Positions 1-64,000 of a stretch of DNA of 64,000 nucleotides are shown here, piece by piece. Within the stretch, counting starts at the first letter, position 1. Each line of letters begins with the position of its first letter. This DNA is from Vitis vinifera (lineage: Eukaryota > Streptophyta > Magnoliopsida > Vitales > Vitaceae). The notes beneath the pieces are model-generated. The model searched no databases, was not told where the DNA came from, and saw only the letters and a list, made by a program, of their open reading frames with translations. The DNA lies in contig NC_081810.1 in the NCBI RefSeq assembly GCF_030704535.1, forward strand, positions 310,501 through 374,500, given 5' to 3'. A program made the position numbers and the translations under genes.

Positions 1-275
1 CTAGTTGATATTGCAATATTGACCTCAAACAACCATGATTAGTGAAAGAAATCAAGTAATGCTATCTGCATTTTTGCATTGTCACAATGTTGTCTTACCA
101 GCAAACTATTTGTGAGCATAACCATTGGATAATCACATATCTGATGGAGTGAACTTTTATATTTTCTGTAATATTTGGCTGTGGTAATTGTTGTAATTTG
201 TTGTTTGACAAAGACATATTTGTGAATGCAGGAACATTTCTTCTAAGGATTTTGGCCACTTTTTTATCTTTTCAG

Positions 276-3200
276 TGAAACTCACGCTGTCAATGGAAAT
301 TATTGGGTTTTCTGTGAGATTATCTTCCTCATTCCTATGGATTCAGATGTACAGGTTGGGGGTTTCATATGTAGACAGTACAGTTTCTCGAGAAGCAGAT
401 TTTGATTTAAGAAATAGTTTTTTGAATCCTACAACTCCTACTATAGTTAGACAATCCTCAGACTCCGATGAATTTTTAGGAGGCTCTATATATGATCCTG
501 CTTATTACTCATCACTTTTTGAAGATGGTCATGGTAATCAATATGAGGTAGGGTATCCTCCATTGACATGTAAAAGTATATGCATATTTAAGCTTGCTTA
601 GATGCTTCTATGTCAAAAGTTTCTATCAACTTATTGGGTTGAGATTTTATTGGCTCATTGTGCTTTAATTTAGTACTTTTCAAGTTCATGCAACTTGCCA
701 ATGAATGTTTCAGTTCTGCTTTTGTTTCTTGAATTCCTTCTTCTTTGTTTAAGGGCATACTTTTTTGGGCCATTTTTGTTACATTGACAAACTTGTATGT
801 TTTACCAAAAGGAAAATTTGGGTTTCATTTATAATGAGATACTTTATGGATAGGACAATAAGACACAAACTAGTGTCATAAGTCTTGAGAGTTTGGTTTT
901 GCAGATTTATGCATCAGTAACTTGGCCTAGTATACCTGTGAATTCTTATGGAAATAAACAGAAGATGGGTTATAACATCGAAAGAGAAAAGAAAAATCAA
1001 AGAAATTACTAAAAACATTAAAAATTAGGAAAATTATAGGCTACGATAGCATTATAAAGCTGAGCATTCTAGGAAAAGCATTACTAAGTCAAAGGGCTTG
1101 TTTGTGTTGCAATAAAATGAATCATGGTAAGTTATGCATTTTCAATCAAAATTCCATCAGATTAGCCAAATTGCTGACTCAGTTCTGGAGAATAAATTCT
1201 CTGATTATATTGGATTTTTAAAATTTCCAAAAGCAAAGTTTTTCTTTCTTCTGAAATGTGTGAGAATGACTAGTGAATCTCACTTATTTTTATTCTCGAC
1301 TGGAAGCTGAAAATCTCACACCTTAGGTCTGTCTAATCTATGTAAAGACACTGTGACTGCCTCCTGCCTCCACTAGTATCACCACAGGTACTGCCACTGC
1401 CACAGTGCCATAACCACTTCCACTACCAGGCCCATTGCCACTATTACCATCTGCTCCCTCCCCCCAGCCGTGTGCCTTCAAATGACTACAGTTGTGATTC
1501 CTGATGCCGCCAATTGTAGCTTACCACTGCAGCCATTGTTATTGTCCACTATTAACTATTATCATCACCATTAGCATTGCTGGCTAACATCACCAAAGGC
1601 CTGCCAATGTCACATACCCCGCTACTGTCATGCTTATTGACAACACTGGATCATCAACTAACATGATCATGATCGTGACCACCAACTATGTTGCTTGAGC
1701 TATTTGCTGATGCTGTCTCAACCATTGGTGCCACCTTCACCTCTGCCTTCTGTGCCACCAACAAACTATCATTACCAATCACACAATTCCTGCATAATTT
1801 GCCATTTTATAATCAGGGAATTACATTTTTCATTATAAATGTAAATCTTGATTGTTATTCATTTTTTACAAGTTCTCTTTCAAACTTGTAAATCTTGCTT
1901 GCTATTTATTTTCATTATAAATAAGTGTCTATCAATTTGAGGCCATTCTTGTGATTGGAGTGCAGGGTCAGAATTATATGGCTGAGGTTGGCTCTACGTC
2001 TGCTGCTGGATCTTCTCCTCAACTGAAAGCATCCATAGGCAGATCTTTCCAGGCTGTAGATGTGAGTAACCATCCACTGTCTTTAATTTCTTATATACCT
2101 CTGGTCATGATGTCAATCTATAGGATTTTTGTGTTCCATGAGATTTTGATCTTAAAATTAACCCCACCAGACACCATGGTCAAATGGTTATCTTGAATAG
2201 TACCCATTATAAAAGAATCAAGTAGGTGGCTATGGTTATGACACAAACAAGATCAAAATAAACCCGAATTCACCAATTCATTGTCATTTCCCACAATTTT
2301 GTATTATTTTTTTAGTCTTATTCATTGTCATTATCTCCCCAGTATGACTGAAACCTGGAATCAGTTTAAACCAAACCCAGCATTCTGTCTCCAGAACCAA
2401 AGGATCTCTGATGCAGATCAAAGACAAAGTTGAGTGTTAGATTGAGGGAGAAGTTTATTTTTTCACATCATATTCTTCTTATTCTATAACTTCTATTATA
2501 AGCATGCTAATTTGAATTATTGATCTAAAATGGTAGTTTCTAACCTTCTGAGCCTCTTATAACAAGCCCTTTATTTACCTATCAAAAAAAAAAAAAAATT
2601 TACCCATGGGGTGTCCTAATTCTTGTCACAACTATGCGTGCAATGCATATTGATGAATTTTCATGTTCAATTCAATTCTGAGTTTCTGATATGCTCTGAA
2701 CCTACAAGTAGTATATTTAAAAGAGATGGCTATAGTCATTTTTCTCCATGTTTTCGATATTGGAACTACATTGTGTTCACATTTAACTCAATTAGTTATC
2801 CTGTCTTCCTCATAAGAGTCAATATTCTCATTTAACAAGAAAAGGAAAATGTTTTCAATGCCCAGGACTATTAGTAGATATGTTGTATTTGTCTGAACTT
2901 GACTTGAGTACCTTGTTCTGATTAACCTGAGTGACCCCAGCTTAAGAAATCTTTGGAATGGTGGTATTCTATGTATTGGTTGGCTTTAAGGTAACATGAC
3001 TCCGACACTTCATTTTTGAAATAGGTGTTTGAGTTGATGGTTTGAGATGGCTATGATTTTCAAACTGCATTTGCATGGGTTATGTTTAGTTCTTGGAAAG
3101 TACTAGGGAAAGAAAAAAACATCGAGGAAAATAATTTTTTCATGTTTGTTATTATTATGGAAAATATGAAAGAAAGTAAAAAATAATTAAAATTAATAAG

Positions 3201-3936
3201 AAACTTATATATTTTTAAATTATTTAATCTCTTTATATAGAACAGTTAAATAAGTGAAATGAGCTTGAAGTAAGATATAAAAATAATTTATTAACTTTAA
3301 ATCTATTTTTTATTTTCTTTCACTTTTTCTTTCCTTTTGTTTTTATTCTTTATTTTCTTTTCTGTGCATTTTCCCAAAAACTTTTCAAAAACCAAACATA
3401 GCCATGTAGTTCCATGACCAGCTATGAATCTTCCAAATAGGATCATCTGCTGATTTCATTTTAGTCATCCAGTTTTACAATCCACACTGCTGCCTCTGCT
3501 TTTTGCTTGCTTATCTCATATGCTGCTTCAGTTTTCCTAGTTTCATTAGCAAGGGAGCAGAGAAAATTGTTTGTGATTGCCCTGCTTTTATTCATGTCAA
3601 TTGTAACTGAAGCACTCGGGTTAGAAATTCCAAGCCCCACCATTTTTTTGGTCTCGATCACTGAGTTGGTATTTGTTGGCATGATGGATTTAATCGTGGG
3701 TTCTGTCATATGCATCTAAATTTTGCTGAATTATTAATCCTCAACAAGAACATATCTTGTGTAATTGAAATCTAGATTGACTGAAAAACTCCATTTATTG
3801 TAGTGTCAATTCATGGCCTTATGTGCTGTTACTGTTTTCAGCCCAGTTAAGAAGCTCATTGCTTTTCATTATTGCTTATTGCTATACTCCATGTTTGCAG
3901 GTTGAGACTGCCATATGCAATCGGCAGAAGAACTGA
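276..3936 (+). CDS. 3' exons of an unidentified plant protein gene (partial)
   Basis: I do not recognise this gene. Three phase-compatible exons can be joined: 276-547 (after a polypyrimidine tract and CAG; donor GAG|GTAGGG), 1966-2061 (after TGCAG; donor GAT|GTGAGT) and 3901-3936 (after TTTGCAG, ending in TGA). The encoded tail is hydrophilic and rich in Ser, Asp and Gly. It includes the stretch READFDLRNSFLNP, then DPAYYSSLFEDG, then GSTSAAGSSPQLKASIGRSF, and ends VETAICNRQKN. No domain, membrane segment or catalytic motif is visible. The exact 5' boundary of the first exon is uncertain: CAG sites near 355 or 380 could also be used. Upstream exons lie outside the window. The 3' UTR probably runs to about 4.2 kb. 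Exon phases agree (0 at both internal junctions), which is the main support. Confidence 0.45.
1330..1770. repeat. degenerate C-rich CCA/CAC triplet region in an intron
   Basis: Within the intron between the first two visible exons of the left-edge gene, about 440 bp is rich in GCCACTACC-like triplets, such as ACTGCCACTGCCAC and ACCACTTCCACTACC. Its composition contrasts sharply with the AT-rich flanks. It looks like a decayed microsatellite or minisatellite. No reading frame continues through it and no coding role is suggested. Confidence 0.4.
3078..3403. mobile_element. MITE, family A, copy 1
   Basis: A 326-bp AT-rich non-coding element whose ends are inverted repeats. It opens GGTTATGTTTAGTTCTTGG and closes AAAAACCAAACATAGCC. 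The same ends and a similar interior recur at 31557-31884, 33297-33650 and 38060-38380. An ATG triplet flanks both ends (3075-3077 and 3404-3406), consistent with a 3-bp target duplication as in PIF/Harbinger (Tourist-like) MITEs. It sits in the last intron of the left-edge gene. Being non-autonomous, it encodes nothing. Confidence 0.65.
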
Positions 3937-4249
3937 ATTCGAGTTGGGGGGAATGAAGAAAAAAGAAAGAAAGAAAAACGAAGGGAGATTTTAATGGGAG
4001 TATGTCATGTGTGAAATCTACGTGCTTGGCCCCACTCCTCGCACGCATCCATTTGTTTTGAGATTTGGTTTAACTCCATGCGGCCAGGGTTGCGACGGGG
4101 GAAGTGGGCTTTGTACAGTCATCATTTTTTGTTTCATTCTTTTTTCCAGGACAAGTGCTGCTAATATTTCATTGTGTAAAAGAAACCCGTCCTGCTTATC
4201 CTCCTGCAAGGACTCGTAAATTCCAAAGGTTTTGCCATATTAAAAGTCA

Positions 4250-6100
4250 TTATTTCACTTTCTAATCATGTACGTTAAACGCGGATCGGATCAGGACCTA
4301 AATGTCACATGCACTCACATTGGCATGTTGGGGTAGGTCTGCACCTGCACCGCTACTTGAGCATCCTTTCCTGGTGAAGAGGCCCAGGTTGGTGCACGTC
4401 TCTTTCCCTAAATTTGAAGCTCAGCTCTTACACTTTTTACCTGTTTCTCAGCCAGCTCTCTGTTGATTGTTTTTTCAATTAACAGAGGATATGTACAGAA
4501 TGGCTGTTAAAAAAACTATTGAAAAAGTAACGTTGTTTATGGGACTTAGTAACGTTCTTTTGAAACAATGGATTCATAGTAAAAAACAGTTTTAGTATGT
4601 TATTGTTGACTTGGTCATTTTTCATATTAAGGAAAAAAAAACTAATTTGGTTTCTACCATAAATTTCTTGTTTGAAAAGATGAATTTTTTGTAAAATAGA
4701 ATCTTGATATCATGCTTATCTTTGAAAATGACAAATTCAATATAAAAAAAACGAATTGAAATTTGTCTTTGAAGTATTGATATGAACCACGTTTTACACG
4801 ACTTCGAGTTTTGGGTGGTAGTTTGTTATCGTATTTTAATATTTTTTTTTTAAAAGGAAAAAAAAAAAAAAAAGAGGGAAGGTTAGAAAAACATGTAGTG
4901 GTTGGGTTAACCATCGGGGTGAATAGGTGGAGATTTTGGTGATAGGGTGGGGAGGTGTTGGGCGTTGTGGTTGTGGGATTTAATGGATGATGAGAGCAAA
5001 AGGAGGTGGGGCTGAAAGGGTGTGAAGGCCACGTGATGTGGATGGGCAATGTAACGCATAGAGAGAGCAGCATCGTGGAATGCGCACTAAAGAGCAAGCA
5101 AATAATAATGAATTAGACAATGTTATTATCGTTATTATTATTTTTATCATTAGTATGTTTGTGTACATGAAATCTGTTCATCCACTACTCCCAGCTCGTT
5201 CGTTCCTCACTCTCCTCTTTGTATTTTTCTCTCCCTTTTGTGAGTCCAAGGAAGTGTCCTTGAAAGCCTACTTCCCTCTTTCAGTTTTATTCTGAGTAAT
5301 TAAAATTTAGGATACAAAAGGTAACAAAATATGAACATGAAAAAGGTGTATACTAAAGTTTTAAGGGATTTTTTCTATAATCTATAATAATAATAAAAAA
5401 AAAAGTGTCATTCGATTATAAATTGTCACATATAAAATTTTGTAAATGATTTTATTTCTTTGTGTTTAAGTCTTGACAACATTATTCAATAGTACCACTA
5501 ATTTGAAAGATGTGGGAGAATGGAATGAATTCACTTTTTTGACATGTCATATCGCCCCCTAATTGGTCCTTGATCTTTGGAGGCCAAACAGATTCGGAAA
5601 AAATGTGAGAGTGAAGCCTCAAGAAAATTGTGGCTATTCTTGCATGCTTGCGTGGCACTTTAATGACCGTAGACTGTACTCATCACTACAAACGTTACTC
5701 TCTGTTGGTTTTAAATAATAAACTCAATTTAATTTAGTTTAATAATAATAATAAGCGATTTAAGTATACTTATTTTATTTCATATCATATAATCCATAAT
5801 ATGATATGAATAACTCCTGTTATAACTTATTTCAAATATATTATATTAATAATCTAAATATAAATTATTAAAAATTTGATCATCTTTACTTCTCTAGCTT
5901 CGTTTTTATATTTAAAAAAATCGAAATGATTAAAAAAAATGTTTCAAATTCCAGGGTTTTGGTCTGTTGGAGAGGGGCCAATAGGAGAGTGCCAGGCTGC
6001 CAGCCCATCTAGGAAACGCGTTTTGGGAAAAGCAAATATAGTTAATTAATCAAATTATTACCCAAATAACAAAAAGCTTCTAAATTAAAAATAAAAACCA
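4250..6100. other. intergenic region, no gene seen
   Basis: This lies between the 3' end of the left-edge gene and the leader of the RING gene. It is AT-rich with homopolymer runs (for example about 4845-4875) and holds only short open frames without recognisable protein features. The right part must contain the promoter of the RING gene, but I could not pick a convincing TATA box. Confidence 0.6.
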
Positions 6101-6106
6101 AAAAGG

Positions 6107-6554
6107 GTGTTGGGAGGACGCGGTTATGGGTTGAAATTGGTGACTGGTGGATCGCATCCATCCAAATTCAAAGCCACAGATTTCAGAAGAACAAAAGACT
6201 TTCTCTCCATCCCTTTGCACCTTCTTCCCTCTTCCCTCTTCCCTCTTTCCCCGTCCCCCGTCCCCCCTCCCCCCGTCCCAGCCACATCAGAAACAAAGAA
6301 AAAAAACAACTACTGTGGGTATTATTTTTTATTGTTAAATTGTTTGATTGTAAAAAAAGTCTGCTTCAACGTGTGAATAAATTGAGGGTTGCGTGTGAAT
6401 ATTGCTTCTTCTTGGTTTGTATGATACGATCCTCTGAATTTTGTTAGTTTTGCTTGTTGGGTTTGGTGGTAGGGGGTGGGCATTTCCAGCTGATTTTGTG
6501 GTGACTGCTGTTTGGATCGATCGCTTCATCTTGCGAGCTCTTCTTTCGTTTCAG
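6107..6554 (+). other. putative 5' leader exon of the RING-H2 gene
   Basis: A pyrimidine-rich stretch (CTTCCCTC repeats near 6225-6260) precedes a good donor, TTTCAG|GTAATC, at 6554/6555. A matching acceptor, CTTTGACAG, ends at 7109, 32 bp before the start codon. The roughly 555-bp intron between them is T-rich, with G-rich and T-only runs. A leader intron is common in this family. The transcript start is not determined, so the left limit is approximate. Confidence 0.45.
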
Positions 6555-7141
6555 GTAATCAACCCTTTGCTTGTTTCTTTCTCTTTTTTTTTTCTTTTTC
6601 TTTTTTTTCTTTTTTTGGGGGGGTGGGGGTGTGTGGGGGTGTGTGGTGGTGTTTCTGCTTTTGGATCTATTACATCGGCGTCTTTTTTTTCTTTTTTTTT
6701 TCTTTTTTTTTTTAAACATTTCATATATTCATCCATCCTTCTTTCTTTTTTCCTCTGATTTTTTGAAGTATTCCTCTGCCAAGTTGATCTGGGTGTTTCT
6801 TTGTTTAAGCTGTTGTTTCTGCTATCTGGGTTCATGGTTTATTATCATCTTTCTTGTTTTGTTGCTATTTTCTTGCCCCTAAATTGAAATCTTTCAATAA
6901 GGGAGCTATGGGGATGGGGTGGGGGTTTTCTTTTTTTTCTTTTTTTTTGGAATTTTTTTTGTGATGGTGGTGTTGGTGGGGTTCATAAGTTGGATCTGTG
7001 AAATTTTTCAAAAACAAAAATAAAAATAAAAATAATTCATTGGTTGTGATGTAGAGGTAGAGATTTGGGCTGTTTTATTATGTAATTTGGTGTTTGACTT
7101 CTTTGACAGATAAAAGGGGGTGTTTGGAAAGAGGGAATAAA

Positions 7142-8248
7142 ATGGAGGACGCAATGGGAGGAAGATACTGGTGCCATAGTTGCTCACAAGTGGTGAATCC
7201 CATCGCTGAAGCAGAGCCCAAGTGCCCCTTGTGTCAAGATGGATTCATTGAGGACATCGATGGCACTGCTTCAAGGGATCATAATGACTCCGACTCTGAT
7301 CTAGCTTCCGATCGAACCCTCTCTCTTTGGGCCCCAATCTTGTTGGGCATGATGGGTAATCCTCGTCGGCGCCGCAGATTCAGAAGAGAAGATATAGAAG
7401 ATGAGGAGGAGGACAATGAAGATGGTGAGGGTCGTAGAGGAGGAGAGACTGAACTTGATCGGGAACTTGATTCCATAATCAGGAGGAGAAGGAGAAGTTC
7501 TGCTACTATTCTCCAACTACTTCAAGGCATTAGAGCTGGAATGGTCTCTGAATCAGAGAATTCTGAAAATGATAGGGATAGGGATAGGGATAGAGAAAGA
7601 GAAAGGGAAAGAGAGCGCCTGATTCTAATAAATCCTTTCAATCAAACTATAATTGTTCAGGGTTCTTTTGATTCAAACCAGGCCCAAAATCAGAATCAAA
7701 ACACCATTGGCTCCCTGGGGGACTATTTCATTGGCCCCAGTTTAGATTTGTTGCTGCAACATTTAGCAGAAAATGATCCTAATAGATATGGGACACCACC
7801 GGCGCAAAAAGATGCAATTGAAGCAATGCCCACTGTGAAAATTAAGGAGAATTTGCAGTGTTCAGTGTGTTTGGATGACTTTGAGATTGGCGCTGAGGCA
7901 AGGGAGATGCCATGTAAGCATAAATTCCACAGTGGGTGTATTCTGCCATGGCTGGAGCTTCATAGCTCTTGTCCAGTCTGCAGGTTTCAGATAGCAGCTG
8001 ATGAATCCAAGCTTGATTCAGATGCTTCTCCGAATGTTAGCAGTAACAGTAGCGAGAGGAGTAACAATGGCCATGGTAGCAGTGAAGAGGGAGATGGGGA
8101 TGGGAGAAGTGGAAATGGCAGAAGGTCTACGTTCAGGTGGCCTTTTACCAGTTTATTTTCTTCCCAAGGATCACAAACTAGCAATGGGAATTCCTCATCA
8201 TCAGGAGCAAATGCACCAGGGAGTGCATCTAGGGCGAATGAGAATTGA
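7142..8248 (+). CDS. RING-H2 E3 ubiquitin-protein ligase with N-terminal zinc ribbon (RING1/SIRP1/BCA2-like)
   Basis: The 368-residue protein is encoded in one exon. An N-terminal zinc ribbon has C11-x2-C14 and C28-x2-C31 (YWCHSCSQ...CPLCQ). A C3H2C3 RING-H2 domain at 240-280 has zinc ligands C240, C243, C258, H260, H263, C266, C277 and C280. Known plant relatives (BCA2 zinc-finger ATL and RZF groups) are cytosolic or nuclear E3 ligases that recruit an E2 through the RING, often in stress responses. Between the domains lies a highly charged low-complexity segment: an acidic EDEEEDNED run, RR-rich patches, and alternating DR/ER repeats at about 140-155 encoded by a purine hexamer repeat. The C-terminus is Ser/Gly/Asn-rich. 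The ATG at 7142 is chosen because the frame upstream reads into a leader intron and begins with a non-ATG codon. The substrate is unknown. Confidence 0.93.
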   Translation: MEDAMGGRYWCHSCSQVVNPIAEAEPKCPLCQDGFIEDIDGTASRDHNDSDSDLASDRTLSLWAPILLGMMGNPRRRRRFRREDIEDEEEDNEDGEGRRGGETELDRELDSIIRRRRRSSATILQLLQGIRAGMVSESENSENDRDRDRDRERERERERLILINPFNQTIIVQGSFDSNQAQNQNQNTIGSLGDYFIGPSLDLLLQHLAENDPNRYGTPPAQKDAIEAMPTVKIKENLQCSVCLDDFEIGAEAREMPCKHKFHSGCILPWLELHSSCPVCRFQIAADESKLDSDASPNVSSNSSERSNNGHGSSEEGDGDGRSGNGRRSTFRWPFTSLFSSQGSQTSNGNSSSSGANAPGSASRANEN

Positions 8249-9281
8249 GTACATCTTACTTGACTTTTATCATCTTCTCCCCCTTTATGTTGTTTGCCTT
8301 GTGTACATATTTTTTTTTTTTTTTTCTTCACTTGCCAAACATGAATGAATCTTGAATGGAAGAACAAATTGTGATTATCGGGTGTATCTATACATATTTT
8401 GCCCTTGGATTTCACCTCTTCTTTGCTTGTACTTACGGCTGCTTTGAAAGGTTCAACAAATATTGTTAATGCGAATGGATTGATTATCTTCCTCTTTGAA
8501 TTGGTAAGGAAGTGGACCAGACTCTTCAGCACCGAAGAGAGTCGTCTCTGACTCTTCCCATTAACTCCCCAGCTGGAAGATGTTGAATCTGTGTAACCTC
8601 TTAATTGTTTTTTTCTTGTGGAAACTTGAAAGAAAGGTTTGTAATAACACATCTCCATCACTCCCTACCTAACCTTTTACCATTCACAAATAAAAAACCC
8701 CTCAAGTTGCCGACAGGCAAAGTCGTCATCCCACAACCGTTCCACCATTCTTGAATTCCATTTTTCATTTTTCATTTGAAAAAAATTAATTAATCCGTCT
8801 TGTCAATTTGTTTGGTTAGAAGTTTGAACCGCCTTCTTCTTTATTACATTTTCATTTTCTTTGGTCCTTTGGGCTCCCTCCAGCTCCAGGTCGCTTTTCC
8901 TTTTAGGTTGCTTTTGCCTTTGGCTACTGAAAAGAACAGAACAGGGGTACAGGGGTACAGGGGTTGCTCTTGTGCCTTGCCTTTGCTTTCAAAACAAAGA
9001 AAAGACACAGAATTCCCATTCAAATGATGACCCAACAGTCAACGGTATCAAAGAATACTCTATTGTTAGCAAAATCACATTGATAACAACTATCAGAGTT
9101 CCTTTAGGCAAAAAATTGGAACCAGGACAAAGCCCTAGTTCAGGACTCGGACAGAAACTACTATTCAGCATATGGAGTCTTCTCCACCAAAAAAATTGTG
9201 GCAAACTGGCAAAATTAGAAGCACTTTTTCCCCTTCAGTAGGGAAAGGGAAAACAGATAGCTGGTCATAGCGGAAACAATA
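8249..9281. other. convergent 3' region between RING gene and pyruvate kinase
   Basis: This holds the 3' UTRs of two convergent genes. The RING gene's trailer probably extends to about 8.65 kb, and pyruvate kinase's lies left of 9282 on the minus strand. A short ACAGGGGT tandem repeat occurs near 8940-8962. No independent gene is seen. Confidence 0.6.
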
Positions 9282-12200
9282 TCACTTCACGGTCAAGATC
9301 TTGATCACAGATGCAGAACCAACGCGGTGCAGAGCCACGAGGGAATCTCCTTTCTTGCAGAATCCCTTTGCCTTGGCATGTTGAATGGCAAACTCCAGTG
9401 CTTCCTCTGTTGTCTCTGCATGAGAAGCCCTAGCAGATGCAGCACTTAAAACTGGAACCAGACCCCGGAAAATGAGGCTATGCCTTGCTGGAGCTTCATC
9501 ACTGCATGACCAATCAAAGGAATCGGTCTTTATCTCAGGGACAACCACAGACAAAATGGGCATGCCCGGCCTGTACTTAGCCACCAGTTTTGCAGTACTT
9601 CCTCCTCTGGTTAAGACCAATATGAGAGCTGCTCTTGCCGAGTTGGCTGTTCTAACTGCCGAAGCAGCCAGGCTCTCCAATGGGCTCATGGGTACGGGGG
9701 CATTTTTCATGATCCTTTTGAAGACATCTCCATAGTCGAGTGTGCTCTCTGCTTCGATGCATATTTTTGCCATGGTCCGAACTGCAAGTTCTGGGTAAGC
9801 TCCAGCAGCTGTTTCACCACTCAGCATCACACAGTCTGTACCATCAAGAACTGCATTGGCAACATCAGTGGCTTCAGCTCGAGTTGGCCGGGGAGATTTG
9901 ATCATGGACTCCAGCATCTGGGTTGCAGTCACAACAGGCTTTCCTTGAATGTTGCACTTGTAGACCATCACTTTCTGGGCTAAAAATATCTTTTCTATTG
10001 GGATTTCCATTCCCAGATCACCTCGTGCCACCATAAATGCATCTGAATTTGCAAGGATTTCATCAAAATTTGCCACCCCTTCTTGATTTTCAACCTACCA
10101 AACAAATTTTAAAGCAAATACCAGGCATCAGAAATGAGAAAGATTACTCTACTGTAAATTCACAACTTAATTAAACCTTCAATTTTTTTCTGTAAAAATC
10201 AAGCTACCTTCGACATGAGGAGGATATTCTTGGCATGCTTCCCCAGCAGCTTCCGAACCTCAACAAGATCTGAACCTTTGCGCACAAAAGACAGAGCAAT
10301 CATGTCAATTTTATTGGGAACTCCCCAGTTTAGGATATCTTCCTTGTCTTTCTCTGTCAAAGTTGGAAGATCAACGATGACCCCTGGAAGATTAACATTC
10401 TTCCTCTCGCCAAGAACAGCAGAATTCTCGCAGCGGCAGCAAACCAAACCCTTTTGTTTATCACAAGATAGGACTGTGAATGTGATGGTGCCATCAGCAC
10501 AGAGTATGACACTATCAGGTTTTACATCTTCAGCCAACTTTTTGTAGCTCATGCAAATCATTTTCTCATCACCCTTTATGTTATAGTCAGTGGATATGGT
10601 GATCTCTTGGCCTTGCTTCAGATGGATGGGCTTTTCATCCTTCAAAAACCCGGTTCGAATTTCTGGACCCTGTTTGACATTTGCAGATGAAATAAACAAT
10701 TGGGAAAATTCCACTTTAATTTTTTAGTTCTCAATTTGATGATACCATAACCACAAAGAAGCTCGTCATGAGAGATGGCTAGGCTAGCTAGCTTGGATCA
10801 CAGAAAAAACCAAAGAAACAGACAACAGGGCCAAAGAACAAGCAAAAAAAACATAACATAACAAAACACCACCACCCCTGCTTCCAACATCATCTCAAAC
10901 ACTGCAAAAAACTGCTTTTGGTGCTTGATGATTTAACAATGTTTTGATTGCAATTGCCAAGAAAGCTACCGATTTAGGAATCAAAAAACCAGCCAACAGT
11001 ACTACAACAACTTAAATTGGCCCCTTATTAATAAGCTTTTAATCCTACATAAACGATAACATTTTTACTAATGCTTGTTTCAAATAAGCAACAACAATGA
11101 TTAAAATAACTGAAATCCAATCAAGCAGTCTGAGGCAGATGGTCAAATTTGAGTTTATGAGTCAATTCCTAGGAGAACAAAAGGAGATAAAAGGCAAAAC
11201 AGGAGATTATTTTCATGTTGAAGCAGTGGGGTGAAATTGATAGAGGTGGTGAACTATTGAGCAAGTGGACAACATCGGGGTATGACTACTGCTAAGCCCA
11301 TTTTCTCACCAAACAGTCAGCCACAGTATTTTCAGGAATTAGGATTATACATATAGACTCTGTTTTCATTCATGACTAGATTAGGAAAATGGAAACCAAA
11401 CCCCCTTCTATGATTACAAAATTCAAACTTGGCATGACAAGTGGAAAAGTAATTAATCAGGAAATATATACAGAATGCTTAGTAAAGGGAAACAAGAATA
11501 GAAGAAAATTAGGACATGTTTGATGATACTTTTTAAAACACTTGAGATCACTTCTCAACAACAGTTGTTACTGTTTTTAGTTTTTACATATGAAAAATTG
11601 TTTCTTTTAACTTTATTCTTCATTCTTAATTGTTTTTTACTTTTTACATATGAAGAACCATTTTCTCAACTTGTTCTCCATTCTCTACTGTTTTTAAATA
11701 TGAAAAACAATTTTTTTTTTTTTTAATTCTCCACAAAGGTTTTGTCCGCTTGTAAATAATGGAGAAAATCCACAACAACTTAAATTTGTCATACAAAATA
11801 TTTTCGAAACAAATTCCCGAAATAATATATTCTCTTAAAAGAAGAATGCTTTTTTTTTTTTTGGTTCTGATAAACGTAAAACTGTTATCAACGTTTTCAA
11901 ACAGATCCTCAGCCCGCAGATGCAGGGAAACAAACAGAAAAGCTGTTGTGAGAAATCATTTGCATTCAAATGAATGAAACCTCTAACTGTTGTGAATTTC
12001 TATAGACACACAGATATATGTATATAGATGGATGAAAACGTTAATTTCCAAGAAGATCTAAAAAAGAGAACAGACGGAAACAAAGGAGAAGGGAGAAAGG
12101 CAATGGATGGATGGATGAATAAATGAAAAGAAGAAGAAGAGAGAGAGAGAGAGAGAGAGAGAGAATGGAAAACCTTGGTATCGAGCATAACAGCACATAG

Positions 12201-12419
12201 AATACCGGTGGAGTCCATGGCGGCGCGGAGGTTACTAAGGGTTTCCAGGTGATATTCATGGGAGCCATGGGAGAAGTTGAATCTGGCAACGTTCATTCCG
12301 GCCCTCAAGAGCTTCTCGAGCATGGGCACCGATCTACACGCTGGCCCTAGCGTGCACACGATCTTCGTCTTGGGCCTCTTCTCCACATCCACCACCACCG
12401 TTTTCTTCTCCATCGCCAT
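9282..12419 (-). CDS. pyruvate kinase, cytosolic isozyme
   Basis: This enzyme converts phosphoenolpyruvate and ADP to pyruvate and ATP, the last step of cytosolic glycolysis. Three exons join in phase 0: 12419-12174, 10669-10208 and 10094-9282, giving 506 residues, the usual length for plant cytosolic forms. Visible motifs are KTKIVCTLGPA near the start, the substrate-site NFSHG at 48-52, the exon junction LDTK|GPEIRTG, the K-containing stretch KIDMIALSFVRKGSDL, and the family signature region MVARGDLGMEIP at about 257-268. MLESMIKSPRPTRAE and LSGETAAGAYP follow. No transit peptide precedes the catalytic barrel, which argues for the cytosol. The start MAMEKK uses the first ATG. The gene is convergent with the RING gene. 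Intron 1 is 1.5 kb and carries a (GA)n microsatellite and a possible MITE. All splice sites are GT-AG. Confidence 0.96.
11516..11912. mobile_element. possible MITE in pyruvate kinase intron 1
   Basis: An AT-rich block opens near CATGTTTGATGATA and closes near CAACGTTTTCAAACAG, so the ends are weakly inverted (TGTTTGA / TCAAACA). Internal repeats of TTTACATATGAA occur two or three times. It has no coding capacity. The boundaries and the family are uncertain. Confidence 0.3.
12139..12164. repeat. (GA)13 microsatellite in pyruvate kinase intron 1
   Basis: An uninterrupted GA dinucleotide run, read as CT on the sense strand of the gene. It lies 10 bp inside the intron from the exon-1 donor, in the region that could affect splicing. 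Confidence 0.9.
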
Positions 12420-13724
12420 TTCTCTTGTTTTTTTTTGATGGGATGGGAAAAAGAAAAATATAAGGAAGGAAGGAAGAATGAAGTGGTTTATTGAATAGAG
12501 AAGGAAAGGGTGGAACCGTGGAAGGAAGAAGTAGGGGGTGCGCTTACCTTGGTTTTCGGCCTCTCGCCCTTTTTATGGGATCTCAACTCTAATTCATTAC
12601 TACGTATGAGAGTATGATGCATGATGCATCACATGCTTTGCACGTGAGTTTTGTACTTTTGAACTTTTTCACGCGGCGACTGGTAATGGTCCAAATTTTG
12701 CATTTTGGACTTTTTCTTTTTCAGAAGAGAAGGAGAAAGAGAAGGAGAAGAAGGGGAAGAAGAGGCGGTGTTTGAGACGCTTTTGACTTTCTATTAAGAA
12801 ATATGTGGGGCGACCCCCAAGTTCCTAACACACAGACCAACAACAAGGGAGACGTGTTCATCAATCAAGCAACAAAATATAAAAGCTGATTCACCATACA
12901 TGTATATGTACAGAAATATGAGTTGGAAGGGGGTCAGACTCAAAGACTCGTGCGTCTTGCCGGCTTATGTTGACATTTTCCCTGGGGCCAAACACGATCC
13001 CTTTCATATTGTTATTTCTTTATCTTTAATGCTATTTATTTATTTATTTGTCAGCCACTATCAACCAAATAACCCAATTGGGGATTAGTGATTTTGTACG
13101 TTGGCAGGCATTCTCATTGTGTCTTGGTCCTCCCACATTCTTTATTTTCCACTGCCCCAAACCAATGTTCCAAATTTGTTCTTCAAAAATATTTTCTCAC
13201 TGTCAGACACATCTTTGCCAGAAAAGCATTCTTTCAGATTTTACTTTGAAAATATTACCAAACAAACCATTATCGCAGTTTTCATTAAAAGAACCTTGGG
13301 TTCACAATTGTCTATCCAAATCCAAATAGACCCTTGGTGAAGTACCGAGGATGAAGTGAAAATTTCATCATGATGTTGAATATTTGATAAAGAGTCCCAA
13401 TAAACATTTCTGCCCTTTAATTGTTTGATTACTATGTCATTATTCTAAACTCAATTCGAAAAGATTAGAACAGTGTGAAGAACATCAAGATCAGGTTAGC
13501 TGAGCTTGACTCTCACCACTACTCCAAAGCCTCAATATCAAGCGAGCTCCAGTAACATTAAAATTCCAGGATCCACTTCAAATCTTTTGCTTCAAATTTC
13601 TTCAGCCAACCTTGCTCAGAAGGGCTGCCAATATGTGTCTCTTTTATCTTTCAAGATGGGCAATGATGAATCAATTTAAGCAGTCAGCAAAAGTCTGGGG
13701 TAAATCCATTCCATCCCAGACAGA
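12420..13724. other. pyruvate kinase upstream region and glucosidase II beta 3' UTR
   Basis: Both neighbours are on the minus strand, so this interval holds the pyruvate kinase promoter (left part) and the 3' trailer of the glucosidase II beta gene (right part). A TATA-like CCATAAAAAGGG can be read on the minus strand near 12575, about 155 bp upstream of the start codon. A GA-rich tract lies at about 12725-12770. No further gene is seen. Confidence 0.5.
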
Positions 13725-16700
13725 TTAGAGTTCATCACGGCCCTGAGGTTGTTCCTGGTTCATCAACTCTAGTTTCTGTTGTAGTTCCTGCAACATTTCA
13801 CCATTGGGCTATCCAGTGCAGAAGATAGAAACAGCAAATTGAACATTTGGTAGAAAGAACTAACCTTCAGCTTTTCTTCTAGGCAAAGAGCTGGGGTGGA
13901 TAACAATGCCACATATCTGCCATGATAAAATACAAGTCAGAGAGAAACACTATGTATCTGCCTTGACAAGAGGTTAGTTACAAAAATAGAGCCTTACTCG
14001 CATCTGCTTGGTTCATCAACATCAGTAACCTCATTTTTCAACCCACATCTTAGCTTGACCTGTTAAAAAGGGAAAAGGGAAAAGGGAAAAGGGAAAAAAA
14101 TTGTAGATCATCCATTAAACAAAGGCCTATTAGCTCATGACCCATTTACTATTAGATGAATCAGAGGACTTCCCACTATCCAAAACAAATGAAAACATAA
14201 CCAATCATTTGCAGTTCAAGGAAAAAAACAAAAGATATTACCCAAAACATCATTAGATGTCACCAGGCTATACCTGCAAAACTTAACATTTCACACTGAC
14301 TAGACTCGGGGTATACCTACCAGTTCAAAAGCTAGTTAAAGGTGCAAGGCAGTCGTGTCACCATTATTATAAACCAATGAATACATGATCCAATGTAAGA
14401 ACATTATGGTCGTTACCTTCAAACTCCTATCAGGTCCATTCCAGCATTTTTCGCCATTTGAAAACAGCATAGTTCTGTATGAATCTTCAAATTTATCCCA
14501 GCGCCTATTTGCAGATAATGAAAGAAAGAAAATGCTCAGTAAGCAAATCAAGACGAAAGAAAACATGCAACTTTCAAGAAAAAGACATGTAGGAAAAACA
14601 GGTCACCTCATACGATGAACATACAATAGATATTAGTAAGGGGTAAAATAAAATATTCCCAGAATATAGTGTCAGGAGGAGAATAATGGGATATTTAGTT
14701 TATCCAGTAGTATTGGCCATGATTTGGCAGCCAGTCAACTAAGAAGAGGAGAGACTAATGATGTAAAAGCACGAGGATGAGTCTGATCAGTCAAGGAGAT
14801 CTTTCATCATGAGGACTCAATCTTAGAATCCTTATTAGGGTGTGATCTATGAGCAATTTGATTGAAGACAGATAAACTACTGCAGTACATTTCTGACAAG
14901 GATCTCCCAGATGGAAAAACAACAAACGGTTGTACAAAACCAGCAGGACCAACTGAACCAATAGCATTGAATTTCTTCAATGAAGAAAGAACCTGGGAGA
15001 CTATAAACGCAAGGGAGAATATACGTCAGAGGCATACCCCAAACGAGTAGTACTATGGCCCTCCTCCTGGGAAGCTTGTTTAAATGGGCATAATTTGTAT
15101 ACATACCTGAAACAAGAATTTTCATTGTTCAAAAAGGAGATAAATGAGAAAAATTACAAGTATATATATATATGAAAAAAGGAAAAAAAGAAAAAAAAAT
15201 ATAAGAATAAAATAAGAAAGTTTCTAACTTGTTCTCCTTGCTCTCAAAACATTGATCATAGAATGAATAGAATTCCTTCTCAGGCCCTGTAAGATTAAAT
15301 TTCAGTTTAGTGTGTGGAAGCTAAGCTAATAACTCCCTAACATGAAAGCAAATGCCAAGAAATAATAAATACAGGTAAAAAAAATTTAATATATACTTAC
15401 CAAAATCATGCTTTAGCTTTTGTGTCAAACTTGATATTCTAGACTGCATCTTAGACAACTTGGCACTGGACTCGTCATATTCCTTGCGTATGTGAGCAGC
15501 CTCTATGAAAACCAAAATGCAACAGATAATCCAAACCTCACATATTTATTTCCATCCTTAAGCACTAAAATCATAAATCTCTGTTTCCTACCTGATTTAT
15601 CTACTGGGGTCTGGAACAAGTTAACAGCATTTAGAATGTTCCGCACTGTTTGTTGTATCTTCTCCAACCACGATGGGTTACTTGTGCTTGTTATATCTGA
15701 ACATGTAGTTGGATTATAAAATGTAATTTAAAAGAATATGAGCTTCAAACTTGATATCAGATTGAGTTCAGAACAAAATATAAACAACAAATTAAAGGGA
15801 ATGAAGCAGTGACAAACCTGAAAAATCTGATTCATCTTCTGTGTCAGATTTGTATGGAGGGCTTGAATCATAGTGATCATCCTCTCCAAAATCTTCATCA
15901 ACTGGATCTTCCATATCATCATTGTCATATCTTTGGCTGTCATCATCGGTTTCTGATGCATAGCCGTCATATTCCTCAGCATGTGTGTCCTCTGGTGTCT
16001 CTTCGTGGCTTTCATGATGATCATGTTTCACAGCATCAACTTCCTCAGTGTGCTGCCCAGTATTTTCCCCTGTCCAACGAGAAGCAACAAGGCGGCCCAA
16101 CTCTTCCCTTGACAATCCCTCAGTATTTTCAGCTACATCATTCTCCTGCAGAAACAACAAAAAAAATAAGTGTCAACACTTCAAAGTAACTTAAAGATAG
16201 GCATGTATCAAGAAGCAGAAAAGGACAGCAAGTTCACAGCATATCTTTTATTGTTATTTATCTTTTTGACAGGCAAGTTAAAGAGCATATCATAAACTGA
16301 CATGCCAAGAAACTTGTGAGACTTACATAAAACTTACATAAAACTGAAATTTCCTAATAAAATTCATTTTTCCAAGATTGCAAGTTCACAATTCCTATCA
16401 CTTTGCAACTTAAAAACCATGATCCTGAAAGACACAACAGATCAACATAATCATATAGTTGCAATCTAATACTTGACTGATACAGATCACTAAAAATAGT
16501 GGGTGTGGCAAGAGCATCTGTAGGTGGGTTAAAAAATTACAATTGATGGTCAGAATAAACCAAATGCTCTCCCCATTTTTCCTTTTGGAGGTAAATTCCA
16601 AAGAGGATATCGTGATGGAAGTCCAAAGAGGAAATACATCCTACTTGAGGGGCTGGTGAAGAGGGGTTTGCACTTCAAACATGCCATGTATCCCTTTGGG

Positions 16701-19700
16701 GAGTTGTTGCAGTTCTATAATATGTTGGTGTAGTAAAAAATAAATAAATAAATAAACATTGTGTCATGGACATGAGCATGAAGCTCATTCTTGGCTTTTA
16801 ATTATAATCTAGCAACTTTCAGAGCCAATAGTATTTCAATTCAGACAACTATGGGAATATAGGTTAGATAAAACAAAGGCAAACTTAGTTGATGAAGGTT
16901 TCAACCAGAGACTCTTTAGTGTTGCTGCCACTAAAACCTTTCATGTTTTCCTTTTAGCCTTTTACTCTCTTCCCCTATCAACCAATTTTCCATTTTAAAT
17001 GAAGTTTAACAATTGACCACAGGCTCCATTTATGTAGTGGAAGTATATTGTTAATACATTTAAAGAAAAATGAAAAAGAAATAGATAATCTTTCATTAAA
17101 AAAAAAAAGTTTAACCCTTGACAAGTGATTAGTTCTTGTACCCACCGAAAGAATGTCATGAAGAATGCAACTGAACATACCAAGAAATTTAGAGAACTTA
17201 ACTTACAGGTCAAAACCATTTCATCCAAAGTTGATGCAAGTTTATTTTCAACCTTGGGAGGTAAAAAAAAATGATATTCTTCTATTTTTATTTTTTGGTT
17301 TTCAACCTTATTTATAAGTCAAACAAATACTTGGTGTAAATAATAATAGCATAACAATGCTTCTTTTTTATTCTGTCTGGTTTTGTTTTGCTTTAGTTTT
17401 CCCCCTTTTTTTGTAGGGATAAATCCATGGTACTATTTATAGGTAGTAATATAGCCAGGTATAACTACAATCACTGATGTAATGAGATTTACATTCAAGT
17501 GAGTCTCCAAAAGCTAAGCTGTATCAACATATTGGACTCCAACCTGTTATAACCATAACAATGTTCATTGCTACTATCACTGCCTACAATTCAATGAAGG
17601 AAATATGGAGGCCATTTAAAAGAGGTGCCCAACTCTAAACTTACAGGTGATGGTTTTGCAATTGAAGCCAAGGTTGCAGTGCTTCTCAAGGGCTTTGTAA
17701 AAGAAAAAGTTTTGCGCTTGGCCAATTTTGCGGTGGAGGGAGGATTCTGTTGTTGTTATCTCGTGGATCACTAAATAGGAGAGAGATTTAAGGAGACTTG
17801 ATAGGTGACTATGCCAAATTTTCGATATCTTTACAATGTTCGGATGCACCATTCGATGTCCTCACTTAGCTAACCAGGTGGCAGATGGGCTAGTTAAAAG
17901 AGGAGCAAAGGAATTGGTATCCTTTGTTAGAGATTATGTACTTCTTTTGAATCTATCTAATGTTTGTTTTAATTGTTTCAAATGTTGTTTTACTTTTTGT
18001 AATTTCTGTTGTTTGTTAAGCTTTATGGAACCATGTAATGGTATCCATTCCCTTGTTTTAATCTAAATTTGTATTTTGTGGAAGGATGTCTCGTCGTTTT
18101 GGATCTTTTTAATTAATTGAAAAGATCTTTTGAGTTTCTGATAAAAAAAAAATAAGACTGTCGCCTGAGACATGTGATAAAGATTTTATGCTTGCTCAGA
18201 ATTGGGTCCACAACATCAGCTTTTCAGGGTAAGACATTCTAAAATTTTGCTTTTTATTTTCTATCTGTAGTCTAAAGATCAGTTAGATTGTAGATTATTA
18301 CTGAACAGACTAGAATTTCTCTGGAGATTCATTCCACAAGTAAATATCATTGATAAAATAGATGTAGCATGCTGGAGTTGAAGAATTGAAATAAGTGAGG
18401 AAATATGCGGACTATAGTTGTTAAAAATTTACAATACAATGATACAATACATTTTTTATGGAAATTGATACGTATTGCAATCCGTATCTTACTTTAAAGC
18501 GTATCTTACGATACATGATACGATATGTGATATTCTGATACACAACATGATATGTGATATTACGATACAATAATTCATACATCTTTAACTATTTTCTATG
18601 ATTTTTTGAAAAAATCAAATTATTTTTTTTATTAAAAGAATGTATTATATTAATTGTTTAAAATATACTAAAAGATTAAAAAAATTGATCATAAAAAGGA
18701 AAAATAGGTAAAACAATCTTATATGAAAAGCTAAATTTTTGTTGTCAAATGTTATATTAAAAGTCAAGTAAGTTTATTTTTACAATGAATATTAGAGAAT
18801 TTTCATTTGAATGTTGACAATGAAAATAATAGTGATTAGTGAATAAAACATTAATATATTAGCTTTTTTATTATTTCTTTTTTGGTGGAAAAGGAATGAT
18901 GACAAATCTGAAAAGCTGCAACTTTGAAGATGACGCATAAAGACATAAATATTGATTGACAACAAAATAAGTACATATATCTAGTTAGAATTTGGAACTA
19001 AAAATCATAGAAAAAAATGAAGAAGTTTATTTTTGTGGATTATGTAATGAATCTATATATTAAAATCATATTTTGTTAATTTGAATTTGTCAAAACTTTA
19101 ACATTGAATATATTCATATGATATGATATAGTTAACTCTTAAAATCCTACTATCTTTCATAAAATTGGTTATATATTACTCTATACTTTGTACTTTCAAT
19201 AGCATATACATATTTTTTCTATTTTTTTCACTATATAAAAAAAATATAATACGATACACGATACAGAAAAATATAAAAATGATACACAATACGTTTTACA
19301 AGTTAACTATGTCATGGATAGGAAATGAATTTCCAAATTATAAACACAATTGAAACTAGATAGAGAAAATTACCTGTTTTGTAGCTTGATCGGAAGTTGG
19401 AGACACCTCATTTCCAGCATGAAGGTCAGTTTCATGTACGACTGGGGACTCTTCCTTGCCTTCTGCTGCATGCTATATCAAGATGGGAATGCATATATGA
19501 GTTCAAGAACTTTGTTAAACCTATGGAAGCACCCCTTCGGTGGAACTTTGATTGTGGAAAATAAACAAATAGATGGACAAATTCGTCAATCACCTGCTCA
19601 ATTCCATCAGTTGGAGATGCATTTTCAGATTTATCAGTATGCTCAACTTCAGCTACTGAGTTGCTTTTGTCCTCTTCTACATCCTATCAAATATTTGTGA

Positions 19701-22700
19701 TTGTGAGAACTAGGGGGAAAAAAAACAATGCTTTGCAGTAAAAAAGAAGAGGTACCACGAGTAACTGAAGATATACATATAGGCACACACGCACACTAAA
19801 TGTATCCACATATTGGACTTGAACTTGTTATAAGCATGAATAACATTGAGATATAGCATATATGTACACCACGCTTACAAGCAAACAGAGAATTAGTTTC
19901 ACAACATGCAATGAGCAAAGCAAAAACACTACAGAATTTGGTGTTTTTTCCCCGTTTGATAAGGTGATATGGTGTTATTTGACTGCCAATTACCACATTC
20001 AGGCTGTTTTAATATTCAAAATGTTTAACATAAAAAAAGGAATGAAAACAGCAAAATAATATATATCATATGTGAGTGAGTACATGTCTGTCTGAATTCA
20101 AGGATTGCAATAACTGAACATGAAAGGCAAACAACAAGCCCTCTAACCTGATCCAAAACTCCAATTTTATCATCATGGGTACTTTCCATAGGTTCTTCTT
20201 CACTGCCAACTTGCTCCTTAACTTCATTTTTCTCCTGATTAGCTTCCTTCTCAGCTTTGCTTTTCTCCTTATTAGCTTCCTCCTCAGCCTCTCTCCGCTT
20301 CTTCTCTTCTTCTTCTTTCTGTAGGCGCTCTTTCTCCTCTGCCTTCTCTATCTGTTCTTTACGGTCTACATGGAAAAACAAAAGGACAGTCATGTGACAT
20401 TAAGTATCAACCAGCTAAATTATCTTGTTGTAACCTTCCAACATAAATATGAATCTAAGAATCATGATGTCTATCAAGAAAAATGAGGATGGAGATGACA
20501 TTTATGTGTATTAAAACATCAGGCACAATGTCACAGATGAACAAATTTTATCAATTTTGACCCTTTATTTACTGAATACATAAAAATTTTGTATATATAA
20601 TCAAGGAAAACAAGAGCACAATCCATGTACATACAAGCATATACACCAAAGATAAACTAAGGAACCAGACTAATAAACAAGAATTTAAGAAATGAAGAAA
20701 AAGAGAAAAAGAAAATCCCAAGTGACTCCAAAGCCTAACTATTTTGACCCTTCATAGACAGGCATTCTTAAAAAGATGGGATAAGAATAGATAATGGTAT
20801 ACAAATAAAAGTTTTGAATAGTGAGCCAAAAAATGTCTTCCATTTAACAAACTGACCACTATTGTTTTATTATTTTCAGAATTGTCTTTGTAGCATCAGT
20901 CTGTATAGGTGCATATCACTCACTCTTTGGAAACGGATAATTGTTGGCAAGAATGGGCAAGAAGATGAGGGTTGGTGCAAGAATGGGGTGAGAGAGAATT
21001 ATGGAGTGGGGGTTTGGAAGGCAATCAGAAATGATTGGGAGGATCTCAAAGTTAGAATGTGTTTCAAGGTTGGTTCCGGAAACAGGGTGAAGTTCTGGAA
21101 GGATAGATGGTGTGGGGATGTGTCGTTGAGGGATGTTTTCCCGAACCTTTTTTCTATAGCTTACTCTAAAGATGCTCGGCTGGCTGATGCTTGGGATGGT
21201 GGTAGCTAGAATCCTAAGTTAATTAGACAACTGAATGATTGGGAGCAGGAGGAGGTAGACTGAGGATTCAGTGGAGTGGGTTGACACAAAGAGTGGTATT
21301 TTTCTGTTAGGTCCTTCTACTCCTCCTTGGCTAGTAGGGGAGTGGATCCTTTCCCTCACAGTATAGTCTGGAACTCCTCGGCCCCTACTAGAGTAATCTT
21401 CTTTGCTTGGGAGGCAACTTGGGCCAAGATTTTGACTCTAGATCAATTCAAAAAGAGCAGATGGAAGATGCCTAATAGATGCTACATGTGCAAAGAGGAA
21501 GAAAAAACGAGTGTTCATATTCTTCTTCATTGCCCGAAAGCTTGTATTTTGTGGCAGCTTATTTTTGTTTTATTTGGTGTACAATGGGTGATGCACTCTT
21601 CAATGAGAGGTTTTCTCTTGGGTTGGGGAGGCTTTCCTGTTGGTAGAAAAAGGATAAAGGCTCGGAAGGTTGCTCCATTATGCCTTTTTTGGTCTATTTG
21701 GAGGGAAAGAAATAGGAGAGCCTTGAGAATTGTGAATGTTCAGATCATTCTTTAAAAAGTTCTTTTTTGTATCTATTTTGGGATTGGATAAGATTGTATA
21801 TTGGGGATGGCTCCTTATCGATGCTTGTTTTGATAGATTGGTTAGGAGCTCCGTAAAGTGCGGTTGTTTTTGTGTGTCCGTGCATTTTTGTTTTTTATTC
21901 CTTATATACATCGTGTATACTTTTCTTTTTAATACAATTACTTTTACCTATCAAAAAAAAAAAGGTGCATATCACTCACTCATCAACATCTTCCTTGCTC
22001 ATTTTGTCTCTTAAAATATAAGTGGGGACTTCTTTTTCTTGAGACTTTTTATGAAAAAACAAGGCAAAGATAAAAGTACTAGGGCCAAATGAAGTTCTTT
22101 TGATCTGAAAAGCTAAGTATTTCAGAAAATCCTATAAAGAATTGAACCTAGAAAAAGAGGGTGCATCCTAAGTACACAGGGATACAGGGTGGCACCCATA
22201 TGCCATGGGGTTTCACCATTTCATATGCAACAGATTAGGCCCATTATTGAAGTAGATTACAACTGATTGTGGACCTCTTGAAAAAGGTCATAAATAGAAT
22301 AAAGTTTCAATATATTATTACTTTGCTGTGTTTTCCCTTCAGCACCACACATATATCTCTCAAATATACTTAATTGGGATTTTCAAATACATATAGAATG
22401 CTGGAAGAGAATTTATATACTCCAACACAAATAATTGGGACATAAACTAGATAGTAATCATGACAATTATGACTGAATTTAATTGAATGAAAGCACAGTA
22501 CACAATGATAGGAAACAACAAGGACAGAAGCATACCCTTGAGCTGCTGAACAAGCCCTTTCAATATTTTCTCTTCACTTTTTAGCTTTGATAATTCTTCC
22601 TCCTCTTTAGCTATTGCCAGTTTTGCTTGCTCAATCTGTTGCTTCCGTAGAGTGACTCCTTCTTTATATGTTACAATCTTTTTCTTTAACTTATCTCTGG

Positions 22701-23836
22701 CCACTTTTCCAGCCTCCCAACATGTGTTTGGACATTTTACTTTACCATCATACTCATCACTCCCATCGCAGCAATCTGGTCATTGTGAGCAGGTGAAAAG
22801 GGAAATAAAGTAAATATACAACTACCAATATGATGGTGAAGAAATGACAAGAGGCTATCAAGCCTTCATCAATCAGGCACGATTTTAGAACTTCACAACA
22901 GGAGAAGGCGATTTATGGTAAATGGTTTTACCTGACCAACAAAGGACCATTAATGGAAACAAGTCCATTTATAAAAGGGCATTTTCAGTGTCTGTAAAGT
23001 TAACTCCATCACAAGCAATTTCCTAAAAGCACACTTACCGCAGATACCATCGTTCACTCTAGAGGAAAATAACAACAGAGGAACATGTCCTGCATTCCGA
23101 CAATAGAATTTTCCACCCGGGCATGCCGAAGTTCCTACAACCCACAAGGTAATTTGCCAACATATGAAGAGAATTCTATGTAGGATCAAAGATCAAAACA
23201 ACTGCAAATCCTGTTACTATGAACTCAAAAGAAACCAACTTTATAATGCAGGAATGTAATTAGACCATCCCCACCTTCCAAATTAAGAATCTTAAGACAT
23301 TATGGTTGGAACTAAAGGAAATAGGAAAAGCTAGTACTATTAACAAAGTATTGGCTGGATTAAACAAACCATAGCCCATTATATAACAGATAACCGAAAC
23401 AAAATATCAGAAAGCAACAAAAATACCCACTTGATGGAAAATAAAATAAATACGAAGTTGAGCAAAAGAAAAGGTCAAAAAGAGGAAAGACCAGGCTCAT
23501 CGGAGGCATCAGGGCAATCGCAGAAGTCGTCATTGACCTGTGCTCTGTTCAATTTCTTTGATCCATCTTTGCATTTGAATATCTCTGATGAAGTCTTGTA
23601 GTAGTTCTCATCTGGGTATTCCAAAAACATCACATCCCCACCATGACTAATCAAAAAACAAGCAAAAATCTTCAACGAAACAGAAAGAGAACGGAGAAAA
23701 GAGGATAACCTTGAGGAGCAATTCCCAGAAATGGGTTTGTGGAAAGCAGAGATTTTGATGCTGATCTACCTATCTGAGATATAAATAACACTCCCAAAAT
23801 CAAGAAGAGGTTGTGAATAACTATATATATCTTCAT
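13725..23836 (-). CDS. PSL4: glucosidase II beta subunit (PRKCSH/PSL4 type), ER lumen
   Basis: This is the non-catalytic beta subunit of ER glucosidase II, which retains the alpha subunit in the ER and helps it trim glucose from N-glycans during glycoprotein quality control. I join 16 exons: 23836-23710, 23611-23492, 23134-23039, 22775-22536, 20365-20148, 19683-19594, 19472-19374, 16145-15818, 15696-15592, 15502-15401, 15286-15229, 15106-15038, 14504-14417, 14059-13998, 13916-13865 and 13787-13725. All phases agree, giving 638 residues. Order: a hydrophobic signal peptide (about 1-27); two Cys-rich LDLa-like modules ending DCPDASDE and DCCDGSDE; a Lys/Glu coiled coil; a long acidic region; and a C-terminal mannose-6-phosphate-receptor-homology domain ([41 protein letters not shown]). 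The protein ends GRDEL. The start ATG (MKIYIV) is the only one preceding the signal peptide. Introns hold two antisense LINE pieces. Confidence 0.95.
17640..18152 (+). mobile_element. LINE 3' fragment with RNase H-like tail, in a glucosidase II beta intron
   Basis: Translated on the + strand with frame changes, this resembles the C-terminal RNase H region of plant L1-type LINEs. It contains GFAIEAKVA, then a decayed [10 protein letters not shown]-like stretch, then [18 protein letters not shown], where the Ala-Asp-Gly-Leu-x-Lys-Arg-Gly pattern is typical. It finishes with TTTCTGATAAAAAAAAAA, a LINE-type 3' end with poly(A). It is strongly 5'-truncated and carries stops and frameshifts. It is antisense to the host gene, in the intron between exons 7 and 8. 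I found no target-site duplication. Confidence 0.7.
18420..19310. repeat. AT-rich element with GATACGATA-type motifs at both ends
   Basis: Both ends are dense in ATACGATA/GATACAATA words (18430-18580 and 19245-19300), while the interior is featureless AT-rich sequence. Part of the right end, read in reverse, resembles the left end (TTGTAAAACGTATTG against ATTTACAATACAATG), so it may be a decayed terminal-inverted-repeat element. It lies in the same intron as the 17.6-kb LINE piece. The family is not identified. Confidence 0.35.
20907..20925 (+). repeat. left target-site duplication of the 20.9-kb LINE
   Basis: The 19-bp sequence AGGTGCATATCACTCACTC is repeated exactly at 21963-21981, directly after the poly(A) of the LINE. 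This fixes the insertion boundaries. Confidence 0.92.
20926..21962 (+). mobile_element. 5'-truncated LINE (L1-type), intron 4 of glucosidase II beta
   Basis: This 1.04-kb insertion is bounded by a perfect 19-bp target-site duplication and ends in CCTATC followed by poly(A), the hallmark of target-primed reverse transcription. It encodes the end of a LINE ORF2: the [13 protein letters not shown] and [17 protein letters not shown] region, then the zinc-binding reverse-transcriptase tail ([18 protein letters not shown], with C-x2-C...H-x4-C spacing) and [12 protein letters not shown]. Only this C-terminal part is present. The frame is interrupted by at least one stop near 21209, so it is dead. 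It is inserted antisense to the host gene. Because the duplicated target is still identical, the insertion is probably fairly recent on an evolutionary scale. Confidence 0.92.
21963..21981 (+). repeat. right target-site duplication of the 20.9-kb LINE
   Basis: An exact copy of the 19 bp at 20907-20925, immediately following the LINE's A-run. Confidence 0.92.
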
Positions 23837-24784
23837 TCTTCTCGTAGAAACCTCCACCAACTTGTCGACAGAGGCAGCAATTCTACAACCCTTTCCCCCT
23901 TTCCCCTAAATTTCGTCAGACAGGGAGGGGTGGGATCCGGGAACAAGGAGAGGTTTTGCAGAAACTAACGACGTCGTTTTGACTCACACAGACTCATGAA
24001 ACCTCCTCTAGGCTCCAAGTTCAAAGCCCAAAACAAACTCAACAAAAAAGGCGGCCCAATACATCAAAAGACCATGGGCTCTGCTTTACAAAATATTCAA
24101 TAATTTAAATTTTTCTACCCTAAAAAAATCAATAATTACTCCATGATTATTTTTTTATTTTTTTAAATAATTAAAGGTTAGTTAATACTTAATAGTTGAA
24201 AATTATTTTTCAGTTTTATACTTCCAAATTTGCATTTTCCTTACGGGAGCAAACTAAATGGCCTTTTTTTTTCATTTATTATTGGGGACAATTAAGAATT
24301 CACCCTTCTTACCAAGAGTCCGAGGGAAACTATCCATTTTCAACATCGTCAAGGAAGCCCATGGTGGTTCCGTCCATGGGCCCAACTCAAAATGGGCTTC
24401 ATTGGGGGAGTGATGAGTCCCAATGGAAGACGGCTTCTTGTCCGATTAACACCACTCGAAATTAATAGGTTTGGATTAAGTATATTTTGTTCACATTATA
24501 ATTATGTCAACTACTATAACCTATTTAACAAAGATATTATGCCCCAATTCAAATCTTCAACTTGTTTTATGCATTTAACTAATGGAGTTGACCTTATAAT
24601 CCAACCTAAAAAATGTATACTTATTAAGACAAAAAAAAAGGAAATTTAGAAGTTGTAACTTAAACAGTATTTTGCTTATTTAAGATTTCAATAAATAGTG
24701 CTAACTAGTTAGAATTGTGAAATCATAAATAACCCAATAACTTGTTATTATGAAAGATAGATAATTCCAACCTAATTAATCACC

Positions 24785-25700
24785 CAATAGGAGAGGTGAA
24801 TTAGGTGATAATCAATTTTATTAACTTTTAAAGTAAATTAATTAAAGCAATTAACAAAAGCACAAAGATAATACGCAATATAAAGAAAATTAAGGTAAAT
24901 AAAAAAAAAAGGAAAGAAGATATGCAAACACTATTTTATATGGTTCAACCTAAACCCTGTCTTACATCTACTCTCCCCAAACTCCAATTGAGTGAAAGTT
25001 TTACTAGCTCCGAAGGCTTCAATCCAAACCTTCAAAGTTTACAATTGGATTCCAAGGTTCTAGTGGATCCTCACAAATCTTCTCAAATGATAAATCTCAA
25101 TTAAACAACATTTTTATAAATTTAAAAGAAGAAATGAAGAACACTTCAATCCTACTAAAGTAAACATTGTTCATAATATAAGGAAACTATGATTGATTTG
25201 ATGGTGCAAAAGAGAAAATAGCAAGTGAAAGAATGAATACACTTAAGAACTTTCAATGAAATGTTTGATAGGTAAGCAAATGAATATTCAAGGTCTCATA
25301 TGTTTAAATGCTTTTAAAACTATCAATTTATAGCTTGACAGATAGGAACCCCAAAACCAACAATTTAGGTTTGACCAATCGAGCAATCAATTCAACCATG
25401 TTAACTAGTCATTAGGCATTTAATGCCTTGACAAGTGATCACTAGGGACTAAGAGTTCAACTAATTGAGCACTTAGTTTGACTAGTCCTTAATCAATTGA
25501 GGTTTCCACCTCAACCACCTAAAATGAGCTTCTAGACCTTCAAGTGTACAAAATGGCAACTTGACCAATGGAGCCTTATCAACTCATTCAGTTTCCCACT
25601 ACCTTGACAAGTTAAACTATTTTTATAAGATTGAGATTGGATTAAGGCCATAAACACCCAAGAGAATGCTTCCAAAGCAACAAATAAACCATTTAAACAT
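24785..25700 (+). repeat. unclassified dispersed repeat, copy 1
   Basis: The order of short motifs matches that at 32340-33240: a GAGGTGAATTAGGTGATAATC-like opening, an AAAG/ATAAAG-rich segment, TATATGGTTCAACC (there TAGTGGTTCAACAC), CTTCAATCCAAACCT, and then repeated ACCAATCGAG and CAACTAATTGAG words. The two copies are clearly related but diverged and non-coding. I cannot name the family. Confidence 0.4.
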
Positions 25701-25818
25701 TTTTTCTTTTGAAAAAAGTTTAAGCCAAGGTTTATTGAAAAATACGAAATCATCCATTTTTACAAAAATATATTTAATTTAAAGTGCATAAAGAATGATT
25801 TTGAGATGTTAAGCACAT

Positions 25819-25983
25819 GAACGATTTTAATTTTCTCAATTGCACTAACAAAATGAATTGTACAATAGTTCCTAATTCTTCAAAAGTATTCAATAGTGTT
25901 GAATGATTTTAATTTTCTCGATTGCACTAACAAAATGAATTGTACAATTTGTTCCTAATTCTTCAAAGGCATTCAATAGTGTC
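25819..25983 (+). repeat. 82-bp tandem duplication
   Basis: Two adjacent units, at 25819-25900 and 25901-25983, share GATTTTAATTTTCTC, ATTGCACTAACAAAATGAAT and CCTAATTCTTCAAA with few differences. They are non-coding. Confidence 0.75.
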
Positions 25984-26219
25984 AAGTCTTCATTGAACAA
26001 GGTCATCTATTGATTTGATTTGAAGTAGTCTTAATTTCTTGAAAACCTAAAATGATTAACTTAATTGAATCATTAGTACCATTAACATCATTTATCATCA
26101 TCAAAACTCGATTAGGAAAAACCTTAAGCTAATAGTTATTAAAACAATCCATGTGTGACATTACATTGCTCATGTAACAAATATATTATCATTGCATTGT
26201 GGAGTCTAAGATTGGCAAC

Positions 26220-26650
26220 TTGGCAAGTCTAGAATAGGTCAACCCATTTCAACCCCACATCGATTATTTAAATTTATTCTCATCCACAACCCTAAAGAAA
26301 TTAAATGAGGTGAGAAAGGTATAAAAATTTTCCATACCCACCCCATTCTGCCCCATTTATTTATTATTTTTTTTAAATTCAAACTTTAATTATATTAAAA
26401 ATAAATATAATTAGAATAAATAAATATTATAAATATTTAATAATTTATTTTTATGAAAAATAATTTATTTTATTTTATATGTGTTATAAAATTAGAAAAT
26501 GAATAAAATAAAATAAATTTTTTATTTAATTATATATATAAACAAGGCATGATAGGGCAAAGAAAACCTCAAACTTGATCTAGGTTTTAAAAAAAAATAC
26601 TCAACCACATTCATTACCCACTTATTTTAATTTCAAACACATTCTATTAG
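26220..26650. mobile_element. possible decayed MITE related to the 57-kb element
   Basis: It has the same plan as 57079-57434: CCCACCCCATTCTGCCCCATTTATTTATT near one side, a pure AT core, then GGCATGATAGGGCAAAG and ACATTCATTACCCAC. The ends are too decayed to define terminal repeats with confidence. Confidence 0.25.
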
Positions 26651-29151
26651 GGTGAAACTAGACAAGTAGTGAGATAGAACCCTTAAAAGCATAACATGAT
26701 GTAACAAAATCATATTTCACTAATATATTTATATAATGGTATTAGTTTCTACTATTCTATCCATTATTGTACTTATCTGAGCATTCATTCAGGACTTCAT
26801 CATTTGCATTCAAGTTATGGGTTCCTTGCGAGTTTGATGAGTGATTCAAAGTCGACTCATAAACTTAGTCAATCCATCAAATGTTGTAGTGTATCTTTTA
26901 GTTGGAGATATGACTTGTCATGGTTATCAAGTTAGATTTTTCATGGTTTATGCACTAGTATATATGGTTACACATTGACTATCGAGTAGACATAACTTCA
27001 CCAAAGTATTTTGTTGCATGAACTTTCAACCTTGAGAGAATATTGAGTTAGTGTTGAGGTCTTTTGTGGTTTTGACTTATAAGTAAGATCATAAAATGAT
27101 CATATATTTCTCACTAATTATGTCATTGTTGATTATGACATGTAACAAGTATTCTCAAAATAGACACCATGATATCTCATGAAAATCAGATAACTTGTCC
27201 CTTCGGATGATCTTAAGGACTTGTAGTCATAATATATTTGACCATAGTAATTCCTTAAGTGAGATTTGACATATGTCATTTCTGGACTAGAGTATGATAG
27301 TTTGATCACAAATTAGGAGGATTTAAAACTCAAAAATTATAAATGTAATCTTGAAAGGTTCATAGTTACTATTTCATTATATTATAAACACCAATTCATA
27401 AGGATTTTGTATGTAATAGATAGTAGGTCACAAACTTGATAAATTGATTAAATTGGATTTAATCAATTTTCATCTTAATTTAATATCATAAGATATTGAA
27501 GTGTAGTTAATTTTCTTTAGTGGAATGTTGAGTCAACTTTAGACTTGGATTTTAAGGGGTAAATATTTTTCTATGGGTCTCAATGGTCCTTACTTGAGCT
27601 CATAGTCTTTGTTGACATAAACATTTGAGGAAAATTGGATTTAATCATATACGTGTATAAGAACGTTTTGGTAAAAACACAAGTCCACATAAGAATTTAT
27701 GATTATTTATTTAGATTTGTTCCGGATTGAGATAATTAATTAATTTGAGTTTATTAGGACTAATTAATTAATTAAGAACTTGTAGGCTATATTTAGTGGT
27801 TAAGCCTACAATAGGTTTATATCACTTAAGCCCACAAGGGATTCTATATGTAAACTCACTTAGAGTTTAGGATTAAAAACCTTGTTTTCTTCCATCTTCA
27901 AGAAAATGAACCCTAGCCTCTCCCTTTTCTCTCATTTTCAATGTTGCACAGCCACTTTGCACTTATGCCAAGTAATGCCATCATGTGGAAGACAAGCTTG
28001 GTTTTCGAGATCTGTGAAACAAATGTATGATTTTTAGCACCTATATTTAAGAGTTTATTAAAAATATATTTATTTTTTCTGTAGTTAGATCTAGTAGCCC
28101 TAGGATCTTAGAAAACGGACGTCCTTAATCTTATCATAATAGCGAGTACCCAAAAAAATTGCCCTATTGCCATTGCTTACAGATTTGAAGTAAATTAGCA
28201 AATCTAAGTGACATATAAGAAAATGATGGTTGAATTGGAAGTGGTTTAAAGCTCACAATGATTGATAAAAGTGATTTTCAAGAGTTACAAGTGCTATAAA
28301 TAAGGTTTAAAAGTCTTCAATATAAAATAAAATAAAAATGTGAAAGAACTATTGGTTAGATAGTAATTCCCACTTAGAAGGTTGACCAACTAGTTGACCA
28401 CCTAACTAGCTAATCATTAGTAATAAATACGTTTTGCATGTGATCATTATAAGTCAAACAAATTGAGTGGTTGAGCAAAATGGTCGTTTTGGAGGAAAGC
28501 TAACCCACGAATCGACCATTTGCAAGGTTGACCACCCATACAACTAACTTCCAAATGGTGGCCCTTTAGGGGTCCCAAACAACCTTAACTTGTATGTTAT
28601 TTGTTATTGTAATATTGAAAGCCTTGTTGATGTTTGTAAGAGTTTAAAAGGGTATCACATTTTCTTTTGATGAAACACACTAATTTAACATAAAGTGAAA
28701 ATACCTATCTTTGAGAGGATTTTTGTCAAGTGCTTTGAAAATTAATTTGCATAAGACTACCACTCTAATCACACTTAGGTCTAAAGATATATGTTAAAAA
28801 TAATCTTCCTTCAAGCTTCTTCAACTTTTCACCATTGAACTCTTCATTTTTTCTTTAAAATCATAAATGATTGTACTTTGAATTTTAACACTTGCATTCA
28901 CTTGAGGAAAAAGATTAGATAGTAATCATTTGCTTTATTATCATCAAAATTTAATTGAAAACTTAGGGAAAAGCCTTGGACTAATTATATTAGATTATCC
29001 TAACATAATTATCAAACATGTTATTTAGAGATTTAGTACATTTATAACAATTATTATGTCAAATACAACTGAACATAACCAATTACCATTTCTAACATCA
29101 ATCCATTTGATGGATATGAAACGAAAAATCATTATTATTATTATTATACAA

Positions 29152-29376
29152 CTTAGATTTAGGACCATCTATATACAGATATGGGAGATCAAAATTTGGA
29201 TGTTAAATTAATAACCCAATTCCAATTGAAAATATAGGTATTTTTTAGTACAAAGCTAAAAAGCTTAGATTTAGGACCATCTATATAAAGATATGGGAGA
29301 TCAAAATTTAGATGTTAAATTAATGACCTAATTTCAATTGAAAATATAGATGTTTCTTTAGTACAAAGCTAAAAAG
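29152..29376 (+). repeat. two tandem copies of a ~112-bp unit
   Basis: Units 29152-29263 and 29264-29376 both begin CTTAGATTTAGGACCATC and end TTAGTACAAAGCTAAAAAG, with only scattered substitutions. A more diverged partial copy appears near 30625-30700 (AAAATTTGGATGTTAAATTGA). They are non-coding. Confidence 0.8.
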
Positions 29377-29787
29377 AAAAGAATAAAAGAAGACTATAAA
29401 GTTGAATTTCTAAAAAGTAAAAAAGCAAACATTAGACTTTAAAGTATTATTCAAAGATATCATAAAAGTGTAACTTGCTTGGTATTGGGAAGTGTCCCAA
29501 ATTCCTAATTAGTAGAGATTCCTTTTTTGTAAATAATATTATATAGAATATTTCTTAAGTCAATATACACATGTAATATTAGATTTCCTTATTAAATAAG
29601 GAAGATTGTTGAAAATATATCTATAAATATTCTAGGTCATAAAAGGAAAAAGTTATGAGATGAAGATGGACTTGTAAAGGATATATGAGGTGAATAGAGA
29701 TGTAAGGAATAACGAAAGATACTCGATGAAGGAAGGGGGCTTGTGGTTAAGGTATAGATACAAAGAGTGGGAAAACATGGAAGTAGA

Positions 29788-29905
29788 GTACTATAACTTG
29801 TTTGGGTATCATAAGAGTATTGTAACTTGCTTGGGTATCATAGGAGTACAACTTGCTTGGCTTTCACAGGAGTATAACTTGTTTGGACATCATAAGAGTA
29901 CAACT
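29788..29905 (+). repeat. ~30-bp minisatellite, about five units
   Basis: Imperfect tandem units follow the pattern GAGTA-TAACTTG(C/T)TTGG-TATCATAA. The shared word AACTTGCTTGG or AACTTGTTTGG recurs every 25-30 bp. The local open frame over it has no protein-like features. Confidence 0.7.
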
Positions 29906-30070
29906 TGCTTTTGTGGGATGCTAAATTATTTTTCCCAAAAAAAGAAAAGACCTTTTAGTTTTGGAACAAAAATTCCCATCAAGAAACATGAAAAAGCATA
30001 CTTTATAAAAAGAGTATATGTCTATACTCTTTTATGAAAATGAAACCACATTGGATTATAGTCATACTAA

Positions 30071-30093
30071 ATATATATATATATATATATAAA
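30071..30093. repeat. short (TA)n microsatellite
   Basis: An AT dinucleotide run within the repeat block. A similar short run lies near 30250-30266. Confidence 0.7.
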
Positions 30094-31556
30094 ACTAGTG
30101 CAAATTGATTTTATTTATTATTTTTCTTATTCACTTGCTTTTGCATAATGCTAAATCATTTTCCAAAAAAATAAAACAAAAACTCCAAATCCCATTGTAA
30201 GCATGAAATGTGTGCTTTTTAAGAAGAGCTCCACATATTTTATTTGTACTATATATATATATATATTTCATATTAAATAAATTATTTGAAAATATATAAA
30301 ATTAAAATAAAAAGACATTTGTTTGAATAAACGAAGATGAACTTATTCTCATAGCAAATGTTATATCCTACAAAGTTACACCCTCCCATGTCCAATGTTA
30401 TGAAGTTGTCGAGGATATCCCATATTAAAAGGGATGGGCTTGTGGACATTAAAATTTTGGTGTCATCAAGTCAAATAATTCAAGGTCTTGACTTTCTCAA
30501 CGGTTATAAGCCAACAAAAACAAAAGTGAATTATATAGAATGTGGGTCCACAAAGTGATAATTGTCTAATTTGAGTCTTAAAATATAATCAAATTATATA
30601 TATATAAAATCAAGAGGTCAAATATTCTAAATCAATAAGATTAAAATTTGGATGTTAAATTGACTATCTCAATTTCACCTATAAATATAGATAAAAAGTT
30701 AAGGAAAAAAAAAGGAAAAAAAAAGGAAAAAAAAAAAGAATCTTAAAGTCAAATTAAAAGAAGCTTTAAAAAGTAAGAATCAAACTTTAAAGGATTCCTC
30801 AAAATTATCAAACAAAGGCATATAAGTATCATGTGTCGACCTTTAGGATTGAAAATGAACACAAATTTATAGAATCATCTTTTATTTCCTTGAACATTTA
30901 AAAAATTTGTCAAAAGTTTATTTGACAATAAGTCTTTTATATCCTCAAGTAAACTCCATTATGAAAACACAAGTAAATCCATGATAAGTAATAAAATCAA
31001 ATGAGACATGTACTCTTGTATAAAAACTAAAACACAATGGATTATAACCATAATAATTTCACACAACTAATGCAAATTGATTTTGTTCAAGACATGTACT
31101 CATGATAAGTCCTTTTCTAATGCACTTGATTGTGCTAGATACTAAATTCCTTTCCCAAAGAAAGAAACAACCCTTTCATTATCGAATCGGGGATCCCATT
31201 ATAAAGCAAGAAAAGTGTGTTTTTCTTTATATTATATATTGATTTATATTTTGTATTATTTTGAATGAATTTATGGACTTCTCTTTTTAACTTCATGTAT
31301 AAGTTTGAAAGAGGTCAAACATTAGTTATTGCAAGCCATGTGTTGCCTTTAAAAGTAAAAGATATGGTCTAGGTCAATTCACCACTAAAGTAGGCTTTCA
31401 TTTGCGTCCACTTGAAGTGATTGTCACCAAAAGATGGACTTTTATTTGCAACCATGCAACTAAGTGCCACCAAAAGTACCATTAGTGGGAACAAACATTG
31501 ATGTGGTTACAACCAAAAGTTCAACTTTTGCTCTAATTCATGACCTTAGACTATAA

Positions 31557-31884
31557 CTATATTTGGTGTTTGGGAAAGTACTAAGGAAAGAAAAAAAAAT
31601 GTTAAAGGAAAATTATTTTATCATATATTGTTTTATTATAAAAAAAATATGAAAGAAAATCAAATATAATTAAAATTAATAAGAAACTAATATATTTTTA
31701 AATTATTTAATCTTTATATAAAAGAATTAAATAAGTGAAATGATTTTGAAATAAGGTATAAAAATAATTTATTGATTTTAAATCTATATTTTAATTTTGT
31801 CGTCACTTTTTTTTTCTTCAATATTTACTCTTTAATTTCTTTTCCTTGCATTTTCCCTCAAACTTTGTAGGAATCAGATATAGC
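31557..31884. mobile_element. MITE, family A, copy 2
   Basis: It has the same interior as the 3.1-kb copy (AAAGTACTAAGGAAAG, TATTTTTAAATTATTTAATC, CTTGCATTTTCCCTCAAAC). The ends CTATATTTGG and CAGATATAG are decayed, so it is older than the 33.3-kb copy. Confidence 0.6.
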
Positions 31885-32339
31885 TTAAAAAGTTAGTACT
31901 TTTACTAGTAGACTAAGCAATTGTTTCCATTGAAAATCAAGTTCTTACTTGCAATCAATTAATCAGTCACTATTGATAGCATAACCATTGGTTGCGACGG
32001 TGTGTTAATTGTCGCCAGAAGTTAATATTTGCTTGAGGTCATTCTACCTAGCCAACTCTCAAAGCAAAATATTTGGCCTCATTCTAGCTATTAGGTGCAA
32101 CCGAAGTCAAGCTTTTCCTAAAGCTCACTAAAAAGAAGTTTTTAAAAGTGAAGACCAAACTTCAAAGTGTAGTTCTTCAAAAATATCAAATCATCATGTA
32201 CAATTACCATTTATGTACTTCAAGATTGAAAATAAATGCAAATTGATAGAATTTTCATTTCTTAGCATACCCAACAAAGTTATCGCAAGTTCACTTTTCA
32301 ATCCACTATTATAAGTGTTAGGATATTAGTCATATTAAC

Positions 32340-33240
32340 TTAGGGTCGTCACCCCAGAGAGGATGAATCGGGTGACAATATCTTTTTACAAATTTAAACT
32401 ATATGAATGTAAAAGACAATTATATACAAATATATAATAAGTATAATGAAAAAATAATTACATATAAAATAAAGAAAGTTGAGAAGAAAGAATGTAAATA
32501 CAAGATTTTATAGTGGTTCAACACAACCAACCTACATTCACATTTAACTATCTTCAATCCAAACTTAAAACCACCATACTAAGAATTTCAACCCAAACCT
32601 CCAAGCTTCACAATTAGATTATAGTTCCAATCAACTCTTTTAAACTTATAGTTCCAAACACTCTTTACAATCTTCAAGAGATACTTCACTCTTAAATAAT
32701 CCCTTAAGTGATACCCCACACTTGAAAATTCTTATTTGATACCTTACATTTAGATTTTTCCTTCTCAAAGGTTTACAATAAATAATAGGAAATATTCTCA
32801 CAAAATCCTAGTACAAAATTTAGGTTCAAATAATATAAGATAAACTAGGATTGAATGATGCACAAATGATATGCAAGTTTTGAAATAAGGTGCACTCAAA
32901 AAGCACTTCTCCAAAGTTCAAATATATTTTAGAAAAATTTTGGAATGTTAAACTTATAAAACAATGAAGTTTGAAGCTTTTTTTTTAATTTTTTATAAGA
33001 GTTGGAAACTCAAAAACTAACCATTAGGCATAATTTGAATTGTTTGATTGACCAATCAATTCAACTAGCTACTAGCCATTAGGTAGCAGAATGTATAGAA
33101 AGCAATTGTTAGGTCATAGGAGCTCGATTGGTCCTTGACCGATTGAATGAACAATCTCAACCAATTGAGTGAACAGTAATCATTTGAGTCGGATGAATAG
33201 TAACCAATTGAGTTGCCTTGGTTAAACTCTAGTTAAAGTT
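32340..33240 (+). repeat. unclassified dispersed repeat, copy 2
   Basis: A diverged relative of 24785-25700, with GAGGATGAATCGGGTGACAA, TAGTGGTTCAACACAACC, CAACCCAAACCTCCAAGC and repeated ACCAATTGAGT / CGATTGGTCCTTGACC words near its right side. It is non-coding. Confidence 0.4.
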
Positions 33241-33296
33241 ACAAAAAATGTGAGAAATGAAAACTTGTAAAAAAAATGATGCATGAATGACCTTTA

Positions 33297-33650
33297 GGTT
33301 ATGTTTGGTTCTCGGAAAATACTAAGGAAAGAAAAAAAATGTAAAGGAAAATGATTTTTTCATATTTGGTTGTTCTATGGAAAATATAAAAGAAAATCAA
33401 ATATAATTAAAACTAATTAAAAACTTATGTATTTTAAAACTATTTAATCTTTATATTAATGAGTTAAAATAAATAAAATGAGTTTGAAGTAAAAAATAAA
33501 AATAACGTATCAACTTTTAATCAATTTTTTATTTTCCTTCACTTTTTCTTTCCTTCTATTTTTCCTTTGTATTTTCTTTCCTTCTATTTTTCCTTTGTAT
33601 TTTCTTTCCCTTGCATTTTCCCTCAAATTTTCTGAGAACCAAACATAACC
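33297..33650. mobile_element. MITE, family A, copy 3 (best preserved)
   Basis: 354 bp with terminal inverted repeats: the left end GGTTATGTTTGGTTCTCGG and the right end, read in reverse, GGTTATGTTTGGTTCTCAG, differing at one position over more than 20 bp. TTA flanks both ends (33294-33296 and 33651-33653). Inverted ends starting GG with a TTA duplication fit PIF/Harbinger MITEs. A TTTCCTTCTATTTTTCC segment is tandemly duplicated inside. Confidence 0.8.
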
Positions 33651-35826
33651 TTAATGAATTGGATTGTTGCAATATGAAAACTTAAGATTGAAAAACCTTT
33701 TTTAATAATGAAATACATGTCAAAACATAAGTTTTTATCCTTGAAACAATCAATCTCAATTTTTTTTTTTTTATAAAAATCATTTAAAGATGTATAAATG
33801 AATTCATTAGTTTTTGCAACTTTTGCATAAAATCCTTAAGAAAATCCAACTAGATGAACTCCTTGTCATTTTGAAAACCTTTTTAACTATAAATTGAATT
33901 AAACAAAGATGGTTTTCGTTTATAAGGATTCTTCATCCAATTTATAAAAGAAACCAATTTAAGTACTTGGATGATTTTAAGTACTTGAAATATATAAATA
34001 TATATAATGCAATCTAAACCTAGTACACTAACAACCTTATAGGATAAAGGTTTTTACTGGTCTTCTATTTGAAGTTCTCTTCTTCTTCTTTTTTATTTTC
34101 CTTTAACTTGATTTATTTTTATAATTATTACTTCAAAAATCATTTTACCTAAAACATTTGAAATAAATTATTACATTCAAACCTCATTTTTTTTATTATC
34201 AAAATTTAAATTAACCAAACCTTAGTTTAAAAATAAGAACATACGACAACTACCTTGTCCTTGATTAGAACTAAATTAGCGATCATATCATATGAGATGT
34301 GTACTTTTTTGTAAAAACAAAACTATGATGGATTATAACTGCCCTATTTCAAATACAAATTGATTTTATTCGCTATTTTTCTTATTCACTTACTTTTACG
34401 GGATGCTAAATTCTTTTTCCAAAAGAAGAAACAATCTTTTTGTTATGGAAAAAAATTATATCTGGTAGTGGGTTGTAAAAGTAAAAGATTCGGTTTAAGC
34501 CATTTTATATTGTCTTGTCCTTACCAAAATAACCTTTCACTTGTGGCCATGTGAAGTGGGCATCAGTAAAAGACAAACTTTTACCTGCAAAGAATGTGAC
34601 CACATGCCGCTAAAAGTACCACATTTGTTTGTTCTTTGCTCACAACATGGCCTCCAATATAATTCGGCATTTCTCTACCGTGGGCGGCCTCAAAACTTAG
34701 CCTTAAGTTTACAACCTTATATGGCTGGTACTTTAATGCCCAAAATCACTACGGAAATTACCAATGGATGTACCCTACCTAATATGGAATATCGCAATTA
34801 TCCCCTCATACAAACAAGACAAACATCCCTTAAGGGACAAAACAAACAAAAGTCTACACTAAGACCGAGGATTAGTTCGATACTATTTATAACCACCCGT
34901 TCTCTTTTATGTAAATATTATTCGCTTTGAACCTAATAGACCTTCATAACTTAGAAACACGTCTACATGATTAAAATAAACTTATAAATATATGTGCCAA
35001 GAACTTATTCCCTATTTAATGTAATATATCACACATGAAAGTGTAGCTATGAGTTAGGCCTTTGTACTTATTTTATTTTTTCAAACTCTCTATAAAAACT
35101 TAAAAAGGGAAATTAAGGGTTTGTCCAACATCTTTGAAAAAGTTTGCAAAACATGCCCCCCTTTTTTTTTTTTTAAACTCAAAATTATTTAAGCAATAAA
35201 GAATAGAAAATTGTTTTCTATTTTTAAAATTTAGAATAAAAAATTATTTTTAAAAATAGTTTCCAAACACGCCGTAAAATTTACACTCAAAACAAGTCGG
35301 AAGGAGTAACATTAGCAATATTTAAGTCAATATAGCTCACCTATGATCCCAGAAAAAGTAACCCTAGTCACAGGTTTTGATCTCCTTGAAAGTATGTGGG
35401 GAAAAGAGTTCTCATTTCACAAGCTACAAAAAGCAAGAAGAATAGTTTTATGAGATGTTATCATCATGATAAGGAAATTTTGAAAGGATCAACATGGAAG
35501 GCCAAAGGAAAAATCCAGCAACTCAGAAAATAAATACTGAAAGAGGATAGTGATAGTGAAGGTGACTGCTCAAACAAAAAGGAAGGGAGAATAGTTGGAC
35601 CAATAAAGAAATGAAACCACATGGGCCCTAGATGCTTCTTGAAAGGATTCACATTACTGCAATAACGAGGACAAAAATAAGAGGAATGAATTAGGAAGGT
35701 GAAAGCTCACCTTTCATCTCAAAAATATAGGGATTGAAGAGAATGGCACTGGTCGCCCGGCATCACTCGAACTCATCCCCTCACCAAGCTTCAAGAGAAT
35801 GTCCCTCCCAAACCATTTGTGGCAGA

Positions 35827-35989
35827 GGATGCATTTGCAGTGGTCCTCTACAGGAGAGAAAGAGACTTGCACATTGACAGCCATCAGTGTGAGTTGCTTT
35901 TACTTTGGTTTGTTTGGATGCATTAGCAGTGGTCCTACAGAGGAGAAAGAGACTTATATTGGAAGTCATCAGTATGTATTGCTTTTACG
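35827..35989 (+). repeat. tandem duplication, units of about 75-90 bp
   Basis: Unit 1 begins GGATGCATTTGCAGTGGTCC at 35827 and unit 2 GGATGCATTAGCAGTGGTCC at 35917. Both continue with AGGAGAGAAAGAGACTT-like sequence and an AGCCATCAGT/AAGTCATCAGT tail ending in TTGCTTTTAC. The copies differ by several small gaps. Confidence 0.75.
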
Positions 35990-38059
35990 TCAATCAGTTC
36001 TTGTCTCCAATAAACATCCAAATTGCACGTTTAAAACATGGTTCCCTGAAAATAACACGGCTAGCATGCCATCATCAACATGCAACTTCCATATTTATCA
36101 CATTCTCAGATATTATGCATAGCTTAATGAACTTGCTATGTGGCTGTGAGCAGTCGCTTGATTTTTTGAAGGGCAGCGCACTCCTTCATTTTGGTTCACA
36201 TATAGTATTCTGTCTTTGATAACAGAATAAGGTTCCTGCTTTAAAGAGTGGGGCAATTGGGAATGCAAACTGATTGAATAGAGAAAAGCCACATCGGATC
36301 AAATCTTGAAACTATACCAAACTTTAAGGAATAATTCAAACCAGATGGAGTTGCTGAGAATGGAAGGCAAAGTAGAATAAGACTCCGAGATATATTCATT
36401 CAAAAAGTAACCGTACATTTTATATTCTAAGAATATATCAGATTGTGAAACCTGTCCCACCTCCATCTCAAGAAGACAGGAAGGGAAATGAGGTGTCGCA
36501 TGCACCTAGGAGATAATCTGTACTCAGCAAATGGCATTTAGAAGTAAAACCCTATTAAAAGAATATGTGAAGGGAAATTACTTCTTTTGCATTGAGTTCA
36601 GTCAGCAGCAAAAGTATATTCAGATGCACAGAGGCAACTCCTAAAACAGGATTAAACATATTTATGTACTTACCTTATACCAAGCACCAACCTATAGATT
36701 CATTTTCATGTCATTTTTAGAACTTTCTGTGATCTCACTCTTGGATACACTGACTTCCAGATTGCAAAGACTGCAAAAAATCTGCACGAAGATGATGATA
36801 AGGTATGCAGGGTTTCTAAGGATAATGAAGTAGAGAAGTGCATGGCAAGTGTGTGTTGCATGTATGACTGCAGATACCTCTCAATTTCAAAGTAGTAGTA
36901 AGACAAGGTATGCTCTATGGTAAAGATAGCTAGGCAATTTAAAAAACACTCACCCTATTGTACATGAAGCTGTTAGGATGAATGAACAAGAGGCAATACA
37001 GCTAATAAATGAATGCATTTGAAAAGGATTTTACCCGATAACAAGTCCTCTTTCTTTGAAAAAGAATAACTTTTCTTTATTCTATTGTGCACTTTGATGT
37101 TGGATTTCACCTGATAAACCAATAATGATAAATAATCATTGCTTCAGACTATCAACAGATATTGATAATATCAGAGGCCCTAAGAATATCAATTTTGTGT
37201 CAGTAGATATTTTGATGTGTCAACAGATTCATTAAGTAACAAAGATATAAACTGAGTAATTGAAATTTCTGTGGGTTTACGTTGCATAACTTCAGTGCAA
37301 AGAATATGTTGAGAAGTAGTGCATATATACTGTAGGCCTTGGTTCTCAGCCAAACTAGCAGGAGCACAAAGGTGTTACACTGTTCTAACTGATCTGTTCA
37401 TTCACTTTCTGCATTGATTTTCGATTGACATCTAAACGTATAAATACAAAAGCAGAAACATAAGTGAAGCATTACATGAGCAGAAAGTGAAAAGAAATAT
37501 ATGGGCACCTTGAACTAAATTGATATTTTAGAACAAACAGAATCCTGAAAAAAAAGAAGAAAAAAAACAAGAAAACAGAGTCACAAACAAGCATGATGCA
37601 ATCATAAAATCAGTTCAACGATAAGTCAAGTGCAATGAGTAGTTTTAGAGATCTATAAACATTTTAGAAACTTAATCCATTGTTGGCAATACCTAAAAAT
37701 AAGTTTAAGGATATCTTGGAATGCTGTTATCACGTCAGTACTTGGAAAATTAGTTTTGTAGGATGTCTTTGCATTGAAGAGGAAATATACAAACAAGTAA
37801 CGTGTGGTACTACAGACCCATGCAAACTTAACAATAGGACACTTTGAAATAAAGGTGGTATCTTATGATATGTCTTTTCTCGCATTAGTTGATCACTGCC
37901 CACTACTTTTGGACTGTTAACTCAAGCCTCAAAATTCTTCTTATTTCCTCCAAGGTTGTAAAAACACTGAACTTGTATACATTGTTGTTCCATTCCCTAC
38001 CAACAACTGAAGCCTTTGAGGCAAGTGATTTTTTGACATGATAAGATAGCTCCTTTCAC

Positions 38060-38380
38060 AGTTATGTTTGATTCCTAGAAAGTACCAAGGAAAGAAAAAA
38101 ATAACGTAAAGGAAAATGATTTTCTCGTGTTTGACTTTACTGTGGAACATATGAATAAAAGTTAAAGATAATTTAAATTATTAAGAAACTTATATTTTTT
38201 AAATTATTCAATCTTTCTATAGAAGAGCTAAATAAGTTAAAAAGAATTTGAATTAGTATATAAAAATAATTGATTGATTTTAAACCTTTTTTTTTTATAT
38301 AATTTTCCTTCACTTTATCTTTCATTCTATTTTCTTTCCCTCACATCTTCTTTCAAACTTTTTAGGAACCAAACATAGTC
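38060..38380. mobile_element. MITE, family A, copy 4
   Basis: The left end GTTATGTTTGATTCCTAG and the right end TTTTTAGGAACCAAACATAG are inverted repeats. The interior matches the other copies. It lies about 580 bp upstream of the TATA box of the MYB-CC gene, so it could influence that promoter. Confidence 0.7.
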
Positions 38381-38966
38381 TAAAGGTCTTGAGTTCAACC
38401 CATCTCCTTGTTCCCTACTGTTTGTATATGTTAATTTTCTAAACAAAAGCATTTGGGGCAAGTGATAGTTTAACGCAGACAGCAAAAATTTTGTGTTCTG
38501 ATGATCTAGGCTAATTTTCCTCACCAGAGTGGTTGGTAAGTCTGGAATTCTAAAGCATCATAAATGAAAATCCAAAAACCCAATCTCTAGATGGGCCTAT
38601 AGAAATTACAATTTAAACAATCTCGGGAATGGAAAGGTTTCCACACATGACAGACCACGTATCCCCCCCCTGCATGTCCAAAAATTCCATCCTGTTCAGA
38701 GTATTAGGTCCCTGCTTTCACTAAAGGGAATAAGGGATATGAGGCTCAGGTTGAACCATTCCAAAGGATGTGAAGCATGCCAAAAGTAAGTGCAGAAAAT
38801 ACTGGTGGGGAAGTTATTTATTAACATGGAAACAGGGACCACATTCCACAGGTAACCCAAAGTAGGAATGTAAAATGCTTTTTCTTTAGAAGATTGGACT
38901 TCATGGGGCCTTCTTTTGGCCTATACCGAAAGTAACTCTAGGTTGCAGTCCCTACATTTTTTTTTC

Positions 38967-38974
38967 TATATAAG
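38967..38974 (+). promoter_or_regulatory. candidate TATA box of the MYB-CC gene
   Basis: TATATAAG follows a T-run and lies about 265 bp before the start codon. A possible leader exon ends in AACAAG|GTAAGG at 39111/39112, which would make a leader intron. Confidence 0.45.
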
Positions 38975-39229
38975 TGAGGGGCTGTGATGAAGAGAAAGTG
39001 AAGCATTTGAAAGTTAACCAGGTGAGGAGCAGTGGATCTTGGTCCATTCGACCTAGCACAACAAGACCCCAGAATTCGTGAAGTAGTGTACTGGGGTCCA
39101 GAAGAAAACAAGGTAAGGCATAGATTGGCCAAGCTATGAGAATTGATCTTTCATGGTTATGATTGTAGTAATAAACATGAACTCATTTCCAACATGTGAT
39201 AATCTCATAAAAAATTTCTCCACTTCTTA

Positions 39230-41776
39230 ATGAATGTCAAACACTCGAGAAGGGAGATGAACCAGAATAGGAGGCATAACCAAGGAAATACAGGACCGGT
39301 TCTCTTAGCTGACAGTAAGCCTAGGCTCAAATGGACACCAGAGCTTCATGAGCGCTTTATGGAAGCAGTCAATCAACTTGGAGGAGCATATAGTAAGTGT
39401 ACACAATGATGACCCCAGACTAAAAACTTCAGCTAACTTGGGAATTTTTATGTTGCAGAAGCTACTCCAAAAACAATCATGAAGCAAATGGGGATTCAGG
39501 GAATTACTCTAAACCACATAAAAAGCCATCTTCAGGTACGTTATCACAGACTCTCTGTTTCACTTAAGATTTCTCAGATTATATATCACATAAACTAAAC
39601 CCTTGTTTGCTCTCAGAAGTACAGAATGAGTGAGCATTTCCTTGGACAAGCTAGTACTGAGAACACAAGGAATGGTAACATAACAAGTTCATAAAGTTCT
39701 TTTATCACTTTTAAGATCAATTTATTAAACGTAGTAAATTTGCAATTTTGCATGCTGAAAGGAGTATAATTTTTCTGAAGTACCAAGGAATAATATTAGA
39801 TGGTATTGCTGCAGTGACTGGAGACAGGAGGTTTGAAGCCAATGGAGAGAGTATCTACAAAATACCCCTAGGTTCCCACACAAATAAGTGAGAGAATGGA
39901 AACTTTTTATATTCACTACAGTTTTCATTCAGTATCTAAATACTTCTACCATATCTATTGTATACCAACAATCTATGTTACAATATAGAAGCTTACAGAA
40001 GAGTACAGCACTACAGATGCTAATTGAAGTGCCGAGAAGACCCCATGAACAGCTTGAGGTACTCCACAATTTTAATTCTAGATTTCTAACATCTTTGATA
40101 TTTACCATATCCCATATTTGATGATGTATATATATGTTTTTCAGCAAAATAGCAGACAGTTGACATGGAACATTGAATGACCCAATATTACATCTCCTGA
40201 AAAGCTAGGAGATAGACACTCAATTTGTGTATGGGTGCCACAAATATATAAGTTCTACTAGCTTATCTAAATTTTTATAGCATAACTTTGAAAACATCAC
40301 TCATCAGAACACACAAACATGCTGCAATTATTACTCCTCTCTTGTTTTAAAATCATTAGAACTATATTCTTTTTACGTTAAAATGTGTTTTGAATGACAA
40401 AAGAAGTATTTAATTTGGGATCAGTCCAACACGTTTTCAGGGATTTCAGACACAGATCTTCTTTAGAAATTAGAAGTGTTTATGTTACATAGTTTCAGTT
40501 GCTTTCAGTTGACTGACAATACTACTGTAAATTCTATAGAAATTAGAGCTCATTACATTTGACACCATTTCAGGAGAAGTTTAAATTATTATTATTGGGA
40601 AAGAAACAAGCATCTCATAGTAGTTATTGAGCCTAAGATCCAGGCTCTTATATTTTAACAAATGCCACCCACATCTGAACGAACCAAAGAAGGCATACCT
40701 GTATATATTCAGTAAGACATCATGAGGGTGTTACTTAATAATACCTTTAAGTTAAATTGTTCTTAAATTGTTAACTTAAAACTCATTACTCAATTTTTAC
40801 TTTAAGTATTAAGGTTATTTGGTAAAGTTTCATTAAAATTTATTTTAAATCATTAAATCGATATATTTTACCCTAATGAATTTTAACTAATATTTATACT
40901 TTCACTAATCTTAAGCAATAATTTGTTAAACATCCATATTTAATATTTAAAGTATTATCGATGCATAAATATAAAAGATGCGTTGTAAAATATACTCTCA
41001 CTTAACATGAACAAATAAAGCAAAAGATATTTGAAATTAAAAATAAGTTAGTTATTTTAACTTAATACTTATAGTTATTTTTTTACTTTAAATTGTGATA
41101 TTAAATTATTTTATCAAACATGCTTAATTCATATAATGACTTAAAAATTAAGTTATTAAATCATTAACTTGATTTACCAAACACCCTTATGTCCTTTTTT
41201 TTCCCTTACGGAATAGTGACAACATGTTATCAAATATGATAATTAAATTTCAGTTCCCTGAAGAGGAGGAACCCCATTCCATGGTGAGCACTTGTTACAA
41301 AGCAACAGTCATATTATTCCTCCAAATTATAAGTTGTTTAAAGATTAACATGTACTTTCTGACAAGGTCTTGTATTGAACTTCAAAAAGGTGCAGCAACA
41401 CTTACAAGTACAGGTGGAAAGCCAGGAGAAATACTCGCATGCTATTTTCAAGGGAGTCCACCGAACACTGGGAAGAGAGAATCCCAGCCTAGAGGGAGGT
41501 AAAGGTGCAAGAGACCAGCCCTCTCGACTAGTCTTCAAAATTCCAGATAGATACCAGGATGCTTTGCACCCTAAGTTCACAGAATTGCCAGGTCTGTGTG
41601 CTGAAGAAACACAAATGAACCATTTTCCTAACTTTTCAAAGAATAGCTGTCCGACCTTGTTTGAAGAATATCAAAGTGATAAAAAGATGCACCACAACAT
41701 AGTGCACTTGGAAGCTTATCACCATGATGTACCCCTAGCACCAAAAGACGTTGGAAAATGGAGAACCTCTGACTAA
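39230..41776 (+). CDS. MYB-CC (GARP, PHR1-like/MYR-type) transcription factor
   Basis: A nuclear DNA-binding protein with one GARP-type MYB repeat followed by the MYB-CC coiled-coil dimerisation motif. Relatives such as PHR1, PHL and MYR proteins act in phosphate starvation or flowering control. Exons 39230-39392, 39459-39535, 39617-39674, 39815-39887, 39989-40058 and 41390-41776 join in phase to give 275 residues. The MYB repeat reads PRLKWTPELHERFMEAVNQLGG, KATPKTIMKQMG, then ITLNHIKSHLQKYRM. The coiled coil reads ALQMLIEVPRRPHEQLEVQQHLQVQVESQEKY. The family consensus I remember is ...QMQIEVQRRLHEQLEVQ, so two prolines sit in what should be a helix. The usual Tyr before HLKSHLQ is Asn. ATG 39230 is the first in frame after a stop; 39257 is an alternative. 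Intron 5 is 1.3 kb and contains a MITE. Confidence 0.88.
40726..41187. mobile_element. hAT-like MITE in intron 5 of the MYB-CC gene
   Basis: About 460 bp, very AT-rich, opening AGGGTGTTACTTAATAA and closing GATTTACCAAACACCCT. The terminal AGGGTGTT / AACACCCT are inverted repeats, and further in both ends carry AACTTAA / TTAAGTT words. I could not find an exact 8-bp target duplication, so the superfamily is tentative. Confidence 0.55.
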
Positions 41777-44700
41777 TTACAAGCATAGGGCTTCAAGGCT
41801 ATAAAGAAAGCAGCAGCAGCAGCATCACCCCTGCAGCTCAATTATCAATAAAGAGAATACCAATAAACCCTAGGTTGCTTTGTTTCACTGAAAACTTCTG
41901 CCAGCAATCAAAATCAACCAGGAAAATAAAACAGAAAAACCATGATAATGGATAGTACTGTGAACTATGAATCGGATATTATGCCGCCATTAAGAATAAA
42001 TTTGGTTTTAGCTAATAAAGCATAATGTTGTAGGCATCTTTGTAGTGTCAAGATATAAATAACAGATATTGCTCAAACAAGGCACTTTGCTACTTAATTT
42101 CAATAGAGTTTATGATTACTCCTTTCACATGTTTGATAATTTAGTTCATTTTGCAATTGTACTGCTTTTCATGATCAAAAGAGTGGAGTGGATCCTAAAA
42201 CACAAGGCTTTTCCTCAAAAAGGTAGTCTAAAATGGCAATAACCTTAAAAACTAGAGAAGTAATATCTGCGAAGCAGTCACATATATTAACCTGAATTCC
42301 TTGAAAAGTGGTTAACATTGACTAATGGACATAAACTCTGAGTCAAGTTTAATCAATGAGTTTTCAAAATATCGTATAGTAACACTACACAGTAATAGGA
42401 ACTAAAATACTAACAATACATGAAAATGAAATTTTCATTCAGAGAGGGCTGAGCATGTGAAAGATCATCTCTCAGCTAGTTTCTAAAATTCCAGTCTGAT
42501 TCCTGAATCCTTCCTTTCTCAAGTCAAAAGAATTGCTCTCATAAACAAAATAATACTTGAAAACTAAAAACAGTAGATTGAAGTGTAATGAAAAAGGTAA
42601 ATGTAGGATGCTAAATTGAGATGCTCAAGTGGTTACGAGTTGATAAAGGAAATAGAATTCTTAAGCTCTACTGACAGCAATTCTAACCCTCCTTCCTTTT
42701 TCTCCCTTCTGGCTGTAAAGAAAATGGAGGCAAGAATACAATTGCTCATCTTGCCCTTTTACCTCATGGTGAAAATTCTCCACAACAAGTCCCTCTAAAA
42801 CAAGAATATTCAGGTAAAAAAATGACTCTACACATGGAAGATGAACAACTCTACATCTGCTTCCCAGATCATCCTCCAAACAGTCACATACAGCTATAAT
42901 GATATGCTCAATACTGTGCTTAGCACCAATCAAGGATGACCATCCGTGCCAGCCATTTGCTCCACCAACCAGTGACAATCAACAACAGCCATATTTGACA
43001 AGAATCTTTAATGATCCAGCAATAATCTCCATTGAAAATTTATTGTGGCTCCTAAGAATTATCAAAAACTTTCTCATATCAAACAGGGCAATATATATAC
43101 ATATTGAAAAAGAAACATTGCATTGTCAAAATCATCAAAGAAGCATAAAATACATGAAAAAAAATAATTCTAAAGACTGATAATGAGCAAAACTACTAGC
43201 TTAAGCTCCCACCTGCAACTAAAGCCATCCATCAAACTGATTGGGAGTGCAAACATAACCTGTAATTAAATCAAGCATGTCCATATTTCCAAGTTCCCAA
43301 AAAAGACATGATTAAAGATTCTAAAGACTTGAAATAAGCAAAAGACTAGCTAATGTTTCCACATGGAATTTATGAAAGTCATCCATCAGACTAACTGCAA
43401 CCCAAACATAAGGTGAAATTAAATTGTCATATCTGAACAGTACTCCCAAGTTTATATTTCATAAGCACAAATGATAAGCAGAACAGTTGAAGCACTCAAA
43501 GAATTCTGTTCTAATTGCTGCATTTTTCCTGCTTGTGGCCAACAAGTTCAAGCTTACTGCTTAACAGAAATGTATGGCTATGACAAACAAAAGTTAGTTA
43601 CCACCAAGCTTCAAAAAAGGTAATTAAAAGTCAATATTAGTTCAATTATTTTGTGAGGAAGAAGAGAAATATCTCCATTTAAAAAGAAAAAATTGCTCAT
43701 GCCCAAAAGAAATTGCAGAAATAGCAAATATGTAAGCAATATCATTCTATTTTATCAAAATGCATGTATGTTTCATATCCACAGTTTGACAAATAATATT
43801 CCATCCCAACCTTCATATTCAGGGCACCAAGTAATTACTTAACCCAGTGCCACCCCATTCTACTTGTTCAGCCCTAGTTGTGACAACATATGTTCAACAC
43901 ATCAAAGATATCCAGTTCTATTTTCTTGTGTCTAAAATAGTCAAATTGTAATAGGAACAAAAGAGGGGGGGAAATGGATTCCCTTACATAGAAACTTGCA
44001 TGAGTTACCCTTCAATCCTGTACTCTTCATGCACTTCAATAGCCAAGAAGCCATAGAAAAAGAAAGAACTTAGAATCTTCCAACTTCCAAGTTCCGGGTT
44101 CTTCTCCCATGTTCTCAGCAAACAAACATGACACTAGAGAGCTGGAAAAGCAATAAACTAGGGCACAAAAGTTTCTAAATTTGTTCCAATCCCATGGATC
44201 ACCTCATTAGAATTTGTATATTTCAAATCCTCTTCAAACTTCATGAAATGTTGAGACCATATCACCACCACTGCCAGTTCACCATCATCTCATTAATAGG
44301 AAGTGTGCAGGCCAAAGAAAGCATTCCCCTAATGCCTCCTTTATATGTTCGATCATGCTGGTATCATGGTCGCTCAAATTCAGTGTTTCTTCATGAATAT
44401 AAATATATTGAGTTGATTTTATATATTGATGATATAATGCCTCAGGGAAGTGGCAGGAATGAGATTGATTAAAGGATGTATTTAGTGCAGCATTTTCACA
44501 CAAACACAAGATTTTATACATAAATAGAAGTGTCAAAGGTAACAACCAGGCAGCCATATATATTACTAATAATAATTTTATATGGATTCCAGAGAGAACA
44601 GTATATTCATTAAGTCAGAATCAGCTGCCCAATCAATCTATCAAAGCCGAGTTAAAAGTCATACGTGCAACCCAAACTGGAATGGAAGGCACAAATGCTT

Positions 44701-44869
44701 CAGTTACAAGGAAGTGTTGAGACACTGTAATGAATCTGTCCTTTATTTATTACAATTAAGTTTTCAATCAGCATTTATATCCCTGCGCACATTAGTTTGA
44801 ATATTATTAAGCGGGGAAAGACATTTATGTCATAGCCCACAATTAGGTTTATATATGTAACACATCTCA

Positions 44870-45190
44870 TCTTGGGTGCATACTGGGTTCTCCCAAAATC
44901 AGTTGAAGATCATTGGAAATGTTGGCAGTATAAGGATTATTTGGGCTTTCATTAATTCATGTAAAGTGGCTCATCTTCTTATCTTCTGGAGTATTTGGAG
45001 AGAACAACAGTAAAACCTTTTGAGGATTTTACCTCTCTAATTTCAGCAAGGAAAACTTTCAATTTTCAACTATATATGTTCTGGGTTACTTGCCACCTTA
45101 TTTGATTTTGTGAATTCTTTGTGTCAAGCCATGATTTGATATCATGTTATCATCTGTTTTCTTTTTGTCCTTGTATACTTTTAGAGTATA
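44870..45190 (+). mobile_element. decayed LINE ORF2 C-terminal fragment
   Basis: Across two frames it reads GAYWVLPKSVEDHW, then FWSIWRE directly followed by a stop, then PFEDFTSLISARKTF and MFWVTCH. This resembles the end of plant LINE ORF2 (compare [12 protein letters not shown] in the 20.9-kb LINE). Several stops and frame changes are present, with no clear poly(A), so the copy is old. Confidence 0.5.
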
Positions 45191-45779
45191 TTCATTCATA
45201 AATTCCTTCTATTGGAGAGGGAGAAGGATGGAGGATGGGAGAGAAAGGGATAGAACAAACTAAGTAGTTAGTCAAAGAATTGTAAACTATGCTTTTCCTT
45301 AATCTCGGTGCTCCAAAATAAAATTTCAGTCAGAAGCCAAGATATAATACTTCCTCTATAAACCAATCAATTTTCTCTCAAACTTTTCCTCCCCTGTTAA
45401 ACCCTTGTTCCCAACCTAGTGACTTTGTGTCATATATATAATAGCAACCTCAAACAGGCTATTTTTTAAAATTTATGTATCGGTGAGGACTCCTAGATTT
45501 ATCTAGCAATCATTATTATATTCCTTTTCCTTGCCTATTTGAACTAACTCAATGTCATCCCAGCATAGGAATGTCCTTAATAGTTTTACTATATCCCTTC
45601 CCCATTCAAAGCATGTAACTTATTTTAAATGAGATAAAATAGTAAACCTCAAGAATGCTAATGCTGATGTCTTGGCATCCCTAAAATCACAAGCTTTCAA
45701 AGTCGTTATCAAAGAAATGGCTATACATTTAGTTTCTTATTAAAAGCAAAACAATAAACTCTATATACATTTAGTTTAT

Positions 45780-46770
45780 ACAGTTATTTCTGTGAAAAAC
45801 CTCATTGTTTCAAATGTCCTTGGCAATTCCTTTCCACTGTCTTGGAATTTTAATTTTTGTCGCAATCTTACTGATTCAGAGATTGATCTCCTTCAGAGTT
45901 TAATGTCCTCCCTTAGTTCAGTGTTTTTCTCTCTTTCTTTGGCAGATTCAAGAGCATGGTCTTTGTCATCATCAGACATGTTTTCAGTGAAATCTTTTTT
46001 CTTGGCCTTGTCAAAAGTCTCAAATCCTATCTTGTTCCTTCCAGCCAAGTTCTTGTGGAGTTCAAAAGCCCCCTCAAAGGTTAAGGCCCTCGCTTGGTTA
46101 GTAGCACATGGGAAGGTAAACACCAATGACAAGTTGCAATTGAGAAGACCCTACAAATCCCTCTATCCTCAATGGTGCATTCTTCACAAAGGAAATGGAG
46201 AATCGATAGACCACATTTTTCTTCATTACCCTGTTACCATTGGACTTTGGCACAAGTTGTTCAATCTAGCAGGGTTGGCTTGGGTTCCTCCAAGGAGTAT
46301 TGAGGACATGTTGGTTATTGCTTTTAAAGGCTTGGGGAACTCATTAAGAGGCAAAACACTTTGGCAAATCGCTTGCCTTACTTTGTTATGGATGGTATGG
46401 CAAGAGAGAAACAATAGGATCTTTGAGGATAAAGGAAGAATGGAAGAGATGTTATGAGACTTGATTCTGTTCTTTTCCTCTCTTTGGGCCTCTTGTACTG
46501 TAGCTTTTAGAGGAGTTCCTCTAAGTGTTTTACAATTCAACTGGACTGCGGTTTGCGCTTCAAAAGTTTGAGAGTGTTGGAGTTTTTCTGTGTTTTTAGT
46601 TTTCTTTAGTTGGGTGTTTTATCTTTTGTTCAGTTTTTGTTTTGTAGGAAGGACCTCTCATTCTTCTCTTGGTTTCTTCTCTTTCTCTTGTATCTCTTCT
46701 TTCTCCTGTATCTTTTCCTCTATTAATATACTTTTCTTCGTTTCTGATCAAAAAAATAAAAAAATAAAAC
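45780..46770 (+). mobile_element. 5'-truncated LINE, ORF2 3' part with poly(A)
   Basis: A 221-codon open frame (45792-46457) encodes the end of a LINE ORF2. It contains WSLSSSDMFSVKSFF, FLWSSKAPSKVKALAWLV, a zinc-binding stretch (CILHKGNGESIDHIFLHYP, where the last ligand Cys is replaced by Tyr) and LLWMVWQERNNRIFED. It is followed by a T-rich 3' UTR and TTTCTGATCAAAAAAATAAAAAAAT. The upstream reverse-transcriptase domain is missing. It belongs to a different subfamily from the 20.9-kb copy, since the 3' end is TCTGATCAAA rather than CCTATCAAA. No target duplication was found. Confidence 0.8.
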
Positions 46771-47418
46771 ATCTTGGTGCACTTGAGGCCTTGTTTGGCC
46801 AAACCTTCTTCCTTCTATTACAGAATACAACTTATTTCATCGAGTCCCCTCAGCTGTATTGGTACTTTCCCTTAATTTACTGAATAAATTTGACATGCTT
46901 TAATAGAAATTTCATATGCCTTCTTATAGAGGGCTTACTTTCATGAATAAATATTTAACATGAGTTTCTCTATCCAGCCTAAAACTACCAGGGTAAGTCC
47001 TAGCAATTCATATTTTTCATCCATAGAAGTGTTCCATTAATACGATAGTATACATCTATAGAATGCAAGCTTACCACAGTAATCCATTGTTTTTAACAAT
47101 AGTTTAATGGAAATGGAAGAAAAAAAGCAAAAATCTCCATGAATCAATCATTTGCCTATGAAGGAATAATAAAACAATCATAATGATAATTTCATGCAGT
47201 ATCAAGAAGAAGGTGAGCTGGGTTCTCCATTAAATCTAACCATACCACATAAAAAAGTTAACTGAATTAAGATTGCCCGATAAATGTGACTGCTACTAGA
47301 CCAAAATAGACGTCACTTATTCCATATCAGCAGAATTAGTCTTGAACAATCTCAAAACTGATCATTTATTCATATGACTAAAAGGTGAAAGCATTTAACT
47401 ATTGAAAAAACTCTTTGC

Positions 47419-48105
47419 CTATTTCTTGATTCTACGGATTCTCTTAGGCCCCCAAACCTCCATTCTACCTGCTGGGCATCCACAGGGAGCTCTAAAGATG
47501 AGAACAGTTCGACCATTTAGCGGGGCCATCCTTTTCAACTCTGCTTCCAGCTCCTTGTGATCTTCCCCCAGTTCCAACGGCTGTAATCCATACGCATTTT
47601 TCGGGACTGGCGGCAAGTATTTCACACACTCTTCCGACTCAAGCTGAATGTCAAACTCCACAGCCTTGCGCAGACCTTTGCAGTAAGGATTCCCGCACTT
47701 TCTCGCTTTGAGACTTACAATCTCCCACACCGCAATCGCAGTTGCAAACGTGATCACCATCCCCAACACATACGCCACAGGCGCATCACCAATCACATCT
47801 CCAACGACAGCAACTACCGTGGGCAGAATCTCCCAAACTTCCCGAAAAATGATTTTGAGATACGGAGCAGTCAAAACAGCGAGGGCAACGAGCGCCAGCA
47901 GCAAGATAACGATGTCGATTGCCGCAAAAGGAGAGTGATGGCAAAACGGATGGGCGAGTGGGTTCAGAGAATCGATACGCTTCTTTCCACGAGACTGGAT
48001 ATGATGATCCGACTGCCCTAACAAATCGGCCTTGTTCTTGTGCTGCTCAAACGCCTTGCAGAACTCAATCAAGCTCCGGCAATCCACCATCGGCAACCTC
48101 ATCAT
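47419..48105 (-). CDS. two-TM membrane protein of the 'uncharacterized protein At5g19025' family
   Basis: A single-exon gene for 228 residues, beginning MMRLPMVDCRSLIEFCKAFEQHK. Its function is unknown; some databases label plant relatives 'ribosomal protein L34e superfamily', which I would not take as functional evidence. Two hydrophobic segments are visible, at about 62-84 (AAIDIVILLLALVALAVL) and about 97-128 (VVAVVGDVIGDAPVAYVLGM and beyond). After them comes a Cys pair, CGNPYC, then an acidic/hydrophobic stretch, and a C-terminal APCGCPAGRMEVWGPKR with CxC. The tail is very basic (RIRRIKK). The four cysteines could bind zinc. ATG 48105 is the first ATG in this frame; 48090 (MVDC) is an alternative. 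The gene is divergent from the NusB-domain gene. Confidence 0.85.
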   Translation of the reverse strand: MMRLPMVDCRSLIEFCKAFEQHKNKADLLGQSDHHIQSRGKKRIDSLNPLAHPFCHHSPFAAIDIVILLLALVALAVLTAPYLKIIFREVWEILPTVVAVVGDVIGDAPVAYVLGMVITFATAIAVWEIVSLKARKCGNPYCKGLRKAVEFDIQLESEECVKYLPPVPKNAYGLQPLELGEDHKELEAELKRMAPLNGRTVLIFRAPCGCPAGRMEVWGPKRIRRIKK

Positions 48106-49344
48106 ATCCCAAATCACTCGCCGCACTCCCTCCCAAAAACCTCACTCTCAACACTCAATTCAATTCAATTCAGATCAAAACTGCGTCCGATTCAACACAA
48201 CTCGCCAAATCAAAACTCAATTCAATCCACGATCTGAAGGACCTCAAAAACAACAAATCAATCGCAAAAATCACCAAATCACGGATCGACGAAACAGAGA
48301 ACCGGTCAGGAAGAAAACCAATATGAAGATGAATGGCGTGATTGCCAATGAGTTCAGTTATATATATTAAGGAGATGCGATGCGACCTCTAAGGCCGTGA
48401 TATTCATCTGACACAGTCCGGTAACTCTACCTACCCACGTTTCACATTCATGTGCCTTCCAACATTTACTGTGGAGGCGTCCTCTGCCCTCCGATTGGAG
48501 TCTCCCACGGGATTCTCCATATCCAACGGCTGACTTTCTTTTAAAACAAAGTCAAAGGTTCATTTACGCGGAACGTGACGTATTGCCTCCATAAATGGTC
48601 AACCTCCTTCGAGTCTTAATTATCATTTTCCCATTTAAATAAGAAAAAATAACTAAGGGTAATAATAATATTGCTTCAAGTATAATTAAAATTAATTACA
48701 AATTTATATATTTTTCAATTATTTAATCTTTATTTTTCTTATCAACTTTAAAAACATTTTTTTTACTCTTCAACTTTTTCCTGGACAATAAAAAAGAAAA
48801 ATAATTTAAAATTTCCTTATTTTCTCGGATAATTTTCAAAGGAAAATTTTACAATTTAAAATTTTATAAATATAGATTAAAGAAGTTTATAAGATGATAT
48901 CGAGAATCCATTTGTTTTCGTTACATGATTTCAATTTGGATAGAGCTAATAAATTATATTAATTAAATTTAAATTACAATAAATTAAGATATAATAAGAT
49001 TTAATTAAAATGATCTATCGGTAAAAATAAAAATAGGTATTCTAAAAATAATATCTATGGAGTAATTTTTTTATTGGTGTCTAAAGAAAAAGTCTATCAA
49101 AATATTTAATTATTTATTAGAATATTTTATGAAAAGTACTCATAAATTTATTTTTTAAAAAAACATATCAAAAACCTGAAGTACAAGAAGAGCGAAAACG
49201 GTGTCGTTTCAACCACAACAAAAATATCCTCCGCAAGGTGATAATTTTCGACAAATGTAATGTAATAAACTTAGAAGATATTGTAAGCGCCGTTTCAGAA
49301 ATCGCACCAGAAAAGCAGAGAGGGAGAAGAGGAAGAAGGGAAGA
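48106..49344. other. shared upstream region of two divergent genes
   Basis: On the minus strand, TATATATAACTGAAC at about 48357-48371 is a plausible TATA box for the membrane-protein gene, about 250 bp upstream of its start. The middle (48640-48860) resembles the interior of MITE family A without clear ends. On the right, GAGAGGGAGAAGAGGAAG immediately precedes the NusB start. No other gene is seen. Confidence 0.5.
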
Positions 49345-52300
49345 ATGGACGCAAACTCTCTTCTCTGCTCTTCAAATTCGTCAAAACCCCATTTCATTTT
49401 CAACTTCAATCACTCTTCCTCTTGTCAATTTCTCACTCCTCTTCCTACCAAACTGTTAATTAACTCAAAATTGTTATCCTCTCCTCGGACCTCTCTCCGC
49501 ACCTCCGCCCTCACTGTGGAAAAGCCTCTGGACAAGCCTTCAGAGCCCAGGGAAATGTTACCCAGGATTGATAAGAGTGGTAGGTTTTGCAGCCCAAGAG
49601 CCGCCAGGGAGCTCGCTCTGTAAGTCATCCCATTTTCTTTCACTTCCTTCAATTTTCTCACCAACCAAACGGTGGCCTTATCGTTTCTTTTTTGCTGGGT
49701 TTCATCGACAGACTAATTGCTTATGCGGCGTGTTTAGAAGGGTCTGATCCAGTTCGGTTATTCGAGAGGCGAATGAATGCCAGAAGAGGTAAAGCCTTCA
49801 TTTGGGGGCAATTGGGCCGGCATTATAGTACTAGAGACTTTGAAGGTGATGGTTGTTTAATTTGTTTGTTTTTTTTTTCATGGTATTTTACATGCAGAAC
49901 CAGGATATGAATTCGATAAAGACTCACTGTTGGAATACAATCACATGAGCTTTGGAGGACCTCCTGTCACGACGGAGACAGTAGAGGAAGCGGATGAGCT
50001 TCTGCGTAATAATGAGAAGGAGTCTGCAATTGGTAAATAAGCATTTGTGCAGTTTAAACTGTGTATGGTGGTTCATCCTACTGCTTTTCTTTTGCCAAGG
50101 GTGTCTTTTAGTGTTAAAGAAATATGTGTGACAAATTTATATTGAAAAGAGGTTTTGGATAATTTGTTGTGAACAGGTTGTTTTTAGAATAAATTAAAAA
50201 TGTTTTTTTTAGAGTATTCAGAGAAATAATTGAAAACATAAAGAATAAGTTTGGAACTTTTGCATTCTACTAAGTGCATGAGTATCTTTTAGGAGAATAA
50301 ATCGAAAAAACCCTCTTCTATATTTAAGTTTTTAAATGGAATTTTATTATTAAAAAGAATTGCAAAATTTTTTCTATATTTGAGTTTCTAAACAAAATTT
50401 TACTCTTGAAAACAATGGCTTTCAGACACTGCATTTTGACAGCTGTTTTGCAAAAATGTTGCTAAATAAGCCCATTGTCTCTTTTGATGTTTTTTTCTTC
50501 ATGCATTTTTAGCTTCCAAGTTTTACTAATCCACATAGTCTTTATTTTTATTTTTTTTCTCCAAGTTTACATATTTGGGTGTTCTCTTCACATTGCTATG
50601 TTTGTATTTAGAATGGTTTTGACCTCCAAATACATCATTTTATGTTTGTGTTTAGTTGATGTAGATATTTTGTTTTTAGTATAAGTTCACATGTGCTCAG
50701 GTACTTCAACTTATATTTTGTGGCTAAAATTACTGTGTTAATGCTCTAAATGGTTGCTTGCCTGGTTGGTTTCATGTAATCCTACCAATTCTGTTCATTT
50801 CAGCTGGGAAAAGTTGGTGATTTTGAACATAATATTTGAATAATTTAGTTAACTGCACCCCATTATAATGTTTTCCAAAGGAGGTTGCATCGTATGTACC
50901 GTGTGACTATTCTCAGTCCACACACCATTTTGGCCCAGGTTTCAAGCAACAACTGTTTGAAGCATTATCCACTATTTCTAGTTGTCCTTCAAGCCTTCCC
51001 TTGGCATTAATGGTTTATACTTGGAGGAGAATCTCCAACAGTGAATTATTAATTAATATGAAAATGTCATGATTTTCATCTATCAAGATACTGACAATTC
51101 CTCAATGGAGTCTTAAATCCTTAAACTTCCCTATTTGAAAGCATCTCATGTTTATTAGTGTTGAAGAAGACCGAGCATTGGTGATTATTTGCTTCTAGAA
51201 CCTTGTAGCATGCATTCATCTCTTTGCTTTAAGAAGTTGTCCCTTAGTTCCTTCATTTCTTCTGTTGAAGCTTTTGTCCTCTTGGTTTCTGTGGGCAGCT
51301 AACAGCATTTCCAATGCCTTAGCTAAATATAGTGCCAACATCACAATCTTATATATACAGCTGCATATAAAGGTGGTCGTTTCTTTTAGCTGTGTTAGAG
51401 AAGATTGGGTTTGGGGAAAGGTGGTGTAAATGGATAAAGTGGTGTTTATCTACTGCTAGGTTTTCAGTTATGGTGAATGGAAGCCCTACTGGATTTTTTT
51501 CAGAGCTCAAGGGGTTTAAGGCAACGAGACCCCCTTTCACCCTTACTTATTCGTAGTTGTGATGGAGGTTTTTAGCTGCCTGCTGAAGAGAGCAGTTTCT
51601 GGAGGTTTTTTGTCGCCTTGCTCGGTTCGGGGAAGAAAGGGTGAAGGGGTCCAAGTCTCTCATTTGTTGTTTGCTGATGATGCGTTGATTTTTTGTGAGG
51701 CAAAGGAGGAGCAGTTGACGTATTTGTGTTGGTTGTTAATGTGGTTTGAGGCAATTTCAGGGTTAAGAGTGAATCTAGAAAAAAGTGAACTGATTCTGGT
51801 TGGTAGAGTTGAAAATGTGGAAGAGTTGGCTGATGAGTTCGGTTATAAGGTGGGAAAGTTGCCCTCCACCTACTTAGGAATGCCGTTGGGTGCTCCTTTT
51901 AAATTTGCTGCCACTTGGGATGGAATAGAAGAAAGATTTCGGAAAAGATTGGTTATGTGGAAACGTCAGTACATTTCAAAAGGGGGGAGGATTACCTTAA
52001 TTCAAAGTACTTTGTCCAATTTGCCGATCTATTTTATATTTGTTTTCCAACTGCCTAGGGTAGTTAGAATGAGATTGGAGCAGATTCAAAGGGATTTTTG
52101 TGGGGTAGTGGGGCTCTTGAGCAAAAACCGCACTTAGTAAGGTGGCCGATTGTGTGTGTAGAAAAAAGAAAAGGAGGGCTGGGGGTTAAGAGTCTTGGGA
52201 CTTTCAGTAGGGCTCTCCTTGGCAAGTGGGTTTGGCGCTTTGCAAGTGAAAGAAAGGCCCTTTGGAACCAAGTGATTAGAAGGAAATACGGGGAGGAAAG

Positions 52301-55300
52301 AAGAGGGTGGAGCTCTTGTGAGGCTAGGGAGGCCTATGGAGTTGGGTTGTAGAAAGCAATAAGTACGATGGGACATCTAGTAACCCCTTTTTTTGGCTTT
52401 GTGGTGGGTGATTGTAAGAAGGTGAGGTTTTGGAAAGACAAGTAGTGTGGAACCACCCCTTTGTGTGAGGATTTCCCTTCATTATTTGCTCTAGCAACTT
52501 CTAAAGAGGCTTGGGTAAATGAAGTTTGGACAACCGTGGGGGAAAGGGAGGGAAGTTGGAGTCCTCGTTTCAATAAACCTTTCAATGATTGGGAGTTGGA
52601 AGAAGTGGAAAGGTTGTTTTGTTGCTTGGATGAGAAGAAGGTTTCAATAGACCTTTCAATGATTGGGAGTTGGAAGAAGTGGAAAGGTTGTTTTGTTGCT
52701 TGGGTGGGAAGAAGGTTAGTGTGGATGAGGAGGATAAGGTGAGGTGGATGGATTCAAAGGATGGGATTTTTTCGGTAAAATCTTTATATAGGGCTTTGCA
52801 ACCAGTTTCTCTTGCTTCTTTGCCTTCGAAGATTATTTGGAACTCTTGTGTGCAACCCAAATTAAGCTTCTTTGCTTAGGAGGCTTCGTGGGGAAGAGTT
52901 CTAACCTTGGACTGTTTGCAAAAGAGGGGTTGGGCTTTAGCTAATAGATGCTTTCTATGCCAAACATGTGAGGAGTCGATTGATCACCTCCTCCTTCATT
53001 GTGAAAAAACAAGGGAAGTGTGGATGTTACTCCTTTTTTTATTTGGTGTATCTTGGGTATTTCCTTTTTCGGTAAAGGAAACCCTTTTAGGGTGGAGGGG
53101 CTCTTTTGTGGGTAAGAAGAGGAAGGTGGCGTGGCAAGTGGGATCATTATGCTTGTTTTGGGTTATTTGGAAGGCAAGGAATAAAATTGATTTTGAGGAT
53201 AGCGTGTTGTCCATCCAAAGGCTGAAAGCTTCTTTTATGTATTTACTTTGGTCGGAAACCAAATTGTGGATAAAAAATGGTCCTTCGACCTTAATAGATT
53301 TTGTAGATTGGGTGTGTTCGCGATGAAGGAGAAGGTTTTTTTGTTTTTTCCTTGTTGTTTTGGTTCCTTTTGTAAGGGGGTGAGTGTCTCTTTTCTGTAA
53401 TTCTGTGGGTCGTTATTTTAGCGCCTCTTTGCAATACATTTTTTGCTTATTGATAAAAAAAATATATATACAGCTGCATTATCAATCCTTTTCCTTTCTT
53501 CACTTGACATATGTCTTTTTCTCTTCCAACAGAGGTTTATCATCTTCCTTCCTATCTTTTTCCATTCGTATTTCAATTTTAGTGTATTTTGATTACCATG
53601 GATAGAAAAAACATTGGGCCAATTCAAACTTATGCTTCCATGAATATATTCCCAAGATTGAACTAAATACCATATCATTAGTTGGAAGTTAATGTTAAAC
53701 ATTCAAGTGAGCGGCTTTAGTTAATGTAGGGGTCCTAGGGGTACACCAAGAAGACACAATGCTTAGATGTGGTAAGGAACCTTATATGAAATTAACTAAA
53801 CCTGGAATGTGAATGAAAATATTATTTGGGTCTCATAAACTATTTAAACTCCAACTTAAACAAAATGTTGCTTCCTAAGGAGGAATGAATTATTTCAGTT
53901 CCAGTTTTAATAGGTTTGCTATATGCTATTGGTCTTACATGTTTTGTTCTAATGCTTTCCATAAGTGGTTATTTTCTTTGTTGCCCTTTCGTTACTCTTC
54001 TTATTACTGGAGGCATGAACCAAGTTTTTGTTCCTTGTCTTTCAGAAGCAGAAGTTCTTTCAGCTCCTCCAAAGTTGGTTTATGGCAAACTAATTTTGCG
54101 GTAAACTTCTAATTATATAAGTAATTAATTTTCACTTGTGTGCATCTGTGTGTGAGAGAGGGACAAGGAGAGCTAACTGTGTTTTATGCCTTTTTGCAGT
54201 TTCACGAGGAAACTTTTGGTTGCAGTTGTGGATAAGTGGAACAGTCATGTGCTTGTTATTGACAAAGTTGCCCCACCAAATTGGAAGGTCTGTTTTCCAG
54301 TTTTTATTGCATCTGTTTTCCAGTTTTTTATTGCATGACATGCTGGGGTTGTACTATCCTGGCATGGTTCTTTATGTTTAAGAATTGCTATAATTTTTGG
54401 GTCACAACTTTAATAATAGAGGATTTACCTATCAAAAAAAAAAAAAAAAACTTCAATAATAGAGGATTTATTTTCCAGGTGTTATGTTTTTCTTCTTTCT
54501 TGAAATGTCGACATCCATTCCTATCTTCCCTGCCATGTAAATGCATGGCTTATAAAGGGAAAAAAGAAGTAAACTTGTATGCTGAACCCGTGTTAAGTTC
54601 TCTGTTCAACTGTTTAGTTTATTAAAAAATATGATAAGAAAAAAAACACGTCATCCAGAACATAGAAGTAATAAAAAATTGGAAAATTTTCAACTTGATT
54701 AATATTTGTATTCTCATGTATAAATATGATTGTTGGTGCTATTGTTATATTAATATACGAGTATGTATGTTTGTTTCTAACTTCGATGATATGTTGTCCC
54801 TTCAAGTTTAGACTGCTTGATTTGATTCCATGTGTGTCATGTTTAGCATTTCATCTTGAGACAACTAGTCCAAGCCTGTAGAAGGGAAAATGGTTGTGGC
54901 AGACAGCCAGTTAGAACCTTTAGTTGCATGTTACATAACTGAACCCTGGTGGCATAGATTAAGGCTCTGTTGAGCTGTGCTGAGATATGAATGTATACAC
55001 GATTAGATGTATAATTTTCTGGTTCTATATAATTAGATAGACTATTAATTCATCTCCAACCAAGGTGAGGGAGCACAAACTTAATGCTCTTACTTGTAAC
55101 ACATGCTCTATTGGTTGGTAGCATTGTATTGTTTGAATATCACATCTATGTATGCCTCAAATTGCTATTTTTTCTTTATAAGTAGTCTAGTCTATGTATC
55201 CAAGCTTTTTTTCTTCCCTTTTATTCCAAGATTTTGCTTTTACTTTCTTGATCTGCAGAACTTAGCCACTGTATTCCTTTCCTTTTTTCCCATGATTTCT

Positions 55301-55752
55301 TATGGATCTTGACATCTGTAAGCTACTCATTAGAATTTAGATCAACGAATTTGATAATATGACCCTTGTTAATCTACCAACACCACAAATATCTGATATA
55401 AATTTTTTATTGATGTACTCAGAATGAGCCAGCAGGCAGGATCTTGGAGCTCTGTATTCTCCATTTAGCAATGTCTGAAATAGCTGTACTTGGAACACGA
55501 CACCAGATTGTTATTAATGAAGTAAATTCTTTTTCCTTTTCATTATCTTTTAGTCATGATCTTCCCGTCAAGTGCATTTCCACATCACTTACACTTATTT
55601 GGCTGCTCATGAAGGCTGTTGATCTTGCAAAACGGTTCTGTGATGGGGCAGCACCCCGTATCATTAACGGCTGTCTCAGGACCTTTGTCAAGGACCTCGA
55701 AGGAACTGGTATAACTCGAGCTTCAGAAACTACACAAGAAGTGGTCAGTTGA
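49345..55752 (+). CDS. NusB-domain transcription antitermination factor-like protein, predicted plastid
   Basis: Seven exons, 49345-49619, 49712-49788, 49898-50032, 54046-54100, 54200-54287, 55423-55521 and 55615-55752, join in phase to give 288 residues. The first ~55 residues are Ser/Leu/Thr-rich and poor in acids, like a chloroplast transit peptide. The NusB fold follows: [20 protein letters not shown], then [54 protein letters not shown] and FVKDLEG near the end. The spacing matches NusB proteins, with a plant-specific insertion (about 118-180) between the first helix and the rest. Bacterial NusB binds boxA RNA with S10 in rRNA antitermination; the Arabidopsis counterpart I recall is At4g26370. 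A plastid transcription or RNA role is inferred. Intron 3 (4.0 kb) hosts a LINE and intron 5 a tail-only LINE insertion. Confidence 0.88.
51350..51366 (+). repeat. left target-site duplication of the 51.4-kb LINE
   Basis: TATATATACAGCTGCAT, 17 bp, is repeated exactly at 53463-53479 after the LINE's A-run. Confidence 0.9.
51367..53462 (+). mobile_element. 5'-truncated L1-type LINE in intron 3 of the NusB gene
   Basis: A 2.1-kb insertion between 17-bp perfect target duplications, in the sense orientation of its host. It starts inside the reverse transcriptase: [10 protein letters not shown], then [20 protein letters not shown] with the catalytic F-A-D-D box, [24 protein letters not shown], and [15 protein letters not shown]. 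The C-terminal zinc-binding module follows ([18 protein letters not shown] and [17 protein letters not shown]). It ends TGCTTATTGATAAAAAAAA. ORF1 and the endonuclease are absent. The frame is broken several times, including by a 74-bp tandem duplication at 52568-52715. It cannot be autonomous. Confidence 0.93.
52568..52715 (+). repeat. 74-bp tandem duplication inside the LINE
   Basis: Units 52568-52641 and 52642-52715 are nearly identical, each carrying CTTTCAATGATTGGGAGTTG and GGAAAGGTTGTTTTGTTGCT. 74 is not a multiple of three, so the duplication itself shifts the LINE frame. Few differences separate the units, so it arose recently relative to the LINE family. Confidence 0.9.
53463..53479 (+). 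repeat. right target-site duplication of the 51.4-kb LINE
   Basis: An exact copy of 51350-51366 directly after the poly(A). Confidence 0.9.
54406..54470 (+). mobile_element. tail-only LINE insertion with target duplication, NusB intron 5
   Basis: The 22-bp target beginning AACTTTAATAATAGAGG (54406-54427) is repeated with one mismatch at 54449-54470. Between the copies lies only CCTATC plus an A-run (54428-54448). CCTATC-poly(A) is exactly the 3' terminus of the 20.9-kb LINE, so this looks like reverse transcription that aborted after a few LINE bases. Confidence 0.8.
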
Positions 55753-57480
55753 TTGAAAGCATTTGGAAGCTCCTCTTTGCTATTCCACTTTTAACTCCTG
55801 CAACCCGAGTGGATGGAAGAACCTCAATCTGAGCAACTGTTTAGTTTGAGAAAATTTTCCTTGTATTCCTTCTCTCATGGTGGAACTCTGCTGAGTTGTA
55901 TGATTTATATATGATTTCATGAGACAGAAGAGAACCCCTTCGGAGATGGGTGAACTTTAGTACTTAAAAATAGAACAGAATATTGTATATGATGATGATG
56001 ACAGAGTCTGATATGGATATTCAATATTGAGTTATTCATCGTCTCCTTTCCTCCCATTTGGTCACAAACATTCCGTTTTAAGATGCATTTTCTAAGAATT
56101 TGCAGGAACACTTTTCTAGTAAAACTATTTCCAGGAGGGAAAATTGGAGAGAGTTTCTTGTGAGTCTTTCTTGTGAGTCTCCATTTTTCTTGGTGGGGTT
56201 GTGGAAACTCCACCATTTCTTTCCAGTTTGCTGCAATTATTTTTTGGGTAGTTTCTACAATTGGGAAAAACCCAAGATCCAAAAAATATTTTCGAGTTCA
56301 AAGGAGTCAACAAAAATGATTGTGAGTTGGGCCTTGGTGGTTCCACAATTAGTTTTCGGGTTCTCAAGCAGGCTTATAAGAGAGCTGTAAAATATACTAT
56401 AAAGGACATGCCCGAAACTATTTTTGAAAATAATTTTCTAATTTGAGAAATCTTTGTTTTTGTTGAGTATTTTGATGAATAGTTGAAGCTATGAAAAAAT
56501 ATTTTAGGAATTTTTTTCATAACTTATAGAGAATAAATAATTAAAATTTATTTTTAAAAACAGACTTTGGTGGGTTGTGAATATAGAATCTCGGGCTTTG
56601 TTTGAATTTTGTTTTGAAAAATAGAAATGGCAGAAACTTTTATACGAAATGTTTAAATTATCTTCCATCTATAAAAATTATTTTAAAATAATAATTTTTA
56701 ATATTTTAATTTTTTTTAATCAGTTTTTTTACAAATTTATTATTATTTTTTATTTTTTAAAATAAAACATAGAAAATGTATAGCTTCAGAAAAAAATATG
56801 GATTTCTTTAGTTTTTTTTAAGATATAAATAAATTATGTTTTAATTTTTAATACAATATTTTATTTCAAGAGATATTAAGAAAATGGAAACAAATTTTTT
56901 TTTATATTTGATTTATTATTAAAAAAACATGAAAAATAAATCAAATTAATTGTTTAAATTTAATTTTTATATGAAAAATATATATTCAATAATTTATTAA
57001 TTTGAAATTTATTTTTATTTTGAGAAAGTAGTGATTCCTAAGTGTGTGAATCAAACTTAGGAATTGATATAATTTAGGAATGGCAATAGGACGGATTCGG
57101 AACAGGTCGCCCTCATCCTAACTCCGTTTCATTTATTAAAACATAATTCACATACCCTTCCCGTTTAGTTTTTTTTAAAAAAAATTACTTTTAAAATTTT
57201 TAATTACATTAAAATAAATATATTTTATAATATTATATTTTTTATAACTTATTTTATTAAAATTTTTTATTATTATCTATATATTAAAAATAGTAAAATA
57301 AAAATTTAAATTAAATTATAGATATAAATTTAATAATAATAATAAATTATAGGTAACTTATTTTAATTACATAAACCCCGTCCCATTAGGGGTGGGACGG
57401 GACGGATATCCGAAAAAACTCGCCGTATTGTCATATATAAATTGCAAATTTTTTATTTTACACCTAAGAGTGGGGTCCAC
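55753..57480. other. NusB 3' UTR and AT-rich intergenic region
   Basis: The NusB trailer probably extends a few hundred bases. After 56.4 kb the sequence is nearly pure AT, then a MITE at 57079-57434. No gene is seen: the open frames at 55.9-56.45 kb overlap on both strands without protein-like features. Confidence 0.55.
57079..57434. mobile_element. MITE with GC-rich inverted ends and AT core
   Basis: The left end ATGGCAATAGGACGGATTCG and the right end, read in reverse (ATGACAATACGGCGAG), are inverted repeats. GC-rich subterminal blocks (CCCGTCCCATTAGGGGTGGG on the right) flank a 200-bp core almost free of G and C. This matches a widespread plant MITE layout. It ends about 90 bp before the telo-box of the snoRNA gene. 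Confidence 0.6.
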
Positions 57481-57521
57481 CTCTGAATAGAATTGCATTC
57501 GAATACGACGCCGTATCAAAG

Positions 57522-57561
57522 CTAGGGTTTTGCGACTGGGGCTGTTTCATCCTCTATAAAA
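57522..57561 (+). promoter_or_regulatory. telo-box and TATA box of the snoRNA gene
   Basis: CTAGGGTTT at 57522-57530 is the reverse complement of the AAACCCTA telo-box, which is typical of plant snoRNA and ribosomal-protein promoters. TATAAAA follows at 57555-57561. A start near 57585-57595 is expected. A second GCTAGGGTT lies at about 57622. This is an RNA polymerase II-type arrangement. Confidence 0.7.
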
Positions 57562-57717
57562 CGGAGCAGCCGAAGCCAGAACAATAACAAAAGCCTCTCT
57601 CGTCTGTTCTTTCTCTGATCTGCTAGGGTTAAGGAGGTAGGCGCTGCCGCCATAGTCTATGATCCCTTCGCTGCATATTTATCTCTGTTTCTTCTGGTTA
57701 TTGCTGTTTTTCGCAAA

Positions 57718-57786
57718 GCCTAATATTGCAATTCCTTGATGGATTCAAACAATATGGATCAAGGAATCTATCGTTAGGCAACATTA
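57718..57786 (+). ncRNA. candidate H/ACA snoRNA hairpin
   Basis: A lower stem GCCTAA (57718-57723) / TTAGGC (57774-57779) and a perfect 10-bp upper stem ATTCCTTGAT (57731-57740) / ATCAAGGAAT (57758-57767) enclose an internal loop with 7 and 6 unpaired bases, like a pseudouridylation pocket. ACA follows at 57781-57783, with three bases (TTA) after it and 13 bases between the upper stem and the ACA box; this is close to the 14-16 typical of H/ACA RNAs. I did not find a clear H box or a good 5' hairpin, and the target is unknown. Confidence 0.5.
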
Positions 57787-57945
57787 ATCTTGTGCTTCTG
57801 CCTTTAGCTCTGATTATTCTTCTTCTTTTTTTCTCTTCTGAAACAAATCCATAGAATTTTTCGGTGACAAGGTAGATACATCATACATTTGTTATGTCTA
57901 TCTCTGATTCGCATCCCTTTTTTCGCTTTTTATTAGAATTTTGAG

Positions 57946-58039
57946 TGGGAATGGTGGAGGATGATGAAAAAAATCAGACGGATTCCCAATGATTTAAACC
58001 GTGATATCATAACCAGCTACTTCTGACTCGCCATTCCCA
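57946..58039 (+). ncRNA. C/D box snoRNA predicted to target 25S rRNA
   Basis: A perfect 9-bp terminal stem TGGGAATGG (57946-57954) / CCATTCCCA (58031-58039) brackets a canonical C box ATGATGA (57961-57967) and D box CTGA (58023-58026). Directly upstream of D, AACCAGCTACT is complementary over 11 bases to AGTAGCTGGTT of 25S rRNA, recalled from the conserved CTAGTAGCTGGTTCC segment. The fifth base before the D box (58018) pairs with an adenosine (AGTA), so 2'-O-methylation of that A is predicted. A D' guide is not clear. I have not matched it to a named family. Confidence 0.8.
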
Positions 58040-58117
58040 TCTCCTCTCTCTCTGTTTTTGTTTTTTAGGTTTTTTATTTTATTTTTTCCTGTGAGTACCA
58101 TTTTTTGGGGTAATTTT

Positions 58118-58200
58118 GGCCCGTGAGGAATGATTAATATTTGCTACTCTTGATGGATGACTCCATCTGATGACCACTTTCCACCAAGATCTCTGAGGCC
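58118..58200 (+). ncRNA. U24: C/D box snoRNA U24 homologue
   Basis: Two guides match the known U24 target region of 25S rRNA. AATATTTGCTACT (58136-58148), before a D'-like TTGA, is complementary to AGTAGCAAATATT. CCACCAAGATCT (58181-58192), before the D box CTGA (58193-58196), is complementary to AGATCTTGGTGG. These two targets adjoin in 25S rRNA, as for animal and yeast U24. The D+5 rule gives the C in AGATCTTGG and the A in GTAGC, which correspond to the yeast U24 sites Cm1437 and Am1449. A C'-like TGATGA lies at 58168-58173. The C box is weak: GTGAGGA at 58123-58129 fits the short GGCC/GGCC terminal stem, and ATGATTA at 58130-58136 is an alternative. Confidence 0.88.
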
Positions 58201-59990
58201 GCTCTTTCTTTTTCATTTTCGCAGTTTGATTTTTTTTCCACCTTTTTTTCTTCCAAAAATTATCCAGATCTTTATATTTAAATTTTTTTTGCAATCTAAT
58301 TTTTGAAAGGCAATTAAATCCTAACCCTAATGTCGCCCCGTTCTAGTAACTAGTCCCAAGCTTCTATCAAATTGAATCTATGGATCGGATAATAAGAATT
58401 TATCAATTTGCCCTATTGGACCGTAAAGAGAGAGAACGCGAGAGAATTGGTTATATATCATTTAAGCTTTGCTACAAAGCTGAGATATGACGCTATGATC
58501 TGTCTATGCCTTGATGCCTTTGTCCACATAACTAAGCCTTAACAAAAGTTCCCCATTATCTTTGCATCACATTTAAGATGTTTTCCTCATTTATGTTTAA
58601 TTAAAACGGTTTAAGAGCTTCACGGTTTAAGAGCTTCGATGTGAAGCTTAACATTTCCGGTTTTTTATTTTTATAATGATTTTTTAAAAAGATATTTAAA
58701 AAAAATTAAATTCATTTGTTTTATTAAATTTCTATTAGACTTATTATATTTTTTATTTTAAAAAATAGAAAATATAAAATACATCCAACATACTACTTGA
58801 TATTTAAATATCATTTTGTTAAAGAACTTATGTTTGCTTTTATTAATAATGTTTTCTTTAAAATAGTAGATATAGAAAAAATATTGCTATTGTTTTAATG
58901 AAGCTACTGTTTTGATAATATATTATATAGTAAATAAATTATTATTATATAATACAAAAGAGATCTTGGAAAAAAAATCATCTATCTTATATAAAAGAAT
59001 GTTTTTTAAAAAAAATTACGTAACAATTTATTGTTGAAGAATAGAATTTTCCTAAATTAGTCATAGCATTGGTTAAAAAGTTAAATATTTTGATTTATTT
59101 TACACAAGCAAATTTTAAAATAAGTAATAAATAACAAGCAATTTAAAATTTAAAAATAAATTGTATTAACAAATTCCTTAATTTTATTTTCAAATTCAAT
59201 TCTAATAGTTTTTTAAGAGTTTGGTTTCCAGTGATTTTACGAAATGTTTTTATAATCCGTTTATTAATGATTTTATGAAGTATTTTTAATTTTAATAACA
59301 CTATAAAATTTTAATTTTTCAAATATTATTAAACTAAAAATATTTTTTTTAATTAATTAACAAATTGTGTTTTATAGTGATTTTAACAGGTGTTTATAAT
59401 CTTTTTTAATAATTAAAAATTTTAAGTAAAACATACTTTTAATTTTAAAAAATGTTTAAAAATGCTTTAAAAAGTATTTATATTGTTTTCGATAACGGTG
59501 CTAAAAACACTTTTATAAGAAACACTTTCATTAAAATCACTTTAAATAAAAAGAAATGTTAAACACATTTTTTGTTTTGGCAAAATCAGTAATGAGACTC
59601 GGATTAAATAAAATAGGATGAAAATCCAATTAAATTCATTTAAATATACATAAATTTTTTAAAAATTATACCGACAACAACACTTTGGTCACTTATATAT
59701 TAGTTTTTGTTTTTGCCCTTTATACTTAAAAAGCTTTTCAGGGCGTTTTTTTTTCAAAAAAGTTTTGAAGCGACTTATGAAAAAACTAGTTTATATTTAA
59801 TAAATTTTTATTTTTCACCATCTTTCCTCCAAATCTTAAAATCAACAAGTGTCCTAGAATATAACTCAATTTAGTGTACAAGTTCCTTGTTGAAGTTAAA
59901 AGCAATTTTCTACTTCTTAAAATAGATTTGAAAGATATAAATGCCTATATAGATACTATTTTTTAATACAATTTTCCATTTCAAGTATAG

Positions 59991-60064
<74 letters not shown>

Positions 60065-60520
60065 AAAAACATGATTTTTCATACTAGCATTCCTTTTAGA
60101 TTATTAAGAGAAATAATTAGAAATATAAAAAATAATTTTAAAACTTTTACATTAAAAATAGCAATGTACCTTCAAGAATAAGTTGTTTTTTTTTTATTAG
60201 TATTATAAATTCTCGAAAAAGAAATACCTTACTACTAGACACAGCCCATTGGGTCATTAACGTCAGCCCTTTCACCGACCCGTCCCGAGAGAAGCCGTGC
60301 CCGAGGAACTCTCCAACAAAAAAGTGCTACGAAATTACAAATATACCCAGAAAATGCATCGTACAACAGGGAAAAGAAGTGAGGTCAAAATAGGAAAGAA
60401 AAGGTAGGGCTGGGCGTTAAGATCCAGCCTCCGCCTCCACAAATTCCAGATCTCTCTCTCCAAGGAACCACAACAAAGAGCTCTTCCCCTCTCTCTATAT
60501 CTCTCCCCCCACCCTCTTTC
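58201..60520. other. AT-rich intergenic region with (TA)n tract
   Basis: Downstream of U24 there is a small hairpin (AGCTTTG / CAAAGCT near 58464-58482) and a 17-bp tandem GGTTTAAGAGCTTC repeat at about 58608-58640. After that comes nearly pure AT sequence, with many ATTTTAA/TTTAAAAAT words but no gene. Confidence 0.5.
59994..60061. repeat. (TA)~34 microsatellite
   Basis: An uninterrupted TA dinucleotide run of about 67 bp, expected to be length-variable and able to form cruciforms. Confidence 0.95.
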
Positions 60521-60529
60521 TCTTTCTCC

Positions 60530-60665
60530 ATATAAGCCTCTCCATACAAATCTTTTCATATAAAACCACTTCTCCTTTCAAAATTTTGCCGCTCTCCTCC
60601 TCAATTCTTCTCCCACTCTCTCCCCGCAGATTTTCGAGCCTTCCAAACCCTAATTCCAACCCAAG
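60530..60665 (+). promoter_or_regulatory. TATA motifs and leader of the TBP gene
   Basis: CCATATAAGC near 60529 and CATATAAAACC near 60557 are TATA-like. A pyrimidine-rich leader follows, ending in CCCTAATTCCAACCCAAGG. A leader intron is likely, because several hundred bases separate this leader from the ATG at 60969. A possible donor is AAG|GTCCGA at about 60666, and a possible acceptor is GATGTAG near 60908. These are weak choices. Confidence 0.4.
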
Positions 60666-60968
60666 GTCCGATCCCCACCTCTGTTTCTTCAGATCTTGTC
60701 TTCGCTCAACTCTAATTCGATTTTCTTGATGTTTAATCGGTTCAAGATTGTTATAAACTAATAATGATATCCGAATTCCCTGGAATTAATTTTTTTGACA
60801 ATTTTTTTTTATTAATTTGTGTATGGGAAGTTAGGGGTTTGTCATTGTTTGTGTAATGTCTGTATTTTTGGTTGAAAGAATTGTTGATATGGGTGATTTG
60901 GATGTAGAGGAACAGCTGGTGTTTGATTTGGCGGAGAGGTGGGAACAAAGATTGGTAGTGATTGAAGA

Positions 60969-62355
60969 ATGGCGGATCAAGTTTTGGAAGGGAGCCAACC
61001 GGTGGATCTCTCCAAGCATCCATCTGGAATCATACCCACGCTCCAGTAAGTTCCGGATCTTCTCCGTCTCTTTTTGTCTATTCGAACCCACGGAAAGGAG
61101 AATCAGAGAAAAGAGGGGAGTCCTGAGATTGGGGTCTCTTTGTTCATTCGAAATTGATTAATAATTTTTCTTAAAATCGATTCGGGGAAGGCCACAACAA
61201 CGTAATTTTTGTAGGATTGTCTCTTTAGCAACAATACAATTGCCCATGTTATTGACCCGGGTTTGGGATAGGAATTGATGCTGAAACCGAACATGGCCAC
61301 TGTCTACATATGTTTCTAGATTTGACCTATAAATATTCATGTGAAAAAAGAAAAAAAGAAAAAAAATTCTATCTCATGTTTCGAGTTGAATGGTTAATTA
61401 ATACCTATGCTTAGCACTCAAAGATCATTCAATATGATAAAACATGATAAAATCGGAAATACCCTTTATCTCATACTTCTCTTTCGATACATAATCTAAT
61501 GTTTTGCAAAAAAAAAACAATAAAGAATTTTCTCATGTCAAATTCATGCCATGCTATTATTACTTAATATTTGTATTTCATATGGTGAAGGCATAGTCTG
61601 CTTTTTTCTATCAAATAAAAAACTCATTGGCGCCAAGTGTGATGGAACGCTAGACGTTTGGTAATTGTTCCTCCGACCAGGATAAAAGATCACCATGATT
61701 GAATCTTGGACTTTGCAACAGCCATATGGCCACCTGCAATGGTTTTCATGTCCAGAATTTCAGAAACTGTAGTATTTGTTTCTCTTTCTTTTACTATAGT
61801 ACTGATAAAAATAAATGGGGCAATGTTTGTGTATCTAGGAATATTGTGTCTACAGTCAACTTAGATTGCAAATTGGATCTCAAGGCCATTGCATTGCAAG
61901 CTCGAAATGCAGAATACAATCCAAAGGTATGCTAACTGTATATTTTCTTGAATCCTCTTTTATTTTGTATGTTGAAGTTTACAGAGCTTCACCGTTTTGG
62001 AGATTCTTTACCAAGCATGGCTTCTTTATTAAGCATTGATGCTGGTTGCTTCTCTTGGACATTTTTTAATCTTCGTACGCATCCAGTCAAGTGTGTGAGG
62101 ACGATCTTGCCCATTTCAGTGAGAATGGCTTAAGCCTGCTAATGCTGTTTTAATTGTTATAATCTTGGAACCTTAGATGGCTTGATCAACATCTTAACCT
62201 TGTTCCTATTGGAGGAATTTTTTTTCTTTCCCTATTTGTTGCCAGTTTTTTTTATGTATTTTAAATTTATGATGTTCCTGCAGCGTTTTGCTGCCGTAAT
62301 CATGAGGATAAGGGACCCAAAAACCACGGCTTTGATATTTGCTTCTGGAAAGATG
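60969..62355 (+). CDS. TBP: TATA-binding protein (TBP), 5' exons only; gene continues past the window
   Basis: TBP is the DNA-binding core of TFIID and of the corresponding Pol I and Pol III factors. Three exons are visible and in phase: 60969-61045 ([20 protein letters not shown]..., the short plant-type N-terminus), 61839-61926 ([20 protein letters not shown]..., the start of the first saddle repeat) and 62284-62355 ([24 protein letters not shown]). Together they encode the first 79 residues of about 200. The next expected exon ([21 protein letters not shown]) is not found in the remaining 1.6 kb, so it must lie beyond the right edge. The known residues match plant TBP almost without change. 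All donors and acceptors are canonical. Confidence 0.95.
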
Positions 62356-64000
62356 GTAAGTTATGCCATAGCAGCTACTGCCTTTCTTATTGAAAACTGT
62401 AGCTACCACACTATCTGCTGCTTTAGATTTGCTATGAATCGTAATTTGACGTCTTTCAAAATTGTGGTTGTTTAGCTCTCTCTCTGTCTAACTAACTATC
62501 CATTCTTGTCAAGAAACAGTGTTATTCTGTGTTTGCAAGCTACCTGTTCTTTGTTGACATTATTTGATGAGTTTGTAGTGAGCTGGAGAAATATGGTTGC
62601 TTATATGGTTCTGCTTCCTCCTTGCTAGATGATAATTTCCTAGAGATGGCTGGATATTTATCTTTTTGGCAGGATGATGGAAAACAGCCTTTTGATTGAG
62701 TTAATTATGTAGTAATTGGAGAAGGAGTTCATGTTATGGTTGTGTCAACTTAAATAAACCATTTAGCATCACAACAGTGAATTATTGCACTTTGATTTGG
62801 ATTATTAAAGTAGCATGTGGGAAGTGGGTCCCCGATAGTTTTATGGTCTTGTCGATCAGGGGACTGCATTTGTCAAATCATATAGCTTTTAGATGACTGA
62901 TTTCTCAAATATATATGTATGTATGTATGTATATACTTTCGTAATTTTGGATTATATGTAGTGCCTTCTTGAGTATTGATGTCTCTAGTAATTTTTTTAT
63001 CAGAGATATCTGTAGTCATATATTGTGTTTAATTAACCCTTTAATTATCAACTAAGAAACTTTTTTAGATATTAAGTTCTCTCTTTTAGTCTAATGATAC
63101 AATGATGTGGATGAAAGGGAGACACATTGTATACATCGTTCCTAGCATTCGTATTCAAAATAAATAAATAAATTTATGGTATGTCTTCTTGAAGGTGCAG
63201 ACAAAACTTTAGATGCTCTTTTGGAGCAGAGAAAGTGGGATTATCATGCATGTCCCTGCCTCGATCTCCAAAAGTGTAACTCTGAATAAACATGAACCAG
63301 CTTGGTTGTCATAAGCTTTAGCATATGGAATATAAAAATGTGTAGATTACTGAATATTGTGAGTGATGCATTGGATCAAACATGTTGTAACTCCTCCCTG
63401 ATCAGAAAAAAAAAGAGAAAATTTTGTATCTCTGCCTGGTCCTTTGGAGTTAGGATTAGGGAAGAGTTAATTGGGTAGAGATTTGATAACTTTATAAGTT
63501 ACATTGTCCCAACTAAGTATTTTGTATACATTAAATGCTATTATAAGTGCCAAGTAAATCTAGTTAATTGGACTTAGATTGGGAAATCAAAACAACAACT
63601 GATTTCATGAATCGATTTGTGTCATCTTTTTTGAATAAAAAAGATTGTAATGAGGTACTGATTTTGATCAATCTCTTACCCTTTTTTGTCTGTTTGCTGT
63701 CCATTGAGGGATGTTGAAACTATTGAGGGGTTTGATGGCTGTTTGGATGTACAATCTTGGGGTTGGAATGAAGATTATGTGGAAAATAGTTCAATTTTGA
63801 GCTTTTTATGTTGATAATGCATTTTTTTAAAATTTTAATTAATTGAATATCAAATTTATTGCTTATTTTACTTTTCAGAAAACGGTATCCAGTTGATTGA
63901 CAAAGATCAATTGAGTCCTACGAATGTCTTTAGCCAAACACAATACATTGGAATACCATTAGTTTGTGATTCATGGTTCTTATTATATAAATGAATTGCA
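62356..64000 (+). other. intron 3 of the TBP gene, open at the right edge
   Basis: The donor is ATG|GTAAGT. No segment encoding the conserved continuation of TBP is present on the + strand. Only AT-rich sequence is seen, with a short ATGT tetranucleotide run near 62910-62930. Confidence 0.6.

Follow-up and report, generated by a model that had tools for sequence, protein, structure and literature searches.

The region 57500-58210 of this 64,000-nucleotide stretch of Vitis vinifera DNA (the window) raises the question of whether the short structured elements within it belong to one gene and, if so, to a gene of what kind. An initial annotation, made from the letters of the sequence, had read them as an independent plant snoRNA cluster in which an H/ACA-like hairpin and two box C/D RNAs follow a telo-box/TATA promoter. 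We consider it very probable that the region is an intergenic plant gene for an H/ACA snoRNA, snoR12 and U24, which would be made as one polycistronic precursor from the telo-box/TATA promoter. The features on which this reading draws are collected in Table 1.

Table 1. Positions in the window of the promoter elements, snoRNAs and associated motifs
Feature	Position	Strand	Basis and remarks
Telo-box AAACCCTA	57523-57530	-	Exact match
TATA box TATAAA	57555-57560	+	Sequence; transcription start placed by inference about 25-35 bases downstream
Proposed two-hairpin box H/ACA snoRNA, 167 nt	57717-57883	+	Fold -40.6 kcal/mol, z -3.28, 1/200 shuffles as good
5' hairpin	57718-57779	+	-20.2 kcal/mol
5' hairpin, lower stem (7 bp)	57718-57724/57773-57779	+	Fold
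5' hairpin, upper stem (8 bp)	57733-57740/57758-57765	+	Fold
Left guide ATTGCAAT	57725-57732	+	8 bp to 18S rRNA (L003)
Right guide TCTATC	57767-57772	+	6 bp to 18S rRNA; 14 bases before H box
H box ACATTA (RNA ACAUUA; fits ANANNA)	57781-57786	+	Sequence; one base after lower stem
3' hairpin	57797-57876	+	-17.2 kcal/mol; 8-bp lower stem, pocket, weak U-rich upper part
ACA box	57878-57880	+	One base after 3' hairpin lower stem
9-bp stem flanking snoR12, left arm	57946-57954	+	Inverted repeat
snoR12 box C/D snoRNA	57955-58031	+	RF00204, 73.2 bits, E 1.4e-12, cut-off 39
snoR12 boxes	C 57961-57967, D' 57989-57992, D 58023-58026	+	Sequence
9-bp stem flanking snoR12, right arm	58031-58039	+	Inverted repeat
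T-rich spacer snoR12/U24	58048-58117	+	63% T
U24 (SNORD24) box C/D snoRNA	58118-58200	+	RF00069, 50.2 bits, E 9.5e-06, cut-off 41
U24 boxes	C 58123-58129 (GTGAGGA), D' 58150-58153, D 58193-58196	+	Sequence
U24 D' guide	58136-58148	+	13 contiguous pairs to 25S rRNA fragment in L001
U24 D guide	58181-58192	+	12 contiguous pairs to 25S rRNA fragment in L001

The box C/D snoRNAs snoR12 and U24

A covariance scan of the 64-kb window against all 4227 Rfam families at their curated cut-offs returned two matches only, snoR12 and U24, both within the interval under study. The RNA that had been noted for its 9-bp terminal stem is snoR12, the stem being the inverted repeat that flanks it, and its alignment covers the full RF00204 model (1-83) with the Rfam consensus kept through both guides. 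Eight bases of the D' guide pair with L001, a 25S rRNA fragment not known to be from a plant, and a search for the D guide target gave no match in the viral-contig or other collections scanned. The snoR12 sequence pattern had 0 matches in the genome-contig and viral-contig collections, and the stretch 57600-58250 had none in the plasmid collection. The V. vinifera snoR12 would be expected to direct 2'-O-methylation at 25S A945 and A2127, the sites assigned to snoR12 in the available text of PMC8053127, which also describes insertion mutants of the U24.2 cluster in which SnoR12.2 and methylation of A945 are lowered.

The U24 homologue of the initial annotation is likewise borne out, its score lying above the Rfam cut-off. 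Both guides are perfectly complementary to the eukaryotic 25S fragment in L001, over 12 bases at D and 13 at D'. Counting back from the boxes, position five is G for D and T for D', and position six is C for D'; these nucleotides agree with the Arabidopsis U24 sites C1447, A1459 and G1460 in 25S rRNA (PMC8053127, in the text available), since they would pair with C, A and G. U24 is thereby predicted to direct 2'-O-methylation of three 25S sites, those with the Arabidopsis numbers just given. Its box C, GUGAGGA, shows one departure from RUGAUGA, and the RF00069 match nonetheless clears its cut-off. That departure could be taken as a sign that the active cluster sits at another place in the genome and that this locus is a copy of it that has decayed or fallen silent, as could the frequency with which several copies occur in plants (snoR12.1/12.2 and U24.1/24.2 in PMC8053127). 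Against this, neither the guides nor the D boxes nor the terminal stems show damage, and the telo-box and TATA box keep their arrangement; we find a decayed or silent copy improbable.

The rRNA references used for these comparisons were themselves recovered from sequence collections. The 25S pattern gave two matches in the viral-contig collection (L001 and L002) and the remaining rRNA patterns 0; the 18S and 25S patterns had 0 matches in the genome-contig collection, and BLAST with the 25S stretch found no match in the plasmid and phage collections. Both viral contigs, deposited in IMG/VR, carry eukaryotic large-subunit rRNA (L001 4115-4503, L002 4181-4218 (-)) beside sequence that looks phage-like by eye, and are probably metatranscriptome chimeras; L001 alone of the two exceeds the Rfam cut-off. 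For the small subunit, BLAST with the 18S stretch against the plasmid collection led to L003 (NZ_CP050525.1, 1-1764). This 1764-base record is deposited as an Acinetobacter baumannii plasmid yet scores as eukaryotic small-subunit (18S) rRNA at 1657.4 bits, and it shares 98.7% identity with a plant 18S stretch over 152 bases. Its terminal letters resemble what we take to be a sequencing adapter, and the record looks like plant contamination. L003, plant-like and not from this species, served as the 18S reference.

A candidate H/ACA RNA and its proposed 18S target

Upstream of snoR12, the H/ACA-like hairpin that had been reported is present, with the amendment that a second hairpin and an ACA box probably belong to the element as well. 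From the letters and their predicted folds, the best reading is an H/ACA RNA of two hairpins at about 57717-57883, with the reported hairpin as its 5' half. The 5' hairpin folds better than almost all shuffled versions of itself (0/200 as good for 57717-57780, 1/200 for 57711-57788), and with its flanks (57680-57810) the fold is not unusual, 29/200 shuffles being as good. Within 57787-57945 the best hairpin ending no more than 3 bases from an ACA is 57797-57876, which 2/200 shuffles equal. Two hairpins joined by a hinge are thus found, the second being the weaker, with a loosely paired, U-rich upper part and a spacing of 13; in box H/ACA snoRNAs the target uridine lies 14-16 bases from the box. 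Two other constructions were set aside. If the 5' hairpin were made the 3' half instead, the H box would have to be the sole ANANNA in 57585-57717, at 57587, from which no 5' domain could be built; and a C/D-like stretch at about 57865-57911 was judged by eye to be too short.

The two strands of the 5' pocket, ATTGCAAT and TCTATC, pair with GATAGA-T-C-ATTGCAAT in 18S rRNA through 8+6 Watson-Crick pairs, leaving the target uridine and its neighbor unpaired in the pocket, with 14 bases from guide to H box. The match is borne out on L003. Fourteen Watson-Crick pairs arose in 1/3000 dinucleotide-shuffled copies of the L003 18S, a frequency to be weighed against a true guide search space that, taking in 25S, 5.8S and the snRNAs besides the nearly full-length 18S searched, is larger by a few fold. 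With G-U pairs allowed, 4/1000 shuffled 18S copies equal the pocket score, and the antisense strand gives 10.5. When the window was searched on both strands with a descriptor for H/ACA hairpins, itself composed with this hairpin already in view, 250 solutions came out, spread over 19 bins of forty bases. One bin (the 57718-57779 hairpin) had a best 18S match of 14; the best was 7 in four bins and 6 in another six, and eight had none, so that this hairpin alone among the 19 bins exceeds 7. The 3' pocket gave no convincing target, its best matches being 7 pairs in 18S (L003) and 6 in the L001 piece. A 4+4 match of that pocket to dicot 18S was discarded, L003 giving at most 7.

The long and nearly complementary arms of the 5' hairpin also call to mind a microRNA precursor, and sno-miRNA genes exist, as in Arabidopsis sno-miR775/sno-miR779, in which snoRNAs and a hairpin likewise lie behind a telo-box promoter (available text of PMC4660826). 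The two arms here come to only about 23 bases together and an internal loop divides them, the flanked fold has no pairing below the lower stem, and the 18S match accounts for the loop sequence. An H/ACA domain describes the hairpin better than does a miRNA precursor of the kind in the genes described in that text, and we regard the miRNA reading as highly improbable.

Whether the H/ACA RNA belongs to a known family was examined with Rfam. The H/ACA families gave no match to 57717-57883 at curated cut-offs, and a permissive scan of 57700-57900 returned five matches with E up to 10. The best of these, snoR2/U65 (RF01292), resembles the candidate in starting at base 57717, and differs from it in scoring 18.6 bits where the cut-off is 44 and in that the aligned second half lacks an ACA box at its end here. 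The target region of that family presumably also differs from the 18S target proposed here, and we have taken the sub-threshold match to reflect shared architecture. Because no Rfam family matches at its curated cut-off, the RNA is a candidate for an unlisted plant H/ACA snoRNA. The covariance search that had been suggested as a check places U24, and snoR12 with it, above cut-off, and no H/ACA family.

The low Rfam score is also what one would expect of a cluster containing only C/D RNAs, with the upstream hairpin arising by chance or being a stem that an RNase III-like enzyme cuts during processing. The ordinary fold of the hairpin with its flanks agrees with this, as does the published cluster, whose only members in the available text of PMC5122169 are snoR12 and U24. 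Such a reading leaves unexplained the correctly spaced pairs (8+6) that flank a uridine of 18S, as well as the H box and the second hairpin ending at ACA, and we judge it decidedly improbable. The mixed reading, that both H/ACA and C/D classes are present as the initial annotation held, draws on covariance models for two members and on H/ACA architecture with a 14-bp bipartite 18S match for the third.

The target uridine, L003 1544, lies 89 bases before cytidine L003 1633, which we take to be the P-site cytidine and equate with tobacco Cm1645. The tobacco P-site cytidine bears this number in the available text of PMC10281867, and the 18S target is then about U1556, because it lies 89 bases before the cytidine numbered 1645. 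A pseudouridine equivalent to U1556 was not found in the main texts of PMC12273003, PMC10281867, PMC8351944, PMC10743738 and PMC9483110, whose site lists sit in figures and supplements. Two pseudouridines of plant 18S rRNA, U1630 and U1311, are without a known guide snoRNA in the text available of PMC8351944; neither is the site proposed here.

Proposed promoter and precursor, and the genomic setting

The proposed telo-box/TATA promoter is confirmed as to its parts: both elements are present, and the telo-box lies upstream of the TATA box, the order expected for a plant polycistronic snoRNA promoter. The number of telo-boxes in the window is at chance level (4 observed vs 3.48 expected) and TATAAA is very common (156 in the window), so that it is only the position of the two elements that speaks for a promoter. 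Site II (TGGGCY) occurs 45 times in the window and 0 times between 56334 and 60242. The evidence for a promoter, a telo-box and a TATA box without Site II, is thus partial as read from these motifs. In plants the telo-box and Site II are the usual pair, and incomplete promoters do occur, because a rice locus without a telo-box is also described (both in the available text of PMC4660826). The claim of independent transcription fares similarly, the telo-box and TATA box arguing for it and the missing Site II against it. RNA polymerase II would probably initiate near 57585. Just upstream of the promoter, 57075-57440 has roughly inverted ends by eye, AATGGCAATAGGACGG ... CGCCGTATTGTCAT, and looks like a small transposable element insertion.

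The H/ACA RNA, snoR12 and U24, with T-rich spacers between them, would be carried on a single precursor, and endonuclease cuts followed by trimming would release the three RNAs. The spacers after the H/ACA RNA, between the C/D RNAs and after them are 53-63% T. The whole proposed precursor, of 656 bases, is not unusually stable, 18/20 shuffles being as good. A tRNA-snoRNA gene was dropped as a reading because ARAGORN found zero tRNAs in the whole window. A common transcript, its processing and expression, and the resulting rRNA modifications are what we infer from these features, and the locus is most likely a plant snoRNA gene of both classes, H/ACA and C/D, that works as a polycistron.

The three RNAs could instead be intronic, the host being a non-coding or 5'-UTR transcript; possible splice sites are AG/GTAGG at 57635 and a pyrimidine-rich CAG, picked out by eye, near 58224. 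Among the listed stop-to-stop frames of at least 45 codons, no convincing coding frame surrounds the snoRNAs, the longest over them being 63 codons on the plus strand and 87 on the minus strand, in keeping with the earlier remark that no protein-coding host exon is apparent; a non-coding host exon may nevertheless serve them. Neither side of the cluster has a notable coding frame among those listed, and polycistronic precursors are the plant standard in the available text of PMC5122169. An intronic origin is in our view rather unlikely, and an unspliced polycistron remains the reading we prefer.

Elsewhere in the window, Pfam matches mark exons of a RING-finger gene at 7094-8248 (+) and of a pyruvate kinase gene at 9282-12419 (-). 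Similarity to zf-RVT or reverse transcriptase at 45792-46457, 51559-52137 and 52907-53326 (+) probably represents LINE remains, the RVT_1 match at 51559-52137 falling just under the Pfam cut-off. A TA-type simple repeat at about 59950-60065 gives alternating tyrosine-isoleucine frames on both strands.

Relation to known plant clusters

The snoR12-U24 pair has precedents in several plants. It is cluster 19 of rice, conserved in some plants and present in Arabidopsis as 'U12.2-U24.2' (PMC5122169), and a tomato snoR12-U24 pair is also described (PMC7762058), in the available text of each. The V. vinifera locus resembles the published cluster in that snoR12 and U24 adjoin, the order of the names is the same, both match Rfam models and their guides are conserved; it differs in the extra H/ACA RNA upstream of snoR12, which the available text does not mention for that cluster. 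In a literature search that extended to neither supplements nor Brown et al. 2001, an H/ACA member at the snoR12-U24 locus was not found in the texts available.

The mixing of the two classes is not in itself unusual, because plant clusters of this kind are described: cluster 1 of PMC4660826 combines one H/ACA with three C/D RNAs, and the HID2 clusters of PMC8053127 include the H/ACA snoR5. As far as the accessible portions of these reports go, the V. vinifera locus shares with them both classes in one presumed transcript and a telo-box promoter, and differs in its member RNAs and in having no Site II. What is new here is at most the H/ACA member together with its proposed 18S site, mixed clusters being already known.

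We put forward tentatively, as a possibility in which our confidence is limited, that the H/ACA RNA represents a plant snoRNA family not yet described, one that heads the snoR12-U24 cluster and guides a plant-lineage pseudouridine in the 18S head domain (about U1556). An annotation pipeline that looks only for open frames, or only to Rfam, would overlook this member. In the proposed mechanism the RNA would direct pseudouridylation of one 18S uridine, a concrete and checkable assignment of guide to site in 18S rRNA. If this is true, one gene couples marks on both ribosomal subunits.
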